DNA from: Methylomarinovum tepidoasis
Lineage (GTDB): Bacteria > Pseudomonadota > Gammaproteobacteria > Methylococcales > Methylothermaceae
Assembly: GCF_030294985.1 (NCBI RefSeq)
Contig: NZ_AP024718.1
Coordinates: 1,627,001-1,691,000, forward strand
Length of the DNA stretch: 64,000 bases
Reading direction: 5' to 3'
In this document: positions 1-64,000 of the stretch, piece after piece
Position numbering within the stretch: position 1 is the stretch's first letter
How the letters are laid out: every line of letters starts with the position of its first letter
The notes under the pieces: model-generated
Database searches by the model: none
What the model was told of the DNA's origin: nothing
Seen by the model: the letters and a program-made list of their open reading frames with translations, nothing else
Position numbers and translations under genes: made by a program

Positions 1-1233
1 AATCTGGCGGTGGCCGACCACAACGTGCCCACCAAGGACCGCGACCGGGGTATCGCAGATCCGGTTTCCCGCCTGCAGGTGGAAACCCTGGAAAAGAACT
101 GCCGCGAATTCGGCATTCCGGTGTTCTCCATGAGCGACCACCGCCAGGGCATCGTCCACGTGGTGGGGCCGGAGGAGGGTTTCACCCTGCCCGGTATCAC
201 CCTGGTGTGCGGCGACTCCCACACCTCCACCCACGGCGCCCTGGGGGCGCTGGCCTTCGGCATCGGCACCTCGGAGGTGGAGCACGTGCTCGCCACCCAG
301 ACCCTGTGGATGAAGAAGGCCAAGAACATGCTCGTCAAGGTCAACGGCCACGTGGGACCGGGGGTGACGGCCAAGGACATCGTCCTGGCCATCATCGGCG
401 AGATCGGCACCGCCGGCGGCACCGGTTACACCATCGAATTCGCCGGCGAGGCCATCGAGGCCCTGTCGGTGGAAGGGCGCATGACGGTGTGCAACATGGC
501 CATCGAGGCCGGTGCCCGCGCCGGGCTGATCGCCGTGGACGACGCCACCATCGAATACCTGGAAGGCCGCCCCCTGGCCCCCAAAGGGGAACTGTGGGAC
601 CGGGCCGTCAGCGCCTGGCAGGACCTTCACAGCGATCCCGACGCCCAGTTCGACAAGGTGGTGGAGCTGGATGCCGACGCCATCGAACCCCAGGTGACCT
701 GGGGCACGTCGCCGGAAATGGTGGTGCCGGTCAGCGGCCGGGTGCCCGATCCGGCTCGGGAAACGGATCCCACCAAGCGCAAGGGCATGGAACGGGCCCT
801 GGAATACATGGGCCTGGCACCCAACACCCCGATCGAGGCCATTCCGCTGGACAAGGTCTTCATCGGCTCCTGCACCAACTCGCGCATCGAAGACCTGCGA
901 GCGGCGGCGGCGGTCATCAAGGGCCGCAAGGTGGCCGACAGCATCAAACTGGCGTTAGTGGTGCCCGGTTCCGGGTTGGTGAAGGAACAGGCCGAAGCCG
1001 AGGGGCTGGACAAAGTCTTCCGGGAAGCCGGTTTCGAGTGGCGCGATCCGGGTTGTTCCATGTGCCTGGCCATGAACGCCGACCGCCTGGAGCCCGGGGA
1101 GCGCTGCGCCTCCACCTCCAACCGCAACTTCGAAGGGCGCCAGGGCTACGGCGGCCGCACCCATCTGGTGAGTCCGGCCATGGCGGCCGCGGCCGCGATC
1201 GCCGGTCATTTCGTCGACGTGAGGAAGTTCTGA
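1..1233 (+). CDS. leuC: 3-isopropylmalate dehydratase large subunit (5' partial)
   Basis: With LeuD it isomerises 2-isopropylmalate to 3-isopropylmalate in leucine biosynthesis, using a [4Fe-4S] cluster. The reading frame is open from base 1, so roughly the first 60 residues lie outside the window. Visible family marks are VADHN at the cut end, the [10 protein letters not shown] block, [23 protein letters not shown] with the first cluster cysteine, and GCSMCLAMN with the other two. The stop codon overlaps the leuD start (TGATG), and the order leuC-leuD-leuB-asd-fimV is a common gammaproteobacterial arrangement. The identification is secure; only the start is missing. Confidence 0.97.
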
Positions 1234-1877
1234 TGCTAGCATTCGATCGAGTCAAATCCCAGGTGATCCCGCTGGACCGCGCCAACGTGGACACCGACGC
1301 CATCATCCCCAAGCAGTTTTTGAAATCCATCCGCCGTACCGGGTTCGGGCCGTTCCTGTTCGACGAGTGGCGCTATTTGGACCGGGGCGAGCCGGACATG
1401 GACTGCAGCAACCGGCCCAAAAATCCCGACTTCGTCCTCAACAAGCCGGAATACGCCCACGGCCAGATCCTCCTGACCCGGGAGAACTTCGGCTGCGGCT
1501 CCTCGCGCGAGCATGCCCCCTGGGCCCTGGCCGATTACGGCATCCGCGTCATCATCGCCCCCAGCTTCGCCGACATCTTCTACAACAACTGCTTCAAGAA
1601 CGGCATCCTGCCCATCGTCCTCGACGCCGAGACGGTGGATCAGTTGTTTCGCGAAGTGGGGCCCGGCTACGAGTTGGAAGTGGTGCTGGAAACCCAGACC
1701 ATCACCAAGCCCGACGGCACCGTGATTGGCTTCGACATCGATCCCTCGCGCAAGGAGCGCCTCCTCAAGGGTCTGGACGACATCGCCCTGACCTTGGCCT
1801 TCGCTGAGGACATCCGCGCCTACGAGAACCGGCGCCGCGAAGAGGCGCCGTGGCTGTTCGCTCCCATTCAACCCTGA
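1233..1877 (+). CDS. leuD: 3-isopropylmalate dehydratase small subunit
   Basis: This is the swivel-domain partner of LeuC, 214 aa, the usual LeuD length. It opens with [20 protein letters not shown] and carries the [15 protein letters not shown] substrate-loop signature and [16 protein letters not shown]. The ATG shares a base with the leuC stop (TGATG), so the two subunits are translationally coupled. A longer open frame that overlaps leuC upstream is only a GC-rich shadow; this start is the one that gives a normal LeuD N-terminus. Confidence 0.97.
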
Positions 1878-1892
1878 AGTAAAAAAGAGAAC

Positions 1893-2978
1893 ATGAGCAA
1901 GAAAATCGCAGTGTTGCCCGGTGATGGCATCGGCCCGGAGATTGTCCGCGAAGCCCTGAAAGTGCTCGACTGCCTGCGTCAGGAATTCGGCGTCGCGGTG
2001 GAAACCGAAGAAGCCCTGGTGGGCGGGGCCGCCTACGACGCCACCGGTACCCCCTTGCCCCCCGAAACCCTGGAACTGGCCAAGGCCGCCGACGCGGTGC
2101 TGCTGGGGGCGGTCGGGGGACCGCGTTGGGAGCCGCTGGACTATTCGGTGCGCCCGGAGCGGGCCCTGCTGGGGCTGCGCTCGGAGCTGGGCCTGTTCGC
2201 CAACCTGCGCCCCGCGGTGCTCTATCCCCAGCTGGCCGACGCCTCCACCCTCAAGCCGGAGGTGGTTTCCGGCCTCGACATCCTCATCGTCCGCGAACTG
2301 ACCGGCGGCATCTACTTCGGCAAGCCACGCGGGGTGCGGACCCTGGACGACGGTGAGCGGGTCGGCATCAACACCCTGATCTACAGCGAGTCGGAGATCC
2401 GCCGCATCGCCCAGGTGGCCTTCGACACCGCCATGAAGCGCGGCAAGCGCCTGTGTTCGGTGGACAAGGCCAACGTCCTCGAATGCACCGAGCTGTGGCG
2501 CGAGGTGGTCACCGAGGTGGGCAGGGACTACCCGGCGGTGGAACTGAGCCACATGTACGTGGACAACGCCGCCATGCAGCTGGTGCGGGCACCGAAGCAG
2601 TTCGACGTCATGGTGACCACCAACATGTTCGGCGACATCCTTTCCGACTGTGCCGCCATGCTCACCGGCTCCATCGGCATGCTGCCCTCGGCTTCCCTGG
2701 ACGAGAAGGGCAAGGGCATGTACGAGCCGATCCACGGCAGCGCCCCGGACATCGCAGGCAAAGGCGTCGCCAATCCCCTGGCGACCATCCTGTCGCTGGG
2801 GATGCTGTTCCGTTACACCTTCAGCGACGAAGACATCGCCGCCCGCATCGACAAGGCGGTGGAAGCGGCCCTCGACAGCGGCGTGCGCACCGCCGACATC
2901 TGGTCGGAAGGGACCCGCAAGGTGTCCACCGCAGAGATGGGCGATGCGGTGGTGGCGGCGTTGCGGGCCCAGGCTTAG
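1893..2978 (+). CDS. leuB: 3-isopropylmalate dehydrogenase
   Basis: It oxidises and decarboxylates 3-isopropylmalate with NAD+ to 2-oxoisocaproate. At 361 aa it has the standard length. Signatures include the N-terminal [14 protein letters not shown], the [11 protein letters not shown] active-site loop, DKANVLE, and the metal- and substrate-binding block [16 protein letters not shown]. It lies 15 nt downstream of leuD with a purine-rich AAAAAGAGA ribosome site, in the same operon. Confidence 0.97.
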
Positions 2979-2987
2979 GAGGTCGGT

Positions 2988-4013
2988 ATGAATGACAAAA
3001 CCTACGACGTCGCCGTGGTCGGCGCCACCGGCGCCGTCGGCGAGGCGATGCTGGAGATCCTGGCCGAGCGGGATTTCCCCGTCGGCGAGGTCTACGCCCT
3101 GGCCAGCGCCCGCTCCGAGGGGGAGAAGATCCGCTTCAAGGACCGCACCCTGGTGGTTCAGGATCTGGCCAAGTTCGACTTCAACAAGGCCCGAATCGGC
3201 CTGTTTTCCGCCGGGTCCTCGATTTCGGCCCAGTACGCCCCCATCGCCGCCGCCGCCGGCTGCGTGGTGATCGACAACACTTCCCAGTTTCGCTACGACG
3301 ACGACATCCCGCTGGTGGTGCCGGAGGTCAATCCCGACGACATCGCCTTATACAAGAACCGAGGTATCATCGCCAACCCCAACTGCTCCACCATCCAGAT
3401 GGTGGTGGCCCTGAAACCCATCTACGACGCTGTCGGCATCGAGCGCATCAACGTCGCCACCTATCAGGCGGTGTCCGGTTCCGGCAAGGAGGCCATCGAG
3501 GAACTGGCGATGCAGACCGCCTATCTGCTCAACGGCAAGCCCATCGAACCCAAGGTGTATCCGAAGCAGATCGCCTTCAACTGTCTGCCCCACATCGATG
3601 TCTTCCTCGACAACGGCTACACCAAGGAAGAGATGAAGATGGTGTGGGAGACCCGCAAGATCATGGGGGACGAATCCATCCAGGTGAATCCCACCGCAGT
3701 GCGGGTGCCGGTGTTCTACGGTCACAGTGAGGCGGTCCATATCGAGACGCGGGAGAAGATCAGTGCCGACGAGGCCCGCCGGTTGTTGGAGAAGGCCCCC
3801 GGGGTGGAGGTGCTCGACAAGCGCGAACCGGGTGGTTATCCCACCGCGGTGACCGAGGCCGCCGGCCGCGATCCGGTGTATGTCGGACGTATCCGCGAGG
3901 ACATCTCCCACCCCCGTGGGTTGAATCTGTGGGTGGTGGCGGACAATGTCCGAAAGGGTGCGGCGCTTAACAGTGTTCAAATCGCGGAGTTGCTGGTCAA
4001 ACGCCATATTTGA
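2988..4013 (+). CDS. asd: Aspartate-semialdehyde dehydrogenase
   Basis: It reduces aspartyl phosphate to aspartate semialdehyde, the branch-point step for lysine/diaminopimelate, methionine and threonine. The 341-aa protein has an N-terminal Rossmann fold (VAVVGATGAVGEAMLEIL), the catalytic cysteine in NPNCST, and the SGSGKEAIEEL segment. A strong AGGAGG precedes the ATG. It sits between leuB and fimV, as in Pseudomonas. Confidence 0.96.
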   Translation: MNDKTYDVAVVGATGAVGEAMLEILAERDFPVGEVYALASARSEGEKIRFKDRTLVVQDLAKFDFNKARIGLFSAGSSISAQYAPIAAAAGCVVIDNTSQFRYDDDIPLVVPEVNPDDIALYKNRGIIANPNCSTIQMVVALKPIYDAVGIERINVATYQAVSGSGKEAIEELAMQTAYLLNGKPIEPKVYPKQIAFNCLPHIDVFLDNGYTKEEMKMVWETRKIMGDESIQVNPTAVRVPVFYGHSEAVHIETREKISADEARRLLEKAPGVEVLDKREPGGYPTAVTEAAGRDPVYVGRIREDISHPRGLNLWVVADNVRKGAALNSVQIAELLVKRHI

Positions 4014-4017
4014 GCTA

Positions 4018-4038
4018 TTCTTACCTTAAAGGTAAGAA
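4018..4038. promoter_or_regulatory. AT-rich perfect palindrome in the asd-fimV gap
   Basis: Two 10-bp arms (TTCTTACCTT at 4018-4027 and AAGGTAAGAA at 4029-4038) flank a single A. It stands out in a GC-rich region and lies 4 nt past the asd stop and 21 nt before the fimV start. It could be an operator or a weak transcription terminator; there is no T-run directly after it. Function is inferred only from position. Confidence 0.5.
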
Positions 4039-4059
4039 CTGCTCGGATAGGAGATTGAC

Positions 4060-6519
4060 GTGCGTGACTTCGCGAAGACCCTGGCGGTGATGGGCGTTCT
4101 CACGCCGGCCGGCGTGAATGCACTGGGCGTGGGGGAAATCAAGCTCCACTCCGCTCTGAATCAAAAGTTGCTGGCGGAAATTCCGATTCTGGCCGCGCCG
4201 GGCGAGGATCCCGCCCAGATTCAGGTGCATCTGGCGTCGCCCCAGGCCTTCGCGAAGGCGGGACTATCCCGACCTTACTATCTTACCCGGTTGCGTTTCT
4301 CCAAACCGCTGCGCAAGCCCGACGGCAGCCTGGTCGTCCAGGTCACTTCCACCGACGCCATCCGGGAGCCGTTTCTCGATTTCCTCGTTCAGGTCGAATG
4401 GCCTCAGGGGAAGATGCTGCGGGAGTTCACCGTGTTGCTGGACCCGCCGCTCACCTATGACGATGTGGTCAAAGTGCCCCAGACCCCACCCGGGGTCACC
4501 CCGGCCCCGATCCAGCGCAGCCGTTCCAGCGCTACGGTGAACACGGCTCTGAGTCAGGGGCAGGCGGTGGCCTACGGTCCGGTGCGGCGCAACGAATCTC
4601 TGTGGCAGATCGCCGAGAAACTCAAGCCGGACGCCGCAATCACCACCGAGCAGATGGTCATGGCGTTGTACCGCAAGAACCCGCAGGCGTTCGAGCACGA
4701 CAACGTCAACGAGCTCAAGGCCGGTGTGACTTTGAAGGTGCCGGAGCGCGAGGAAATCCTGTCTGCCTCCCCCCGGGAGGCGCGCCGGGCGTTTCAACGC
4801 CACTATCAAAGCTGGCTCGCCCGGCGCGCACCGGAACCCGAGCCCCGGAAGGAAGCGACAGCAGATGTCAAGCAGCCCCAGCTGAAGCTGGAAGCGCCGA
4901 AGGAAACCGAGTCCACCAAGGCCGAAGGGGTCGACATCCCGGTGGTGGAAGGCCCGGAACCGGGCGCCGATCCGGCTATAACGGAAGAACTGGCGGCGCT
5001 GAAGGCCGAAAACGAAGCTTTGAAAGCTCGTCTCGACGCCCTGGAGACGCGCCTCAATGCGCTGCTGGAGATGAAGAACGCCGCCCTGGCCGGCGTCGCC
5101 GCTGCCGGACAGACGCAGCCGGCGCCTTCCCATCCGGCGGAAGTGGTGACCCCGGAGCCTGCGGCGGCCGAGGCGGAGAAACCGGTGGCGCCTGAACCCT
5201 CCGCTGCGGTGAAGAAAGCCGCAGCCAAGCCGGAACCGGCTGCGCAACCGCCGAAACCAAAACCCCGAACCGAACCGCGCCCTGAAACCAAATCGCGGCA
5301 GGTTTCGACCGCCCATGCCGAAGAATCCGGCTGGGGCGATCCGCTCTACCTGTCTCTGGGTGGCGGCAGCCTGCTGCTATTGGGAGCGGCTGGCTGGTTG
5401 ATCTGGCGTCGCCGTACCCTGGCGGACGCCCAGGCGGACAGTCTGCTGGTGGATATGGACATGGCGCCGGCGCCTGCCGTGATCCACGGCGAGGAGAAGC
5501 CGGCTGAGGCCGCCGCGGACACCGCGCCGGAAGCGGCGACCGTCACACCCGCAGGCGGTGTCGAAGTGGCGGAAAGTTCCTTCCTCAGTGAATTCACGCC
5601 GAGCGATTTCGATATCCTTGAGGCGGACGACGAGGCTGTCGATCCCATCGCCGAAGCCGACGTCTATCTGGCTTACGGGCGTTATCAGCAGGCGGAGGAA
5701 TTGATCAAGCAGGCCCTGGCGGAGGATTCGGCCAATCGTGCGCTGCAGTTGAAACTGCTGGAAATCTACTACGCCAACGAAGATGCCGCAGCCTTCGAAA
5801 AGTACGCCCGCGAACTGCAGCAGGCCGGCGCTCCGCAGGATCCCGAATTCTGGAGCAAGGTCGAGGAAATGGCCCGCGAACTGGAAATCGGGAACAAATC
5901 GTTCAGCGGGGGTGGTGCGGCCCCGGCTGCGGTGGCCGACGCCAAGGTCGATAAGGACGAGGCCGATCCGGAACCGGCTGTCGCGACTTTCGATCTGGCC
6001 GACAGCGGCGAAGAATTCCCCTCAGCGGCCGAGGACACGCCGCTTTCCTCGGAAGGGGAAGCGGAGCCTTCCGGTATCGGGGAAACAGTGGCTGCGACCG
6101 AAGCGACAACAGCGGCCGATGAGGATGAAGAACTGCTCCAGGGGCTGGATTTCGACCTGGGGGATTTCGATCTGGAAGCGTTGCAGAACCAAGACCGGGA
6201 CGACACAGCTCGCAAGCCGGAGCAGGCCGCCGAAGAAGACGACAATGTGCTGGCGTTTTCCGTTTCCGACGAAGCCAGCTCGGAAAATCCGCAAACACCG
6301 GCGGAAGCAGAGGAAGCCGCCCAGGAGGACGAGGAACACTTCGATCTCACCGACATGGACGAGCTGGACACCAAGCTGGATTTGGCCCGGGCTTATGTCG
6401 ATATGGACGATGTGGAATCGGCCCGGGCCATTCTGGAGGAAGTGCTCAGCCATGGGAGTGAAAAACAGCGGCAGGAGGCCAAGGAATTGTTGGAGCGTGT
6501 CGGTATGGTTTCTTCCTGA
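4060..6519 (+). CDS. fimV: FimV/HubP-family polar hub protein
   Basis: This is a large inner-membrane, peptidoglycan-associated scaffold that in relatives organises polar machinery (type IV pili, flagellum, chemotaxis arrays). The 819-aa product shows a GTG start and hydrophobic leader, the N-terminal FimV domain (about 20-130), a LysM-like stretch near 170-225, a coiled coil near 305-340 (ENEALKARLDALETRLNAL), a Pro/Ala/Glu-rich linker, one membrane span near 428-448, a TPR-like segment near 530-600, a very acidic region, and the conserved FimV C-terminal helical motif (KLDLARAYVDMDDVESAR). Its place just upstream of a flagellar/chemotaxis locus fits a polar-landmark role. A strong terminator follows it. 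Confidence 0.92.
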   Translation: MRDFAKTLAVMGVLTPAGVNALGVGEIKLHSALNQKLLAEIPILAAPGEDPAQIQVHLASPQAFAKAGLSRPYYLTRLRFSKPLRKPDGSLVVQVTSTDAIREPFLDFLVQVEWPQGKMLREFTVLLDPPLTYDDVVKVPQTPPGVTPAPIQRSRSSATVNTALSQGQAVAYGPVRRNESLWQIAEKLKPDAAITTEQMVMALYRKNPQAFEHDNVNELKAGVTLKVPEREEILSASPREARRAFQRHYQSWLARRAPEPEPRKEATADVKQPQLKLEAPKETESTKAEGVDIPVVEGPEPGADPAITEELAALKAENEALKARLDALETRLNALLEMKNAALAGVAAAGQTQPAPSHPAEVVTPEPAAAEAEKPVAPEPSAAVKKAAAKPEPAAQPPKPKPRTEPRPETKSRQVSTAHAEESGWGDPLYLSLGGGSLLLLGAAGWLIWRRRTLADAQADSLLVDMDMAPAPAVIHGEEKPAEAAADTAPEAATVTPAGGVEVAESSFLSEFTPSDFDILEADDEAVDPIAEADVYLAYGRYQQAEELIKQALAEDSANRALQLKLLEIYYANEDAAAFEKYARELQQAGAPQDPEFWSKVEEMARELEIGNKSFSGGGAAPAAVADAKVDKDEADPEPAVATFDLADSGEEFPSAAEDTPLSSEGEAEPSGIGETVAATEATTAADEDEELLQGLDFDLGDFDLEALQNQDRDDTARKPEQAAEEDDNVLAFSVSDEASSENPQTPAEAEEAAQEDEEHFDLTDMDELDTKLDLARAYVDMDDVESARAILEEVLSHGSEKQRQEAKELLERVGMVSS

Positions 6520-6532
6520 GTGCCCGCGCGTT

Positions 6533-7216
6533 TCAATCTTTTCGGGATGCGGCCGGCCCGCCATCGTCGAGATGGCGGGCCGTTTTCTTGAGCTCGTTCC
6601 AGATGCGTTCGACGCGTGAAGGATCCGCTTGCGCCAGTGCGGCTTCCAGTTCTCCGGCGAGCTGGTAGAACGTGGTGAAACCACAAAAGCCGGCACCGCC
6701 CCGTAGTTTGTGAACCCGGGGGAGGGCTTCGTCCCATCGCTGACGGCGCAGAAAATCTTCGATCTGGTTCAGGAATGCGGGCAGTTCGGTGAGGAATTTC
6801 CGTTGCGGCGCGCGGGGGCGGAAGTGGTGAGGGCTGTCTGCCTGTAGCAGCGGCAGAAAAGCCGTCACTGTTTTTCGCAGCCGTTCCGGGGTGACGGGCT
6901 TGAGCAACCAGCCGTCGAATCCCGTTGCTTTCAGGTGTTCTTCGGTGTCCGGGTCCAGGTTGCCGGAGATGGCGATCACCGGAATCGTTTGATTGGGCCC
7001 CTGGGTCCTGCGCAGCCGTTCCACCACCGTTTCCCCCCGTTGTCCCGACAGCTGCAGATCGACCAACGCCAGCGTGAACGCCTGTGTCTGCAGCCGGCTC
7101 CAGGCTGTCTCGGCGGTGGTCGCCGCCTGGACTTCCAGGCCCCATTGTTGCAGCTGGGTCGTCAGAATCAGGCAGGTGATTTCATCGTCTTCGACGACGA
7201 GTACGGATGCAGGCAT
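6533..7216 (-). CDS. Response regulator receiver-Hpt protein
   Basis: This 227-aa phosphorelay protein has an N-terminal receiver domain (VLVVEDDEITCLI, phospho-acceptor Asp in ALVDLQLSG, the invariant Lys in LLKPVTPE) and a C-terminal histidine phosphotransfer domain with HKLRGGAGFCGF. No output domain is visible, so it probably passes phosphate between an unseen hybrid kinase and a final regulator. The ATG at 7216 gives a normal receiver N-terminus (MPASVLVVEDDE); the open frame continues 64 codons upstream but looks non-coding there. It is monocistronic and convergent with fimV. Partners are not identifiable from this window. Confidence 0.85.
   Translation of the reverse strand: MPASVLVVEDDEITCLILTTQLQQWGLEVQAATTAETAWSRLQTQAFTLALVDLQLSGQRGETVVERLRRTQGPNQTIPVIAISGNLDPDTEEHLKATGFDGWLLKPVTPERLRKTVTAFLPLLQADSPHHFRPRAPQRKFLTELPAFLNQIEDFLRRQRWDEALPRVHKLRGGAGFCGFTTFYQLAGELEAALAQADPSRVERIWNELKKTARHLDDGGPAASRKD
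6554..6588 (+). terminator. Rho-independent terminator after fimV
   Basis: A 12-bp GC-rich stem (6554-6565 with 6571-6582) with a 5-nt loop is followed by TTTTCTT. It serves fimV and lies inside the last codons of the convergent receiver-Hpt gene, so the two functions share the same bases. Confidence 0.85.
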
Positions 7217-7409
7217 GGTCGTCAATTTTTGGACACGAACGGCGGTATGCAACCGGGAAACGGACGACGGGATTTTGTCATTTTCTCCTGCCGCCAACAA
7301 GGGTATGACGGTGGGGTTGCTCAGGTGAGGACCGGTAAGCGCCCAGATTCGGCTATGCTCGTAGAGAGCTTGACGTCCATCGCCTGCACGCGAAGGGGTT
7401 TCTGTCAAG

Positions 7410-7426
7410 TTGGCCCGTAATTTGCT
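7410..7426 (+). promoter_or_regulatory. Sigma-54 (RpoN) promoter of the fliL operon
   Basis: TTGGCCCGTAATTTGCT matches the sigma-54 consensus YTGGCACGrNNNTTGCW at all but two defined positions and has the diagnostic GG-N10-GC spacing (GG 7412-7413, GC 7424-7425). Predicted initiation is near 7437, just before the fliL ribosome site. RpoN/FleQ control of this gene class is known in Pseudomonas and Vibrio. Confidence 0.85.
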
Positions 7427-7453
7427 AATAAACTTTCCGAGGAGGTCATGACG

Positions 7454-7987
7454 ATGGCAGAAAACGACGATCTGGATCTGGGGGAGGAAAAGAAATCCTC
7501 CAAAAAGTGGCTCATCATCGCCGCAGTGCTGATACTGCTACTGGGCGGCGGTGGGGCGGCCCTGTTCTTTCTCGGGCTGCCGCCTTTCGGGGGCTCGGAC
7601 GAGAGCGACGAGGCGGCGGACGAGGAAGCCGCCGCTGAGGAAGCGGCGGAAGAGCCAAGCAAGGGTCCTAAAGAGGCGCATTTCTACGAATTCAAACCGT
7701 TCATCGTCAATTTTCCGCCGGGGGGCGGGGCCCGCTATCTGCAAGTCGGTTTCAGCGCGCTGGCCTTCGACGGGGATTCCATCGAGGCGATCCAAAAGCA
7801 CGCCCCGATGATTCGCAACAATCTGCTGCTGTTGCTGGGGCGTTACAAGCCCGAGGATCTCAGCAGCGCCCAGGGCAAGGAGGCGCTGCGCCAGGCGATC
7901 ACCCAGGAAATCCAGAAGGTGCTCGATCTGCAGAGCGACGGCGCTAAGGTCGAAGGCGTCTTCTTCACCCAGTTCATGATGCAGTAA
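7454..7987 (+). CDS. fliL: Flagellar basal-body-associated protein FliL
   Basis: FliL is a single-span inner-membrane protein near the stator-rotor interface. It has a short cytoplasmic N-terminus, a membrane span around residues 17-40, an acidic Ala/Glu linker, and the periplasmic FliL domain beginning near FYEFKPFIVNFPP. Two ATGs are in frame, at 7448 and 7454. The GGAGG at 7441-7445 is only 2 nt from the first but 8 nt from the second, so 7454 (177 aa) is preferred. It is the first gene of the sigma-54-driven fliLMNOPQR-flhB-flhA run. Confidence 0.93.
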   Translation: MAENDDLDLGEEKKSSKKWLIIAAVLILLLGGGGAALFFLGLPPFGGSDESDEAADEEAAAEEAAEEPSKGPKEAHFYEFKPFIVNFPPGGGARYLQVGFSALAFDGDSIEAIQKHAPMIRNNLLLLLGRYKPEDLSSAQGKEALRQAITQEIQKVLDLQSDGAKVEGVFFTQFMMQ

Positions 7988-7992
7988 GGACC

Positions 7993-9033
7993 ATGTCGCT
8001 TGACGATCTGCTTTCCCAGGACGAAATCGACGCCCTGCTTCACGGCGTCGACGAAGGCGAGGTCAAGACCGAGGACGAGGAAGGCAATTTCACCGGTGAA
8101 GGCGCCCGCCCTTACGACTTCACCAGTCAGGACCGTATCGTCCGCGGGCGGATGCCGACCCTGGAGATGGTCAACGAACGCTTCGCCCGCTATTTCCGCA
8201 TCAGCCTTTTCAACCTGTTGCGGCGTACTGCGGAAGTGGCCTTCACCGGCATCCAGGTGTCGAAATTCTCCGAGTTCGTCAACAGCCTGTTCGTCCCCAC
8301 CAATCTCAACCTCATCCGCTTCAAGCCGTTGCGGGGCCGGGCCCTGATCGTCATGGAACCGACGCTGGTGTTCACTGCGGTGGACAACTATTTCGGCGGC
8401 AGCGGCCAGTTCTACAACAAGATCGAAGGGCGCGAGTTCACCCCTACGGAGATGCGGATCATCCAGATCCTGCTGGAAATGGCCTTCAAGGATCTCAAGG
8501 AAGCCTGGCGACCGGTCATGGACGTACAGTTCGAGTATCTCAATTCCGAGGTCAATCCCCAGTTCGCCAACATCGTCAGCCCCTCGGAGATCGTCGTCAC
8601 CTCGACCATTCACATCGAATTGGAAGGCGGGGGCGGGGATTTCCATATCTGTCTGCCGTATTCGATGATCGAGCCGATCCGTGAGCTGCTCGATTCCATC
8701 CAGAGCGACCGCGGCGACGTCGACGACCGTTGGCAACGGGCCATGCATTACGAGGTCATGGAAACCCGGGTGGAAGTCTACGGCATTCTGCTGGAAAAAC
8801 GGCTGACGCTGGAGGAAGTGCTCAATTTCGAACCGGGGGACGTGATTCCGGTGGAGATTCCCGAGCAGGTGACCCTGTTTTCGGAGGACGTCCCGCTGTT
8901 CCGTGGCCGGGTCGGGGTGTCCAACGGCAATTATGCGGTCAAGATCCAGGAAAAGGTGGACCGTGGCCCCGATACCACCCCCACGACGCAGATTATCGAT
9001 CACAGCGAGATAGAGGAAGAAACCGATGAGTGA
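7993..9033 (+). CDS. fliM: Flagellar motor switch protein FliM
   Basis: FliM is a C-ring switch component, 346 aa. The N-terminal peptide LSQDEIDALLHGVDEG is the phospho-CheY binding segment, followed by a middle CheC-like domain and a C-terminal SpoA (FliN-like) domain ending around residue 325. It begins 5 nt after fliL and its end overlaps fliN by 8 nt, so it is translationally coupled. Confidence 0.97.
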   Translation: MSLDDLLSQDEIDALLHGVDEGEVKTEDEEGNFTGEGARPYDFTSQDRIVRGRMPTLEMVNERFARYFRISLFNLLRRTAEVAFTGIQVSKFSEFVNSLFVPTNLNLIRFKPLRGRALIVMEPTLVFTAVDNYFGGSGQFYNKIEGREFTPTEMRIIQILLEMAFKDLKEAWRPVMDVQFEYLNSEVNPQFANIVSPSEIVVTSTIHIELEGGGGDFHICLPYSMIEPIRELLDSIQSDRGDVDDRWQRAMHYEVMETRVEVYGILLEKRLTLEEVLNFEPGDVIPVEIPEQVTLFSEDVPLFRGRVGVSNGNYAVKIQEKVDRGPDTTPTTQIIDHSEIEEETDE

Positions 9034-9511
9034 GGAAGAATTCGAGTCCCAGGAAAATCCACCGGAGGAAGCGCAGAATCCGGAAAACCAGGACGGCGGG
9101 GAAGCGCTGGAGGACGTCTGGGGCGAGGCGTTGGCGGAACAGGCTGGATCCAGCCAGGCGGAAGACGCGCCGGATGTCACCCGCGCCGACTATGAAACCC
9201 TGGAGCAGGAGGGAGGGCAGGCGCTCCAGGCTCAGGAAGGGAGCGACGACAACGTCAATCTCGACGTGATCCTGGACATTCCGGTAACCATTTCCATGGA
9301 AATCGGCCGCACCCGTCTGAGCATCCGCAACCTGCTCCAGCTCAACCAGGGGTCGGTGGTGGAACTGGACCGCCTGGCAGGGGAGCCGATGGATGTGCTG
9401 GTCAACGGCACTTTGATCGCCCACGGTGAGGTGGTGGTGGTCAACGACAAGTTCGGTATCCGCCTGACCGACGTCATCAGCCCGGCGGAACGGGTGCGGC
9501 GGTTGCGCTGA
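9026..9511 (+). CDS. fliN: Flagellar motor switch protein FliN
   Basis: FliN is a C-ring protein. The 161-aa product has a long acidic Gln/Glu-rich N-terminal extension (about 75 residues) and the conserved SpoA domain ([19 protein letters not shown] to [14 protein letters not shown]). Its start lies inside the end of fliM and its stop overlaps the fliO ATG (TGATG). Confidence 0.96.
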
Positions 9512-9912
9512 TGCGGAGTCTGGGGCCGATCGCCGTGATGATGGTTTCCCCCGCGCTGGCCGCGGCACCGGCCGGCGGGATGCCTCCCGTGGCGGCGGGG
9601 CAGTGGCTGGCCGGTCTGGTGGTGGTGCTGTTTTTGCTTCTCCTCGCTCTGTGGGGCCTGAAGCGCCTGACTCGGTGGCAGGAACCGGCCGGCGGGAAAA
9701 TCCGGCTGCTGGGAGGGATCGCCCTCGGCGGCCGGGAAAAGCTGCTGGTGGTGGAGGTGGGAGAGACCCAATTGGTGCTGGGGGTGGCGCCGGGAAGGGT
9801 GCAGACCCTGCACGTTCTGGAAGGGGACCGCCGTCTCCAGGCCGGGGAGCCGGCCACGCCCCCCTTCGCCAGACAACTGCAACAGATTCTGAACAAGCGA
9901 CAGGCGCCATGA
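9511..9912 (+). CDS. fliO: Flagellar biosynthetic protein FliO
   Basis: FliO is a small membrane chaperone for assembly of the FliP export-gate ring. The 133-aa protein has an N-terminal hydrophobic leader, a strong membrane span near residues 30-52, and a cytoplasmic domain with the typical [18 protein letters not shown] stretch. It overlaps fliN upstream and fliP downstream (ATGA). Confidence 0.9.
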
Positions 9913-10649
9913 GAAAGTGGACGATCACGGGATTGCTGCTGCTCTTACCCTGGGCGGCGTGGGCAGCGCCGGGGCTGGAGGCGGTGCAGGTGACCACCGC
10001 GGCGGACGGCGGTACCCGCTACACCATCTCCATTCAGGTGCTGGCGCTGATGACCGCGTTGACGGTACTGCCGGCGCTGCTGCTGTCCATGACCGCCTTC
10101 ACCCGCATCATGGTGGTGCTGGCGATCCTGCGCCAGGCCCTTGGCACCGGCCAGACCCCCAACAACCAGATCCTGCTGGGGGCGTCGCTGCTGCTGACTC
10201 TGTTCATCATGATGCCGGTGTTCGATCAGGCCTATAAGAGCGGGGTCGAGCCCTATCTGGAGGAGAAGATCGAGGCCGGCGTGGCCCTGCAGCGGGCACT
10301 GGTGCCGCTGCGCAAGTTCATGCTGCGTCAGACCCGCGAGAGCGATCTGGCCCTGTTCGTGCGCCTGTCGGGACGCGAGGATCTGGAATCGATGGACGAC
10401 GTTCCCCTGAGCTTGTTGTTGCCGGCGTTCATGACCTCGGAGCTGAAGACCGCGTTCCAGATCGGTTTCATGCTGTTTCTGCCGTTTCTGGTCATCGATC
10501 TGGTGGTGGCCAGCATCCTCATGTCCATGGGGATGATGATGCTGTCTCCGGTCATCATCTCGCTGCCGTTCAAGCTGATGCTGTTCGTGCTGGTGGACGG
10601 CTGGGCCCTGGTGATGGAAACCCTGGCGGCCAGCTTTTATACCGTCTAG
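9909..10649 (+). CDS. fliP: Flagellar export gate protein FliP
   Basis: FliP is a core channel subunit of the type III export gate, 246 aa. A cleavable-looking signal peptide (ends WAAWA) is followed by four membrane segments. Conserved blocks include [24 protein letters not shown] and the C-terminal [13 protein letters not shown]. The ATG at 9909 overlaps the fliO stop and is the only start giving a normal FliP signal sequence; the frame is open further upstream but that part is non-coding. Confidence 0.96.
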
Positions 10650-10656
10650 CGGGAAG

Positions 10657-10926
10657 ATGGACAGCAGCACCGTCATGACCCTGGCCCACGACATGCTGTG
10701 GGTCACCCTTAAACTGGGGGCGCCGATCCTGCTGGCGGTGTTGGCGGTCGGTCTGGTGATCGCCATGTTCCAGGCGGCGACCCAGATCAACGAGATGACC
10801 CTCACCTTCGTCCCCAAGCTCATCGTCGTGGCGCTGGTGCTGGTGCTGGCGGGCCACTGGATGCTGCGCCTGCTGACCGACTACACCCGGACGCTGTTCG
10901 AGAACATTCCGGCATTGATCGGCTGA
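10657..10926 (+). CDS. fliQ: Flagellar export gate protein FliQ
   Basis: FliQ is an 89-aa, two-span export-gate subunit and the family is very constant in length. Its PILLAVLAVGLVIAMFQAATQINEMTLTFVPK core is typical. It lies 7 nt after fliP. Unlike its neighbours it is not coupled to the next gene: 169 nt containing a large palindrome separate it from fliR. Confidence 0.95.
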   Translation: MDSSTVMTLAHDMLWVTLKLGAPILLAVLAVGLVIAMFQAATQINEMTLTFVPKLIVVALVLVLAGHWMLRLLTDYTRTLFENIPALIG

Positions 10927-10958
10927 CGATGGCGGATCGGCTGAAAAGCGGTGAAGGC

Positions 10959-11056
10959 GCCGGGGAGCCGGGTCCGGGGGCGTACTCGGCCCGGACGGCC
11001 GAGTACCGAGCGCCCAGGGATGGATTCACCGCGTCCCCCGGACCCGGCTCCCCGGC
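10959..11056. repeat. Dispersed cloverleaf-like palindromic repeat, copy A
   Basis: A perfect 22-bp inverted repeat (10959-10980 with 11035-11056) encloses a 9-bp hairpin (TACTCGGCC 10983-10991, loop CGGAC, GGCCGAGTA 10997-11005) and a further arm. About 60 bases of the core match copy B at 33097-33190, including GGACGGCCG and AGGGA-GG-TT-AC-GCGT. It fills the fliQ-fliR gap and would form a strong cruciform or RNA structure inside the polycistronic message. It resembles REP-type elements, but family membership is not established. Confidence 0.85.
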
Positions 11057-11095
11057 ACCCTGGCGGTGGGTCCGGAGGCAATCCCGGAGGTGGTG

Positions 11096-11869
11096 ATGGC
11101 GTTTACGGAAGCCCAATTGTTCGACTGGCTGGCCCGCTTCTTGTGGCCCCTGATTCGCATCGGTGCCCTGCTGGTGGCGATGCCGGTGTTCAACAGCCGC
11201 TCGGTACCGATGCGGGTGCGGGTGATCCTGGCGGTGACCGTGACCGTGGCGGTGCTGCCGCTCCTGCCGTCACCGCCCCGGGTGGAGCTGATCGGCCTGG
11301 AGGCCGTTCTGGTAGCGATCCGGGAAACGATGATCGGCCTGGCCATCGGCTTCGTTCTTCAGGTGAGCTTCGCCGCCCTGGTGTTTGCCGGTCAGAACAT
11401 CGCCTACAGCATGGGGTTGGGGTTCGCCGCCATGCTCGACCCCCAGCTCGGGGTCCAGGTGCCGATCGTCTCCCAGGTCTATCTGCTGTTGGCGACCCTG
11501 CTGTTTCTGGGGCTCGACGGCCATCTGGTGATGATCGAGCTGATCGCCGCCAGCTTCCAGGCGTTGCCGCCGGGATTGGGGGCGGTCGGCCGCGACCAGT
11601 TGTGGCTGCTGGTACGCTGGAGCGCCACCGTGTTCAGCGCCGGGGTGTTGCTGTCGCTGCCCATCGTCATCGCCCTACTGTTCGTCAACATCGCCCTGGG
11701 GGTGGCCACCCGCGCCGCCCCCCAGCTCAACATCTTCTCGGTGGGTTTCCCGATCACTCTGCTTTTGGGGCTGGGGCTGATCTGGCTGACCCTGCCGCAG
11801 ATCCTGGAGCGTTTCGCCGCCGGACTGCCGGCCGCTTTCGAACTGGTCCGCAAACTGCTGGGGGTGTGA
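11096..11869 (+). CDS. fliR: Flagellar export gate protein FliR
   Basis: FliR is a multi-span export-gate subunit, 257 aa, with six hydrophobic segments and the conserved RVILAVTVT and GLGFAAMLDPQ stretches. The ATG at 11096 has CGGAGG 5 nt upstream; an ATG at 11066 would add ten residues with no ribosome site and is less likely. It is followed 1 nt later by flhB. Confidence 0.95.
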   Translation: MAFTEAQLFDWLARFLWPLIRIGALLVAMPVFNSRSVPMRVRVILAVTVTVAVLPLLPSPPRVELIGLEAVLVAIRETMIGLAIGFVLQVSFAALVFAGQNIAYSMGLGFAAMLDPQLGVQVPIVSQVYLLLATLLFLGLDGHLVMIELIAASFQALPPGLGAVGRDQLWLLVRWSATVFSAGVLLSLPIVIALLFVNIALGVATRAAPQLNIFSVGFPITLLLGLGLIWLTLPQILERFAAGLPAAFELVRKLLGV

Positions 11870-11870
11870 G

Positions 11871-13013
11871 ATGGCAGAAGAAGACAGCGGCCAGGAACGC
11901 ACAGAAGACCCTACCCCCAAACGCCTCGAGGAGGCGCGCAAGAAGGGGCAGATTCCGCGCTCGCGTGAGCTCAACACCTTTGCGGTGGTGATGGCAGGGG
12001 TGGCCGGGTGCGGCCTGCTGGCCCGGTACATGGCGGTGCGGCTGGAACGGATCATGCGTGGTAATTTCCGTCTCGACCGGGCCGACGTCTTCGAACCCCG
12101 CGCCATGACCGAGCACAGCCTGGCGACCCTGTTCGACGGTCTGCTGCTGCTGGCCCCGTTTCTGGGGCTGATGACCGTGGTGGCGCTGCTCGCGCCCATC
12201 GCTCTGGGCGGCTGGGTGGTCAGCTGGGAGAGCCTGCGCCCCAAGCTGGACAAACTCGATCCCCTTTCCGGGTTCAAACGCATGTTCTCGGTCCGTGGCC
12301 TGGTGGAGCTGGTCAAGTCGCTGCTCAAGGTGGTGCTGCTGGCGGCGGTGGCGGCCCTGATTTTCCAGGCCTTCGGAGATGAGGTCCTGCGCCTGGCGGA
12401 CGAGAATCTGCATCAGGCGCTGGCCCGCGGCCTGGATTTTCTCTGGCTTTCCAGCTTGCTGCTGGCGGCGGGGCTGGTGGCGCTGGTGGCCATCGACGTT
12501 CCCTATCAGCTCTGGGACCACCACCGCAAGCTGAAGATGACCCTGCAGGAGGTCAAGGACGAATTCAAGGAGTCGGAAGGCCGTCCCGAGGTGAAGTCGA
12601 AAATCCGTCAGCTGCAGCGCGAGCGGGCCCAGCAGCGGATGATGGACGAGGTGCCCAAGGCGGACGTGGTGGTCACCAACCCGACCCACTTCGCCGTCGC
12701 CCTGCGTTACGACCAAAGCCAAGGCGGGGCGCCGACGGTAGTGGCCAAGGGGGTCGATCTGATCGCCGCCCAGATCCGCCGCAGGGCCACCGAAGCCGGG
12801 GTGCCGCTGGTGGCGGCTCCACCATTGGCACGGGCTTTGTATTACAGCACGGAGCTGGAACAGGAAATTCCGGAAGGGCTGTATCTGGCGGTGGCCCACG
12901 TGTTGGCCTACGTCTATCAGCTCAAGGCCGCCAGGGGTCCGGGCGAGCGCCCCCCGCCGCCCAAGGATCTGCCGGTCCCGGACGAATTCCTCCAGGGGGA
13001 GGCGGCCGACTGA
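11871..13013 (+). CDS. flhB: Flagellar export switch protein FlhB
   Basis: FlhB controls the change from rod/hook to filament substrates. The 380-aa protein has an N-terminal EDPTPKRLEEARKKGQIPRS motif, four membrane spans, and a cytoplasmic domain with the autocleavage site NPTH at residues 270-273 followed by FAVALRYD. The intact NPTH contrasts with the stand-alone FlhB-like protein at 26461-26757, which has NPPD in its place. Confidence 0.97.
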   Translation: MAEEDSGQERTEDPTPKRLEEARKKGQIPRSRELNTFAVVMAGVAGCGLLARYMAVRLERIMRGNFRLDRADVFEPRAMTEHSLATLFDGLLLLAPFLGLMTVVALLAPIALGGWVVSWESLRPKLDKLDPLSGFKRMFSVRGLVELVKSLLKVVLLAAVAALIFQAFGDEVLRLADENLHQALARGLDFLWLSSLLLAAGLVALVAIDVPYQLWDHHRKLKMTLQEVKDEFKESEGRPEVKSKIRQLQRERAQQRMMDEVPKADVVVTNPTHFAVALRYDQSQGGAPTVVAKGVDLIAAQIRRRATEAGVPLVAAPPLARALYYSTELEQEIPEGLYLAVAHVLAYVYQLKAARGPGERPPPPKDLPVPDEFLQGEAAD

Positions 13014-13071
13014 TCCCGTCCTTCCCGGTTCCAGCCCTGTTTACGGAGATTGAGCCGGGGAGACCGACACG

Positions 13072-15168
13072 ATGAATCTGACCGCGATCCTGTCCCGCCT
13101 GCGCCAGCTCGGCGGTGCCGGTCTGGGGGCGCCGCTGCTGGTGCTGCTGATCCTGATGCTGCTGGTGATACCCCTGCCGGCGTTCGTGCTGGATCTGTTC
13201 TTCACCTTCAACATCGCCCTGTCGCTCATCATCCTGCTGGTGGTGATCTACACCGCCAAGCCGCTGGAGTTCGCCGTGTTTCCGACGGTGTTGCTGGTGG
13301 CGACGCTGATGCGCCTGGGGCTCAACGTCGCCTCCACCCGGATCGTGCTGCTGGAGGGCCACGAAAGCCCCGACGCTGCCGGCAAGGTGATCGAGGCTTT
13401 CGGGGCCTTCGTCATCGGCGGCAACTTCGCCGTCGGTCTGGTGGTGTTCGCCATCCTGGTGATCATCAACTTCGTGGTGGTCACCAAGGGGGCCGGGCGG
13501 GTATCCGAGGTCAGCGCCCGTTTCACCCTGGACGCCATGCCCGGCAAGCAGATGGCCATCGACGCCGATCTCAACGCTGGCCTCATCGACGCCGACGAGG
13601 CCCGCGCCCGCCGCGAGGAGATCGCCCGCGAGGCGGACTTCTACGGTGCCATGGACGGGGCCAGCAAGTTCGTCCGCGGCGACGCCATCGCCGGCATCCT
13701 GATCCTCTTCATCAACGTCATCGGCGGGCTGGCCATCGGCATGGGGCAGCACGACATGCCCCTGGCGGAGGCCACCGAACGCTACGTGCTGCTGTCCATT
13801 GGTGACGGTCTGGTGGCCCAGATTCCCTCCCTGCTGCTGTCGGTGGCCTCGGCGATTCTGGTGACCCGGGTCGGCAGCGGCAGCGAGGACGTGGGGCAGC
13901 AGTTCAGCGCCCAGTTCCTCAATCATCCCCGGGCCCTGGCCATCAGCGCCGGGGTGATCCTGCTGCTCGGTCTGGTTCCCGGTATGCCGCACTTGCCGTT
14001 TCTACTGTTGGGGAGCCTGCTGGGCGGCAGCGCCTGGTGGCTGATGCGACGGGCCCGGCAGCCGGTGGTGGAGGAGGGGCCGGTGGCGGAAACGCCGGCG
14101 GCCGCTGGGGAGGCCGAAGTCAAGGAGCTGACCTGGGAAGACGTGATGCCGGTGGACCGCATCGGCCTCCAGGTGGGATACCGGCTGATCCCGCTGGTGG
14201 ACAAACAGCAGGGAGGACAGCTCATGGGGCGGATCAAAGGGGTGCGCAAGAAACTGTCTCAGGAGCTGGGCTTCCTGATCCCGCCGGTGCACATCCGCGA
14301 CAACCTGGATCTGCCGCCCAACGCCTATCGCCTGCAGATCCTCGGCGTCACGGTGGGCGAGGCCGAGATCCATCCCGACCGGGAAATGGCCATCAATCCG
14401 GGACAGGTGTTCGGTTCGGTTCAGGGTATCGAGGGCCAGGACCCGGCCTTCGGTCTCGATGCGGTGTGGATCGAGCCGGCCCAGAAGGACCACGCCCAGG
14501 CGCTCGGTTATACCGTGGTGGACCCGGAGACGGTGATCGCCACCCATCTGAGCCAGGTGCTGCAGGATCACGCCTACGAGCTGTTCGGCCACGAGGAGGC
14601 CCAGCAGTGGCTCGACAATCTGGCCAAGGTCGCCCCCAAGCTGGCCGAGAGCCTGGTGCCAGACACCATTCCGCTGACCCTGCTGGTGAAGGTGCTGCAG
14701 AACCTGCTCAAGGAAAAGATTCCCATCCGCGACATGATCACCATCGCCGAAACTTTGGCGGAATACGGGCGCACAAGTCAGGATCCCGACGCTTTGACCT
14801 CCGCGGTGCGCGCCGCCCTCGGCCGCGCCATCGTCCAGAAGATCAACGGTCTGGCCGAAGAACTGCCGGTCATCACCCTCGATCCAGAGTTGGAACAGTT
14901 GTTGCAAAAGACCTTGCAGAGTGCCGGTGCCGAAGGCGCCGGTGTGGAACCGGGACTGGCGCAACGGATTCACCAGTTGCTCGAGGAACAGGCAAGGAAG
15001 CTGGAGACGGCCGGCAAGCCGGCGGTGCTGTTGGTGTCCTCGATGCTGCGGTCGTGGCTGGCGCGTTTCGTGCGCCACACCATCCCTGGTCTCCACGTCC
15101 TGTCCTACAACGAGGTGCCTGAAGATCAGCAGGTCAAGGTGGTCGGTGTCGTCGGCCAGCAGGCCTGA
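13072..15168 (+). CDS. flhA: Flagellar export protein FlhA
   Basis: FlhA is the large export-gate ring protein, 698 aa: about eight N-terminal membrane spans (residues 1-325), the FHIPEP-type cytoplasmic loop (MDGASKFVRGDAIAG), then a four-subdomain cytoplasmic part that docks chaperone-substrate complexes. Length and motifs are standard. It starts 58 nt after flhB, ending the run that began at fliL. Confidence 0.97.
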   Translation: MNLTAILSRLRQLGGAGLGAPLLVLLILMLLVIPLPAFVLDLFFTFNIALSLIILLVVIYTAKPLEFAVFPTVLLVATLMRLGLNVASTRIVLLEGHESPDAAGKVIEAFGAFVIGGNFAVGLVVFAILVIINFVVVTKGAGRVSEVSARFTLDAMPGKQMAIDADLNAGLIDADEARARREEIAREADFYGAMDGASKFVRGDAIAGILILFINVIGGLAIGMGQHDMPLAEATERYVLLSIGDGLVAQIPSLLLSVASAILVTRVGSGSEDVGQQFSAQFLNHPRALAISAGVILLLGLVPGMPHLPFLLLGSLLGGSAWWLMRRARQPVVEEGPVAETPAAAGEAEVKELTWEDVMPVDRIGLQVGYRLIPLVDKQQGGQLMGRIKGVRKKLSQELGFLIPPVHIRDNLDLPPNAYRLQILGVTVGEAEIHPDREMAINPGQVFGSVQGIEGQDPAFGLDAVWIEPAQKDHAQALGYTVVDPETVIATHLSQVLQDHAYELFGHEEAQQWLDNLAKVAPKLAESLVPDTIPLTLLVKVLQNLLKEKIPIRDMITIAETLAEYGRTSQDPDALTSAVRAALGRAIVQKINGLAEELPVITLDPELEQLLQKTLQSAGAEGAGVEPGLAQRIHQLLEEQARKLETAGKPAVLLVSSMLRSWLARFVRHTIPGLHVLSYNEVPEDQQVKVVGVVGQQA

Positions 15169-15192
15169 GCCCAGCAAGAGGGAGAATGAAGG

Positions 15193-16554
15193 ATGAAAAT
15201 GAAACGCTTTCTGGCGCCGGACATCCGCCAGGCGCTGCAGCAGGTCAAGGAGGAACTGGGGCCGGACGCAGTGATCCTGTCCAACCGTAAGACCGACGAG
15301 GGCGTGGAGATCGTCGCTGCCCGTGATTTCGATCTGGAAACCGTCGATTCCGCCCCTGCAGCGCCCCAGCCCCAAGCTGAATCCCGACCCGAGCCCGGGC
15401 CGGAGACGGTCACGCCGAAACCGGCGTTCTCCGCCAAGGGGTATTCTGCGGTGGCGAAGATGAGTGGGGGGGGCGCTCCTGCGTCCAAGCCCAAGGCACG
15501 CGTCCGCAAGCCGGAATTCCCCCGGGTCCAGGTTGGCGGCGCCCGGCAGGCTCGGTCCCTGCAGGAGGAGCTGCGCCAGCGCCAGGGGGGCGCCAGGCCG
15601 ACGGAACGTCCGCGTTCCCAGGAGGATGCCTTGGCTGTGGTGCGGCGGGAGCTGCAACAAATGCGTCGCCTGCTCGACCGTCACCTGTCCCGCGATGCCT
15701 GGCACGAAAGCCTGCGGGAACATCCCACCCGCCTGGATTTGCTGCGGATTCTGAACGAATCGGGTTTCTCTCGTTCCCTGGCGATGGATCTGGCCCAGCG
15801 GGGCGGTGGGGTGGCGGAACTCGAGGGCGCGCTCACCCTGGTACGGCGCCTGTTGGCGGAACAGCTGCCGGTGGTCGAGGATCCGCTGCTCGACTACGGC
15901 GGTATCGTCGCTCTGGTAGGCCCCACCGGGGTCGGCAAGACCACCACCATTGCCAAGCTGGCGGCCCGCTTCCGGCTCAAGCACGGTCCCCGCCAGATCG
16001 CCCTGGTGACCACCGACAACTACCGCATCGCCGCCCACGAGCAGCTCAGCACCTATGCCCGTATCCTCGGGGTGCCGGTGCGGGTGGCGGGCAATCCCGA
16101 CGAACTTCAGGCCATCGTCCGCAGCTTCATGGACAAGAAGCTGGTGCTCGTCGACACCGCCGGCATGAGCCAGCGCGATCTGCGGTTGGCGGAGCAGTTC
16201 GCGCTGCTGCGCGACAGCCAGGTGGCCATCGAAACCTATCTGGTGCTGTCGGCCGGCAGCCAGCTTGCCAGTCTTTACGAGGCGCTGGAGGCTTTCGCCG
16301 AATTCCAGCCCAAGGCTTGCATCTTGACTAAACTTGATGAGGCGGGGGTGCTGGGCCCGGTGTTGTCGGCCCTGATCGAGCGCGGCCTGCCTGCCGCCTT
16401 CATCACCGACGGCCAGCAGGTGCCAGAGGATCTGCACCCTGCCCGCGGCGACGATCTGATCGCCCGGGCCTTCGAGGGGCTGACGGCGGATGACCGTGCC
16501 CCCACCGACGTGGATTTCGCCTTCGAGGATTGGATCGCCCATGCAAGCGTTTAA
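15193..16554 (+). CDS. flhF: Flagellar GTPase FlhF
   Basis: FlhF is an SRP-type GTPase that sets the polar position of the flagellum. The 453-aa protein has the conserved N-terminus MKMKRFLAPDIRQALQQVKE, a variable basic/Pro-rich B region, and an NG domain with P-loop GPTGVGKTTT (about residues 243-252), DTAGM and TKLDEAG motifs. Its last bases overlap flhG. Together with FlhG and FimV this indicates a polar flagellum with controlled number. Confidence 0.96.
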   Translation: MKMKRFLAPDIRQALQQVKEELGPDAVILSNRKTDEGVEIVAARDFDLETVDSAPAAPQPQAESRPEPGPETVTPKPAFSAKGYSAVAKMSGGGAPASKPKARVRKPEFPRVQVGGARQARSLQEELRQRQGGARPTERPRSQEDALAVVRRELQQMRRLLDRHLSRDAWHESLREHPTRLDLLRILNESGFSRSLAMDLAQRGGGVAELEGALTLVRRLLAEQLPVVEDPLLDYGGIVALVGPTGVGKTTTIAKLAARFRLKHGPRQIALVTTDNYRIAAHEQLSTYARILGVPVRVAGNPDELQAIVRSFMDKKLVLVDTAGMSQRDLRLAEQFALLRDSQVAIETYLVLSAGSQLASLYEALEAFAEFQPKACILTKLDEAGVLGPVLSALIERGLPAAFITDGQQVPEDLHPARGDDLIARAFEGLTADDRAPTDVDFAFEDWIAHASV

Positions 16555-17413
16555 TTCGGATCAGGCTGCCGGCATCCGCCGGCTGAGCGACACCCGCCCA
16601 GTACGCGTCTTCGCCGTCGCCAGCGGCAAGGGTGGCGTCGGCAAGACCAACATCGCTGTCAATCTAGGGGTGGCCTTGGCACGGCGGGGACGTCAGACTG
16701 CCCTGCTCGACGCCGATATGGGGCTGGCCAACGTGGACATTCTGCTCGGCCTACAGCCCCAGTACAACCTGTCCCACGTGATCGCCGGCCAGCGCAGCCT
16801 GGACGAGATTCTGGTGGAGGGGCCGGCGGGGCTCAAGATCGTGCCGGCGGCTTCCGGGATTCAGCAGATGGCGGAACTGTCCCCGATGGAGCAGGCCGGC
16901 CTGATCCGCGCCTTCAGCGAGCTGCAGGTGCCCCTGGAGGTGTTGATCGTCGATACCGCCGCCGGCATTTCCGGCACCGTGGTCAATTTCGCCCGTGCCT
17001 GTCAGGAAATCGTCGTGGTAGTCTGCGACGAGCCCACCTCGCTCACCGACGCCTATGCCTTCATCAAGCTGCTCAACCGCGATTACGGTCTCTACCACTT
17101 CCAGATTCTCTGCAACCAGGTGCGCAGCAACGGTCAGGGACGTCAACTGTTCGCCAAGCTGTGCCGGGTGACTGAACGCTATTTGGACGTTTCCTTGAGT
17201 TATTTCGGCGCCGTTCCCTACGACGACAAGGTGCGTCAGGCGGTGCAACTGCAGCGTCCGGTGGTCACCGCCTTCCCCGGCAGTCCGGCGGCCCAGGCGA
17301 TCCTGGAACTGGCCCGCAAGGTCGAGCAGTGGCCGCTGCAGGAGGCCCCCTCCGGTCAGCTTGCCTTTTTCGTCGAGCGCATGATCCAGTATGCGGCGGA
17401 GGGTTGGGCATGA
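16541..17413 (+). CDS. flhG: Flagellar number regulator FlhG (FleN), MinD-like ATPase
   Basis: FlhG is a MinD/ParA-type ATPase that limits flagellar number and antagonises FlhF/FleQ. The 290-aa protein has a deviant Walker A GKGGVGKT, a DADMGLANVD Walker A' region, and a C-terminal amphipathic helix (FFVERMIQYAAEG). The ATG at 16541 (MQAFNSDQAAGIRRL) gives the standard N-terminus; the frame is open earlier, but those codons lie inside flhF. It overlaps flhF by 14 nt and fliA by 4 nt. Confidence 0.95.
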   Translation: MQAFNSDQAAGIRRLSDTRPVRVFAVASGKGGVGKTNIAVNLGVALARRGRQTALLDADMGLANVDILLGLQPQYNLSHVIAGQRSLDEILVEGPAGLKIVPAASGIQQMAELSPMEQAGLIRAFSELQVPLEVLIVDTAAGISGTVVNFARACQEIVVVVCDEPTSLTDAYAFIKLLNRDYGLYHFQILCNQVRSNGQGRQLFAKLCRVTERYLDVSLSYFGAVPYDDKVRQAVQLQRPVVTAFPGSPAAQAILELARKVEQWPLQEAPSGQLAFFVERMIQYAAEGWA

Positions 17414-18141
17414 AAGGGGCGGCCGCCTACGCTCAGGTACAGGCGCTGGATTTCGACACCGTGGTGTCCCGCTACACGCCGCTGGTGCAGCGTATCGCCC
17501 ATCATCTCAAGGGCCGTTTGCCGGCCAGCGTTCAGATCGACGATCTGATTCAGGCCGGCATGATCGGTCTGCTGGAGGCCAGCCGCCAGTACGATGCCAG
17601 CCAGGGCGCCAGTTTCGAAACCTATGCCGGCATCCGCATCCGCGGCGCCATGCTCGACGAGGTGCGCCGTTACGACTGGACTCCGCGTTCGGTCCACCGC
17701 AAGGCGCGGGAGATCTCCGAAGCCATGTACCGCATCGAGCGCCGTACCGGTCGCGACGCCCGCGATACCGAGGTGGCCGAAGAGCTTGGCATCTCCCTGG
17801 ACGAATATCACAAGATTCTCCGGGACGCGGTCGGGTGTCGTCTGTTCAGCATCGAGGAATTGAGCGAAGCCGGCGATGCCTTCCTCGAGGACCATAGTCA
17901 CGGTGACGCCGAACTGCCGGTGGAACAGCTGAGTCGGGAACGTTTCAAGGCGGCGTTGGCGGACGCCATCGCCAGTCTGCCGGAACGCGAGCGCCTGTCG
18001 ATCTCGCTGTATTACGAAGAGGAGATGAACCTCAAGGAAATCGGCCAGGTGCTGGGTGTGAGCGAATCACGGGTGTGCCAGATCAACAGCCAGGCGTTGC
18101 TGCGGCTGCGGGCCCGGATGCGCGACTGGATCGGTGGCTGA
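17410..18141 (+). CDS. fliA: Flagellar sigma factor FliA (sigma-28)
   Basis: This RNA polymerase sigma factor is for late flagellar genes, 243 aa. Region 2 ([38 protein letters not shown]), region 3, and a region 4 helix-turn-helix ([22 protein letters not shown]) are all complete. The start at 17410 overlaps the flhG stop (ATGA). No convincing sigma-28 promoter was found ahead of cheY just downstream. Confidence 0.96.
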
Positions 18142-18208
18142 ACCGGAAAAACCGTCTATATTTAAGAACAACGATCGCAAGCGTTTAACGGATCAAAGGG
18201 GTTTGGCT

Positions 18209-18595
18209 TTGGACAAGAACATGAAAATCCTGGTGGTGGACGATTTTTCCACCATGCGCCGTATCATCAAGAACCTGTTGCGGGATCTGGGGTTCACCAA
18301 CGTCGCCGAGGCCGACGACGGTCAGACCGCCCTGCCCAAGCTGCAGGCCGGGGATTTCGATCTGCTCATCACCGACTGGAACATGCCGGGCATGACCGGC
18401 ATCGACCTGCTCCGGGCGGTGCGAGCCGACGAAAAGCTGGCCAACCTGCCGGTACTGATGGTGACCGCCGAGGCCCGCCGTGACCAGATCATCGCCGCCG
18501 CCCAGGCCGGGGTCAACGGTTACATCATCAAGCCGTTCACCGCCGCGACTCTGAAGGAAAAGCTGGAAAAAATCTTCGAGCGGCTGGAGGCCTGA
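18209..18595 (+). CDS. cheY: Chemotaxis response regulator CheY
   Basis: Phospho-CheY binds FliM and the CheA/CheZ pair. It is a single receiver domain ([20 protein letters not shown], phospho-Asp in [15 protein letters not shown] and the Lys of IIKPFTA). Two starts are possible: TTG at 18209, which has AAAGGG about 8 nt upstream, or ATG at 18221, which matches Pseudomonas CheY but lacks a spaced ribosome site. The TTG start (128 aa) is chosen; only four residues differ. Confidence 0.93.
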
Positions 18596-18599
18596 GGCG

Positions 18600-19358
18600 A
18601 TGGCGGAAGCAGTGGAAAAACTCGACGAATCCCTGGAGGCGCGGCTGACCCGCGCCAAGGCGTTGGTGGCCGCCCTGGAACAGGGAGACGAGGAAGAAGC
18701 GGACCGGGTGCTGGACGAGATCGGCCGGGTGCGCCAGAGCATGCTGTTCCAGGAGATAGGCCGCCTGACCCGGCAGCTCCACGACGCTCTCACCGGCTTC
18801 ATGCTCGACGACAAGCTGGCCGAACTGACCGAGCGGGAGATGCCCGATGCCCGTGAGCGTCTCAAGTACGTCATCACCATGACCGAACAGGCAGCCAACA
18901 CCACCCTCAACGTGGTGGAGCAGGTGCTGCCGATGGTGGACGATCTCAGCGCCAGGACGGCATCGCTGTCGCAGCGCTGGCGTCGCCTGCTGCAACGGGA
19001 GATGTCCTTCGAGGAATTCAAGGAATTCAGCCGTGACATCACCACGTTTCTCGACGAACTGGACGACGGTCTGAACCAGGTGCAGGGACAGCTCAACGAA
19101 GTGCTCATGGCCCAAAGCTTCCAGGATCTGACCGGCCAGATCATCCGCCGTGTCATCGATCTGGTGCAGGAAGTCGAGCACAGCCTGGTGGAGCTGATCC
19201 GCTTCGCCGCCAGACAGGGAAGCGGGCAACCGGTCAAAACCGGGAAGAAAGCGGACAAGACCGAAGCCCAGGGACCGGTGGTGCCGGAGGTGGACCAGGG
19301 CGAGGCGGTCAGCAGTCAGGACGACGTGGACGATTTGCTCTCCAGTCTGGGATTCTGA
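18600..19358 (+). CDS. cheZ: CheY-P phosphatase CheZ
   Basis: CheZ dephosphorylates CheY-P. The 252-aa, mostly helical protein has the active-site segment LMAQSFQDLTGQIIRRVI and a C-terminal DDVDDLLSSLGF tail, the CheY-binding peptide. It starts 4 nt after cheY and is followed 11 nt later by cheA. Confidence 0.95.
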   Translation: MAEAVEKLDESLEARLTRAKALVAALEQGDEEEADRVLDEIGRVRQSMLFQEIGRLTRQLHDALTGFMLDDKLAELTEREMPDARERLKYVITMTEQAANTTLNVVEQVLPMVDDLSARTASLSQRWRRLLQREMSFEEFKEFSRDITTFLDELDDGLNQVQGQLNEVLMAQSFQDLTGQIIRRVIDLVQEVEHSLVELIRFAARQGSGQPVKTGKKADKTEAQGPVVPEVDQGEAVSSQDDVDDLLSSLGF

Positions 19359-19369
19359 AGGAGGCGCCG

Positions 19370-21448
19370 ATGTCGATCGATCTCAACGACGAAATCCTCC
19401 AGGACTTCCTGGTGGAGGCGAGCGAGATTCTCGAGCAGCTCGGCGAGCAGCTGGTGGATCTGGAGCAAAGCCCCGAGGACACCGATCTGCTCAATGCCAT
19501 CTTCCGCGGTTTCCATACCGTCAAGGGCGGCGCCGGTTTCCTCGGCATCACCGCATTGGTGGAGGTGTGCCACAAGGCCGAGGACGTCTTCAACGTGCTG
19601 CGCCAGGGAGAGCGCAAGGTGTCGCCGCCGCTGATGGATGCGGTGCTCAAGGCGCTCGATGTCATCAACGACATGATGGTCCAGATCCGCGCCGGGGAGG
19701 AACCGGAGGCGGCCGACCCCCAGCTGCTGGAAACCTTGCTGCGCTTCACCAAACCGGAGTCGGAGGACGAAACGGCCGCACCGGAACCTGCCGCGCCAGC
19801 CGAACCCCACCCCCAGCCGGAGACGTCGGCCGCCGAAACCCAGGCTGCAGATCCGGTGGAGGCGGAATTCGAAGCCATGCTCGGAAGTGTGACGGAGACG
19901 GAGCGGACGGGTGGCGGCGATGAGATCACCGAGGAAGAGTTCGAGCGCCTGCTCGACGCCCTCCACGGTGAGGGGGGCGCCCCCGGCAAGCCGAAGAAGA
20001 CTAAAGCCGCGCCTCAAAAGCCCGAGACGGCCGGTGACGATGACGAGATCACCGAAGAGGAGTTCGAAGCGATCCTGGATCAGCTGCACGGTCCGGGAAA
20101 ATTCAAAGGGGCGCCGGAGAAGGCCGTCACTCCGGCGCAACCAGCCTCTGAACCTGTGATCCGGGAAAAACCCAAAACGCCGCCGACCACAGCGGAGAAA
20201 CCTGCCCCGGTACCGGCCGGAAAGAAAGAACCGCGGTTGAAGGTGGTCGGTGGGGCGGATGCCCACAAGCCGCAAAAGCCCCAGGGCGAGTCCACCGTCC
20301 GGGTCGATACCCAGCGTCTCGACGAGATCATGAACATGGTCGGCGAGCTGGTGCTGGTGCGCAACCGCTTCAAGACCCTGGGGGCGCTGCTGGACAACGA
20401 GGAGATGGCCAAGGCGGTGGCCAACCTGGACGTGGTCACCTCGGACCTGCAGCTGGCGGTGATGAAGACCCGGATGCAGCCCATCAAAAAGGTCTTCGGC
20501 CGTTTCCCCCGGGTAGTGCGGGATCTGGCCCGCAGCCTCAAGAAGGAGGTCCGCCTGGAGATGCAGGGAGAGGAGACCGACCTGGACAAGAATCTGGTCG
20601 AATCCCTCGCCGACCCCCTGATCCACTTGGTGCGCAACGCTGTCGACCACGGCATCGAAATGCCCGACGAGCGCGAGAAGGCCGGCAAGCCCCGGGAGGG
20701 GACGGTGCTGCTGACTGCCGCTCAGGAGGGTGATCACATCGAGCTGACCATCGAGGACGACGGCAAGGGCATGGATCCCGAAGTGCTGCGGCGCAAAGCA
20801 GTGGAGAAGGGACTGATGGACGAGGAAAGCGCCGCCCGCATGAGCGACAAGGAATGTTTCCAGATCATCTTCATGCCCGGTTTTTCCACCAAGAGTGAGA
20901 TCTCCGACATCTCCGGCCGCGGGGTGGGGATGGACGTGGTCAAGACCCGCATCGACCAGATGAACGGCAGTGTCGAGATCGATTCGGTCAAGGGCAAAGG
21001 CACCAAGATCACCATCAAAGTGCCGCTGACGTTGGCGATCATGCCCACGCTGATGGTGAAACTGGAGGACCAGGCCTTCGCCCTGCCGCTGGCCAGCGTG
21101 GTGGAGATCCTCGATCTCGATCTGGACAAGACCAACGTGGTGGACGGTCAGGAGGTGGTCATCGTCCGCGATCAGGCCCTGCCGCTGTTCTATCTCAAGA
21201 ACTGGCTCATCCGTGGGGTCCGCAGCGACGGCAACCGTTACGAGGGCCATGTGGTGGTGGTCAACGTCGGCGGCCGCCATGTGGGCTTCGTAGTCGATCA
21301 CCTCATCGGCCAGGAAGAGGTGGTCATCAAGGCTCTGGGTGCCAAGCTCCACGGTCTTGACGGTCTGGCCGGGGCGACCATCACCGGTGACGGCATGATC
21401 GCCCTGATTCTGGACGTCCCCAGTCTGATGAAACGTTATGCGGCCTGA
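19370..21448 (+). CDS. cheA: Chemotaxis histidine kinase CheA
   Basis: CheA is the array kinase, 692 aa: a P1 Hpt domain with phospho-His49 (FRGFHTVKGGAG), a low-complexity acidic/proline linker, P3 dimerisation (about 305-370), P4 ATPase (HLVRNAVDHGIE, DDGKGMDPE, GRGVGMDVV), and a P5 CheW-like domain at the end. The linker contains two near-identical 17-residue blocks (EITEEEFERLLDALHG and EITEEEFEAILDQLHG), which replace a recognisable P2 domain. It overlaps cheB by 11 nt. Confidence 0.96.
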   Translation: MSIDLNDEILQDFLVEASEILEQLGEQLVDLEQSPEDTDLLNAIFRGFHTVKGGAGFLGITALVEVCHKAEDVFNVLRQGERKVSPPLMDAVLKALDVINDMMVQIRAGEEPEAADPQLLETLLRFTKPESEDETAAPEPAAPAEPHPQPETSAAETQAADPVEAEFEAMLGSVTETERTGGGDEITEEEFERLLDALHGEGGAPGKPKKTKAAPQKPETAGDDDEITEEEFEAILDQLHGPGKFKGAPEKAVTPAQPASEPVIREKPKTPPTTAEKPAPVPAGKKEPRLKVVGGADAHKPQKPQGESTVRVDTQRLDEIMNMVGELVLVRNRFKTLGALLDNEEMAKAVANLDVVTSDLQLAVMKTRMQPIKKVFGRFPRVVRDLARSLKKEVRLEMQGEETDLDKNLVESLADPLIHLVRNAVDHGIEMPDEREKAGKPREGTVLLTAAQEGDHIELTIEDDGKGMDPEVLRRKAVEKGLMDEESAARMSDKECFQIIFMPGFSTKSEISDISGRGVGMDVVKTRIDQMNGSVEIDSVKGKGTKITIKVPLTLAIMPTLMVKLEDQAFALPLASVVEILDLDLDKTNVVDGQEVVIVRDQALPLFYLKNWLIRGVRSDGNRYEGHVVVVNVGGRHVGFVVDHLIGQEEVVIKALGAKLHGLDGLAGATITGDGMIALILDVPSLMKRYAA

Positions 21449-22490
21449 GCCCGCCCCCGGAAATGGCATCCGTACTTCCAGCACTCCGATCCGGGTGCTG
21501 GTGGTGGACGATTCGGCCTTCATGCGTCGGCGTCTGACCGAGATTCTGGAAGAGGATTCCCATTTGTGCGTGGCCGACGTGGCCGCCAACGGCGCCGAGG
21601 CGGTGCGCAAGGTCGGGCGTACCCGGCCGGACGTGGTGCTCATGGACGTGGAGATGCCGGTCATGGACGGCATCGAGGCGGTCCGGCGGATCATGCGCCA
21701 GCATCCGGTCCCGATCCTGATGTTCTCCGCCCTGACTCACGCTGGTGCCAAGGCGACCCTCGACGCTCTGGAAGCCGGGGCGGTGGATTTTCTGCCCAAA
21801 CGGCTGGAGGACATCCACAACGACCAGAGCGCCGCCAAGCTGATCCTGCGGCAGCGTATCCGGACCGTGGTCCGCCGGCGTCCGAGACGGAGAGCCGCTC
21901 CGCAGCTGCAAGGCGAGGCTCCGGTGGTGCTCGGCCGTCCCGGACTGGTGGTGATCGCCGCCTCCACCGGCGGTCCTGTGGCGCTGCAGAAGATTCTGGC
22001 CGCCTTGCCGCAGCGCACGCCGTTCCCGCTGCTGCTGGTGCAGCACATGCCGGCGAATTTCACCCCCAGTTTCGCCGAGCGCCTCGACCAGATGGCCCGG
22101 ATTCAGGTGCGGGAGGCGGCCGACGGTGACCGGTTGCGCTCCGGCACCGCCCTGCTGGCGCCCGGCGGCATGCAGATGACCCTGGGCAGCGGTGGCCGTA
22201 TCCACTTGCGCGAGCCGGCGGAAGGGGAGATCTACCGGCCCAGCGCCGATGTCACCTTCGCGTCCGTGGCCGAGCATTTCCGCGGTCAGGTGCTGGCGGT
22301 GGTGCTGACCGGCATGGGTTCCGACGGTTGCGCCGGTGCCCGGTGCCTGAAGTCTCAGGGGGCGAAGGTTTGGGCCCAGGACGAGGACAGCTGTGTGGTC
22401 TACGGCATGCCCCGGGCGGTGGCCGAGGCCGGTCTGGCGGACCGGGTGCTGCCGTTGAACCGGATCGTGGCGGCCTTCGGAGGCGGGTGA
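21438..22490 (+). CDS. cheB: Chemotaxis methylesterase CheB
   Basis: CheB demethylates and deamidates chemoreceptor glutamates. The 350-aa protein has an N-terminal receiver (VLVVDDSAFMRR, phospho-Asp70 in LMDVEMPVMDG), a short basic linker, and a CheB esterase domain with the nucleophile in AASTGGP, the LVQHMP histidine and the C-terminal LTGMGSDG aspartate region. No cheR is in this window, so the methyltransferase must lie elsewhere. Confidence 0.95.
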   Translation: MRPEPAPGNGIRTSSTPIRVLVVDDSAFMRRRLTEILEEDSHLCVADVAANGAEAVRKVGRTRPDVVLMDVEMPVMDGIEAVRRIMRQHPVPILMFSALTHAGAKATLDALEAGAVDFLPKRLEDIHNDQSAAKLILRQRIRTVVRRRPRRRAAPQLQGEAPVVLGRPGLVVIAASTGGPVALQKILAALPQRTPFPLLLVQHMPANFTPSFAERLDQMARIQVREAADGDRLRSGTALLAPGGMQMTLGSGGRIHLREPAEGEIYRPSADVTFASVAEHFRGQVLAVVLTGMGSDGCAGARCLKSQGAKVWAQDEDSCVVYGMPRAVAEAGLADRVLPLNRIVAAFGGG

Positions 22491-22496
22491 GCGGCG

Positions 22497-23237
22497 ATGG
22501 ATCCCCTCAGCCTCGTCGGTCTGTTCATCGGTCTGGCGGCCATTGTCGGCGGCAATCTGCTCGAGGGGGGCAACCTGGCTTTCCTGGTCAACGGGCCGGC
22601 GCTACTGATTGTCCTGGGGGGCAGTCTGGGGGCGGTGCTGTTGCAGACGCCGCCGGCCCAGTTCTTGCGCAGCCTGAAGATGCTGCCCTGGATCGTGATT
22701 CCCCCGAAGATCGATCTGGAGACCCTGATCCGCAAGGCGGTGCGTTGGAGCCAGTTGGCGCGCAAGGAAGGGTTGCTGGGGTTGGAGAACGAAATCGACC
22801 GGGAACCGGATACCTTCGTGCGCAAGGGGCTGCAGCTGCTGGTCGATGGCAACGAAACCGAAATCATCCGTGATGCCCTGGAGCTGGAGATGAACATTCG
22901 CGAACGCCGCTATCACGCCGCTGCCAGGACCTTCGAGGCGTTGGGGGGATATGCCCCGACTCTGGGGATCCTGGGGGCGGTGCTGGGACTGATCCAGGTG
23001 ATGCAGAATCTGACCGATCCGGAAAAGCTCGGCAGCGGGATCGCCATCGCTTTCGTCGCCACCATCTACGGGGTGGGACTGGCCAATCTCGTGTTTCTCC
23101 CCATCGCCAACAAACTGAAGGCCCTGCTCCATCATCAGAGCATGGCCCAGGAGCTGATGCTGGAGGGCCTCCTCGCCATCGCCGAGGGGGAAAATCCCCA
23201 CAACGTCGAGCTCAAACTGCGGGGATTCTTGGTATGA
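22497..23237 (+). CDS. motC: Flagellar stator protein, MotA/PomA family (MotC)
   Basis: This is the A subunit of a stator, 246 aa, with four membrane spans (about 5-20, 30-50, 150-170, 180-200) and the MotA signature GGYAPTLGILGAVLGLIQVM. Its position between cheB and a MotB-like gene is the Pseudomonas MotCD arrangement, a second stator in those species; whether another motAB set exists here cannot be seen. It overlaps motD by 4 nt. Confidence 0.92.
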   Translation: MDPLSLVGLFIGLAAIVGGNLLEGGNLAFLVNGPALLIVLGGSLGAVLLQTPPAQFLRSLKMLPWIVIPPKIDLETLIRKAVRWSQLARKEGLLGLENEIDREPDTFVRKGLQLLVDGNETEIIRDALELEMNIRERRYHAAARTFEALGGYAPTLGILGAVLGLIQVMQNLTDPEKLGSGIAIAFVATIYGVGLANLVFLPIANKLKALLHHQSMAQELMLEGLLAIAEGENPHNVELKLRGFLV

Positions 23238-24040
23238 GGGGTCACAATCGTCGTCTAGCCGCTCCGGAACCGGAAAACCATGAACGCTGGCTGGTCTCCT
23301 ATGCGGATTTCATCACCCTGCTGTTCGCTTTTTTCGTGGTGATGTACGCCATCTCCAACATCAATGCCGGCAAGTACCGGGTGATGGCCGAATCCCTGGA
23401 GAAGGCCTTCAAGGAAAAGAAGGAATCCCCGGCAGTTGCGGTCAAGGCGAGCGATCCGATCCAGATCGGTGAGACGCCACGCTCTCCGGCGCCTATTCAG
23501 GTGGACATGGGGTTGGCCGGGGAGCGGGTGCGCCTGGCGCGGATCTCCGAGCAACTGGAAGAGGTGCTGGCGCCTTACATCGATCAGGATCTGATCGCGG
23601 TGGAGCGCAATCCTTATTGGGTCGCGGTGGAGATGAAAAGCGGCATGCTGTTTCCCAGCGGCAGCGCCGAACTGAACACGGCGGCGGATCCGGTGATCGC
23701 CAAGCTGGCGGAGGTGGTGCGGCAGATGCCGTCGAATCCGGTTTACGTCGAGGGTCATACCGACAACGTGCCGATCCACAACCGGCGTTTCCCTTCCAAC
23801 TGGGAGCTGTCGGCAGCCCGGGCCGCCAGTGTCGTCCGCCGCCTGATCCGTTACGGTGTGGCGCCCCGCAGGCTGGCCGCGGTGGGCTACGGGGCCGAGC
23901 ACCCGGTGGCGGACAACGACACTGCCGCGGGCCGCTATCGCAATCGCCGCGTGGTAATGGTGCTGCAGTCCAAGACGCTGGCCCGTTATCCGGTGACGGG
24001 TGGCGAAAGGCAGCGCCTGCTGGTGCGGCCGCAGGGGTGA
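23234..24040 (+). CDS. motD: Flagellar stator protein, MotB family (MotD)
   Basis: This is the B subunit of the stator, 268 aa. It has a single N-terminal span with the proton-carrying aspartate (WLVSYADFITLLFAFFVVMYA), a periplasmic plug/linker, and an OmpA-type peptidoglycan-binding domain (VEGHTDNVPIHNRRFPSNWE). The start overlaps the motC stop. Confidence 0.93.
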   Translation: MRGHNRRLAAPEPENHERWLVSYADFITLLFAFFVVMYAISNINAGKYRVMAESLEKAFKEKKESPAVAVKASDPIQIGETPRSPAPIQVDMGLAGERVRLARISEQLEEVLAPYIDQDLIAVERNPYWVAVEMKSGMLFPSGSAELNTAADPVIAKLAEVVRQMPSNPVYVEGHTDNVPIHNRRFPSNWELSAARAASVVRRLIRYGVAPRRLAAVGYGAEHPVADNDTAAGRYRNRRVVMVLQSKTLARYPVTGGERQRLLVRPQG

Positions 24041-24045
24041 GCGAC

Positions 24046-24846
24046 ATGCGGGTTTGGGCGGTATCCAACCAGAAGGGCGGCGTCGGCAAGACCACCACCG
24101 TCGCCAATCTAGCCGGTCTTCTGGCCCGGCGCGGAGAACGGGTGCTGGTGATCGACCTCGATCCCCACAGCTCCTTGAGCGCCTATTTCGGTTTCGATCC
24201 GGAGCAAGTGGAAAGCGGCGTTTACGACCTGTTCCGCGCGGTCATGCAACGCCAGCCCCTTGCCCCGCAGCGCCATATCCAGCCGACCTCGGTGGACAGT
24301 CTCGACATCCTGCCCGCCGCCATGGCGCTGGCGACCATCGAGCGCCAGGCCGGTGCGGTGGAAGGGCTGGGACGGGTGATTCAGCGCGCTCTGGGGGAAA
24401 TCGCGCCGGATTACGATCGGGTGCTGATCGACAGCCCGCCGATGCTCGGGGTGTTGATGGTCAACGCCTTGGCTGCCTGCGAGCGCCTGTTGATTCCGGT
24501 CGTCGCCGACTTTCTCTCCCTGCGGGGGCTGGAACGGATGCTGCGCACCCTGGCGATGATCGGCCGTTCGCGCCGCCAGCCGTTGCCCTATCTCATCGTG
24601 CCCACCCTCTACGACCGCCGGCCCCGGATTTCCGCCGACACCCTCAGGGTGCTGGAGGAGCGTTACGGCGAGCGCCTCTGGCCCAGCGTCATCCCCCAGG
24701 ACACCAAGGTGCGCGAAGCCAGCCGTGCCCATCTGCCGCTGTGTCACTATCATCCCAGATCCCGGGCGGCACTCGCCTACGAAACCCTGCTGGATTATCT
24801 GCTCGAGCAGGAAGGCCATCCAATCACCCAAGCGGTATCGGCATGA
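24046..24846 (+). CDS. ParA-family ATPase of the chemotaxis locus (ParC-like)
   Basis: This 266-aa Walker-type ATPase has NQKGGVGKTTT (about residues 8-18), IDLDPHSSLSAYFG, and a DSPPMLGVLMVNAL Walker B region. In Vibrio the gene in this spot (ParC) and the next one (ParP) recruit chemotaxis arrays to the flagellated pole, and Pseudomonas has the same order (after motCD). Family and context support that role; the ATG at 24046 follows the motD stop by 5 nt, and the stop overlaps the next start (ATGA). Confidence 0.88.
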   Translation: MRVWAVSNQKGGVGKTTTVANLAGLLARRGERVLVIDLDPHSSLSAYFGFDPEQVESGVYDLFRAVMQRQPLAPQRHIQPTSVDSLDILPAAMALATIERQAGAVEGLGRVIQRALGEIAPDYDRVLIDSPPMLGVLMVNALAACERLLIPVVADFLSLRGLERMLRTLAMIGRSRRQPLPYLIVPTLYDRRPRISADTLRVLEERYGERLWPSVIPQDTKVREASRAHLPLCHYHPRSRAALAYETLLDYLLEQEGHPITQAVSA

Positions 24847-25466
24847 CGGATTCCCTGACCTCCCCCGACACGGAACTGCACGCCTATCTGGAAGCGCTGT
24901 TGACCTCGCCGCCGGAACCGGCGGAGCGCTCCCCGGCGCTGGAGCCGGGGTGCCGTCCGCCTTCTGAAGAAAAGCCGGTTTCGGCCGGTCCAGAGGCACC
25001 CTCCCGCCCGCCGCTGCCGCCGGGCTGTCCGGAGTGGTTGGGGATGCGTTTTCCGATCCTGCGCTTCAGACTGGGAAATCTTCGTTTCGCCGCCCCGGTC
25101 GCCCATCTCCGCGGTGCCTGGGAGCTCGATGCCGACGCACTGCAGCCGTTGTCCGGCCCGGGACTGCTGGGTGAGGTGGAACAGCTGGGCGAAGACTGGA
25201 TCGTGCTGGACACCGCCTCCCTCATCGTTTCGGGCGGCAGGCTGGAGGTGGATTACCGCTGGGCTTTGCCCACCGCACTGGGGACGTTCGCACTCGCTTG
25301 CGAGGCGGTGGAGCAGGAAATCGAATGCTCGGCGGACCAGGTCCGCTGGCGCGAGAATCGCAGTCGCCGTCCCTGGCTGTTGGGCATGGTGGGAGGAACG
25401 GAGAAATGTCCTTTGCTCGATATCGAAACCCTGGTGGCCGACTGGCAGGCCCGGTCGCAGAAATAA
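24843..25466 (+). CDS. CheW-like protein of ParP type
   Basis: This 207-aa protein has an acidic/Pro-rich N-terminus (about 60 residues) and a divergent C-terminal CheW-like domain (MRFPILRFRLGNLRFAAPVAHLRGAWEL to LLDIETLVADW). It directly follows the ParC-like ATPase and precedes cheW, as parP does in Vibrio, where its C-terminal domain inserts into CheA-containing arrays. Sequence divergence means the assignment rests partly on order. Confidence 0.8.
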   Translation: MTDSLTSPDTELHAYLEALLTSPPEPAERSPALEPGCRPPSEEKPVSAGPEAPSRPPLPPGCPEWLGMRFPILRFRLGNLRFAAPVAHLRGAWELDADALQPLSGPGLLGEVEQLGEDWIVLDTASLIVSGGRLEVDYRWALPTALGTFALACEAVEQEIECSADQVRWRENRSRRPWLLGMVGGTEKCPLLDIETLVADWQARSQK

Positions 25467-25484
25467 TGTCTTGGAGGAATGCAA

Positions 25485-25961
25485 ATGGCGGAAGCAGCGA
25501 AAAAACTGAACGATGAACTGATCCAGTGGGTGACCTTCCGGCTCGGCGAGGAAACCTACGGTATCAACGTGATGCAGGTGCAGGAAGTGCTCCGGGTCAG
25601 CGAGATCGCACCAGTTCCCGGCGCGCCGGACTACGTCATCGGCATCATCAACCTGCGCGGCAACGTGGTCACCGTCATCGATACCCGGGCGCGCTTCGGT
25701 CTGCCGTCGAAGGAGCCGGACGATCTGTCACGGATCGTCATCATCGAATCCAACGAGCAGGTGATCGGCATTCTGGTGGACAGCGTCGCCGAGGTGGTCG
25801 AGTTGCGCAGCGACGAGATCGATGTGGCGCCCAACATGGGCAACGAGGAGAGCGCCCGCTACATTCAGGGGGTGACCAGTCGGGACGGCGAGTTGCTGAT
25901 TCTGGTGGACCTCAACAAGCTGCTGACCGACGAGGAAATGGCCGAAGTCGGGGGGTTGTGA
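25485..25961 (+). CDS. cheW: Chemotaxis coupling protein CheW
   Basis: CheW links CheA to chemoreceptors. The 158-aa protein is a single complete CheW domain (WVTFRLGEETYGINVMQVQEVLR, IIGIINLRGNVVTVID-type core, GILVDSVAEV). Two ATGs are in frame at 25479 and 25485; GGAGG at 25473-25477 is 1 nt from the first and 7 nt from the second, so 25485 is chosen. Confidence 0.95.
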   Translation: MAEAAKKLNDELIQWVTFRLGEETYGINVMQVQEVLRVSEIAPVPGAPDYVIGIINLRGNVVTVIDTRARFGLPSKEPDDLSRIVIIESNEQVIGILVDSVAEVVELRSDEIDVAPNMGNEESARYIQGVTSRDGELLILVDLNKLLTDEEMAEVGGL

Positions 25962-26032
25962 TCGTCCCGGCTTGATGGGGAACGGAGGGCGCGCGACAAT
26001 GACGACTTCGTCGTTCGCGCCCACGTTTGCCG

Positions 26033-26452
26033 ATGTCCGAATTGTCACCGCCGCTTGTCGTTGTGATCGCCGTGCTGGCGGCGGTCGTCCTGGTGGAAGC
26101 CGGGTTCGTGATCTGGCTCTGGCGGCGGCAGCGGCAGCTGGAGCGGCGCCTGCAGGCATGGGTGGCGGGACAGCGGCGTCAGGGCCAGGATATCGCCGGC
26201 CTGTGTGCCGCCGGCCTGCAGATCGATACCCGTCTGGCCCGTCTGGAGCAGGGTCTGGCCGAAACCCGTGAGTGGTTGCAGACACGTCCGCCAACGGAGA
26301 CCGGCGGGGCCGCTTCCTATCAGACCGCGATCGAGTTGATCCGGGAAGGCGCCGGTGTCGAGGCGTTGGTGAGCGAGTGCGGTTTCACCCGCGAGGAAGC
26401 CAATTTGCTGATCCGCCTGCACCGCGACGAAACCGGCGCCGGTTTTTCCTGA
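26033..26452 (+). CDS. DUF2802 protein at the end of the chemotaxis operon
   Basis: This 139-aa protein has one N-terminal membrane span (about residues 7-27), a coiled-coil stretch, and a C-terminal helical DUF2802-type domain (YQTAIELIREGAGVEALVSECGFTREEANLLIRLH), which looks like a helix-turn-helix. The same family sits after cheW in Pseudomonas and Vibrio. The ATG at 26033 has no evident ribosome site; a TTG two codons earlier is possible. Its biochemical role is unknown. Confidence 0.8.
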   Translation: MSELSPPLVVVIAVLAAVVLVEAGFVIWLWRRQRQLERRLQAWVAGQRRQGQDIAGLCAAGLQIDTRLARLEQGLAETREWLQTRPPTETGGAASYQTAIELIREGAGVEALVSECGFTREEANLLIRLHRDETGAGFS

Positions 26453-26460
26453 CGCCCGCT

Positions 26461-26757
26461 TCAGTCCGTCTCCGGGCCTGATTTGCCACTGAGCCAATAG
26501 GCGAAGGCGATCACTTCGGCGACGGCCACGTATAGCTCCCGGGGAATCTCCTCGCCCAGCGGCACCCGCGACAGGACCTTGGCCAGCTGTGGATCGTGGT
26601 GCAGCGGCACCTGGTGGTCTTCCGCGGTAGCGATGATGCGCCCGGCAGTTTCCCCGTGGCCTTTGGCGACGATGCGGGGAGCCGAAGTGCCGTCGTACTT
26701 GAGCGCCACGGCCAGATCCGGGGGGTTGACGGTTGTGGCGTCGGGTTTGCGGCTCAT
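26461..26757 (-). CDS. Stand-alone FlhB C-terminal-like protein (FhlB type)
   Basis: This 98-aa soluble protein matches only the cytoplasmic domain of FlhB/YscU export switches (LAVALKYDGTSAPRIVAKGHGETAGRII to ELYVAVAEVIAFAYWL). At the place of the autocleavage NPTH it reads NPPD, so self-cleavage is not expected. It is the last gene of an HDOD-fliK-fhlB unit; its ATG overlaps the fliK stop (ATGA), which ties it to the hook-length control protein. Related short paralogues occur in other flagellates, with unclear roles. Confidence 0.85.
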   Translation of the reverse strand: MSRKPDATTVNPPDLAVALKYDGTSAPRIVAKGHGETAGRIIATAEDHQVPLHHDPQLAKVLSRVPLGEEIPRELYVAVAEVIAFAYWLSGKSGPETD

Positions 26758-28157
26758 GCTTCCTCGTTCAGCAACGGTTCTGTGGCAGGCGGTTCCGGTT
26801 CCGGGGCCGGCAGCGGCCGTTCCGTCACCTGCAGCCGGGCCGGAGTCAACCCCGCCAGGGACAGGCGTCGTTCCAGTCGTTCCAGATGCCGTGCGAACAG
26901 GCGCTGGGTGTCCGGCCGCTCCCCCCAGAAATAACTGCTGATCTGCTTTCCGCTCAGGACGATGCGGGCCCGGATCGTGCCCAGGGACGCCGGCTGCAGT
27001 TCCAGGTCCACCGACCACAACGGCCGGGGGGCTTCCGCATCGGCGCCGTTTCTTTCCTGTTCCCTTTTGATGACCAGGGTCAGTACCTCCAGACGCTGGT
27101 CGTCGTGGTAGGGGATTTCCAGATGCCAGACGGTTTCAGGACGGTCCGGGTGCGGCAGGGAAGCCAGCTGATCGACGGTGATCCGGGCCAGCGCCGCGGT
27201 GACTTTCCGGCTCAGGGAATCGAGCAGGGTTTCCAGCGTCCGGGCGGCGGCTTCCTCCCCTTGTGGCGGCGCCTCGGGCGGAACGGAAGCAGCCGCCGGC
27301 TGCCGGCCCGGTGGTTCGTCGGGGACAGACGGAGAGGATACCGACGTGGCCGCCAGCGGGGGAGATGGCATGGCCATGTGGGTGGGAAGCGGAAGTTGCG
27401 GTTCCCCGGGAGACGGTAACGGCAGGGAAGGGGGGCGTGCCGGTGCCGGGGGTTCCATCCGCAACGGTGTTGATGCCGGGCGTTGGGGCGATGGCGTCGG
27501 ATGATTGGTATTCCCAGCGTCTTCCTGCGCAGAAAGGACACGGGTGGCGGCGGTACGCGGCGGGAGGGCCGGGCGCTCACGGAGGGTGTCCGCCAGTTGT
27601 CGGAGCTGGCGTTTCAGATCCGGTTTCAGCTGGGAAGCGTCGGCTTCCTCCGTCGCGGTATCGGCGAACAGCCCGCTGCGGCGGATGGCCTGGCGCAGGC
27701 GGTCGGGGGAAACCAGCTCGGCTTGCCGTGGCAGTGCCTGCCGCAATTGTTCGAGCTGACGGCGCACCGGTTCGGGTATCCAGGGGTCGTCAGCCAGTTG
27801 CAGCAGGGGCGGCAGGCTCTGGGCCAGCGGTCGTTGCTGCGGCAGGACATTGCGCAGCAGTTGGGCGGGGGCGTCGCCGCCGGAAGGCGGTGGCAGCGCC
27901 CGCAGCTGGGGTTGCTGGCCGCCCTGGACGACTTCCAGTTGGACCTGTTTGCCGGCGGGCAGGGGAATCTGAGTGTCGGCGATCACCCGGCTGCCGAGCA
28001 TCTCCAGCATCACCTGGTTGGGACCGGTCTGGGCCAGCACCCGGGCCTGGATGCGCTGTCCCGGCTGCAATGCCTGCAACGGGAGAACCGGTTGGGAGGG
28101 GGCGCTGGCGCGCCCGAGCACCGGAATCAGGGTTTGCAGGGCCCGGCGGATTTCCAT
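26754..28157 (-). CDS. fliK: Flagellar hook-length control protein FliK
   Basis: FliK is a molecular ruler that flips FlhB specificity. The 467-aa protein has a helical N-terminal part with OB-like repeats (IQARVLAQTGPNQVMLEM), a long Pro/Ala-rich low-complexity middle (about 205-300), and the conserved C-terminal hook-length domain (VDLELQPASLGTIRARIVLSGKQ, FARHLERLERRLSLAGL). Sequence alone makes it FliK-type; neighbouring fhlB supports this. Confidence 0.85.
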   Translation of the reverse strand: MEIRRALQTLIPVLGRASAPSQPVLPLQALQPGQRIQARVLAQTGPNQVMLEMLGSRVIADTQIPLPAGKQVQLEVVQGGQQPQLRALPPPSGGDAPAQLLRNVLPQQRPLAQSLPPLLQLADDPWIPEPVRRQLEQLRQALPRQAELVSPDRLRQAIRRSGLFADTATEEADASQLKPDLKRQLRQLADTLRERPALPPRTAATRVLSAQEDAGNTNHPTPSPQRPASTPLRMEPPAPARPPSLPLPSPGEPQLPLPTHMAMPSPPLAATSVSSPSVPDEPPGRQPAAASVPPEAPPQGEEAAARTLETLLDSLSRKVTAALARITVDQLASLPHPDRPETVWHLEIPYHDDQRLEVLTLVIKREQERNGADAEAPRPLWSVDLELQPASLGTIRARIVLSGKQISSYFWGERPDTQRLFARHLERLERRLSLAGLTPARLQVTERPLPAPEPEPPATEPLLNEEA

Positions 28158-28159
28158 GT

Positions 28160-29050
28160 TCAGAAGGCCAGCATCTTCTGAATCTGCCAGATTTCCTCCC
28201 GCGCGGTTTCCAGCACGTTCATGCTGGTGTCGGCGTCCAGCCGTCCGGCGAGCAGTTTGCGGTAGGCGGGCACGGTGTCGATCCGGGGGAGCTGGCGGAT
28301 CTGGGGGGAACCGATGAAACTGTGCAGCTGCGACACCAGGACGATGTCGAGATAGTCCGGTTCCGGCCCTTCGTCGTGGAACCAGTCCTCGGCCTTACGG
28401 GCGATGACGGCGAAGTCCTCGGGGAAATCCCAGCGCTGCATGATGGCGGCCCCCACCGGTCCCCGGAGCCTGGCGATAGTGTGCTCCAGTTCCGCGGGAT
28501 CGCTGAGCAGGTCCATGTGGGCATCGGCAAAGGTGAGCACCGGCACTGCGCCGATGTCGTGGATCAGACCGATGAGCATGGCGCGGTCCGGATCGAAGCC
28601 GGGGGTCTTGTGGGCCAGCACGGCGCAGATGGCGGCTACGTAGCTGCTGTGCCGCCAGAGGGCGTTCATGCGTTTCCGGATCCGGTGGGATTTGGCCTGG
28701 AACACCGCCTTGAGCGCCAGGGTGGTGATGATGTGCTGTGCCGCTTTGAGGCCCAGGCGGGTGAGGGCCTGGGGACAGCTTTCGATGCGGCGTCGCCCCC
28801 GGTACAGGGGACTGTTGGCGATCTGGATCAGGCGGGCGGTGATGACCGGGTCCATCTGCACCACCCTGGCGATTTTGGTGTTGCTGGCCTTGGGATCGTT
28901 GATGGCGCGGCGGATCTTGAGGGAAATGTCGGGAATGGTGGGGAGGGAGAGCTTGTTTTCCTTCAGCGCCCGACAGCACTGCTGGAAGAAGGGGCCGGGG
29001 GATTCCGGCGCCTCGGAAGGATCGGTTTCGCTCTGGGAGGGTGCGGGCAT
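28160..29050 (-). CDS. HDOD domain signalling protein
   Basis: This 296-aa protein has a central HDOD domain (about residues 35-235: LPTIPDISLKIRRAINDPKAS, LIGLIHDIGAVPVLTFAD), a non-enzymatic relative of HD phosphodiesterases often linked to signal transduction and motility. No output domain is evident. It is the first gene of a unit with fliK (2-nt gap), so a flagellum-related role is plausible but inferred. Confidence 0.85.
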   Translation of the reverse strand: MPAPSQSETDPSEAPESPGPFFQQCCRALKENKLSLPTIPDISLKIRRAINDPKASNTKIARVVQMDPVITARLIQIANSPLYRGRRRIESCPQALTRLGLKAAQHIITTLALKAVFQAKSHRIRKRMNALWRHSSYVAAICAVLAHKTPGFDPDRAMLIGLIHDIGAVPVLTFADAHMDLLSDPAELEHTIARLRGPVGAAIMQRWDFPEDFAVIARKAEDWFHDEGPEPDYLDIVLVSQLHSFIGSPQIRQLPRIDTVPAYRKLLAGRLDADTSMNVLETAREEIWQIQKMLAF

Positions 29051-29085
29051 CAGCGGGTGTTTTTGTCGGCTTCGTCTTCAAGTCT

Positions 29086-29136
29086 AGCCGTTTTCCCGAC
29101 AAACGGCAGGGCGGTGGTGCGGGAAACCACCGCCCT
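29086..29136 (-). terminator. Hairpin region between lysS and the HDOD gene
   Basis: An 11-bp GC-rich hairpin (29108-29118 with 29126-29136, loop GCGGGAA) is immediately followed on the minus strand by a second hairpin (GCCGTTT and AAACGGC arms). The position 8 nt past the lysS stop fits transcription termination, although there is no long T-run. Confidence 0.6.
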
Positions 29137-29142
29137 GGCGGC

Positions 29143-30666
<1,524 letters not shown>

Positions 30667-30689
30667 TGCGGTTGGGGTGGGTTGGAAGA

Positions 30690-31794
<1,105 letters not shown>

Positions 31795-31887
31795 CGTGTC
31801 CTCGCGTTGGATAGAAATCAAATAATTCTACCTTAATTGACGTCTGCCGCCGCGTTAAGTTTACCGTCGTCAGACCGGGAGGATGGC

Positions 31888-32742
31888 ATGACACTGGAAA
31901 CCGCATTCCGGAATTATCTGGCCCGACAGCTTCGGGTGCTGGAGGTGGAGGAGGCCGGGATCGTTCAGGATGCCGATCCGGAGCCGCTGCACCGTTTCCG
32001 GGTCGCCCTGCGCCGCAGCCGCGCCGTGCTCGGGGAGATGCAAGCGGAGCTGGCGCCGGAACTTGCCGGACTGCGCCGGCAGATGGTCGCCGTCATGCGC
32101 CGGACCAACGCCCGCCGCGATGCCGACGTCTTCCTGGCGCTGCTGCCGGCGTGGCGCGGGCAGGCGCCGGACTGGCTCGCCGACGGCATCGAGGGCCTGG
32201 AACGGCCGCTGAGACGGCAGCGCGAGGAAGCCCACCGGGAGGTGCTCGCGCTGCTCGGGAGCGAGGAATACCGGAAGCTGAAGGCCGACTGGCATGCCTG
32301 GCTGACGGCGCCGGCAGGGGCGTGGCTGGCGGCGGAGCAGACCGAACCGCAGGCAAAGCTTCTGCAACGCCACATCGCAAGGCGGCGCAGGAAGGTGACA
32401 AAGCGGCTGCGGGCGCTGGCGCGCGATGCGGCGCCGGAAGCGGTGCACCGCCTGCGGATCGCGGTGAAGAAACTGCGCTACCTGCTGGAGTTCGCCGCCG
32501 CCAGCGGGGAAAGCGCAGGCGCGAGGAAGCGAATCGCCCGCCTCAAGCAATTGCAGGATCGGCTCGGCGCCCATCACGACGCGGCGGTCCAGTCCGCCTG
32601 GCTGAGGCGGATGCTGGTCGAAACCCCGCGTCTGTCCCGCCCCACCGCCGCCGTCATCGGCTGGCTGTCGGCGGAGCGCTGGCGGTGTCAGGCGCGGGCG
32701 CTGCGCAAACTGTCCCGGCTGTCCGACCGTTGGGACGACTAG
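31888..32742 (+). CDS. CHAD domain protein
   Basis: This 284-aa helical protein has conserved histidines, as in PLHRFRVALRRSRAVLGEM and AVHRLRIAVKKLRYLLEF, the hallmark of CHAD domains (polyphosphate-associated in characterised members). The ATG at 31888 has GGGAGG 5 nt upstream; an earlier open stretch lacks coding character. It stands alone, divergent from prfB and convergent with the Rieske gene: both stop codons lie in one CTAG at 32739-32742. Confidence 0.85.
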   Translation: MTLETAFRNYLARQLRVLEVEEAGIVQDADPEPLHRFRVALRRSRAVLGEMQAELAPELAGLRRQMVAVMRRTNARRDADVFLALLPAWRGQAPDWLADGIEGLERPLRRQREEAHREVLALLGSEEYRKLKADWHAWLTAPAGAWLAAEQTEPQAKLLQRHIARRRRKVTKRLRALARDAAPEAVHRLRIAVKKLRYLLEFAAASGESAGARKRIARLKQLQDRLGAHHDAAVQSAWLRRMLVETPRLSRPTAAVIGWLSAERWRCQARALRKLSRLSDRWDD

Positions 32743-33059
32743 TCCCAGCGGTCGTCGCGCACTTGGATCATCCCGTCCTTCACCCGCACCGGGAACACGT
32801 GCAAATCTTCGTAGGCCGGGGGGCTGAGGACCTCGCCGGTCTTGATGCAGAAGCGGGCGCCGTGGCGGGGACAGACGATCACGTCCCCTTCCACCTCGCC
32901 GCTGGCGATTTCCGCCCCGTCGTGGGTGCAGACGTCCTCGATGGCGTAGAACCCGCCGTCGAGATTGAACACCGCCACCTCGGTGCCGGCGACCTCGACG
33001 ACCACGTGCTGGCCCGCCTTCAGGTCCTCGACCTTACAAACATCGATCCAGTCGGACAT
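32739..33059 (-). CDS. Rieske [2Fe-2S] ferredoxin of the SUF cluster
   Basis: This is a 106-aa small Rieske protein with both cluster-binding boxes, CTHDG and CPRHGARF, of the non-haem iron oxygenase ferredoxin-subunit type. Such genes often close SUF operons. It lies downstream of sufU in the same direction, but the palindromic repeat copy B sits in the 156-nt gap. Its electron partner is unknown. Confidence 0.88.
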   Translation of the reverse strand: MSDWIDVCKVEDLKAGQHVVVEVAGTEVAVFNLDGGFYAIEDVCTHDGAEIASGEVEGDVIVCPRHGARFCIKTGEVLSPPAYEDLHVFPVRVKDGMIQVRDDRWD

Positions 33060-33096
33060 GGGTTGAATCCATCGTGCAGTTGTGAGTTCAGGCGTC

Positions 33097-33190
33097 GCAG
33101 GGGACGGGTGGAAGGGCGTACCCGGCCTGGACGGCCGGGTTTCGAGCCCCTAGGGAAGGGTTTACGGCGTTCCTGGAACCCGTTCCCTGC
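33097..33190. repeat. Dispersed cloverleaf-like palindromic repeat, copy B
   Basis: Outer arms 33097-33109 and 33178-33190 pair over 13 bp with one mismatch, enclosing an 8-bp hairpin (ACCCGGCC 33120-33127, loop TGGAC, GGCCGGGT 33133-33140). Sequence and architecture match copy A (10959-11056) with compensating changes in the stems. It occupies the sufU-Rieske gap. Confidence 0.82.
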
Positions 33191-33215
33191 GGCGATCCTT
33201 AAAGCTGGTGTTTGT

Positions 33216-33668
33216 CTATTCGGTGCTTACCGCTTCCTGCTCCCCCTTGATCGCCGCCTCCAGCGAATGCCAGGGCAGGGTGGCGCACTTGATCCGGGAC
33301 GGATACTGGCGCACCCCGGCCAGCACCGCCAGCTTGCCCAGTTCCTCCCGTTTCAGGTCGTCGTCCTGACCGGTGACGATCTTGTGGAAGGCCTCGAACA
33401 GTTTTTCCGCCTCCGCCAGCGTCTTGCCTTTGACGATTTCGGTCATCAGCGAGGCCGAGGCGGTGGAGATGGCGCAGCCCTGGCCCTGGAAGCTGACGTC
33501 GGCGATGCGGTCGCCGTCGAGCTTCAGGTACAGGGTGATGCGGTCGCCGCAGAGGGGGTTGTGGCCCTCGATGACTCGGTCGGCGTCCTCCATGGGGCGG
33601 AAATTGCGGGGATTGCGGTTGTGGTCGAAGACCACCTCCTGGTAAAGATCTCTGAGATCGTCGAGCAT
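33216..33668 (-). CDS. sufU: Iron-sulfur scaffold/sulfur acceptor SufU
   Basis: This 150-aa U-type protein takes sulfur from SufS and helps build clusters. The three cysteines are present in NPLCGD, GQGCAIS and RIKCATLPW, with the SufU-specific spacing. The start shares a base with the sufS stop (TGATG). Confidence 0.94.
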   Translation of the reverse strand: MLDDLRDLYQEVVFDHNRNPRNFRPMEDADRVIEGHNPLCGDRITLYLKLDGDRIADVSFQGQGCAISTASASLMTEIVKGKTLAEAEKLFEAFHKIVTGQDDDLKREELGKLAVLAGVRQYPSRIKCATLPWHSLEAAIKGEQEAVSTE

Positions 33669-34891
33669 CAGCCGAACACCTTGATGATTTCCTTCAATGC
33701 GTAGATGAGCAGATCCACCTCCTCGCGGGTGTTGTACATCCCGAAGGAGGCGCGGGCGGTGGCGGGTACCTGAAAGAAGTCCATCACCGGCATGGCGCAA
33801 TGGTGGCCGGCCCGGACCGCGATGCCGTAATGGTCGAGGAAGGTGCCCAGGTCGTGGGGATGGACCCGGTCCACCACGAAGGACAGGATCGCCCCCTTGT
33901 GCCGGGCGGTGCCGATCAGGCGCAGGCCCGGAACTTCGGCGGCGCGCTCGGTGGCGTATCGAATGAGGTCGTGCTCGTGGGCGGCGATGGCCTTGAGGCC
34001 GATTCCCTGCACGTACTCGATGGCCGCCGCCAGGCCTACCGCCTCGGCGATGGCCGGGGTGCCGGCTTCGAACTTGTAGGGCAGGTCGGCGTATTCGGTC
34101 TTCTCGAAGGTGACGGTGCGGATCATTTCCCCGCCCCCCTGCCACGGCGGCATCGCCTCGAGCAGCCCGCGCCGGCCGTAGAAGGCGCCGATGCCGGTGG
34201 GGCCGTAAACCTTGTGGCCGGAGAAAGCGTAGAAGTCGCAGCCGAGCGCCTGCACGTCCACCGCCAGATGGGGGGCCGCCTGGGCGCCGTCCACCAGCAC
34301 TTTGGCCCCGTGGGCGTGGGCCATGGCGGTCAGCCGTTTGACCGGATTGATGGTGCCGAGGGCGTTGGACATGTGGGTCACCGCCACCAGCCGGGTGCGG
34401 TCCGTCAGCAGCCGTTCGAATGCTTCCAGCAGCAGTTCGCCATGGGCGTCGATGGGGGCCACCTTCAGCACCGCCCCGGTCTGCTGGCACACCAGCTGCC
34501 AGGGAACGATGTTGGAGTGGTGCTCCATGGCGGTGATGAGGATTTCGTCGCCTTCCCTGAGGTTGGACCGCCCCCAGCTCTGGGCCACCAGATTGATGGC
34601 CTCGGTGGTGCCGCGGACGAAGACGATTTCCTCCACCGCCTCGGCGTTCAGGAACTGCCGCACGGTCTCGCGGGCGGCTTCGTATCTGGCGGTGGCGCGC
34701 TCGCCCAGGGTGTGGACGCTGCGGTGGATGTTGGCAAAATCGCGGCGGTAGAAATCCGCCAGGGTGTCGATGACGGCATTGGGCTTCTGGGCGCTGGCGG
34801 CGTTGTCCAGATACACCAGGGGCTTGCCGCGCACCTGCTGCCCCAGAATGGGGAAATCGGCCCGGATGCGGTCGATGGGGTAGGCGGTCAT
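33668..34891 (-). CDS. sufS: Cysteine desulfurase SufS
   Basis: SufS is a PLP enzyme releasing persulfide sulfur from cysteine, 407 aa. The PLP lysine lies in SGHKVYGPTGIG, the HHSN motif in TAMEHHSNIVPW, and the active cysteine in RAGHHCAMP. It is the group II desulfurase that works with SufU, which is next door. It overlaps sufD by 4 nt. Confidence 0.96.
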   Translation of the reverse strand: MTAYPIDRIRADFPILGQQVRGKPLVYLDNAASAQKPNAVIDTLADFYRRDFANIHRSVHTLGERATARYEAARETVRQFLNAEAVEEIVFVRGTTEAINLVAQSWGRSNLREGDEILITAMEHHSNIVPWQLVCQQTGAVLKVAPIDAHGELLLEAFERLLTDRTRLVAVTHMSNALGTINPVKRLTAMAHAHGAKVLVDGAQAAPHLAVDVQALGCDFYAFSGHKVYGPTGIGAFYGRRGLLEAMPPWQGGGEMIRTVTFEKTEYADLPYKFEAGTPAIAEAVGLAAAIEYVQGIGLKAIAAHEHDLIRYATERAAEVPGLRLIGTARHKGAILSFVVDRVHPHDLGTFLDHYGIAVRAGHHCAMPVMDFFQVPATARASFGMYNTREEVDLLIYALKEIIKVFG

Positions 34892-36249
34892 GTGTCCTCG
34901 TCCCGTTCGATGGCGTCGTTTCTATCCGCTCCCGCTGCGGAATCCGCGGGAGAATGGGAAAGGTCGTCGATTTCGATGCGATTGAAGCGATCGTCCAGTT
35001 GCCGGTGCAGATAAGCCCGCAGCGGGGCGATCCCGACCTGTTCGATCAGTTCGTTGACGAAGCCGTAGAGCAGCAGCTGGCGCGCGGCCGCCTGATCGAT
35101 GCCGCGGGTTTCCAGGTAGAACAGGGCGTCGGGGTCAAGCTGGCCGACGGTGACGCCGTGGGCGCACTTGACGTCGTCGGCGTAGATTTCCAGCTGCGGT
35201 TTGGTGTCGATCTCGGCGTCGTCCGACAGCAGCAGGTTGCGGTTGTTCATCGCCGCATCGGTGCGCTGGGCCCCGGGCTCGACGACGATGCGGCCCTGGA
35301 ACACGCTGCGGCCGCGCTGCTCGGCGATGGCCTTGTAGGCTTCGCGGCTGACGCCGTCCGGACGGGCGTGGACCAGCCGGGTGTGGCTGTCCAGATGACG
35401 GCGGCCGTCGGCCCAGTGGAGGCCGTCGAAGCGAGTTTCGCAGCCCCGCCCCAGGCGGGCGTGGATGTCGCTGCGGGCCAAAAGGGCGCCGAGGGCGAAA
35501 TGGATCTGGCGGCAGCGGGCGCCATCGGCCTGATCGACGTAGAAGCCGCCGAAGTGGAAGGCGCGGTCGTGTTCCTCCTGAATCTTGACGTGATCCAGCG
35601 TAGCGTTTTCCGCCAGCACCGCTTCGGTGACGTGGGCGGTCAGACCGGCTTCGACGGCGGCGTAGGACTCGATCACCGTCGCCCTGGCGCCCGCTTCCAG
35701 GCGGATCAGATGGCGGGTGGGGGCGGCGGCGGGCTGGGTCTGGATGTGGAGGATCTGGACCGGGTGTTCCAGTTCGACGCCGCTTTCCAGCCACAGCAGC
35801 ATCCCGCCGTGGAACAGGGCGGTATTGTAGGCGATGAAACCGTGGTCCTCGTCCACCGCCTGGCCGAGAATCCGGCTCACCTGATCGGGATGGCGGCGCA
35901 GAGCGGCGTCCAGATCGCACAGGATCACGTCGCCGGCCAGGGCCGGATGGGACAGGTCGCGGTGGAAATGACCGTCGATGAAGACCAGGTGCCAGCAGTC
36001 GGCCAAGAGGCGCTGCTGGACCCAGGCCACGTCCACGTGGCCGGATTCGGCGGCGACGGGAAAGCGTTTGCGCTCGATCGGGGGGGCGTTGGTGTAGCGC
36101 CATTCCTCCTCGCGGGGAGAGGGAAAACCACAGGCAACGAAACGTTCCAGGGCCTTGCGGCGTAGGCCGGCGAGCCAGGCCGGGGCGTTCTCGGCCAGAA
36201 CGTCGGTGCGCCGGCGCAGCGGTTCGATCACTTCGGCAGGGAGCGTCAT
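34888..36249 (-). CDS. sufD: SUF complex subunit SufD
   Basis: SufD is a beta-helix partner of SufB in the SufBCD scaffold. The 453-aa protein shows REEEWRYTN near the N-terminus and the conserved C-terminal DDVKCAHGVTVGQLDPDALFYLETRGI. The ATG at 36249 overlaps the sufC stop (ATGA); an open frame extends upstream only as a shadow of sufC. Confidence 0.95.
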   Translation of the reverse strand: MTLPAEVIEPLRRRTDVLAENAPAWLAGLRRKALERFVACGFPSPREEEWRYTNAPPIERKRFPVAAESGHVDVAWVQQRLLADCWHLVFIDGHFHRDLSHPALAGDVILCDLDAALRRHPDQVSRILGQAVDEDHGFIAYNTALFHGGMLLWLESGVELEHPVQILHIQTQPAAAPTRHLIRLEAGARATVIESYAAVEAGLTAHVTEAVLAENATLDHVKIQEEHDRAFHFGGFYVDQADGARCRQIHFALGALLARSDIHARLGRGCETRFDGLHWADGRRHLDSHTRLVHARPDGVSREAYKAIAEQRGRSVFQGRIVVEPGAQRTDAAMNNRNLLLSDDAEIDTKPQLEIYADDVKCAHGVTVGQLDPDALFYLETRGIDQAAARQLLLYGFVNELIEQVGIAPLRAYLHRQLDDRFNRIEIDDLSHSPADSAAGADRNDAIERDEDT

Positions 36250-37019
36250 CGGGCCTGGGCCTCCAGGTGGGCTTCGATCCAGCCGTAGCCTTTGGCTTCC
36301 AAGTCCTTGGCCAATTCCGGGCCGCCGGATTTGACGATGCGGCCGCCGGCGAACACGTGGACCACGTCCGGCACCACGTAGTCGAGCAGGCGCTGGTAGT
36401 GGGTCACCATCAAAAAACCGCGTTGCGGGCCGCGCAGGGCGTTGATGCCCTTGGCGACCACCTTGAGGGCGTCGATGTCCAGCCCCGAGTCGATCTCGTC
36501 GAGGATGCACAGGGTCGGTTCCAGCACCAGCATCTGCAGGATTTCGTTGCGTTTCTTCTCGCCGCCGGAGAAGCCCTCGTTGATGGCGCGATAGAGGAAC
36601 TGCTCGTCCATTTCCATCAGTTTCATCTTGTCCTTGACCAGGGCGATGAAGTCCATGGCGTCCACTTCCGGCTCGCCCCGATACTTGCGGATGGCGTTGA
36701 GGGCGGCTTTGAGGAAATAGATGTTGCTGACCCCGGGGATTTCCACCGGATACTGGAAGGCCAGAAACACCCCTGCGCGGGCGCGTTCCTCCGGCTTGAG
36801 CGCCAAAAGGTCCTGGCCCTGGTACCAGACTTTCCCTTCGGTGACCTCGTAGCCTTCGCGCCCGGCCAGCACGTTGGCCAGGGTGCTCTTGCCGGAGCCG
36901 TTGGGCCCCATGATGGCGTGGACTTGGCCGTAGTCGAGGGTCAGATCGATACCTTTGAGGATGGGTTTGTCCTCCACCCTGGCGTGGAGGTTTTCGATTT
37001 TGAGCAGGGGTTCGGTCAT
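36246..37019 (-). CDS. sufC: SUF complex ATPase SufC
   Basis: SufC is the ABC-type ATPase that drives SufBCD, 257 aa, with Walker A GPNGSGKST, signature FSGGEKKRNEI and Walker B CILDEIDSGLD. The ATG at 37019 gives the normal N-terminus (MTEPLLKIENLHAR). It lacks a well-spaced ribosome site (the nearest GAGG is 14 nt away) and would have been coupled to the stop of the original hicA frame (ATGA). Since hicA is now broken, this coupling is lost. Confidence 0.95.
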   Translation of the reverse strand: MTEPLLKIENLHARVEDKPILKGIDLTLDYGQVHAIMGPNGSGKSTLANVLAGREGYEVTEGKVWYQGQDLLALKPEERARAGVFLAFQYPVEIPGVSNIYFLKAALNAIRKYRGEPEVDAMDFIALVKDKMKLMEMDEQFLYRAINEGFSGGEKKRNEILQMLVLEPTLCILDEIDSGLDIDALKVVAKGINALRGPQRGFLMVTHYQRLLDYVVPDVVHVFAGGRIVKSGGPELAKDLEAKGYGWIEAHLEAQAR

Positions 37020-37218
37020 GACGGTTGGTCTATCCTCAAGTCTTTGCAGATTTTTCGTGCCAGAAGATCTTTGATTTCGCTGTGCCTGGGGACAGCAGTC
37101 AAATCGCCTGTTGCGAGATTCCTGTTGCGAGATTGCGCAAAATGGAGTGCCGCGATCCTTTGCGCGCCAGTTCACAGCCTTGGCGCAGCAAATGTCGGAT
37201 CAATGCCTGGCGTTTCAT
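37016..37218 (-). pseudogene. hicA: HicA-family toxin, disrupted by a 14-bp tandem duplication
   Basis: The start ([20 protein letters not shown]) and the catalytic region (GSRHSILRNLATG) are HicA-like, but after 39 codons the frame stops at 37099-37101. The cause is an exact tandem duplication of CCTGTTGCGAGATT (37107-37120 and 37121-37134). Removing one copy restores a 62-aa frame that continues DLTAVPRHSEIKDLLARKICKDL, the canonical HicA C-terminus, and ends in an ATGA overlap with sufC. The ATG overlaps the hicB stop. As written, the product lacks the C-terminal half. Confidence 0.9.
37107..37134. repeat. Tandem 14-bp duplication inside hicA
   Basis: Two adjacent identical copies of CCTGTTGCGAGATT. 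Fourteen is not a multiple of three, so the extra copy shifts the frame. Such perfect short tandem repeats can revert by slippage. Confidence 0.95.
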
Positions 37219-37424
37219 ACCGCCAGGGGAACTTCTTCATAATTCCCTTCGACCTGTTTTCTGGCTTCTTCCCGGCGGATTTCCAGAATGTCGCGGACGG
37301 CTTCCTGCAGACTGGCGAGGAGTTCTTCCTTCGTCCTTTCCTGGGCGTTGGCGCCAGGGACTTCCTCCACCCAGCCGATCCACCAATCCCCTTCCTTCTT
37401 GATGATGGCGGTGAACTGGTTCAT
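37215..37424 (-). CDS. hicB: HicB-family antitoxin
   Basis: This short 69-aa HicB-type protein has the partial RNase-H-like fold ([40 protein letters not shown]) and no DNA-binding tail, so autoregulation through its own operator is unlikely. The ATG overlaps the sufB stop and its stop overlaps the hicA ATG, placing it squarely inside the suf operon. It is intact while its toxin partner is broken. Confidence 0.9.
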
Positions 37425-38869
37425 CCCACGCTTCCTTCCAGACTGACGCCCAGCAGATTCTGCGCCTCCACCGCGAACTCCATCGGCAGTTCCTTGAACA
37501 CTTCCTTGCAGAAGCCGTTGACGATCATCGACACCGCGTCCTCCGGCGAGATGCCGCGTTGCTGGCAGTAGAACAGCTGGTCCTCGCTGATGCGTGAGGT
37601 GGTGGCCTCGTGTTCCACCTGGGCGTCGGCCCGCTTGACCTCGATGTAAGGGAAAGTGTGGGCGCCGCAGCGGTCGCCGATGAGGAGCGAGTCGCACTGG
37701 GTATAATTGCGCGCCCCTTCGGCGCTTTTGAGCACCTTCACCAGGCCGCGGTAGCTGTTCTGCGCCTTCCCGGCGGAGATGCCCTTGGAAATGATAGTGC
37801 TCCGGGTGTTTTTGCCGATGTGGATCATTTTGGTGCCGGTGTCGGCCTGTTGGTGGTGGTTGGTGACCGCCACCGAATAGAACTCGCCCACCGAACCGTC
37901 GCCGCGCAGGATGCAGCTGGGATACTTCCAGGTGATGGCCGAGCCGGTTTCCACCTGGGTCCAGGAGATCTTGGCCCGCTCCCCACGGCAGTCGCCACGC
38001 TTGGTGACGAAGTTGTAGATGCCGCCGCGGCCTTCCTCGTCGCCGGGATACCAGTTCTGCACCGTGGAGTATTTGATCCGGGCGTCCTTCATGGCGATCA
38101 GCTCCACCACGGCGGCGTGGAGCTGATGCTCGGAGCGCATGGGGGCGGTGCAACCTTCCAGATAGGAGACGTAACCGCCTTCCTCGACGATGATGAGGGT
38201 ACGCTCGAACTGGCCGGTGTTGGCGGCGTTGATGCGGAAATAGGTGGACAGTTCCATGGGGCAGCGCACCCCCTTGGGGACATAGACGAAGGAGCCGTCG
38301 GAAAACACCGCCGAGTTCAGGGCGGCGAAGAAGTTGTCCCCGGGCGGCACCACGCTGCCCAGATATTCGCGCACCAGATCCGGGTGTTTCTGCACCGCCT
38401 CGGAGATGGGGCAGAAGATCACCCCGGCTTTCTCCAGGGTTTCCTTGAAGGTGGTGGCCACCGAGACGCTGTCGAACACCGCGTCCACCGCCACTCCGGC
38501 CAGTCGCTCGCGCTCGTGTAGGGGGATGCCCAGTTTCTCGAAGGTCTCCAGCAGTTTGGGATCGACCTCGTCCAGGCTCTTGGGAGCGTTCTTGCGGGAT
38601 TTGGGGGCGGCGTAATAACTCAACGCCTGGTAGTCGATGGGCTGGTATTTGACGTGGGCCCAGCGGGGTTCTTGCATCTTCAGCCACAGGCGATAGGCGT
38701 TCAGGCGCCATTCCAGCAGCCACTGTGGCTCGTTCTTCTTGGCCGACAGGGCGCGGATGATGTCCTCGTTCAGCCCCGGCGGGAGGCGTTCCTCCTCCAC
38801 CTCGGTGACGAAGCCCTCTTCGTATTCGCGGCCGATGAGCCTTTCCAGATCTTTGCTGCTTGCTGCCAT
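37421..38869 (-). CDS. sufB: SUF complex scaffold subunit SufB
   Basis: SufB is the main scaffold of SufBCD, 482 aa. The opening [29 protein letters not shown], the [25 protein letters not shown] core and the C-terminal [13 protein letters not shown] are standard. It is the first structural gene after the Rrf2 regulator (17-nt gap) and is coupled to hicB. Confidence 0.96.
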
Positions 38870-38886
38870 GGGTTTTCTCTATGCTG

Positions 38887-39339
38887 TCAGCCCGCCGTCT
38901 CGTGCAGGCGGGTCAGGGATATGGGGTGTTCCCGGGAAACGGGCCGGACCATGTCCGCCAGGGTGACCGTCTCCAGGGCGGCCTGGATCGCCCGGTTGAT
39001 CAGCGCCCAGTTGCCGCGGATGTCGCAGCCGTCCGCCTGCCGGCACTGGTTCTCCGCCAGGCTGCATTCGGTCAGACCGATGGGGCCCTCCATCGCGGCG
39101 ATAAGTTCAGCCACGTTGATCCGTTCCGGCGCGCGTGCCAGACGGTAACCGCCGTGGGCGCCGCGTTCGGAATGGAAAATGCCCGCCTGGGTCAGGCGCT
39201 TGAGCACCTTCTGCGCCGTTGGCAGCGCGATGCCGACGGCGTCCGCGATCTCGGTGGCGCTGTGCATTTCGTGAGGCCGCCGGGCGCTGTGACAGGCGAT
39301 GACGATGGCGTAGTCGGTCAGTTTGCTGAGGCGTAACAT
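38887..39339 (-). CDS. SUF system Rrf2-family regulator
   Basis: This 150-aa Rrf2/IscR-type repressor has an N-terminal winged helix (MLRLSKLTDYAIVIAC, SATEIADAVGIALPTAQKVLKRL, GAHGGYRLAR) and cluster-ligating cysteines in ECSLAENQCRQADGCDIRGNW. It probably senses Fe-S status and represses its own operon; a candidate operator overlaps the predicted -10 box. Confidence 0.93.
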   Translation of the reverse strand: MLRLSKLTDYAIVIACHSARRPHEMHSATEIADAVGIALPTAQKVLKRLTQAGIFHSERGAHGGYRLARAPERINVAELIAAMEGPIGLTECSLAENQCRQADGCDIRGNWALINRAIQAALETVTLADMVRPVSREHPISLTRLHETAG

Positions 39340-39359
39340 ATTCTATTCTCATTGATCTG

Positions 39360-39393
39360 GACTATTTTAGTACCAAATGAATGCCCGAGTAAA
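39360..39393 (-). promoter_or_regulatory. Putative suf promoter with IscR type-1-like operator
   Basis: On the minus strand TTTACT (39393-39388), an 18-nt spacer and TAAAAT (39369-39364) make a plausible sigma-70 promoter. The -10 box lies inside GACTATTTTAGTA (plus strand 39360-39372), which fits the IscR type-1 core GACTRWWWYAGTC at 12 of 13 positions. Binding by the SUF Rrf2 regulator is an inference. Confidence 0.6.
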
Positions 39394-39513
39394 GAACTAG
39401 GTTTTATTGACGGCCCTGGTCGGCAAAGAGTTCGTCGGAACAGATTGCTCGGGTTCATGTGTGGGTATGTTGAACTATGCTTAGGAAACAAAAAATTGTA
39501 TCCAGACACTATC

Positions 39514-41703
39514 ATGGACATTACGCAGAATCATCTGCCACGTTTGGGGGAATTGACCGCGCAACTAGGGAACGACAGCCTTTCCAAGGTTCTGCACAGC
39601 GTTCTGGAAACCATTCTCCGGTTGCCGTGGCTGGAGATGAATGCAGGTGGCATTTTCCTGAATCACCCTGAAAAAGGGTATTTGGAGTTGCTGACGCACA
39701 TCAATTTCACCCCTTACATCGCCGGTACCTGCAGCCGGGTGCGACATGGACACTGCCTTTGCGGTCGGGTCGCCCAGAGTAGTGAACTACTGCACGTGGA
39801 TTGTGTGGACGAGCGTCATGAAACCCGCTATGAAGGCATGTCGGAGCATGGGCACTACGTGGTGCCAATCCGCTGGGGTGACGACGTGCTTGGCGTCATG
39901 GTGCTTTATGTGGCACATCATCATGCCTTCGACGCCGACGAGGCCAAGGTGCTGGGAGATTTCGCCGGGCTGATCGGATTGCTGATCCACACCTGGCGGG
40001 TCCGGCAGGACATGGCGTTGGCGGACCGGATTCTGATACACAGCACCCATGGTATTCTCGTGACCGATGCGGAACTGAAAATCCAATGGGTCAATCAGGC
40101 TTTCGAACGGATGTCCGGCTATCGATTCAGCGAAGTTCTGGGCAAGACGCCGGGCGTGCTCTCATCGGGGAGGCACAGTGCCGGCTTTTACGACGCCATG
40201 TGGAAAACGATCGAAACCGAGGGTCACTGGGAAGGGGAGATCTGGAATCGCGACAAGTCGGGGGCGGTACGCCCGCAGTGGCTGAGCATCATCTCCCTCA
40301 AGGACAAGAGTGGCAGGGTGTTACGGTATGCCGGACTCTATGTGGATCTGTCGGAGATCCGGGCGGCCGAAGAGAAGATCCGCCGTCTGGCGTATCACGA
40401 CGAGGTGACGGGTCTCGTCAATCTCAATTGGTTGCGGGACCAATTGCCGGATCGGCTGGCTTCTTCAAGCTGTGGGCGGTATCTCGTGGTGCTGCGGTTG
40501 AGGATGAAATATTTTCAGGAGATTAACGCGGCCTTGGGACACGGTGCAGGGAACGTCATGCTGCGGGAGATGGCGTGCAGGCTCCGTGAGACTGTGGAAG
40601 CAGACGCTGTGGCCAGAATCGGCACCGATGAGTTCGCTGTCGTTTGGCATTGCGAAGACGATCCGGATTTGCAGATTCTGCAAACCGTGCGGAGGCTCGA
40701 AAAACGTTTGGCGTCGCCGCTGCATCACGATTATCAGGTCCTGGATCTCGGTTGTGTCATGGGGGCGAGCTGGGGAGACGGCGAGGCGGCGCAGGTCGAT
40801 ACACTGCTCAAGCAGGCCTCCATGGCATTGGCCGCATGTGGACGGCAGCAAGATCGCTCGACGAGCTGCCTGATTTATGACGAGGAATTAGGTGAGAAGG
40901 TGTTGCAACGTCAGCGTTTGTCTGGATTGCTGACTCACGCCATCGGAAAAAAAGAGCTTTCTCTCCGCTATCAGCCCCAGGTGGATGCTCAGGGACGGTT
41001 GGTTGGGGCCGAAGTGCTGCTGCGCTGGGACAATGCCGTGTATGGTTCCATTCCGCCGGATTTCTTCATCCCCCTGGCTGAAGAGAGCGGTAAGATCGTC
41101 GAGATAGGCACCTGGGTCTTCGAGGAGGTCCTGTGCCAGATCGGCCGTTGGCGCGGCAGTCGGGTTTTTGGCGATCGGCTACCGCGTCTGGCGGTCAATC
41201 TGTCTCCCCTGCAGTTGACCTCGCCACACGTGGTCAATCATTTCATCGAAACTTGTCGGACCGCTGGGGAGCAGCCAGGCATGATCGAGCTGGAAGTGAC
41301 CGAATCCAGCATGGAACGTCATCTTCATGTCATTTCCAATCATATCCGTCATTTGGCGGATTACGGTTTCAGGATCGCCATCGACGATTTCGGTACGGGG
41401 CATTCTTCCCTGGCTCGGTTGCATCAGTTCCCACTCCGGGTGCTCAAGATCGACCGCAGTTTTGTGACCCACATGGCTCTGGGAAATTCTCACCTCACCC
41501 TGCTGAAGTCGATCGTCGATATGGCCCACGGTTTGGGACTCGAGGTAGTGGTGGAAGGGGTCGAGACTGCTGAACAGTACAGGACTCTGGTGGAAATGGG
41601 CTGTGACGTTTTCCAGGGCTACTTTTTCAGCCGTCCATTGGAGCCGACGGCTTTCGTCATGTGGGCCCGGGAGAGGTGGGTGACGGCAGGTGAACCGTGC
41701 TGA
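39514..41703 (+). CDS. GAF-PAS-GGDEF-EAL cyclic-di-GMP protein
   Basis: This 729-aa cytoplasmic protein has an N-terminal GAF domain (about 5-165), a PAS domain (about 180-290), GGDEF (about 300-455) and EAL (about 470-720). The cyclase active site reads GTDEF rather than GGDEF. The EAL signature is AEVLLRW, but downstream catalytic blocks (IDDFGTGHSSL, VVEGVET) are intact, so phosphodiesterase activity is plausible. The ATG at 39514 (MDITQNHLPRLGE) begins where coding composition starts; an upstream ATG at 39457 is possible but that stretch is AT-rich and atypical. It is divergent from the suf operon. Confidence 0.85.
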   Translation: MDITQNHLPRLGELTAQLGNDSLSKVLHSVLETILRLPWLEMNAGGIFLNHPEKGYLELLTHINFTPYIAGTCSRVRHGHCLCGRVAQSSELLHVDCVDERHETRYEGMSEHGHYVVPIRWGDDVLGVMVLYVAHHHAFDADEAKVLGDFAGLIGLLIHTWRVRQDMALADRILIHSTHGILVTDAELKIQWVNQAFERMSGYRFSEVLGKTPGVLSSGRHSAGFYDAMWKTIETEGHWEGEIWNRDKSGAVRPQWLSIISLKDKSGRVLRYAGLYVDLSEIRAAEEKIRRLAYHDEVTGLVNLNWLRDQLPDRLASSSCGRYLVVLRLRMKYFQEINAALGHGAGNVMLREMACRLRETVEADAVARIGTDEFAVVWHCEDDPDLQILQTVRRLEKRLASPLHHDYQVLDLGCVMGASWGDGEAAQVDTLLKQASMALAACGRQQDRSTSCLIYDEELGEKVLQRQRLSGLLTHAIGKKELSLRYQPQVDAQGRLVGAEVLLRWDNAVYGSIPPDFFIPLAEESGKIVEIGTWVFEEVLCQIGRWRGSRVFGDRLPRLAVNLSPLQLTSPHVVNHFIETCRTAGEQPGMIELEVTESSMERHLHVISNHIRHLADYGFRIAIDDFGTGHSSLARLHQFPLRVLKIDRSFVTHMALGNSHLTLLKSIVDMAHGLGLEVVVEGVETAEQYRTLVEMGCDVFQGYFFSRPLEPTAFVMWARERWVTAGEPC

Positions 41704-41743
41704 AATCCTTACAAGTTCTTTCTGATCGGCTGAGAGGATATCG

Positions 41744-42226
41744 ATGGAAACCCTGGAACTGGAGCGTCTGTTCACAACTTATGGTTTGCAGGACAGCGAT
41801 CTGTACTTTCTTGATCTGATTCCACTGGTGGAAATGATCTGGGCCGACGGCTGCAACCAGGAGGGGGAATTGCAGATTTTGGAGGATTTCGCCCGGCGCC
41901 ACATGACCGAACTCAACCGGATTTTAGGATACCCGATGGTCACGGAGCGTCATCTGAACCGCTTTCTCGACCGTTTTGCCCGGCGGCGGCCGTCGCCACG
42001 GTTACTGGCGGCACTACGCGACATTGCCTGCGAGCGTCTGCGGCAGCGTTCCGCTCCGGCGGACGAAGAGCGGATCGAGGCGATCCTTGAATGTTGTCTG
42101 GACATCGCCGCCGCCTGCGTGACTCGCTATCCTTACGGTTTGCAGGAACGCATCATGGAGGGAGAGCGCCGTTTGCTGATGCAGCTGTTCGATCGCCTCC
42201 GGGGCCGGGAGGCCTCTCCAAAGTGA
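41744..42226 (+). CDS. Conserved helical protein, TerB-like
   Basis: This 160-aa helical protein has an acidic central motif (LIPLVEMIWADGCNQEGELQILEDFARRH) reminiscent of TerB-like metal-binding helical bundles. It starts 40 nt after the GGDEF-EAL gene with GAGAGGAT before the ATG. I do not recognise a specific function. Confidence 0.65.
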   Translation: METLELERLFTTYGLQDSDLYFLDLIPLVEMIWADGCNQEGELQILEDFARRHMTELNRILGYPMVTERHLNRFLDRFARRRPSPRLLAALRDIACERLRQRSAPADEERIEAILECCLDIAAACVTRYPYGLQERIMEGERRLLMQLFDRLRGREASPK

Positions 42227-42285
42227 TGAACCGCCCCCGGGCAAGGGAAGTCTTATGGGCAGGTTGACTGGCAGAGGGGAATACG

Positions 42286-42474
42286 ATGCTGGGGCGGGTA
42301 TTGACCTCGATCCTGCTGCTGGTGGCCGCCTGGGTCCTCATCGTCCTCACCGATGACACGCCGGGTTGGGTGGGCTGGCAGGAGGCGCTCATCACACCGG
42401 TGGTGATCTTCGCCGGCTGGCGGGCGATGAAGGATCTGTTGGAATGGTGCCGGCAGATGACCGGAGAGGAATGA
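42286..42474 (+). CDS. Small membrane protein
   Basis: This 62-aa protein has two hydrophobic segments (about 5-22 and 32-47) and a charged tail. AGAGGGG precedes the ATG. It is followed 2 nt later by a hairpin. No family is recognised. Confidence 0.6.
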   Translation: MLGRVLTSILLLVAAWVLIVLTDDTPGWVGWQEALITPVVIFAGWRAMKDLLEWCRQMTGEE

Positions 42475-42476
42475 GG

Positions 42477-42509
42477 GGCGCAGGGCGGTTGTGTGAGCCG
42501 CCCTGCGCC
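42477..42509. terminator. Hairpin between convergent genes before metE
   Basis: A perfect 12-bp stem (GGCGCAGGGCGG 42477-42488 with 42498-42509) and 9-nt loop separate the small membrane gene from the convergent metE stop. No T-run follows on either side, so it may act as a weak or Rho-assisted two-way terminator. Confidence 0.6.
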
Positions 42510-42523
42510 TCCGCGCGCTGGGA

Positions 42524-44806
42524 TCAGTTCCCGTAGCGCTCGCGCAGCAGTCCGGCCGCCGCCACCATCCGGGTCAGGGCTTCATCCACCTCGGGCCACT
42601 GTCGGGTCTTGAGACCGCAGTCGGGGTTGACCCACAGGCGCTCGACCGGGATCTTCTCCGCCGCCTTCTCCAGCAGCGCGACCATCTCCTCGACCGTCGG
42701 GATGTTGGGGGAGTGGATGTCGTAGACGCCCGGGCCGATCTCGTTGGGATATTCGAAGTCGGCGAAGGCGTCGAGCAGCTCCATCTTCGAGCGCGAGGTT
42801 TCGATGGTGATGACGTCGGCATCCAGAGCGGCGATGTGCTCGATGATGTCGTTGAACTCGGCGTAGCACATGTGGGTGTGGATCTGGGTTTCGTCGCGGA
42901 CGCCGGCGGCGGCGATGCGGAAGCTGCGGACCGCCCAGCTCAGATAGTCGTCCCAGTCCCCCCGGCGCAGGGGCAGTCCCTCGCGCAGGGCCGGCTCGTC
43001 GATCTGGATCACGCCGATGCCCGCCCGTTCCAGATCCAGCACCTCGTCGCGAAGGCTCAAGGCGATCTGCAGGCAGGTGTCGCGGCGCGGCTGGTCGTCG
43101 CGCACGAAGGACCATTGCAGCATGGTGACAGGACCGGTGAGCATGCCTTTCATGGGTTTGGCGGTGAGCGACTGGGCATAACGGATCCAGTCCACCGTCA
43201 TCGCCTTGGGACGGGCGACGTCGCCGTAGATGATCGGCGGCTTGACGCAGCGCGAGCCGTAGGACTGGACCCAGCCGCCTTCGGTGAAGGCGAAGCCGTC
43301 GAGTTGTTCGCCGAAGTATTCCACCATGTCGTTGCGCTCCGGTTCGCCGTGGACCAGCACGTCCAGGCCGTAGCCTTCCTGTTTCTCCACCACGAAGGCG
43401 ATCTGGCGGCGCATGAAAGCGACGTATTCGGCCTCCCCGATGTCACCGTTTTTGAAGGCGCGGCGGGTGCGGCGGATTTCCGCCGTCTGGGGGAAGGAGC
43501 CGATGGTGGTGGTGGGCAAAAGCGGCAGTTTCAACCGGGCGTGCTGGGCCTGGCGGCGCACGGGATAGGGATGGGCGCGCCGGTCGGCGGGCAGGTTCTG
43601 CAGCCGCTCGCGCACCGCCGGCCGCGTCACGCGGGCGGATTTCCGGCGCGAGGCCAGCGCCCGGCGGCTGACTTCCAGGACCTCGGCGACGCTATCGCAG
43701 CCTTCGGTCAGGGCGCGTTTGAGGGCGACGGTTTCGTCGATCTTCTGCACCGCAAAAGCGAGCCAGCTTTTCAGTTCCTCGTCCAGCTTGGCTTCCGCCG
43801 CCAGATCCACCGGTACGTGGAGCAGGGAACAGGACGGGGCGATCCACAGCGAATCGCCACGGCGCTGCCGCAGCGGCTCTAGGATTTCCAACGCCTGGTC
43901 CAGATCGGTGCGCCAGACGTTGCGGCCGTCGATGATTCCCACCGACAGCACTTTGTGCGCCGGCAGCCAGTCGGCCACCTGGGCCAGTTCCCCGGAGCCC
44001 CGCACCGCATCCACGTGGAGGCCGGCCACCGGCAGGTCGCAGGCGGTTCTGAGATTGTCCGCCAGAGGGCCGAAGTAAGTCGCCAGCAGCAGCATCAGCC
44101 CCGGCGCCTGCAGGCTGTGGTAGGCGCGGGAGAAGGCGGCGCGCCAGGCCGGGGGCAGGTCCAGGGCGAGGATCGGCTCGTCGATCTGCACCCAGGCGGC
44201 GCCCTGGCTCTGAAGGCGCTGGAGAATCTCGCCGTAGGCCGGCAGCAGCCGTTCGAGGAGGGTCAGCTTGTCGAACGCTTCCCCCTGGCATTTTCCCAGC
44301 CACAGCCACGACAGCGGCCCGAGCAGCACCGGCCGGGCCTTGCCGCCGACGATTGCGCGGGCTTCTGCCAGTTCGTCGAACAGTTTGGCCGAGGAGACGG
44401 CGAAAGCCATGTCCGGGTGCAGTTCCGGGACGAGGTAGTGGTAGTTGGTGTCGAACCACTTGGTCATCTCACAGGCCGGCTGCGGTCGGCCGGTGGGCGC
44501 GCGGCCGCGGGCCATGCGGAAGTAGGTGTCCAGGTCCACCTCGCCGCCGGGATGTTCGAAGCGGGGCGGCACCGCCCCCAGCAGGGCGGTGGTGTCGAGG
44601 ACGTGGTCGTACCAGCTGAAGTCGCCGACGGGAATGAAATCGAGGCCGGCGGCCTGCTGCAGCCGCCAGTGGCGGCGGCGCAGCTCGGCGCCGCGTTGCT
44701 GCAGTTCGGCGCGGTCGATGTCGCCGTTCCAATAGGCTTCGACCGCCTGTTTCATCTCCCGCCGCAGGCCGATGCGGGGAAAGCCGAGAATGTGAGCGCA
44801 GGTCAT
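42524..44806 (-). CDS. metE: Cobalamin-independent methionine synthase
   Basis: It transfers the methyl group of 5-methyltetrahydropteroyl-triglutamate to homocysteine. The 760-aa protein has both barrels: an N-terminal [22 protein letters not shown] and a C-terminal catalytic half with [12 protein letters not shown], the metal-binding [12 protein letters not shown] (His-x-Cys), and the last zinc cysteine in NPDCGLKTR. It is divergent from metR, its usual regulator. Confidence 0.96.
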
Positions 44807-44869
44807 GGGCGTATCCTTGTCGTGTTGAAACCGGCCAACAGTATCGTCCGTCCGGTTTATGAGTACAAT

Positions 44870-44882
44870 TGATAATTTCTCA
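44870..44882. promoter_or_regulatory. Candidate MetR site in the metE-metR gap
   Basis: TGATAATTTCTCA fits the MetR consensus TGAANNTNNTTCA with two mismatches and is AT-rich inside the 96-nt divergent gap. Position and motif support MetR control, but this is unproven. Confidence 0.45.
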
Positions 44883-44902
44883 GATTAAGATGAGACAGAT
44901 TC

Positions 44903-45829
44903 ATGTATCTGGAGCTCAAGCACCTGCGCACCCTCAAGACCCTGCAGCAGACCGGTAGCCTGGTGGCCGCCGCCCAGTGCCTGCATTTGACCCAGTCGGC
45001 CCTGTCCCATCAGCTCCGGACGCTGGAGGCGCGTTTCGGCCTGCCGCTGGTGATCCGCAAGAGCCGGCCCGTGACCTTCACCCCGGCCGGCCGGCGGCTG
45101 CTGGATCTGGCCGCCCAGGTGTTGCCCCAGGTCGAGGCGGCCGAGCGCGATCTGGCGCGCCTGGGCGGTGGACAGGCGGGACGGCTGTTCATCGTCATCG
45201 AGTGTCACAGCTGTTTCGAATGGCTGCTGCCCACCATGGATGCCTACCGGGCCGAGTGGCCGGAGGTGGAGATGGATCTGACCTTAGGCTTCAGCTTCGA
45301 GCCGTTGCCGGCCTTGCTGCGCGGCGACGTGGACTGGGTGGTGACCTCCGACCCGCAGCCCCTGTCCGGCATCGCCTACGAGCCGTTGTTCGCCTTCCAG
45401 GTGATGCTGGCGGTGGCCAAAGACCATCCTTTGGCCCACAAAGAATGGATCGTGCCCGAGGACCTGGCCGACCAGACGCTCATCACCTATCCGGTGGAAC
45501 GCCAGCGCCTCGACGTGTTCCGCAATTTCCTCGACCCGGCCGGAGTGCAGCCGGCGGCCCAGCGCACCTGCGAGCTGACGGCGATGATGCTGCAACTGGT
45601 GGCCAGCCGCCGCGGGGTCTGCGTGCTGCCCAACTGGGCCCTGGCGGAATACCTGGCGCGCGACTACGTCGCCGCCCGGCCCCTGGGACCGCAGCCGCTG
45701 TGGGGAACGCTGTACGCGGCGGTGCGCGAAAGCGAACGGGAACTGGCCTACGTGAAGGGGTTCCTGGAGACGGCCAGGCGAGTGTCGTTCGAGACCCTGC
45801 GGGGGATTCGGATGGTTGGGGATCAGTAA
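44903..45829 (+). CDS. metR: LysR-family regulator MetR
   Basis: This 308-aa LysR protein has an N-terminal winged helix (LKTLQQTGSLVAAAQCLHLTQSALSHQLRTLE) and the MetR-type effector domain (IVIECHSCFEWLLPTMDAYR) that senses homocysteine. Divergent orientation with metE is the classic arrangement. Its stop lies within a few bases of a truncated DUF433 gene on the other strand. Confidence 0.94.
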   Translation: MYLELKHLRTLKTLQQTGSLVAAAQCLHLTQSALSHQLRTLEARFGLPLVIRKSRPVTFTPAGRRLLDLAAQVLPQVEAAERDLARLGGGQAGRLFIVIECHSCFEWLLPTMDAYRAEWPEVEMDLTLGFSFEPLPALLRGDVDWVVTSDPQPLSGIAYEPLFAFQVMLAVAKDHPLAHKEWIVPEDLADQTLITYPVERQRLDVFRNFLDPAGVQPAAQRTCELTAMMLQLVASRRGVCVLPNWALAEYLARDYVAARPLGPQPLWGTLYAAVRESERELAYVKGFLETARRVSFETLRGIRMVGDQ

Positions 45830-45963
45830 ACTTCGATGCAGGCGCCATTGCCACTTGCCAACCATTCCAGGACGTCATAAACCGTGATGCGCAAGCCACG
45901 AGTGCAGGGTTTACCGCCCCGTTTGCCGGGTTCCAGGGTGATGCGCTGTTTGTAGCCGTTCAT
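45823..45963 (-). pseudogene. DUF433 protein fragment
   Basis: The first about 40 residues (MNGYKQRITLEPGKRGGKPC, TRGLRITVYDVLEWLASG) match DUF433 proteins, which often pair with PIN-like toxins, but the frame then leaves the family and stops after 46 codons inside the end of metR. The C-terminal part and any partner gene are missing, so this is a truncation scar. Confidence 0.75.
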
Positions 45964-46028
45964 TGCGCCAGGCCAAGCCTGGAGAAGGAGGAAGTCATGT
46001 AGAAGGAAAGACATTGCTGAAACCTTCA

Positions 46029-46722
46029 GAGCGACCTGACAGGTGCAAGTCCTGTCCGGCCAAGGCTGGCCACCAGCCGGAACCGAGTGTTGCGTGGTCG
46101 AGGAGTGATCCTGGCTGCGAAGCGTACACAGGGAGCCTGTAGGCTGCGTGATGGAGCCTCGAAAGTACGGAATGCGGAGCCGACGTTGTTGAACGGACGG
46201 AAGGCAACAGGGGTGGTGCTGTACAGGCCTGGCATCATTCCTCCGCCGGGGTCGAAGAGCGGGGCATGCAGGCAAGGGTCGCCCGGGAACCTGGGAGGGC
46301 TCGATCACTCCCTGCGAGGAAGAGCGGTGCGGGCGCCGTGTGAGAAAAGGCCCAGGTCCATCAGATTGGTGTCCGGCTGATGGAAGCGAACAGGACACAA
46401 CTCAGGGTACCGGCGCGCGAAGGCAACCGAGCGCGCTGGGAAGGTGATCGAGCAATCGGAGCCTGCTGATAGTACCTGGGAAGTCGGGGAACCTGCCCCA
46501 AGGGACCCGACGGAGGGAAGCGGCAGGTCGGACGATGGGGCTTTCGGAGGGACAGATGGCCGGGACATCGAGCCAGGAGAACATCTCAACACGACAACGG
46601 AAGCTAGCGGAACTGGCCCGGATCGAACCGAAGCTGGTGTTGACCACGGTTGCCCACTGCCCAAGCCGGACCCGCCCGATCGGCATCCCCACCTTGCCAC
46701 CTTGGAAGACAAGGTACTGCTG
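46029..46722 (+). mobile_element. Group II intron, 5' fragment
   Basis: Starting near GAGCGACCTGACAGGTGCAA the sequence is typical group II intron domain I (the CAAGTCCTGTCCGGC stem, the GAAGCGTACACAGGGAGCC region, GCCGTGTGAGAAAAG) and runs about 500 nt into the start of its maturase gene. The 5' end reads GAGCG where GUGYG is usual. The rest of the maturase and domains V-VI are gone; an IS256 element begins at about 46723. This explains the otherwise gene-free stretch 45964-46555. Confidence 0.82.
46556..46722 (+). pseudogene. Group II intron maturase/reverse transcriptase remnant
   Basis: ATG 46556 with GGAGGGA upstream opens MAGTSSQENISTRQRKLAEL, the LtrA-type N-terminus. After VLTTVAHC about 70 residues are missing; the sequence resumes at PKPD and RPIGIPTL (reverse transcriptase domain 2) with two small frame changes before EDKVL, then meets the IS end. 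It is non-functional. Confidence 0.78.
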
Positions 46723-48034
46723 GAGCTAAATCTGGTGTACGCCATGATCAGGCGGCGCTTCTGCTGTCGTCGGTTCCGCTGTTCACTTCGACTTTCACTC
46801 CGTCCCTGAACTTTACTCCCTCAACGACCTTGGCCAGGTAATTGAATCCACGGATCCGGCGCCAGCGCTTCTCGGCACTCATCCCCAGCTTGTACAACAT
46901 CGCCAGCATGGTGTTCCGGCTCACACATCCCTTGGCCTGATTGCTCCGGTGCCGAATCGTGGCAAAGGTCGACTCGATCGGATTCGTCGTCCGGATGTGC
47001 ACCCAGTGCTCGGCCGGAAAGTCATAGAAGGCCAGCAGGGCCTCCCGGTCCTTCTCCAGACAAGCCACCGCCTTCGGGTACTTGGCCTGGTACGTCTCTA
47101 CGAAATGGTCAAAGGCCTTGTGGGCCGAGGCCCGGTCCTCGGCCATCCAGATCTCCTGCAGGGCCTTCTTCGCCTTGGGCTGAACGGCCTTGGGCAGGTA
47201 GTTCAGCACGTTCGCAGTCTTGTGCACCCAGCAGCGCTGATGACGGGTCTCGGGATACACTTCATCCAGCGCCGCCCGGAAGCCCAGAGCGCCGTCGCCC
47301 ACCGCCAGCTTCGGCGGCACTTCGAGGCCACGCTTCTTCAGGTCCAGCAGCACCTCCCGCCAGCTCTGGGTCGATTCCCGCATGCCATCCTCGATGGCCA
47401 GAAAATGCTTCTCGCCCCGCTCATTGACACCAGGGCGCACAGCCTCTGGCGCTCGGCCCGCAGGCCGCTGCAGATACCGTCCACCCACCAATAGACCCAC
47501 CGGTCCCGGCTCATGTCCCGGTGGCGCCATTCGGCATATTCCGCCTCCCATTGCCGCTTCAAGCGGCCAATCACCGAGGCCGACAACCCTTTCGCCTCGG
47601 GACCGATCAGCACTTCCAAAGCTTCCTGCATCCGGCCGCTCGAGATACCCTTCAGGTACAGCCACGGCAGGGCCGCCTCCACCCGACGGGCCTTCCTCAC
47701 GTAGGGCGGTACCAGCGAGGACCGGAATACCACCGGCTCGCCCGTCCGGCTGCGCACCTTCGGCACCTTCACCGGCACCGGTCCCACGCCGGTCAGAATC
47801 TCCCGCTCCGGCAGGTAGCCGTTGCGGACCACCGCCCGCCGGCCCTGATCGTCGACCTCCCCTTCATACCGCGCCAGCAGCTCGGCCAGCTCCGCCTCGA
47901 TCGCCTGTTGAATCAACTGCCGTGCACCGCGCCTCAGCAGCTCCGTCAGAGGGTCCTCAACTCCCTCTGGCGAGGGTAAGGCAACTACGTTATCTTTGCT
48001 CACCGTTAGGTTGGCGGGAGTAGTTCATTATCTC
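46723..48034 (-). mobile_element. IS256-family insertion sequence, decayed
   Basis: About 1.31 kb, the normal IS256 size. Imperfect terminal inverted repeats lie at 46723-46743 and 48013-48034 (both begin GAG, share TAA and T-rich positions, and end CGCC). Flanks differ (no 8-9 bp target duplication), and they belong to unrelated broken genes: the intron maturase on one side and alkA on the other. The element therefore marks a rearrangement or deletion junction. Confidence 0.8.
46748..48003 (-). pseudogene. IS256-family transposase, frameshifted
   Basis: GTG at 48003 opens the N-terminal half (DPLTELLRRGARQLIQQAIEAEL to WWVDGICSGLRAERQRL, with the first catalytic Asp); near 47425 the frame shifts and the C-terminal half continues from NERGEKHFLAIEDG with VGDGALGF and the DDE-type glutamate in NPIESTFATIRHR. 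Joined length is about 418 aa, the family norm. No slippery heptamer is visible, so I read this as decay rather than programmed shifting. Confidence 0.85.
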
Positions 48035-48340
48035 GAGTGCGGCATCCGCGATACCCACTGGCAGGGACGATCCCTGGCCGACATCCGCCGGGAACTGCTG
48101 CAGCTCACCGGCATCGGCCCCTGGACCCTGGAGATGTTCGCCATCTTCCACCTCCACGAGCCGGACGTCTTCTCCCCCGGCGACATCGGCCTGCAGAAAG
48201 CGGTCGGACAGCTCTATTTCGAGCGCCCCGTACTGCCGCGCCCGGAGCTGGAGGACTTCGCCCGCCGCTGGGCGCCCTTCCGCACCGTCGCCGCCTGGTA
48301 TCTGTGGCGCCATCTGGACCCGGAACCGGTGATCTACTGA
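48035..48340 (+). pseudogene. alkA: DNA-3-methyladenine glycosylase, 3' fragment
   Basis: The frame from the IS edge encodes about 101 C-terminal residues of an AlkA-type base-excision glycosylase: LTGIGPWTLEMFAIFHLHEP (helix-hairpin-helix), DVFSPGDIGLQKAVGQLYF with the catalytic Asp region, and a typical WYLWRHLDPEPVIY end. The N-terminal half is absent, cut at the IS terminal repeat. The DNA-repair domain fragment cannot be functional alone. Confidence 0.82.
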
Positions 48341-48373
48341 AATGGCGGTTGCGCTTGCTTTGAGGAATATCCA

Positions 48374-49438
48374 ATGAAACGCTGGTCGCTGATGTGGCTG
48401 GTTTTACTGGCCGACTGCGGGGAGCAGAAACCGGCGGAATCACTGCCGGAAACCGCCATCGCCGTGACCGTGACGCCTGCCGCCCAAGCCGACCTGGAAA
48501 TCTGGGAGGAAAGCGTCGGCGGCCTGGAGGCCGTCAATGCCCCGCGGCTGGCCGCCGAGGTGGCCGGGCGCATCGTCGCTACCCGCGCCGAGATGGGGGA
48601 CCGGGTGACGCCGGGGCAGACGCTGGCCCGCATCGATTCCGGGGACTACCGCCTTGCCCGGGATCTGGCCCGTGCCGAGATCGCCCGCCTTCAGGCTTTG
48701 CTCAAAGAAGCCCGTCTCAAAGTGCAGCGCCTGCGCCACCTGGTTGGCGCGCAAATCCGCCAACCAGGCGGCCCTGGACGAGGCCGAGGCCCGCTTGGGA
48801 TCGCTGCTGGGGCAGCTGCAGGCGGCCCGGGTGCGCCTGCAGCAGGCCGAGCGCGATCTGGGCAAGACCGTGATTGTCAGCCCGGTAGGTGGCCGGGTCG
48901 ATGCTCGCCACGTCTCGGTGGGCGACTACGTAAAACTGGGTTCACCTCTGTTCGACCTCACCGACCTGACCCGGCTGCGCGCCCGGCTGCCCTATCCTGA
49001 ATCCCTGGCGGGTCGGTTGCGCCCCGGCCTGCCGGTGCGCCTTTCCACCCCCGCCGCGCCGGGGCAGACCGTGGCGGCGGTGGTGACCGATTTGCGCCCC
49101 CGCATCGATCCCGGCAGCCGCGCCGTCGAAATCCGCGTCGATTTCGCCAATTCCGGCGACTGGTGTCCCGGGGCGAGCGTCACCGGAATGTTGCAGGTGG
49201 CGCGCCACGAAAACGCCGTGACGGTGCCGGAGGCGGCGGTGGTGGCCCGTCCCGCCGGCAAGGTGGTGTATGTGATCGAGGACGGCAGGACGGCCGGGCC
49301 AGGCAGCGGGTGGTGCGCACCGGGCTGGTGCGGGGAGGCCGGGTGGAGATCCTCGACGGCCTTGCCGCCGGGGAGCCGGTGGTGGTGGACGGCGCCGGCT
49401 TCCTCACCGACGGGGCGGCGGTGGAGGTGGCCCGGTGA
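48374..49438 (+). pseudogene. RND efflux periplasmic adaptor, two frameshifts
   Basis: Joined across frames it is a membrane-fusion protein of about 355 aa: lipoprotein-like leader (WLVLLADCGEQK), barrel-sandwich part (GRIVATRAEMGDRVTPGQTLARID), a coiled-coil hairpin, VIVSPVGGRVDARHVSVGDYV, and a C-terminal GLVRGGRVEILDGLAAGEPV. One extra base near 48744 and a second indel near 49300 break the frame, and the second restores the original phase. It is coupled to the permease gene. Sequencing error cannot be excluded, but the neighbourhood is full of broken genes. Confidence 0.82.
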
Positions 49439-52400
49439 ACTGGGGCCGTCTGGCCATCCACCGCCACGTTCTCACCTGGATGCTCAACGCCCTGATCGTG
49501 CTGGCGGGCTGGGTGGCTTTCGAGCGCATCGGTGTGGACCGCTATCCCCGGATCGATTTCCCCATGATCTCGGTGACCACGGTGCTGGCCGGAGCCAATC
49601 CGGACATCATCGACGCCAGCATCACCAACGTCGTCGAGAGCGCCGTCAACAGCGTGCCAGGCATCGAGCACGTCCAGTCCGACTCCTTTCCCGGCGCTTC
49701 GGTGGTGCGCATCACCTTCGAGCTGGAAAAGGACATCGATGTGGCCTTCAACGAGGTCCAGGCCAAGGTCAACCAGGTTCTGAGCGAGCTGCCGGACAAC
49801 GCCGAGACCCCGGTGGTAGCCAAGGTGGAATTCGGAGCGGTGCCGATCCTGTGGCTGACCCTGAGCGGTGACCGTACCCTGCAACAGCTCAACCAGTACG
49901 CCCGCCTCCACATCAAGAAGCGCCTGGAGAATGTCGCCGGGGTCGGCGAGGTGCGCATTGGCGGCCGCCGTGAGCGCACCATCCGGGTCCATCTCGACCC
50001 CGCCCGCCTGAGCGCCTACGGTCTCACCGTCGGCGACGTGGTCGCCGCCTTTTCCCGGGAACACTTCCAGCTGCCGGGGGGCTTTTTGGTGGGACGCGAC
50101 CGGGAGCTGCTGATCAAGCTGGACCTGGAATTCCACAAGCCGGCGGAGATCGAGGAACTGATCGTCGCCGCGCGCAACGGCGCGCCGATCCGTATTCGCG
50201 ATATTGCCGCCGTGGAGGATGGCACCGAGGACGCCCGGCGGTTGGCGCGTTTCGGCAAATGTCAGGAAACGGCGGGACGGGAATCTGCGCGCCAGCCCGG
50301 AAATGCTTTCCTGCATTTAGGGCTGGTGCGGCCATCCCTGGCCGCCGGCGCTGCAGATTCCCGTCCCGCCGCCGTGCCTTCGGACTGCCACAGCGTCCCC
50401 GCCGTCGGCCTCGGCATCGTCAAGGTCACCGGTGCCAACGCGGTGGCGGTGATCCAGCAGGTCAAACAGCGCCTCGAGGAGGAAATCCTGCCCCAGCTGC
50501 CGCCGGGGCTGCGGATCGACATCGCCATCGACGATTCGGCCCTGATCCTGGCGCTGGTGGGGGCCCTGGAGGAACATCTGACCCTGGGCACCTTGCTGAC
50601 CGCCCTGGTGGTGTGGCTGTTTCTCAAGAACCTGCGCGCCACCCTGATCATCGCCCTGGCGATCCCGGTGTCGCTGCTGGGGGCGGTGGCGGTGATGTAT
50701 TTCGCCGGCTTCACCTTCAACACCATGACCCTGCTGGGGCTGCTGCTGCTGATCGGCATCGTGGTGGACGACGCCATCGTGGTGCTGGAGAACATCTATC
50801 GCCACCGCGAGGAAGATCCGGGCACCGGTTCTTTTGAGGCGGCCGAAGCCGGCGCCCGCCAGGTGGTGTTCGCGGTGGTGGCGGCGAGCCTGACCCTGGT
50901 GTCCATCTTCGCTTCGGTGCTGTTCATGGGCGGGGTGATCGGCAGTTTCTTCCGTTCTTTCTCGGTGGTGGTGAGCCTGGGGGTGCTGGTGTCCCTGTTC
51001 GTGTCCATCAGCCTCACGCCCATGCTGTGCGCTCGTTATCTGGAGGTGGCGCGCCGCCACGGTCCCCTCTACCTGTGGCTGGAGCGGGGTTTCAGGGCCC
51101 TGGAATCCGGTTACCGGCGGCTGCTGGGATGGACGTTGCGTCACCGGGTGTGGGTGGTGGCGATGGCGGTGATGGCGGTGATGCCGAGCGGCTTCTTCCT
51201 GGGCCAGCTGGGCAAGGGCTTTCTGCCGGAAGAGGACGAAGGCCGTTTTCTCATCAGCTTCAAGGCGCCCCTGGGTTCGAGCCTGCGCTACACCGAAGGG
51301 CGCCTGCGGGAAATGGAAAAGGTGCTGGCCCGCCACCGGGAGATCGCCTCCTGGTTCGCGGTGATCGGCGGCGGGGCCAGCGGCCAAGCCAGCCGCGGCG
51401 ACGTCTTCGTGCGTCTGGTGCCGCGCGAAAAGCGGGACATCCACATGTACCGCCTCATCGACCGCCTGCGCGGCGAGCTGGCGGGAATTCCCGGTCTCCA
51501 GGCCTTCCCCGCGCCCATCCCGCCCCTGGGCGGCCAGTGCGGCGAGTGCTCCAGTTCGTGCTCCAGGGCCCGGACGTGGCGGGCGTGGCCGAACAGAGCC
51601 GGCGCCTGCTACAGGCGTTGCGCCGCCACCCGGAACTGGGGACCATCGACCTCGACCTGCAGCTGGAGCTTCCCCAGCTGCGCCTGCGGGTGGACCGCAC
51701 CCGCGCCCGCCAGCTGGGCCTGCCGGCACGGGAGGTGACCCTGGCGGTCAACGTCCTGGCCGGGGGCCTGGACGTGGCCAAGTTCAACGACGAGCCCGGC
51801 GACGGCGAGCGCTACGACGTCCGTCTCAAGGCCGCCGAGGGAAGCTTCCGCGCCCCGGCCGACCTGCGCCAGATCTTCCTGCGGGCCAGCGGCGGCCGTC
51901 TGGTGCGCCTCGACACCGTGGCCCGCTGGGAGGAAAGGGTGGGGCCGGCGGTGGTGACCCGCTTCGACCTGCGCTATTCCGGCAATTTCTTCGCCACCCC
52001 CAAGGTTTCCGAGGGAGAGGCCGCCGCCATCGTCAAGCAAGTCGCCGCAAGTTCGTTGCCGCGCGGCTACCGGGTGAAGATGATCGGCCGTGCCGAGGAG
52101 TTCGAGAAGACCGCCGGCTACATGCTGTTCGCCCTGGTGGCGGCGGTGGTGCTGGTGTACATGGTGCTGGCCAGCCAGTTCAACGCCTTCCTCCAGCCCC
52201 TGGTCATCATGGCCGCCCAGCCCCTGGCGGTGGTGGGCGGGCTGGCGGGCCTGTGGCTTACCGGCCGCAGCCTCAACATGTTCTCCATGATGGGGCTGGT
52301 GCTGCTCATGGGGCTGGTGGCCAAGAACTCGATCCTGCTGGTGGACCTGACCAATCAGCTGTGCCTCCAGGGCCGCGGCATCGACGAAGCCCTGCGCGAG

Positions 52401-52646
52401 GCCTGCCCGGTGCGCCTCAGACCGGTATTGATGACCTCCCTGACGGTGATCGTCACCATGCTGCCGGCGGTGCTGGGTCTGGGAGCCGCCAGCGACACCG
52501 CCGCCCCCTTGGCGGCGGCGGTGGTGGGCGGCATGGTCAGCTCCACCCTGCTGACCCTGGTGGTGGTGCCGGCGCTGTATTCGCTGCTGGAGCACGGTTT
52601 GCGGCGCTGGCGCAAGGCCGATACGGTTACCGGGGATCGGGGGTGA
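49435..52646 (+). pseudogene. RND-family efflux permease, frameshifted and with a palindromic insertion
   Basis: This is an AcrB/MexF-like inner-membrane pump of about 1,070 codons with twelve spans: N-terminal HVLTWMLNALIVLAGW, porter domains, GIVVDDAIVVLENIYRHRE (proton-relay aspartates), a second half with QFNAFLQPLVIMAAQPLAVV and VAKNSILLVDLTNQL. A one-base loss near 51547 splits it into two frames. About 43-47 foreign codons lie between RRLARF and VPAVGLGI (about 50255-50395), built around a three-stem palindrome. The N-terminal sequence resembles multidrug/solute pumps of unspecified substrate. Confidence 0.85.
50270..50371. repeat. Three-stem palindromic element inside the RND permease
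   Basis: Outer arms of 19 bp pair perfectly (CGGCGGGACGGGAATCTGC 50270-50288 with 50353-50371). Inside are two hairpins: CCAGCCC-GG-AAATGC (50292-50306) with GCATTT-A-GGGCTGG (50313-50326), and GCGGCCA (50328-50334) with TGGCCGC (50339-50345). It differs in sequence from the repeat at 10959 and 33097, though the three-arm layout is similar. TTCGG flanks it at 50251-50255 and 50379-50383. Confidence 0.85.
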
Positions 52647-53052
52647 GCAGTTTCAGCGGACGGTTGCGGTGTTTGCGATAGATGCGGAAATCGGAGTCCA
52701 GGGTAAAAATCAGATGGTCCGGGTGTTGCTCCGCCATCCGTACCAGACAGGCGTCGGCCAGGGACATGGGCACGTTTCGGTATCGTTGCACCAATGACCG
52801 GACCGAGGCTGCCTCTTCGGTCAGAGAAAAGTCAGGCAGCAGCAGACCGTTTTCGATCCAGCGATAGACCAGGTCACAGGCAATGGGAAAGGCACGCAGC
52901 AGGTGCAGGGTTTCAGCGATGACCGCCTCGCAAGTCAACAGCGGTGGCGGCAATTGCTTGAAGCATTCCACGCTCCAGGCGTGGTGGCGATCGTCCTCAT
53001 CGAGGAATGCCACTAGGGGGCCGGTGTCAACGATCGCCTTTGGACGTTTCAC
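52627..53052 (-). CDS. PIN-domain toxin (VapC family)
   Basis: This 141-aa PIN ribonuclease-type protein has acidic residues in IVDTGPLVAFLDEDD, the ET of IAETLHLL, LADACLV and FTLDSDF, the four-acid PIN site. The GTG at 53052 has GGAGG 6 nt upstream. It overlaps the antitoxin gene by 26 nt, the usual toxin-after-antitoxin arrangement. Confidence 0.85.
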   Translation of the reverse strand: MKRPKAIVDTGPLVAFLDEDDRHHAWSVECFKQLPPPLLTCEAVIAETLHLLRAFPIACDLVYRWIENGLLLPDFSLTEEAASVRSLVQRYRNVPMSLADACLVRMAEQHPDHLIFTLDSDFRIYRKHRNRPLKLLTPDPR

Positions 53053-53302
53053 CGAAATCCTCCAAGTGACGGGGGTCGGTGGCCAGGTCTCCCTTGCCGC
53101 TGTGAACGATGCCACAGCCGTCGGCCATGAGATCCCAGGCACTGCCTTCGGTTTCCTCCCCGCCCTCGGCTTCCGGTGCCGGTTGTTCGAGAACCCGGCG
53201 CAGCCCCTCGGCGATCAGGTCTTTCAGTTTTCGCCCACGCAGCGCCGCTTCCACTTTCGCCCGCCGGTAAAGTTCATCCGGGAGTTCCACGGTGGTTTTC
53301 AT
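53027..53302 (-). CDS. Ribbon-helix-helix antitoxin (VapB type)
   Basis: This 91-aa protein has an N-terminal MKTTVELPDELYRRAKVEAALRGRKLKDL (antitoxin DNA-binding fold) and an acidic C-terminus that would wrap the toxin. The ATG at 53302 has AGGA upstream. It is paired with the PIN gene. Confidence 0.82.
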   Translation of the reverse strand: MKTTVELPDELYRRAKVEAALRGRKLKDLIAEGLRRVLEQPAPEAEGGEETEGSAWDLMADGCGIVHSGKGDLATDPRHLEDFGETSKGDR

Positions 53303-53465
53303 CGTTCCTACTCTCAGCCAGTAATATGGCTTTATGGTAAGCGACAGGCACAGTGATGTCCACGCGGAGGGTGTTTCCCTCACCCGATCCAGGTGGACGC
53401 AAACCTGGCCCTGTAGCTGGCGGTGTGCTGGCTCATCCATTCTATCGTTACAAAGGGGGGTGGGG

Positions 53466-53561
53466 GTGAAGGATCTGTGGCTCCTGATGACGCAACTGGC
53501 CGCATTGGGGGCCGTGGTCTTCGTCGCCGGCATCTGGCGTTTCCGGCGTCAGTTTGGTTGA
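53466..53561 (+). CDS. Possible 31-aa membrane peptide
   Basis: A GTG start with AAAGGGGGG nearby opens a 31-residue frame with one hydrophobic span and a basic end (WRFRRQFG). It ends just before the nitroreductase. Too short to be sure. Confidence 0.3.
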   Translation: MKDLWLLMTQLAALGAVVFVAGIWRFRRQFG

Positions 53562-53585
53562 ATGGAGCGGAAACAGGAGGTGCAA

Positions 53586-54440
53586 ATGAGCCGGGAACGA
53601 CTGAACGTGCAGGCCCCCGTCCACGAACTGATCGCCGCCCGCTGGAGCCCCCGGGCGTTCGACGCGCGGCCGGTGGAGACGGAGAAGCTGGCCTCGTGCC
53701 TGGAGGCGGCCCGCTGGGCGCCGTCGTGCTACAACGACCAGCCCTGGCGCTTCCTGGTGGCCGACCGTCACCAGGAGGGGGAAGCCTGGCAGCGTTTGTT
53801 CGATTGTCTGTCCCCAGGCAACCAGACCTGGGCCCGAAGGGCGCCGGTGCTGATCCTGGCCTGCGCCGCGACCCGCTTCGGCCACAACGGTCAGCCCAAC
53901 CGCTGGGCCCAATACGACACCGGTCAGGCGATGATGAGCCTGGTGCTGCAGGCCATCGCCCTGGGGCTGGCGGCCCATCAGATGGGGGGCTTCGACGCCG
54001 GTCGGGTCCGACAGGCCTTCGCCATCCCCGACGAGTACGATCTTATGAGCGTCGCCGCCCTAGGCTATCCTGGAGATCCCGCAGTGCTCGACGAAGAGAC
54101 GCGGCAGCGGGAGCTGGCGTCCCATCAGCGCAAACCCCTGGAGGAGATCGCCTTTGCCGGGCGCCGGGGCCTGGGCTTCATGGTGCCGGATTCCCTGGGC
54201 TGGAAGGCGAAAGTCGGCCAGAGTGCCTGCCCTGGTACCATCCGGATCTCGATCCGGACGTGGCTGAAACCCTGGAGCGGCTTGGGATCGAGGGCAGGCG
54301 GGTGCTCGACCTGGGCGCCGGCCCCGGCACCCAGGCGGTGCCCCTGGCCAGGCGGGGCTTTCAGGTGGTGGCCACCGATGTCTCTCCGACCGCGGTGGAT
54401 CGGGCCCGGCGGCTGGCGGAGCGGGAAGGGGTGGAGGTGA
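53586..54440 (+). CDS. Nitroreductase-family protein with read-through tail
   Basis: Residues 1 to about 200 are an FMN-dependent nitroreductase (HELIAARWSPRAFDARPV, ARWAPSCYNDQPWRFLV, LGLAAHQMGGFD). The ATG at 53586 is 5 nt after AGGAGG. Where relatives end, the frame runs on into the start of a methyltransferase (from ATG 54180) and then, after a frameshift near 54213, into about 75 meaningless residues. The substrate is unknown. Confidence 0.8.
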   Translation: MSRERLNVQAPVHELIAARWSPRAFDARPVETEKLASCLEAARWAPSCYNDQPWRFLVADRHQEGEAWQRLFDCLSPGNQTWARRAPVLILACAATRFGHNGQPNRWAQYDTGQAMMSLVLQAIALGLAAHQMGGFDAGRVRQAFAIPDEYDLMSVAALGYPGDPAVLDEETRQRELASHQRKPLEEIAFAGRRGLGFMVPDSLGWKAKVGQSACPGTIRISIRTWLKPWSGLGSRAGGCSTWAPAPAPRRCPWPGGAFRWWPPMSLRPRWIGPGGWRSGKGWR

Positions 54441-54772
54441 CGTTTCTCGTGGACGACATCCTCGCCACCCGCCTGGAAGGGCCCTTCGACCTGATCCTCG
54501 ACCGCGGCGTGTTCCACGTGTTCGCCCCCGAGGCGCACGGCCGCTATCTGGCGGCGGTTTCGTGGCTGCTCCGCCCCGGCGGGCTGCTGCTGCTCAAATG
54601 CTTCAGCGCCGAGGAAACCCGCCCGGAATGCCCGCCGGGACGCTACGCCCCGGAAGACATCCGGCGCATCTTCTCCGGCCCCTTCCGGGTCGTCGAGATT
54701 CGCCCCTCGGCCTTCGCAAGACCCGGGGACGACGATCCCCCCAAAGCCCTGTTCTGCGTTAATTTCCGATAG
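54180..54772 (+). pseudogene. Class I SAM-dependent methyltransferase, frameshifted
   Basis: The start (MVPDSLGWKAK) shares the nitroreductase frame; a missing base near 54213 moves the rest to another frame, which encodes CLPWYHPDLDPDVAETLERL, the SAM-binding VLDLGAGPGTQAVPLA and VVATDVS motifs, and a normal C-terminus to 54772. Repaired length is near 198 aa. No substrate can be inferred. Confidence 0.75.
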
Positions 54773-54805
54773 CGGCCCACTGAATGCGGGCTAACTGACA
54801 TCGGA

Positions 54806-55447
54806 TTACTTGTCGGCCAGATCATGCAGATAGGCCAGGCGCACCAGTTCTCCCAGGGTGCTGACCTCGAGCTTGCGCTTGATCTGGGTCATATAGTTGG
54901 CGGCGGTCTTGTAACTGATATATAGGCGCTCTGCGATCTCCTGCACCGACAGTCCTCGGGCAGCCAGACAGAAAATTTCGAATTCGCGGTTGGTAAGACA
55001 GCTCAACTTGCCTTCCTGCTCCTCGCCGTTGGCGTATTGCCAGGCCAGTTTCTGGGCGATGGTGGCGGCGATGTAGTGCTCCCCGCGGGCGATGGTGCGG
55101 ATCGCTTCGGGCAGGATTTCCGGCTCGGTGCTCTTGCTGACGTAGCCCTTGGCGCCTGCTTCCAGGGCGCGTCTGGCGTACAGGGTTTCTTCATGCATGG
55201 TGTAAATCAGAATATTGGCCTCCGGATCGTGGCTGATGATGCGGCGCAGCACCGTCAGGCCCCCGGCGCCGGGCATGGACAGGTCCAGCACCAGGACGTC
55301 GGGGCAGTGATTGATGTAGCCGTGATAGGTGCGATCGCTGTCCTCGGCCTCGGCAACGATGCGGATGTCGTCGCTCTGTTCCAGCAGAAACCGGTGGCCG
55401 GCGCGGACTACCGGATGGTCATCCGCAAGCATGACGCGGATGGTCAT
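54806..55447 (-). CDS. mxaB: LuxR-type response regulator MxaB
   Basis: This 213-aa regulator has an N-terminal receiver (VMLADDHPVVRAG, phospho-Asp in VLDLSMPG) and a C-terminal LuxR helix-turn-helix (LTNREFEIFCLAARGLSVQEIAERLYISYKTAANY). Beside a HisKA_3 kinase and mxaF it fits MxaB, which activates mxa genes in Methylococcales and takes part in the lanthanide switch between mxa and xox. It overlaps the kinase gene by 29 nt. Confidence 0.85.
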   Translation of the reverse strand: MTIRVMLADDHPVVRAGHRFLLEQSDDIRIVAEAEDSDRTYHGYINHCPDVLVLDLSMPGAGGLTVLRRIISHDPEANILIYTMHEETLYARRALEAGAKGYVSKSTEPEILPEAIRTIARGEHYIAATIAQKLAWQYANGEEQEGKLSCLTNREFEIFCLAARGLSVQEIAERLYISYKTAANYMTQIKRKLEVSTLGELVRLAYLHDLADK

Positions 55448-56822
55448 CGTTTTCCTCCTCCTCGAAAGGCAGTTGAATGGACAGGGTGAAACCGCGGCCA
55501 GGGGCTGTGGTGACCTGGAACCGGCCGCCCAGACTCTCGACCCGCTCCCGCATGCCCTTCAGGCCGTAACCGCGCCCGCGCAGCGGTGGGATGGCGGCAC
55601 CGCTGCCGTCGTCGTGGATGGTGAGGTGCAGCCAGCGGGGCCGGGGTGTTTCAGCTACCGTCAGTCGGACGCGAACGTGCCGGGGATGGCCATGGCGGAA
55701 GGCGTTGGTGAGGGCTTCCTGGACGATGCGGTAAACGTGGATTTGATGTCCAGCGGGGAAGTCGTCTGCGCCCGGGTCACATTGGAGCTGGATCCGGACT
55801 TGGGGACGCTGTTGCCGCCAGCGGTCGGCGAGGGCACCGAGGGCGGCGCACAAACCCAGATCATCAAGCATCAACGGCCGCAGGCGGTGGATCATGGCGC
55901 GGATGGTTTCGAACAGGTGATCCACCTGCTCGACGATCAGGCAGGCTGCCTGGCGTGTCGGTTCCGCGGGCCGTTGCTGCTTGATCGACAAAGCCAGCAT
56001 CTTGATGCCGCTGAGCACCTGGCCAAGTTCATCGTGAAGCTCCCGGGCCAGCGTGCGGCGTTCCTCTTCCTCCACTTTGAGCAACTGCCGGGTCAGGCGG
56101 CAGTTGTCGGCGCGGGTCTGCTGCAACTCACCGGCGCAGTGGTTGAAGGCCTGGGCGATGCGGAACCACTCCGGTTGCGGGAATTGGGGCAGGCGGTGGT
56201 CATACCGTTCCTGCTCCAGGGCCACCAGCCCGCCCAGAACGGCATCCACCGGCTGAAAAGCCCGTCCCAGCACCCAATACAAGGCCGCGAAACACCCCCC
56301 TGCCAGAAGCAGGATCAGCCCCAGAAACAGGCGGGTTTCCTGCCAGGCTTCAGCGATTTCGTCGGCTGGATCGGCCACCAGCCGCACCTGCAGCCCCCGG
56401 CCCTGCCGGGTAGGGATGGTTTGTTCCAGAATGGCGGGCGGTGGCTGCACCAGGCGGGCGAACCAGGCCGGCACATCAGGGAGCGCCGGGGAAGGGGGCG
56501 GGGGTAGGGGCCTCTCGTCCTGGAGTATAAACAGGCGGACGTGACGTAATTGCCCCAGGCGTTCCAGCATCGACCGCCAGGCGGCGGCCTGTTCGTCGGG
56601 CAAGGGCCCCTGCAGATGACTGGCTTCCACCATTTCCCAGGCCAGGTGCAGGGCGGAACGGGTTTCCTCCGCCACTGATTTGCGCACGTGATGGACCACC
56701 AGCACGCTGCCGATGGCGACCACGAGGGTCAGGATGACGGCGATGATGAGGTTGACCCGGGTTTTCAGGCTCAACTGCATGAACATGCAGCCATTTTCAG
56801 GCATCCGCAGCCGGGATGCCAT
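55419..56822 (-). CDS. mxaY: Sensor histidine kinase MxaY
   Basis: This 467-aa membrane kinase has spans near residues 22-45 and 180-205 flanking a periplasmic sensor of about 130 residues, a HAMP-like linker, the HisKA_3 dimerisation/phospho-His box (RELHDELGQVLSGIKML), and an ATPase domain (GYGLKGMRERVESLGG). AAGGA 5 nt before the ATG at 56822 supports that start. Assignment to MxaY comes from its partnership with mxaB and the adjacent mxa operon. Confidence 0.85.
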   Translation of the reverse strand: MASRLRMPENGCMFMQLSLKTRVNLIIAVILTLVVAIGSVLVVHHVRKSVAEETRSALHLAWEMVEASHLQGPLPDEQAAAWRSMLERLGQLRHVRLFILQDERPLPPPPSPALPDVPAWFARLVQPPPAILEQTIPTRQGRGLQVRLVADPADEIAEAWQETRLFLGLILLLAGGCFAALYWVLGRAFQPVDAVLGGLVALEQERYDHRLPQFPQPEWFRIAQAFNHCAGELQQTRADNCRLTRQLLKVEEEERRTLARELHDELGQVLSGIKMLALSIKQQRPAEPTRQAACLIVEQVDHLFETIRAMIHRLRPLMLDDLGLCAALGALADRWRQQRPQVRIQLQCDPGADDFPAGHQIHVYRIVQEALTNAFRHGHPRHVRVRLTVAETPRPRWLHLTIHDDGSGAAIPPLRGRGYGLKGMRERVESLGGRFQVTTAPGRGFTLSIQLPFEEEENDDHPRHACG

Positions 56823-56941
56823 AGGAATCCTTCCTTGCCTTGAGGCGGGGGAATTTCCAAGGCCGGCCGGACGAATTTCATCCCGGTTTCAGGAACTTGG
56901 CGCCCCTGGATCCGGGAAAAACTCGGTAACGCGTCGGTGGG

Positions 56942-56967
56942 TTCCGGCATCACAATGGTAGCCGGAA
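56942..56967. promoter_or_regulatory. Inverted repeat in the mxaY-mxaF divergent gap
   Basis: TTCCGGC (56942-56948) and GCCGGAA (56961-56967) form a 7-bp inverted repeat with a 12-nt spacer, 41 nt before the mxaF start. It is the only clear symmetric element in the 185-nt gap and is a candidate regulator site or 5'-UTR stem. I could not assign a confident -10/-35 pair. Confidence 0.4.
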
Positions 56968-57007
56968 TTCAACACGAACAACCTGCAAGAGGAAGAGGAG
57001 CTGTTCC

Positions 57008-58810
57008 ATGCGATACAAAACCCTGTCCCTGGTGCTGACGGCAATGCTGGCAGGCAGCGCCACCGTGGCCCAGGCCAACCAGAAGTTGATCGAACTGTCC
57101 AGGAAGGACACCAACTGGGTGATGCCGACCAAGGACTACAGCGCTACCCACTACTCCAGACTGGCTCAGATCGATACCGATAACGTCAAGAACCTTCAGG
57201 TGGCCTGGAGTTTTTCCACCGGTGTCCTCCACGGCCACGAAGGCGGGCCGCTGGTGGTGGATGGCCTCATGTACATCAACACCCCGTTTCCCAACACCGT
57301 CTATGCCCTGGATCTCGACAATCCCGGAAAGATCGTATGGGAATACAACCCCAAGCAGAATCCAGCCGCCCGCGCGGTGGCCTGTTGCGACGTGGTCAAC
57401 CGCGGCGTGGCCTACGCCCCGGCGGAGAAAGGCAAGCCGGCCAAGATTTTCCTGGGCCAGCTCGACGGCAATCTGGTGGCCCTGAACGCCAAGACCGGTG
57501 AACCCGTCTGGAAGATGGAGGCATGCGACATCCGCGTCGGTGCCACCATCACCCAGGCCCCTTTCGTGGTCAAGGACAAGGTGTTGGTAGGCTGCTCCGG
57601 CGCCGAACTGGGGGTGCGCGGTTACGTGACCGCCTTCAACATCCACGATGGCAAAATGGAATGGCGGGCGTTCGCCACCGGTCCTGACAAGGATATTCGC
57701 CTGTCAGACAAGTTCAACGAGAAAACGCCACAATACGGCCGCTTTGGTCTCGGTCTCAAGACCTGGGAAGGGGACGCCTGGAAGATCGGCGGTGGCACCA
57801 ACTGGGGTTGGTACGCCTACGATCCGGATCTGGATTTGATTTACTACGGCTCCGGCAACCCGGCGCCGTGGAACGAGACCATGCGTCCGGGGGACAACAA
57901 GTGGACCATGACCATATGGGCCCGCGATCCCGACGATGGCATGGCCGTTTATGGCTACCAGAAGACGCCTCACGACGAGTGGGACTATGCCGGGGTCAAC
58001 TACATGGCGTTGTCCGAGCAGGTCATCGACGGCAAGAAGGTGAAGCTGGTGACCCACCCGGACCGTAACGGCATCGTCTATACCCTTAACCGGGAAACCG
58101 GGGAACTGGTGCGGGCCGACAAGCTGGACGACACGGTCAACTGGGTCAAGTACGTGGATCTGAAGACCGGCCAGCCGGTGCGCGACCCCGAATACGGAAC
58201 CCGCATGGACCATCAGGCCAAGAACATCTGCCCTTCGGCCATGGGTTACCACAACCAGGGGGTGGATGCCTACGATCCCGAAAAACACTTGTTCTTCTTT
58301 GGTCTCAACCACATCTGCATGGACTGGGAGCCGTTCATGCTGCCCTACCGGGCCGGACAGTTCTTCGTCGGCGCCACCCTCAACATGTATCCCGGTCCCA
58401 AAGGGGTGATGGGCTTCGTGCGTGCCTACGATGTCAAAAACGGCCGATTCAAGTGGTCGGTACCGGAGAAATTCTCGGTCTGGGGCGGCACCCTGGCCAC
58501 TCAGGGCAACCTGGTCTTCTATGGCACATTGGACGGCTGGATCAAGGCCCTCGACAGCCGCGACGGCAAGTTGAAATGGAAGTTCAAGTTGCCTTCCGGC
58601 GTCATCGGCCATCCCATCACCTATGAGCACAACGGCAAGCAGTACGTCGCCATCTACTACGGCGTCGGTGGCTGGCCCGGGGTCGGTCTGGTGTTCGATC
58701 TTAAAGACCCTTCGGCCGGTCTGGGCGCTGTGGGCGCTTTCAAGGAACTGGCCAAATACACCAAGATGGGCGGCGGCGTGATGGTGTTCGCCCTGCCGGA
58801 CGAAACCTGA
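57008..58810 (+). CDS. mxaF: PQQ-dependent methanol dehydrogenase large subunit (calcium type)
   Basis: It oxidises methanol to formaldehyde in the periplasm using PQQ and Ca2+. The 600-aa precursor has a 23-residue signal peptide (ends TVAQA). The disulfide CC is at 126-127; Glu200, Asn284 and Asp326 match mature positions 177, 261 and 303 of known MxaF. The residue two after the catalytic Asp is Ala328 (WDYAGVN), not the Asp that lanthanide-binding XoxF carries, so this is the Ca enzyme. GAGGAG precedes the ATG. It is the first gene of mxaFJGIRSAC. Confidence 0.98.
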
Positions 58811-58892
58811 TCGGCGCATTTTGCCAAACCAAGGTCTGCGGGCGGTCGTGTGGCCGCCCGCATCCAATCCCAAACAAAAAGGTGAAAGACAC

Positions 58893-59744
58893 GTGAAGCG
58901 AATCGGCTGGTGGGGGATGGTGTGTTTGTGTCTGCTCGGTTGCCAGGGGCAGCCGGCCAGGGAAGCGGCGGCGCTGCCGGGGCCGCCGCTCAGGGTATGT
59001 GCCGGAGAGAACGAATTGCCCTATTCCAACCGCGCCGGCGAGGGTTTCGAAAACGCCATCGCCAGGGAATTGGGGCAAGCCCTGAGACGGCGGGTGGAAT
59101 TCGTCTGGTGGCGGGATGCCCGCTTCGTGGTGCGCAATTACCTCGACGCCGGCAAGTGCGACGTGATAATTGGGGTCGATGCGGACAATCCGTTGGTAGA
59201 GACTACGACTCCCTATTACCGCTCCGGTTACGTCTTCGTCACCCGCAAGGGCGTGACGGTGCGTGATTGGGACGATCCGTTGCTGCAGCAGGCCGGGCGG
59301 ATCGCCTTCGTACCTTATAGTCCGGCGGAGATCATGCTGCGCAAGATCGGGCGTTATGCGGATATGTTCTTCTACATGAACGAATTGGTGGACTTCAAAT
59401 CCCGCCGCAACAAGTACGTGCGCTGGGAACCGAAACGCCTGATCGGGGATGTATTGTCCGGCAAGGCCGAGGTTGGGGTGCTGTGGGCGCCGGAGGCGGC
59501 CCGTTATGTGCGGGACGCCGACGGCCGGTTGCAGATGCAGTTGATTCCCGATCATCAGACCGACCGCCGCGGCGATCCGGTCCCGCAGCATTACAGCGTG
59601 GCCTTGGGCGTGCGTAAAGGCGACGGGTCATTACGTCAGGCCCTGCAGAGGGCGTTGGAAAAGCAGCGTTATGCCATCCGCGCCATTTTGGAGGCCGAGG
59701 GCATTCCCCTGTTGCCGCTCGATGAGAAAACCGCTTCACGATGA
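58893..59744 (+). CDS. mxaJ: Methanol oxidation protein MxaJ, solute-binding-like lipoprotein
   Basis: This 283-aa periplasmic binding-protein-like factor is needed for MDH maturation. The GTG at 58893 opens a lipoprotein signal (CLCLLGC). The mature part begins LRVCAGENELPYSNRAGEGFENAIA and shows the MxaJ-type CDVIIGVDADN. It sits 82 nt after mxaF. Confidence 0.92.
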   Translation: MKRIGWWGMVCLCLLGCQGQPAREAAALPGPPLRVCAGENELPYSNRAGEGFENAIARELGQALRRRVEFVWWRDARFVVRNYLDAGKCDVIIGVDADNPLVETTTPYYRSGYVFVTRKGVTVRDWDDPLLQQAGRIAFVPYSPAEIMLRKIGRYADMFFYMNELVDFKSRRNKYVRWEPKRLIGDVLSGKAEVGVLWAPEAARYVRDADGRLQMQLIPDHQTDRRGDPVPQHYSVALGVRKGDGSLRQALQRALEKQRYAIRAILEAEGIPLLPLDEKTASR

Positions 59745-59775
59745 CAGATGAAAAATTTTAAGGAGTAAAACCACG

Positions 59776-60318
59776 ATGCAATTGAAAACGATGATCCTGG
59801 CTTCGATGTTAGTCACGGTGGCGGCAGGGACAGCCACGGCGGAAGTCACTTTCCGTCACGCTTTGGAAGGCATGCCGCTGGATCTGTCGGTAGCCAAGGA
59901 CTACAAGAATCCCTCCGGGGCGGTCAAGCAGTTTCTGGAAAGCGGCGACAATCCCTATAACTGCGACAAGAAGGCCGTCGAAGAAGGCCACAGCCTGTTT
60001 CTGTCGGCCTGTTCCGGCTGCCACGGCCACGAAGCGGAAGGGAAACTGGGGCCGGGACTGGCGGATGACTACTGGACCTACCCGGCGGGCCTGACCGACA
60101 AGGGATTGTTCGAAATCATTTTCGGCGGTGCCCAGGGGATGATGGGACCGCAATACGGCAACCTGAGCATGGACGAGATGCTCAAGATCATGGCTTTCCT
60201 GCGCAGCATCTACAAGGGCAACCCCAGAAAGATCGAATGGAAAACCTGCAACGCCGCCGCCGACGGCGGTTCCAGTGGCGAGCAGAAAGGCATCATCCAT
60301 ATCAAACCGCAATCCTGA
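59776..60318 (+). CDS. mxaG: Cytochrome cL, electron acceptor of methanol dehydrogenase
   Basis: This 180-aa secreted c-type cytochrome has a signal peptide (to about residue 22), a haem-binding CSGCH (79-83) and a methionine-rich GGAQGMMGPQYG loop for the sixth ligand. It takes electrons from MxaF. Confidence 0.95.
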   Translation: MQLKTMILASMLVTVAAGTATAEVTFRHALEGMPLDLSVAKDYKNPSGAVKQFLESGDNPYNCDKKAVEEGHSLFLSACSGCHGHEAEGKLGPGLADDYWTYPAGLTDKGLFEIIFGGAQGMMGPQYGNLSMDEMLKIMAFLRSIYKGNPRKIEWKTCNAAADGGSSGEQKGIIHIKPQS

Positions 60319-60335
60319 ACAAAGGAGGAGACACC

Positions 60336-60626
60336 ATGAAACGACACGCGCTGACATTGATCGGTATTTTGATGGGGCTGGGACTGGCGGCAACCGCCCA
60401 GGCCTATACCGGCACCAACTGCAAGGAGCCGGGTGTGTGCTGGGAGCCGAAGCCCGGCTATCCGGAAAAGATCAAAGGCACTCGCTACGACCCCAAGCAC
60501 GATCCCAAGGAGCTGGACAAGCAGCGTCAGGCCATTGAGGCGATGGACAAGCGCAACCGTCTGCGCTGGCAGCACTTCAAGAAGACCGGCAAGTTCGTTT
60601 ACGACGTGGACGAAATCGGTGGATAA
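60336..60626 (+). CDS. mxaI: Methanol dehydrogenase small subunit
   Basis: This 96-aa precursor has a 23-residue signal (ends TAQA), then a lysine-rich mature chain. Cys29 and Cys35 form the known disulfide, and a long C-terminal helix (LDKQRQAIEAMDKRNRLRW) wraps MxaF in the alpha2-beta2 enzyme. AAAGGAGGAG precedes the ATG. Confidence 0.97.
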   Translation: MKRHALTLIGILMGLGLAATAQAYTGTNCKEPGVCWEPKPGYPEKIKGTRYDPKHDPKELDKQRQAIEAMDKRNRLRWQHFKKTGKFVYDVDEIGG

Positions 60627-60685
60627 CTCGCTGTGACCCCCTTCGCACCGCCCCTTTCAGGGTTGGGGCGGGAGATCCTTCGGAA

Positions 60686-61762
60686 ATGGATGTGGGACAG
60701 GGACGTTCCTTTTTTCAGGCATCATCGATCGTGAATCAAACGCAACGAAATCTGGAAAACTGGCGCCAGCAGGCGTCAGCTTTGGAAAACGCCTTGGGTC
60801 AGGCCATTCTCGGCCAGGCGGCGGTGATCCATCAATTGACCGTCGCCGTCTTCGCCCGCGGTCACGTGCTGCTGGAAGGCAGCGTCGGCATCGGCAAGAC
60901 CACCACGCTCCGCGCCTTGGCGCGTCTGTTGGGCGGGCCTTATCAGCGCATCGAAGGGACCGTAGACCTGCTGCCCGCCGATCTTGTCTACCACACGTAT
61001 CTCGATTCATCGGGAACGCCCCGGGTCGAGCCCGGCCCGCTGCTGGAGCACGGCGAGGCCCTGTCGGTGTTCTTCTTCAACGAAATCAATCGCGCCCGGC
61101 CCCAGGTGCATGCCCTGCTGCTTCGGGTCATGGCCGAACGTCAGGTGCGGGCGTTCGAGCGGGAATACCGCTTTCCCCATCTGCTGGTGTTCGCTGACCG
61201 CAACCGGGTCGAACGGGAAGAAACCTTCGATCTGCCGGCAGCAGCGAGGGACCGCTTCTTCATGGAAATCAACATGAAAATGCCTGAAGACGAACAGAGC
61301 CGCGACAGGCTGGCTTTCGAGCCCCGCTTTTACGACCCCGATGGGCTGGTCGCGGCCTTGCCGGAAGGGGTGTTCGACTACCGCGAGCTTGGACGGGTGG
61401 CGGCATCCATCCAGGAGCAGGTGACAGTCACACCGGCGCTGCGCAAATATGTCCTCGATCTCTGGCGGGCCAGCGAAGATCCCGGCCGGTTCGGCATCAC
61501 CCTGCCGGAAGTAGAGATGGAGAACTTGATCCTGGCCGGCGCCAGTCCCCGCGGTATCGCGTCGCTGGTCCGGGCGGCCCGGGTGCGCGCTTGGCTGGCG
61601 GGGCGCGGCGCGGTGTCGCCGGAAGACGTCCGGACCGTATTTCCCACGGTCATGGGACACAGAATTTTCCTGCAACCGGTTTATGAAGCCCAGCGGGACT
61701 GGTGGATCCCCCAGCTGCTGACGGCCATCCTGGACCAGGTAGTGACGCCCGATCTGCCATGA
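60686..61762 (+). CDS. mxaR: MoxR-family AAA ATPase MxaR
   Basis: This 358-aa AAA+ protein has Walker A GSVGIGKTT and Walker B FFFNEINRA, required for MDH assembly/activation in methylotrophs. A GTG at 60731 (VNQTQRNLENWRQQA) would give a more typical N-terminus, but the ATG at 60686 is kept. Its stop overlaps mxaS (ATGA). Confidence 0.92.
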   Translation: MDVGQGRSFFQASSIVNQTQRNLENWRQQASALENALGQAILGQAAVIHQLTVAVFARGHVLLEGSVGIGKTTTLRALARLLGGPYQRIEGTVDLLPADLVYHTYLDSSGTPRVEPGPLLEHGEALSVFFFNEINRARPQVHALLLRVMAERQVRAFEREYRFPHLLVFADRNRVEREETFDLPAAARDRFFMEINMKMPEDEQSRDRLAFEPRFYDPDGLVAALPEGVFDYRELGRVAASIQEQVTVTPALRKYVLDLWRASEDPGRFGITLPEVEMENLILAGASPRGIASLVRAARVRAWLAGRGAVSPEDVRTVFPTVMGHRIFLQPVYEAQRDWWIPQLLTAILDQVVTPDLP

Positions 61763-62616
61763 CCCGGTTGCGCCCCCTGCGTGAAATTTTCTATCGAATC
61801 CCCGGCCGGGTCGAAGGACATCTTCCCGGCGCCCACCGGAGCCGGGAGGCCGGTCTCGGGACGTTGTTCTACGGCGTGACCGATTTTCTCCATCATCCTG
61901 ATCTTCAGAGATTGGAACTGCGGCGCAGTTTCACCGATCCCTTCCGCCGGCTGCATGTGCGCATCTTTGAGCATCCCACTGTTGCCACCGTGGTGATCGC
62001 CGCCGATCTCAGCGCTTCCATGGCCGCGGCCGGATCCAAGCGGCTCCAGCTGGCGACCCTGACGGAAGGTCTGGCGATGGGGGCCCGCCGTTTGGGGGAC
62101 TGTTTCGGGTTTGTCGGCTTCGACCGCCGGGTCCGGCGGGGTTGGGTCATGCCCCCGATGACTGCCACCGGCTGGGTGCGGAGCTGGTGCCAGCGCCTGA
62201 ATGACCACCCCTGGCAAGGGGACGGCGCCCAGGGTGCTTTGCAACTGGCCCAGTGGCTGCCCACCAGACGCTGCCTGGTGGTTCTTGTCTCCGATTTTCA
62301 CTGGCCTGACGGGCTGCTGCCGCAGGTTCTGGGCCGACTGGGGACGCATCTGGTGGTGCCGGTGGTGTTGTGGAGCCGCGCCGAGACGGAAGACTGGCCC
62401 CGCTGGGGCATCCGCCGGGTGGTGGACGCCGAGACCGGGCGCGAGATTCTGGCCTGGTTGCATCCGCGTTGGCGGCACCGGCTCCAGGAGCGCTATCGGC
62501 AACGGCGGCAGACCTTGCAACGCCTGTTCCGGACGTCGGGGTGCCAGCCGTTGTGGCTGGAAGACGCTATCGATCCAAGCAGGATCGAACGCCATTTTCA
62601 TGCCCTAGCCGGATGA
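61759..62616 (+). CDS. mxaS: DUF58 protein MxaS
   Basis: This 285-aa MoxR-associated DUF58/VWA-like protein has a VIAADLSASM metal-site-like motif and a conserved C-terminal half. It works with MxaR in MDH maturation. Translationally coupled on both sides. Confidence 0.9.
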   Translation: MTRLRPLREIFYRIPGRVEGHLPGAHRSREAGLGTLFYGVTDFLHHPDLQRLELRRSFTDPFRRLHVRIFEHPTVATVVIAADLSASMAAAGSKRLQLATLTEGLAMGARRLGDCFGFVGFDRRVRRGWVMPPMTATGWVRSWCQRLNDHPWQGDGAQGALQLAQWLPTRRCLVVLVSDFHWPDGLLPQVLGRLGTHLVVPVVLWSRAETEDWPRWGIRRVVDAETGREILAWLHPRWRHRLQERYRQRRQTLQRLFRTSGCQPLWLEDAIDPSRIERHFHALAG

Positions 62617-63458
62617 TGCGTGGTTTGGGATTGGCGATGCTGCTGGCGGTTTCCACTTTGATGGCCGGGGAGTCCATGCAGCCGCTTCCATACCGTGATT
62701 ACGGCTGGTTCATCGGTGATGTGCTGACGCGTTGCTGGAGGGTGGCGGAACCGGGGAAGGTCCTGCCGCCGGAGCTGCCGCATTCTTTGAACCGGTGGCT
62801 GACGGTGATCCGGGTTCACCGGCAGGGGAATCGGCTGTGCATCGACTACCAGGTGGACTATGCCCCGTTCACAACCGAAACCGTGACCATTCCGGCCTGG
62901 AACCTGACCCTGCGGCAGCATGACGGAGAGAAGCCCCTGACGCTGGCGTCCTGGCGTTTGACTCTGGCTCCCCTGCGGCCGATCCAGAGCCTCAAGGGAG
63001 AACTGTTCCTGCAACCGGAACGCCTGCCGCCGCCGGAGGCCGCGCCATTGCGGCAGCGGTTCTGGATCGCCCTGGGTCTGATCGGGCTGGGACTGGGCGG
63101 CTTGTCATGGTACTGGCTCTGGGGACGGCGTGAGGTGAACTGGCCGTTTTGCCGCGCCTGGATCCGGATGGCCGGTTTCGAAGACGACGAAGCCGGTCGA
63201 TTGCAGGCCTATCTCTGCCTGCACCGGGCTTTGGACAGCTACCGGGGAGGAAGCTGGTGGGGGAGATTGGACGACATGCTGGCGCGCTATCCGGGCTGGG
63301 GGAGCTTGGCGGATGAATTGAAAGCCTTTGCCGCCAGTTCTGCCGGATTGTTTTTCGCCGCCGGGGCGGCGGAGGCACCGTGGCCGTTGGAACGCCTGCG
63401 CCGGCTGGCGCGGCGGTTGGCGCTGGAGGAGCTTCGCCGTGGCGGTCTGGTCCGTTGA
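62613..63458 (+). CDS. mxaA: Methanol dehydrogenase maturation protein MxaA
   Basis: This 281-aa protein has a signal peptide, a periplasmic domain, one membrane span near residues 153-170 (LGLIGLGLGGLSWYW) and a cytoplasmic tail. MxaA helps insert Ca2+ into MDH in model methylotrophs. The ATG at 62613 overlaps the mxaS stop. Confidence 0.88.
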   Translation: MMRGLGLAMLLAVSTLMAGESMQPLPYRDYGWFIGDVLTRCWRVAEPGKVLPPELPHSLNRWLTVIRVHRQGNRLCIDYQVDYAPFTTETVTIPAWNLTLRQHDGEKPLTLASWRLTLAPLRPIQSLKGELFLQPERLPPPEAAPLRQRFWIALGLIGLGLGGLSWYWLWGRREVNWPFCRAWIRMAGFEDDEAGRLQAYLCLHRALDSYRGGSWWGRLDDMLARYPGWGSLADELKAFAASSAGLFFAAGAAEAPWPLERLRRLARRLALEELRRGGLVR

Positions 63459-64000
63459 CCTGGGCAATCCCTTGGGGTTGCTGCTGTTGCCGGCGATCCT
63501 GATGCCCTGGCTGGCATCCCCGCTGCGGCCTCGGGCCTGCGTCTGGAATGCGCTGCTCCCGGGCGGTCGGGTTTCAAAATGGCTGACCCGGCTGGTGCCG
63601 CTGGCAGGAAGCCTGACGCTGGGCGCGCTGATACTGGCCCTGGCGGGTCCCGCACTCCCGGAACGGGCGGTGGAGCGCATTGGCCGGGGGGCCCATCTGG
63701 TGCTGTTGCTCGACCGTAGCAACAGTATGGACAATACCTTCGCTGGCCGTGCGCCCAGCGGTGAAGAGGAATCCAAAGGCCAAGCGGCGGCGCGGTTGTT
63801 GTCCCGTTTTCTGGCGCACCGGCCCCACGACTGGATCGGGGTGGTCGGGTTCAGCACCGGCGCTTTGTACCAATGCCCCCTGACCGGTCGCCGCGCCCCC
63901 AACCAGGCGGCGGTCGCCACCGTCGCCTTGCCGGGTCTGGCTTACACCAACGTGGCCAAAGGCTTGGCCCTGGCGTTGGATTTCTTCGCCGATCTGCCTT
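63439..64000 (+). CDS. mxaC: VWA-domain protein MxaC (3' partial)
   Basis: A GTG at 63439, overlapping mxaA by 20 nt, opens a frame that runs off the window end (187 full codons). There are two hydrophobic segments near residues 12-27 and 62-78, then a VWA domain with the metal site DRSNSMD. This is MxaC, in the standard mxaRSAC order. Confidence 0.9.
   Translation, partial: MAVWSVDLGNPLGLLLLPAILMPWLASPLRPRACVWNALLPGGRVSKWLTRLVPLAGSLTLGALILALAGPALPERAVERIGRGAHLVLLLDRSNSMDNTFAGRAPSGEEESKGQAAARLLSRFLAHRPHDWIGVVGFSTGALYQCPLTGRRAPNQAAVATVALPGLAYTNVAKGLALALDFFADLP

Follow-up and report, generated by a model that had tools for sequence, protein, structure and literature searches.

The two palindromes that lie between fliQ and fliR and between sufU and the Rieske gene of Methylomarinovum tepidoasis (copies A and B) are best explained as dispersed, non-coding, palindromic miniature insertion elements of the YPAL/RU-2 kind, the covariation of which was generated by template switching; we put the probability of this reading at roughly 0.7. 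A comparison of sister species shows copies that are present in one and absent from the other, cores that have turned round between their arms, and changes in one arm that are matched by complementary changes in the other. A preliminary description, made from the letters of the window alone (the whole stretch of 64,000 nucleotides analyzed here), had reported these two palindromes and had taken their covariation as a sign of selection on structure.

A family of palindromes

The palindromes had been placed at positions 10959–11056 and 33097–33190, and the covariance model R1 matches there with 98 and 100 bits, respectively (Table 1). They had been credited with a common core and a hairpin with paired substitutions, and the changes quoted are present in both copies: GTACTCGGCC-CGGAC-GGCCGAGTAC in copy A versus TACCCGGCC-TGGAC-GGCCGGGTT in copy B. 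Each is a long palindrome with two small hairpins in the middle, such that a three-way junction is possible on either strand, and each folds better than all 200 of its dinucleotide shuffles (z-scores for the two strands of −7.3 and −8.1 for copy A and of −5.5 and −3.7 for copy B). The Pfam assignments agree with the genes named on either side. Copy A parts fliQ (PF01313) from fliR (PF01311) inside the flagellar operon. Copy B sits between the sufU gene (NifU_N) and a Rieske gene; these two genes are on the minus strand, and the core of copy B is accordingly antisense. By its FliR, the best named relatives of which are 64–72% identical, the host is a Methylothermaceae methanotroph.

Table 1. 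Elements and their parts in the window (positions are those of the window)
Feature	Position	Strand	Description
Copy A, whole palindromic element	10955..11060	+	Between fliQ and fliR; R1 match, 98 bits
Copy A, left arm, 22 nt	10959..10980	+	Complementary to right arm; exact inverted 22-mer, self-match in DNA search
Copy A, conserved core	10981..11034	+	Hairpin TACTCGGCC-CGGAC-GGCCGAGTA, linker CGAGC, second hairpin CCCAGGGATGG
Copy A, right arm, 22 nt	11035..11056	+	Exact inverted 22-mer of left arm
Copy B, whole palindromic element	33091..33196	+	Between NifU_N (sufU) gene and Rieske gene; R1 match, 100 bits
Distant relative	50269..50372	-	20-bp arms around hairpins GCGGCCAGGGATGGCCGC and AAATGCAGGAAAGCATTT; R1 match, 35.5 bits, E 7.7e-06

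When the genome was searched with copy A as a DNA query, 27 matches were obtained, three of which are copy A itself and two self-matches of its arms. An alignment of 25 copies together with copy B (A1, 26 rows) formed the basis of R1. In the named structure of A1, 91.3% of cells are paired, against 34–50% when the structure is slid, and 236 cells are double-changed, against 74 in shuffles; position 61/79, for example, holds C-G in 13 rows, G-C in 3 and no standard pair in 10 of the 26. Searching genome-wide with a covariance model had been proposed in the preliminary description, and both of its copies are real. They belong to a set of at least 47 copies, rather than only two, in the 2.44-Mb genome of this Methylothermaceae methanotroph (G000; E ≤ 0.1, 150 of 2432 candidates scored), and the window contains a third, more distant relative. 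In the complete genome of a sister species (G003), R1 finds 36 copies.

The unit measures about 106 nt in total and is made up of a conserved core of about 60 nt, with the two small hairpins and the three-way junction, and of long complementary arms that are specific to each copy. The best similarity between the arms of unrelated copies within a genome is mostly 16–24 of 32, and there are thus no common terminal repeats. Inverted doublets are found among the copies at 81700/81827 and 416498/416654.

The distant relative, a related yet distinct palindrome with two hairpins (GGCCAGGGATGGCC; AATGCAGGAAAGCATT), has a DNA fold z-score of −11.6 and 11 partial matches to itself and to the genome. Since its core is matched elsewhere in the genome, it likely represents a second subfamily. 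Five low-scoring copies (L197–L199, L201, and L202, at G000 positions 377149, 1427472, 1011285, 1135602, and 989720) have similar arms, GAGGCAGGTGGTC..TTCGAA, unlike those of the others, and are perhaps a younger or different subfamily. The window also contains a group II intron at 46046–46261 of the plus strand (RF02005, 149.7 bits).

Beyond these two species, R1 was run on a sample of the class Gammaproteobacteria, where it matches 44 of 274 genomes, and on a sample of the phylum, where it matches 27 of 398, all 27 labeled as the same class. Among 41 genomes searched as relatives, 12 match; G002, for example, has 75 copies, G005 has 74, and G006 has 46, whereas G001 has none. Carriage by phages, plasmids, or viral contigs was considered, and no match was obtained in plasmids and phages, each searched with one consensus core, or in viral contigs scanned with one exact pattern.

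Kinship to YPAL/RU-2 and to Ysr224

The core has the same order of motifs as YPAL/RU-2, AAGCGT..GGAT..CGAGCC..ATGGATG..TTTACGGCGT. The Yersinia pestis RU-2/YPAL repeat, as printed in the available part of PMC2759123, scores 34.9 on the core profile of A1, compared with 12.5 ± 1.7 for 60 shuffles (maximum 17.1) and 11.8 for its own reverse complement, and alignment A2 has 27 invariant columns of 106. The two also have in common palindromic arms, an intergenic location, presence or absence between close species, and short target duplications. They differ in that RU-2 is about 168 bp long with published outer arms, whereas the methanotroph element is a GC-rich paired unit of about 106 nt with copy-specific arms unlike those of RU-2, and in the core inversion seen here, in a methanotroph host. 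We file the element as a relative of YPAL, within a superfamily, and not as YPAL itself. YPAL copy numbers, in the available text of PMC2847712, are 37–144 in most Yersinia genomes, 2 in Yersinia ruckeri, and 3 in Escherichia coli, and a limited full-text literature search found no report of a YPAL-type family outside the enterobacteria. ERIC, Correia, RUP, and other bacterial miniature inverted-repeat elements (MITEs) are likewise small, non-autonomous, palindromic, and intergenic, but they have shared terminal repeats, as far as the accessible table of PMC2229807 shows, whereas the arms of the methanotroph element differ from copy to copy.

In an Rfam search, copy A weakly matched Ysr224 (RF02770) on its minus strand, with 21 bits; this family is filed as an sRNA gene and has a gathering score of 70 bits, which copy A does not reach. 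TwoAYGGAY, which we had presumed to be a possible relative, gave no Rfam match. RF02770 matches copies of the family in 27 of the 274 Gammaproteobacteria genomes at E ≤ 0.001, in several cases at the same places as R1 on the opposite strand (e.g. G096:C8 and G085:C3), and the gathering threshold of 70 bits was reached in 0 of the 274. When RU-2 is reverse-complemented, it is identical to the printed Ysr224 consensus at 19/20 and 79/80 positions. Ysr224 is, according to the available part of PMC9029176, among the most common annotated “sRNAs”, and several expressed copies have been reported in Y. ruckeri (PMC12112432); these and the two YPAL copies of that species (PMC2847712, available text) are annotations of one and the same repeat.

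Empty sites and probable mobility

Around the gap between fliQ and fliR, the element is present in 4 of 10 congeneric genomes (G000, G003, G002, and, as a variant recognized by eye, G006), with differing arms, and in the other 6 the two genes nearly abut without it. Five G000 copies (L028, L048, L055, L189, and L199) have an element-free site in G003, which in a comparison of two species without an outgroup denotes either insertion or precise deletion. Duplications are seen as RCCACT at L048 (6 bp), TCAGT at L055 (5 bp), and ATG at L189 (3 bp); L199 is ambiguous and none was seen at L028. At these three of the five empty sites, the lengths of 3–6 bp fall within the range of 3–26 bp published for YPAL, which the available text of PMC2229807 describes as recently mobile, with insertion at or near dyad symmetry. 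The empty site of L048 is a GCCACT..AGTGGC hairpin stem that was duplicated by the insert, and the other empty sites are not clear in this respect. The sites of L180 versus L218, L192/L216, L193/L214, L201/L207, and L043/L215, being deletion remnants or unclear, were not counted, and several further candidate stretches, unaligned or at about 69% identity, give no empty-site information for their copies. Derivation of the arms from the target site was rejected, as the empty sites of L048 and L055 hold neither arm.

A further set of filled and empty forms comes from G107, a fragmented metagenome-assembled genome (MAG) in which inversions between repeats could be assembly errors. It has 43 matches to an outer repeat, and 23 of the 30 loci examined carry a YPAL-like unit at the same site, with the core 17 times one way and 6 times the other; 7 loci show the empty form only, and 2 of the 23 filled loci also show the empty form nearby. 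The existence of both forms indicates that the arms travel together with the core. At six of the loci listed (L277, L280, L289, L291, L292, and L299), a further palindrome, recognized by eye, interrupts a hairpin of the core at or next to its loop. The G107 loci L270–L299 belong to a larger repeat with nested palindromes of its own, the outer ends of which appear swapped between copies, and nested palindromic insertions within hairpin loops are seen in this genome.

In the mechanism we favor, the whole unit of arms and core would insert for the most part shortly after stop codons, occasionally at or within hairpins, and would be spread by putative machinery supplied in trans. The analysis identified neither a transposase nor any other mover, and no candidate enzyme was found near the copies. 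The REP-associated tyrosine transposase for which the preliminary description had suggested looking was likewise not found: the single Y1_Tnp match in the genome (G000:C2:6491-6850, L065) is on the second contig, which is 20 kb long, in a frame of 140 aa, and the chromosome has none. A bolder proposal, which we consider unlikely, is that a class-wide family of nested palindromes enters stem-loops as a folded hairpin, at terminator-like sites, other palindromic repeats, and, as in G107, even loops of its own kind, and that the core is a DNA-structure signal for a putative mover that tolerates or drives inversion.

Core inversion and paired arm changes

The flanks of the copies in G003 are about 94–95% identical to those in G000, and orthologues of 25 of the 47 G000 copies were found among the 30 G003 copies fetched. 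In 8 of these 25, copy A included, the core is inverted between the arms. Flipped cores are identical at 53–60 of 58–60 positions when inverted, compared with 32–42 as they lie; for copy A, the figures are 59/60 and 41/60, and both of its arms are retained (22/23 and 21/23) even though the core has turned round. In the orthologue of copy B (L052/L179), orientation and arms are unchanged. Six of the 8 flipped pairs have arms that clearly correspond, and the arms of the remaining two (L045/L163 and L187/L166) are unlike each other (12–13 of 23), which might reflect separate second insertions there.

Differences in the arms were counted in 23 of the 25 pairs, two with arms that could not be brought into register being dropped. 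There are 86 on the left and 98 on the right at 506 positions per side, and at 65 positions both sides have changed, compared with 16.7 expected if the two sides were independent; 53 of the 65 are complementary in both species. The arms have diverged by 14% in copies with an unflipped core and by 26% in those with a flipped one, and the cores by 4.7 and 5.0%, respectively, whereas four-fold degenerate sites in the flanks differ by 10.3% (3653 sites). The arms thus change faster than these presumably neutral sites and the core about half as fast, so something constrains the core. Replacement of the arms by gene conversion from other copies is not favored, as the arms of flipped copies find their best match mostly in their own orthologue. 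The orientation of the core shows no replichore bias (15, 14, 11, and 7 copies by sign of local skew), and G002 and G005 proved too distant for alignment as a second species pair.

According to the available text of PMC8604942, arms are homogenized and spacers inverted when replication switches template between inverted repeats, and PMC8794818, in the part available, proposes that perfect stems and compensatory changes of several bases arise by template switching, which leaves inverted loops as its footprint. The finding of arm homogenization and spacer inversion together in one element favors such a process, which would have acted in the host bacterium during replication of the palindrome, one arm being copied from the other or the spacer being copied in inverse. 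Since paired changes and core inversions are both products of template switching, the covariation needs no selection on RNA. The cases treated in the accessible text of these two sources have mostly short stems and short loops of a few bp, whereas here cores of about 60 nt flip in many dispersed copies. Two further observations run counter to template switching as a complete account: on the core strand G-U mismatches outnumber A-C, an imbalance not expected from a DNA process that treats both strands alike, and the core is constrained to about half the four-fold rate.

Alternative explanations

The preliminary description suggested that the cloverleaf, once transcribed, could determine how stable the message is or attenuate the gene downstream, in which case the covariation would reflect selection on RNA. 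Strong folds on both strands are consistent with this, as are the constraint on the core below the four-fold rate, the location of 33 of the 39 placed G000 copies between co-directional genes, and the suggestion, in the available text of PMC2229807, that YPAL elements might affect the stability of upstream transcripts. However, the element has no preferred orientation. Between co-directional genes, 16 G000 copies are sense and 17 antisense, with 5 copies between convergent genes, 1 between divergent genes, and 8 unresolved; the corresponding figures for G003 are 6, 12, 7, 0, and 5. The gene caller puts 8/47 G000 and 5/30 G003 copies “inside” a frame, and these were excluded from the count; copy B is so labeled and yet intergenic by Pfam, so such labels are probably due to shadow frames.

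On the strand transcribed with the neighboring genes, the arms have 21 G-U and 22 A-C mismatches in 29 G000 copies and 11 and 19, respectively, in 18 G003 copies, and this lack of a G-U excess argues against the tolerance of wobble pairs expected of an RNA. On the core strand, G-U and A-C number 33 and 26 in G000 (40 of 47 copies, seven odd ones being left out) and 35 and 14 in G003, an excess that may reflect the G-rich left arm. Together with the cores flipped in 8 of 25 orthologues, TTTT at just 2 of 43 downstream ends, and the 6 of 10 congeners that do without the element between fliQ and fliR, these counts make an RNA regulator a rather improbable explanation. The structure and the covariation reported in the preliminary description stand, and the selection suggested there is unsupported as it stands, template switching yielding both the paired changes and the flips. 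An effect on neighboring mRNA is possible; if fliR or the Rieske gene were influenced at all, this would be incidental to the presence of a hairpin in the message and independent of the orientation of the core.

Active inversion of the core by an enzyme, such as a recombinase or structure-specific nuclease working as in phase-variable or attC-like systems, would account for the finding that roughly one in three orthologous copies is flipped at a four-fold divergence of 10%, for the conservation of the core sequence across the class, and for the independent flips in G107. We regard it as improbable, given that no candidate enzyme was found near the copies, that the arms, which such an enzyme would recognize, differ between copies, and that homogenization of the arms is explained by copying alone.

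REP/BIME elements moved by a RAYT transposase are similarly palindromic, intergenic, and often arranged as inverted doublets, but a REP is a palindrome of 20–40 bp with a GTAG or CGTC tag (size from the available text of PMC3733652), whereas the element described here spans about 106 nt and has a three-way junction, and the single Y1_Tnp, an open frame of 140 aa on a 20-kb contig, adds to making this very improbable. Intrinsic terminators, to be thought of on account of GC-rich hairpins close behind stop codons, can be set aside almost entirely in view of the scarcity of TTTT (2/43 downstream ends) and the position of copy A inside the flagellar operon.

Implications

The usual evidence for a functional RNA is compensatory change, and here strong covariation across a family goes along with a core that is flipped in a third of orthologues. 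The occurrence of both in one family means that long perfect stems need to be checked against template switching before they are called RNA. Ysr224, derived from Y. pestis, is a member of this family of repeats and may be over-interpreted as an sRNA; if elements of this kind do enter hairpins as hairpins, what the Rfam entry describes would be mobile DNA instead of a gene for an sRNA. For each pair of genomes, the element also supplies dozens of natural, dated inversions from which template switching can be measured.

Follow-up and report, generated by a model that had tools for sequence, protein, structure and literature searches.

A three-stem palindrome carried in frame by an RND permease gene of Methylomarinovum tepidoasis, and its dispersed relatives

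The efflux permease locus

The DNA analysed here, called the window, is a stretch of 64,000 nucleotides of the Methylomarinovum tepidoasis genome (NZ_AP024718.1, positions 1,627,001 to 1,691,000; genome designated G000). It contains an efflux operon in which an adaptor (membrane fusion) gene at 48374-49447 lies upstream of an RND efflux permease gene. The permease is spread over two open reading frames, the first of which carries a palindromic insert; a second palindrome lies elsewhere in the window.

49435-51738, plus strand: 5' part of the RND efflux permease gene (PF00873, 581 bits), open through the insert, frame lost near 51547
51027-52646, plus strand: open reading frame with the remainder of the permease past the frameshift, collinear with the single 1116-codon frame of the sister species G003
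about 50260-50394, plus strand: inserted segment, 135 bp or 45 codons, delimited by the G021 homologue and the break in the MdtB alignment, borders within a few bases
50270-50288, plus strand: left arm of the outer stem, CGGCGGGACGGGAATCTGC, 19/19 complementary to 50353-50371
50292-50326, plus strand: inner hairpin 1, from the fold and from covariation in subfamily A
50328-50345, plus strand: inner hairpin 2, GCGGCC-ATCCCT-GGCCGC, from the fold and conserved in subfamily A copies
50353-50371, plus strand: right arm of the outer stem, GCAGATTCCCGTCCCGCCG, pairing with the left arm
10959-11056, plus strand: second palindrome of the window, an intergenic element of subfamily B whose core is inverted in G003

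An earlier note on this DNA had described a three-stem palindrome that interrupts the permease without closing its frame, and this is borne out, as the frame 49435-51738 runs open through the palindrome. About 1.15 kb downstream of the insert, near 51547, a one-base gap with respect to G003 shifts the frame, and the adaptor gene shows frameshifting single-base differences or indels against the same genome, in which the adaptor and permease frames are both open (362 and 1116 codons). The efflux operon of the window strain is probably decaying, or else the sequence contains errors. Because the permease gene of the window is frameshifted, its open frame taken alone is weak evidence of function, and tolerance of the insert as coding sequence is better shown by the lhr gene described below and by G003. 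Just upstream of the operon, at 46748-48003, lies a transposase gene of the IS256 (mutator) type, which is read in two overlapping frames and has apparently suffered a frameshift; when it was considered as a mobiliser of the palindrome, no convincing terminal repeats for comparison were found in 46500-48300.

Structure of the palindrome

The palindrome, within 50251-50395, is built on the perfect 19-mer arms listed above, and the 147-nt stretch that contains it folds into an outer stem with two inner hairpins (z of -7.9 as DNA, -7.0 and -7.8 as RNA). The longest perfect arms in the window are 22 bases (10959-10980 with 11035-11056, in the second palindrome) and 19 bases (in the permease), against 15 in 30 dinucleotide-preserving shuffles of the whole window searched at the same spacing. 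The 19-mer of the permease arm matches exactly nowhere in the genome except at its own two arms, and its nearest other matches have 3 mismatches, equal to a reversed-pattern control. A search for this arm, suggested in the earlier note, thus yields no other exact copy, whereas the inner hairpins do recur elsewhere in the genome, and further matches to the core of the palindrome turn up in its own genome (E value 3e-11) and in a congener (E value 2e-11).

The insertion site in other species

The proposed comparison with an uninterrupted permease could be made with G021, a genome of the same order whose homologue is 55-63% identical over the two halves of the protein. At the insert site this homologue reads ARHNGEPTVGLGI, with NGE in place of 48 residues in the window protein. 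Since the G021 homologue lacks the insert residues, the window gene carries 45 extra codons, inside the 43-47 estimated earlier; homology with MdtB likewise breaks at the insert. The TTCGG repeats at 50251-50255 and 50379-50383, described earlier as flanking the element, are not a target duplication: the insert itself contains the second of them, and G003 has kept neither.

In G003, the permease carries at the same position a different palindrome, of the B type (see below), which adds 44 codons to a gene whose flanks are 93-96% identical to those of the window. The two inserts have no alignable interior and encode unrelated peptides, and they share the ends TGTC and CTGCCACAGCGTC, both missing from the uninterrupted homologue. 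On these sequences, the shared ends favour an exchange of the interior in place over two insertions.

A second coding site was found in lhr, a helicase gene with WH_Lhr and DEAD_assoc domains, where a B element lies between RLREEIW and VNPEAV in seven of the ten genomes that make up the genus sample, several of them fragmented. The element is forward in G000, G009 and G005, inverted in G003, inverted and degenerate in G006, truncated in G004 and G008, and absent from G001, G002 and G007. Every lhr insert is a multiple of three in length and all of the frames are open, while the encoded peptide is wholly different between G000 and G003. In G006, the insert (L285) has been lengthened by tandem CCCTCCCCCCAGCGGGGGGAGGG units to 66 residues, in frame. 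The AlphaFold model obtained for Lhr was uninformative (mean pLDDT 47). The suggestion that the element can insert as protein-coding sequence therefore stands, with in-frame insertion in two unrelated genes. A special coding ability of the element was considered and rejected, as an open frame arises from composition alone in about 94% of shuffles (93-95%, at least one of six frames). Because open frames are this common by chance, the elements are tolerated in coding sequence, not adapted to it, and their in-gene copies represent the survival of tolerated insertions.

The main alternative to interior exchange at the permease site, which we regard as possible although the less probable course, is that the two sister species were hit independently at the same target, by an A element in one and a B element in the other, with no exchange in place. 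The two inserts do belong to different subfamilies and cannot be aligned in their interiors, and insertion hot spots are conceivable given that YPAL, a palindromic repeat of Yersinia, is reported to prefer dyad-symmetric targets (PMC2229807). Independent hits would nevertheless have to reproduce the same ends, at the same codon, that the uninterrupted homologue lacks, and lhr displays a single resident insertion diversifying in place.

Two subfamilies of dispersed elements

The elements share a three-way-junction architecture, with two inner hairpins on a 16-23-bp outer stem, and fall into two subfamilies. A covariance model of subfamily A, built from 15 copies, finds 11 strong copies in the 2.44-Mb window genome and many in congeners. 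The permease copy is a divergent member, scoring 92 bits where the remaining strong copies reach 113-150. The subfamily A structure is supported by covariation, with 16 of 35 pairs changing on both sides compared with 5.1 in shuffles. The strict A-core DNA pattern was found in Methylothermaceae only, in a one-genome-per-species collection that possibly leaves out the window genome and those near it. Subfamily B has about 35 copies in the window genome and about 25 in G003, and 32 of the 369 gammaproteobacterial genomes sampled contain its core pattern, the reversed control having no match in the genomes listed. G016, a 5.1-Mb genome of the same order, holds about 380 copies of the B core pattern, far above the window genus.

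The two palindromes of the window had been described as unrelated in sequence. They are probably distant relatives, as a search with the A model also retrieves B copies, read on the opposite strand, with E values of about 1e-5. Subfamilies A and B are probably distant branches of one superfamily, a placement that for A draws on weak sequence similarity and shared architecture.

Some elements occur in company. An A and a B element lie about 80 bp apart at L153 (1560-1800) and L193 (4330-4570), with order and orientation kept in both sister species, and B elements are paired within 100 bp at L172 and L178. In G003, the L178 pair is represented by a single hybrid element, as if recombined between the two. 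A gene for a small exported protein has, at L182 (1545-1651) and L218, a B element either shortly before its N-terminal region or inside it.

Many elements of the window genome have no full counterpart at the collinear position in G003, where the site is either clean or retains one arm or part of the core; this contrast of filled and empty sites attests to gain or loss. The clean empty sites carry neither arm, so the arms belong to the mobile unit; copying of the outer arms from the target at insertion was rejected on the same observation. Direct repeats are visible at two clean sites, TCAGT (5 bp) at one and about 5-6 bp at another, and are shorter or ill-defined at others. The earlier proposal of a small non-autonomous mobile element is thus upheld by the dispersed copies, the filled and empty sites of the sister species and the short direct repeats. 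Mobilisation would presumably be the work of a transposase.

By gene positions taken from a simple coding-potential script, almost every copy is located no more than about 50 bp from a gene end, and two lie inside conserved genes (the permease and lhr). This placement would suit the reading that the elements act at gene ends as functional RNA or termination structures, with stems kept by selection on the RNA and the in-gene copies mere strays. Further points in its favour are the strong stems on both strands, the sub-threshold matches of A copies to the TwoAYGGAY RNA, and the influence that MITEs and YPAL are said to have on upstream mRNA (PMC2229807, PMC10969869). We consider it unlikely, however, as the presence of copies differs between sister species, the palindromes are kept in the in-gene lhr copies too, and no intergenic conservation was seen outside the element.

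Inversion and co-evolution of the arms

The outer stem of subfamily B is about 23 bp long and differs in sequence in almost every one of the 35 copies compared. Its 23 positions are nonetheless Watson-Crick paired in 19-35 of the 35 copies, and in at least 25 at nearly all positions, against mostly 9-17 expected from column composition; pairing drops to chance at position 25. At 26 sites filled in both G000 and G003 with collinear flanks, the core is inverted in six, all of them B elements and the second palindrome of the window (10959-11056) among them. Arm changes were counted in orthologous element pairs of the same orientation, leaving out the inverted pairs, whose totals contain two cross-matches within L179/L212. 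The 328 arm positions comprise 270 unchanged, 29 changed on one side, 25 changed on both sides with pairing kept, and four with non-compensatory double changes. At the flank divergence of about 4-9%, independent change would yield an estimated two or so double changes.

Template switching between inverted-repeat arms is known in yeast to homogenise the arms and to invert the spacer, in coding genes included (PMC8604942), and a process of this type best accounts for the inversions and the arm co-evolution together. Selection for pairing could account for the compensatory arm changes, but not for the inversions.

Inversion could alternatively be the work of a dedicated recombinase, or of excision and re-insertion by a transposase. 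Slight arm differences in lhr appear to have flipped along with the core, as expected when a whole unit inverts; double-hop template switching, however, can also flip the arms with the spacer. No site-specific recombination sites or enzyme were found, and the homogenised arms and partial deletions fit replication errors, which leaves us with little expectation that such enzymes are responsible. A chance palindrome or ordinary linker divergence, to which GC-rich DNA that readily forms stems and a decaying host gene might lend themselves, is already refuted by the recurring copies of the core at the E values given above, and with an arm longer than in any shuffle and an insert missing from the homologue its probability is negligible.

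A proposed history of the element

Taken together, we judge it highly probable that the palindrome belongs to a dispersed family of non-autonomous mobile repeats resembling YPAL, which can lodge in genes in frame and are later changed by template switching. Entry into the permease gene, by this element or by an earlier one at that position, probably predates the divergence of G000 and G003. The insertion point is an N-G-x position, which in solved permeases is occupied by a short link, and the insert would have survived because its length was divisible by three and it brought in no stop codon. Once resident, elements would change not by single-base substitutions but through DNA events at the palindrome. 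A switch of template from one arm to the other would keep the arms complementary while their sequence drifts and would sometimes invert the interior, and deletions would give rise to truncated copies or stubs. In a coding gene, a single event of this kind could swap about 35-45 residues.

We give even weight, for and against, to the broader proposition that a gammaproteobacterial palindromic family with hypervariable, self-complementary stems rewrites about 35-45 residues per event in conserved genes while the frame has stayed open for the age of the genus. If true, this would be a natural and recurrent source of new peptide loops, produced by flipping or by exchange of the interior in place. 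Wholesale peptide replacement becomes measurable in a conserved helicase (Lhr) and an efflux permease, and the share of template switching, relative to point mutation, in writing bacterial coding sequence becomes testable. Pairs of sister genomes reveal palindromes flipping, arms co-evolving and copies being lost.

Comparison with known repeat families

The closest known relative is YPAL/RU-2, the Yersinia palindromic sequence of 168 bp whose sequence is in print (PMC2759123). The B core scores 53 against the YPAL/RU-2 core, with a shuffle mean of 16.6 and a maximum of 27, and on this sequence comparison the two cores are homologous, which connects the Yersinia repeats with a family spread across the Gammaproteobacteria. 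The resemblance of subfamily A is only distant: its consensus scores 31 against YPAL on the opposite strand (shuffle maximum 30), weak at the sequence level, and the window permease copy scores 30 on that strand (shuffle maximum 31). Like B, YPAL/RU-2 has internal inverted repeats, a mostly intergenic position near gene ends and occasional gene fusions (PMC2759123, PMC2229807), and the filled and empty sites of the sister species match its pattern. It is described as mobile, with short target duplications of variable size, 3-26 bp, and without TA ends (PMC2229807), to which the direct repeats at two clean sites here may correspond. The elements described here differ from it in being about 105-135 bp long, in having an outer stem that varies in nearly every copy and in flipping in place. 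They also show the features of MITEs, being small, non-coding, palindromic, dispersed and variably present.

Similarities to other systems are more partial. REP/BIME and ERIC sequences are likewise dispersed intergenic palindromes, sometimes paired, but they differ in size and architecture, and the core found here matches YPAL instead. The TwoAYGGAY RNA (RF01731) also consists of two hairpins with similar loops and matches several A copies weakly. These weak matches fall for the most part on A copies, and most other copies go unmatched; membership was rejected, as the window copy scores 29.8 bits and the best A copy 31.5 against a gathering cut-off of 43. Template-switch (quasipalindrome) mutagenesis shares with these elements the homogenisation of arms and inversion of spacers, in coding genes too (PMC8604942), but the yeast spacer inversions are substitutions of 2-5 bp, whereas here a core of roughly 60 bp flips together with its hairpins.

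Within genes, the nearest parallel is the Rickettsia palindromic elements (RPE), palindromic repeats of about 100-150 bp that lie in frame within protein genes (PMC2229807, PMC10969869). As in RPE, insertion in conserved protein genes is in frame at both the permease and lhr. By description, RPE have a conserved reading frame and many coding insertions, whereas the elements described here were seen at only two coding sites, vary in peptide and flip in orientation; a conserved encoded peptide was not found, the G000 and G003 insert peptides being unrelated in both genes. The elements of this genus are a variant of YPAL-like repeats that behaves in genes like the Rickettsia palindromic elements, and what is less expected is their flipping and swapping inside conserved genes.
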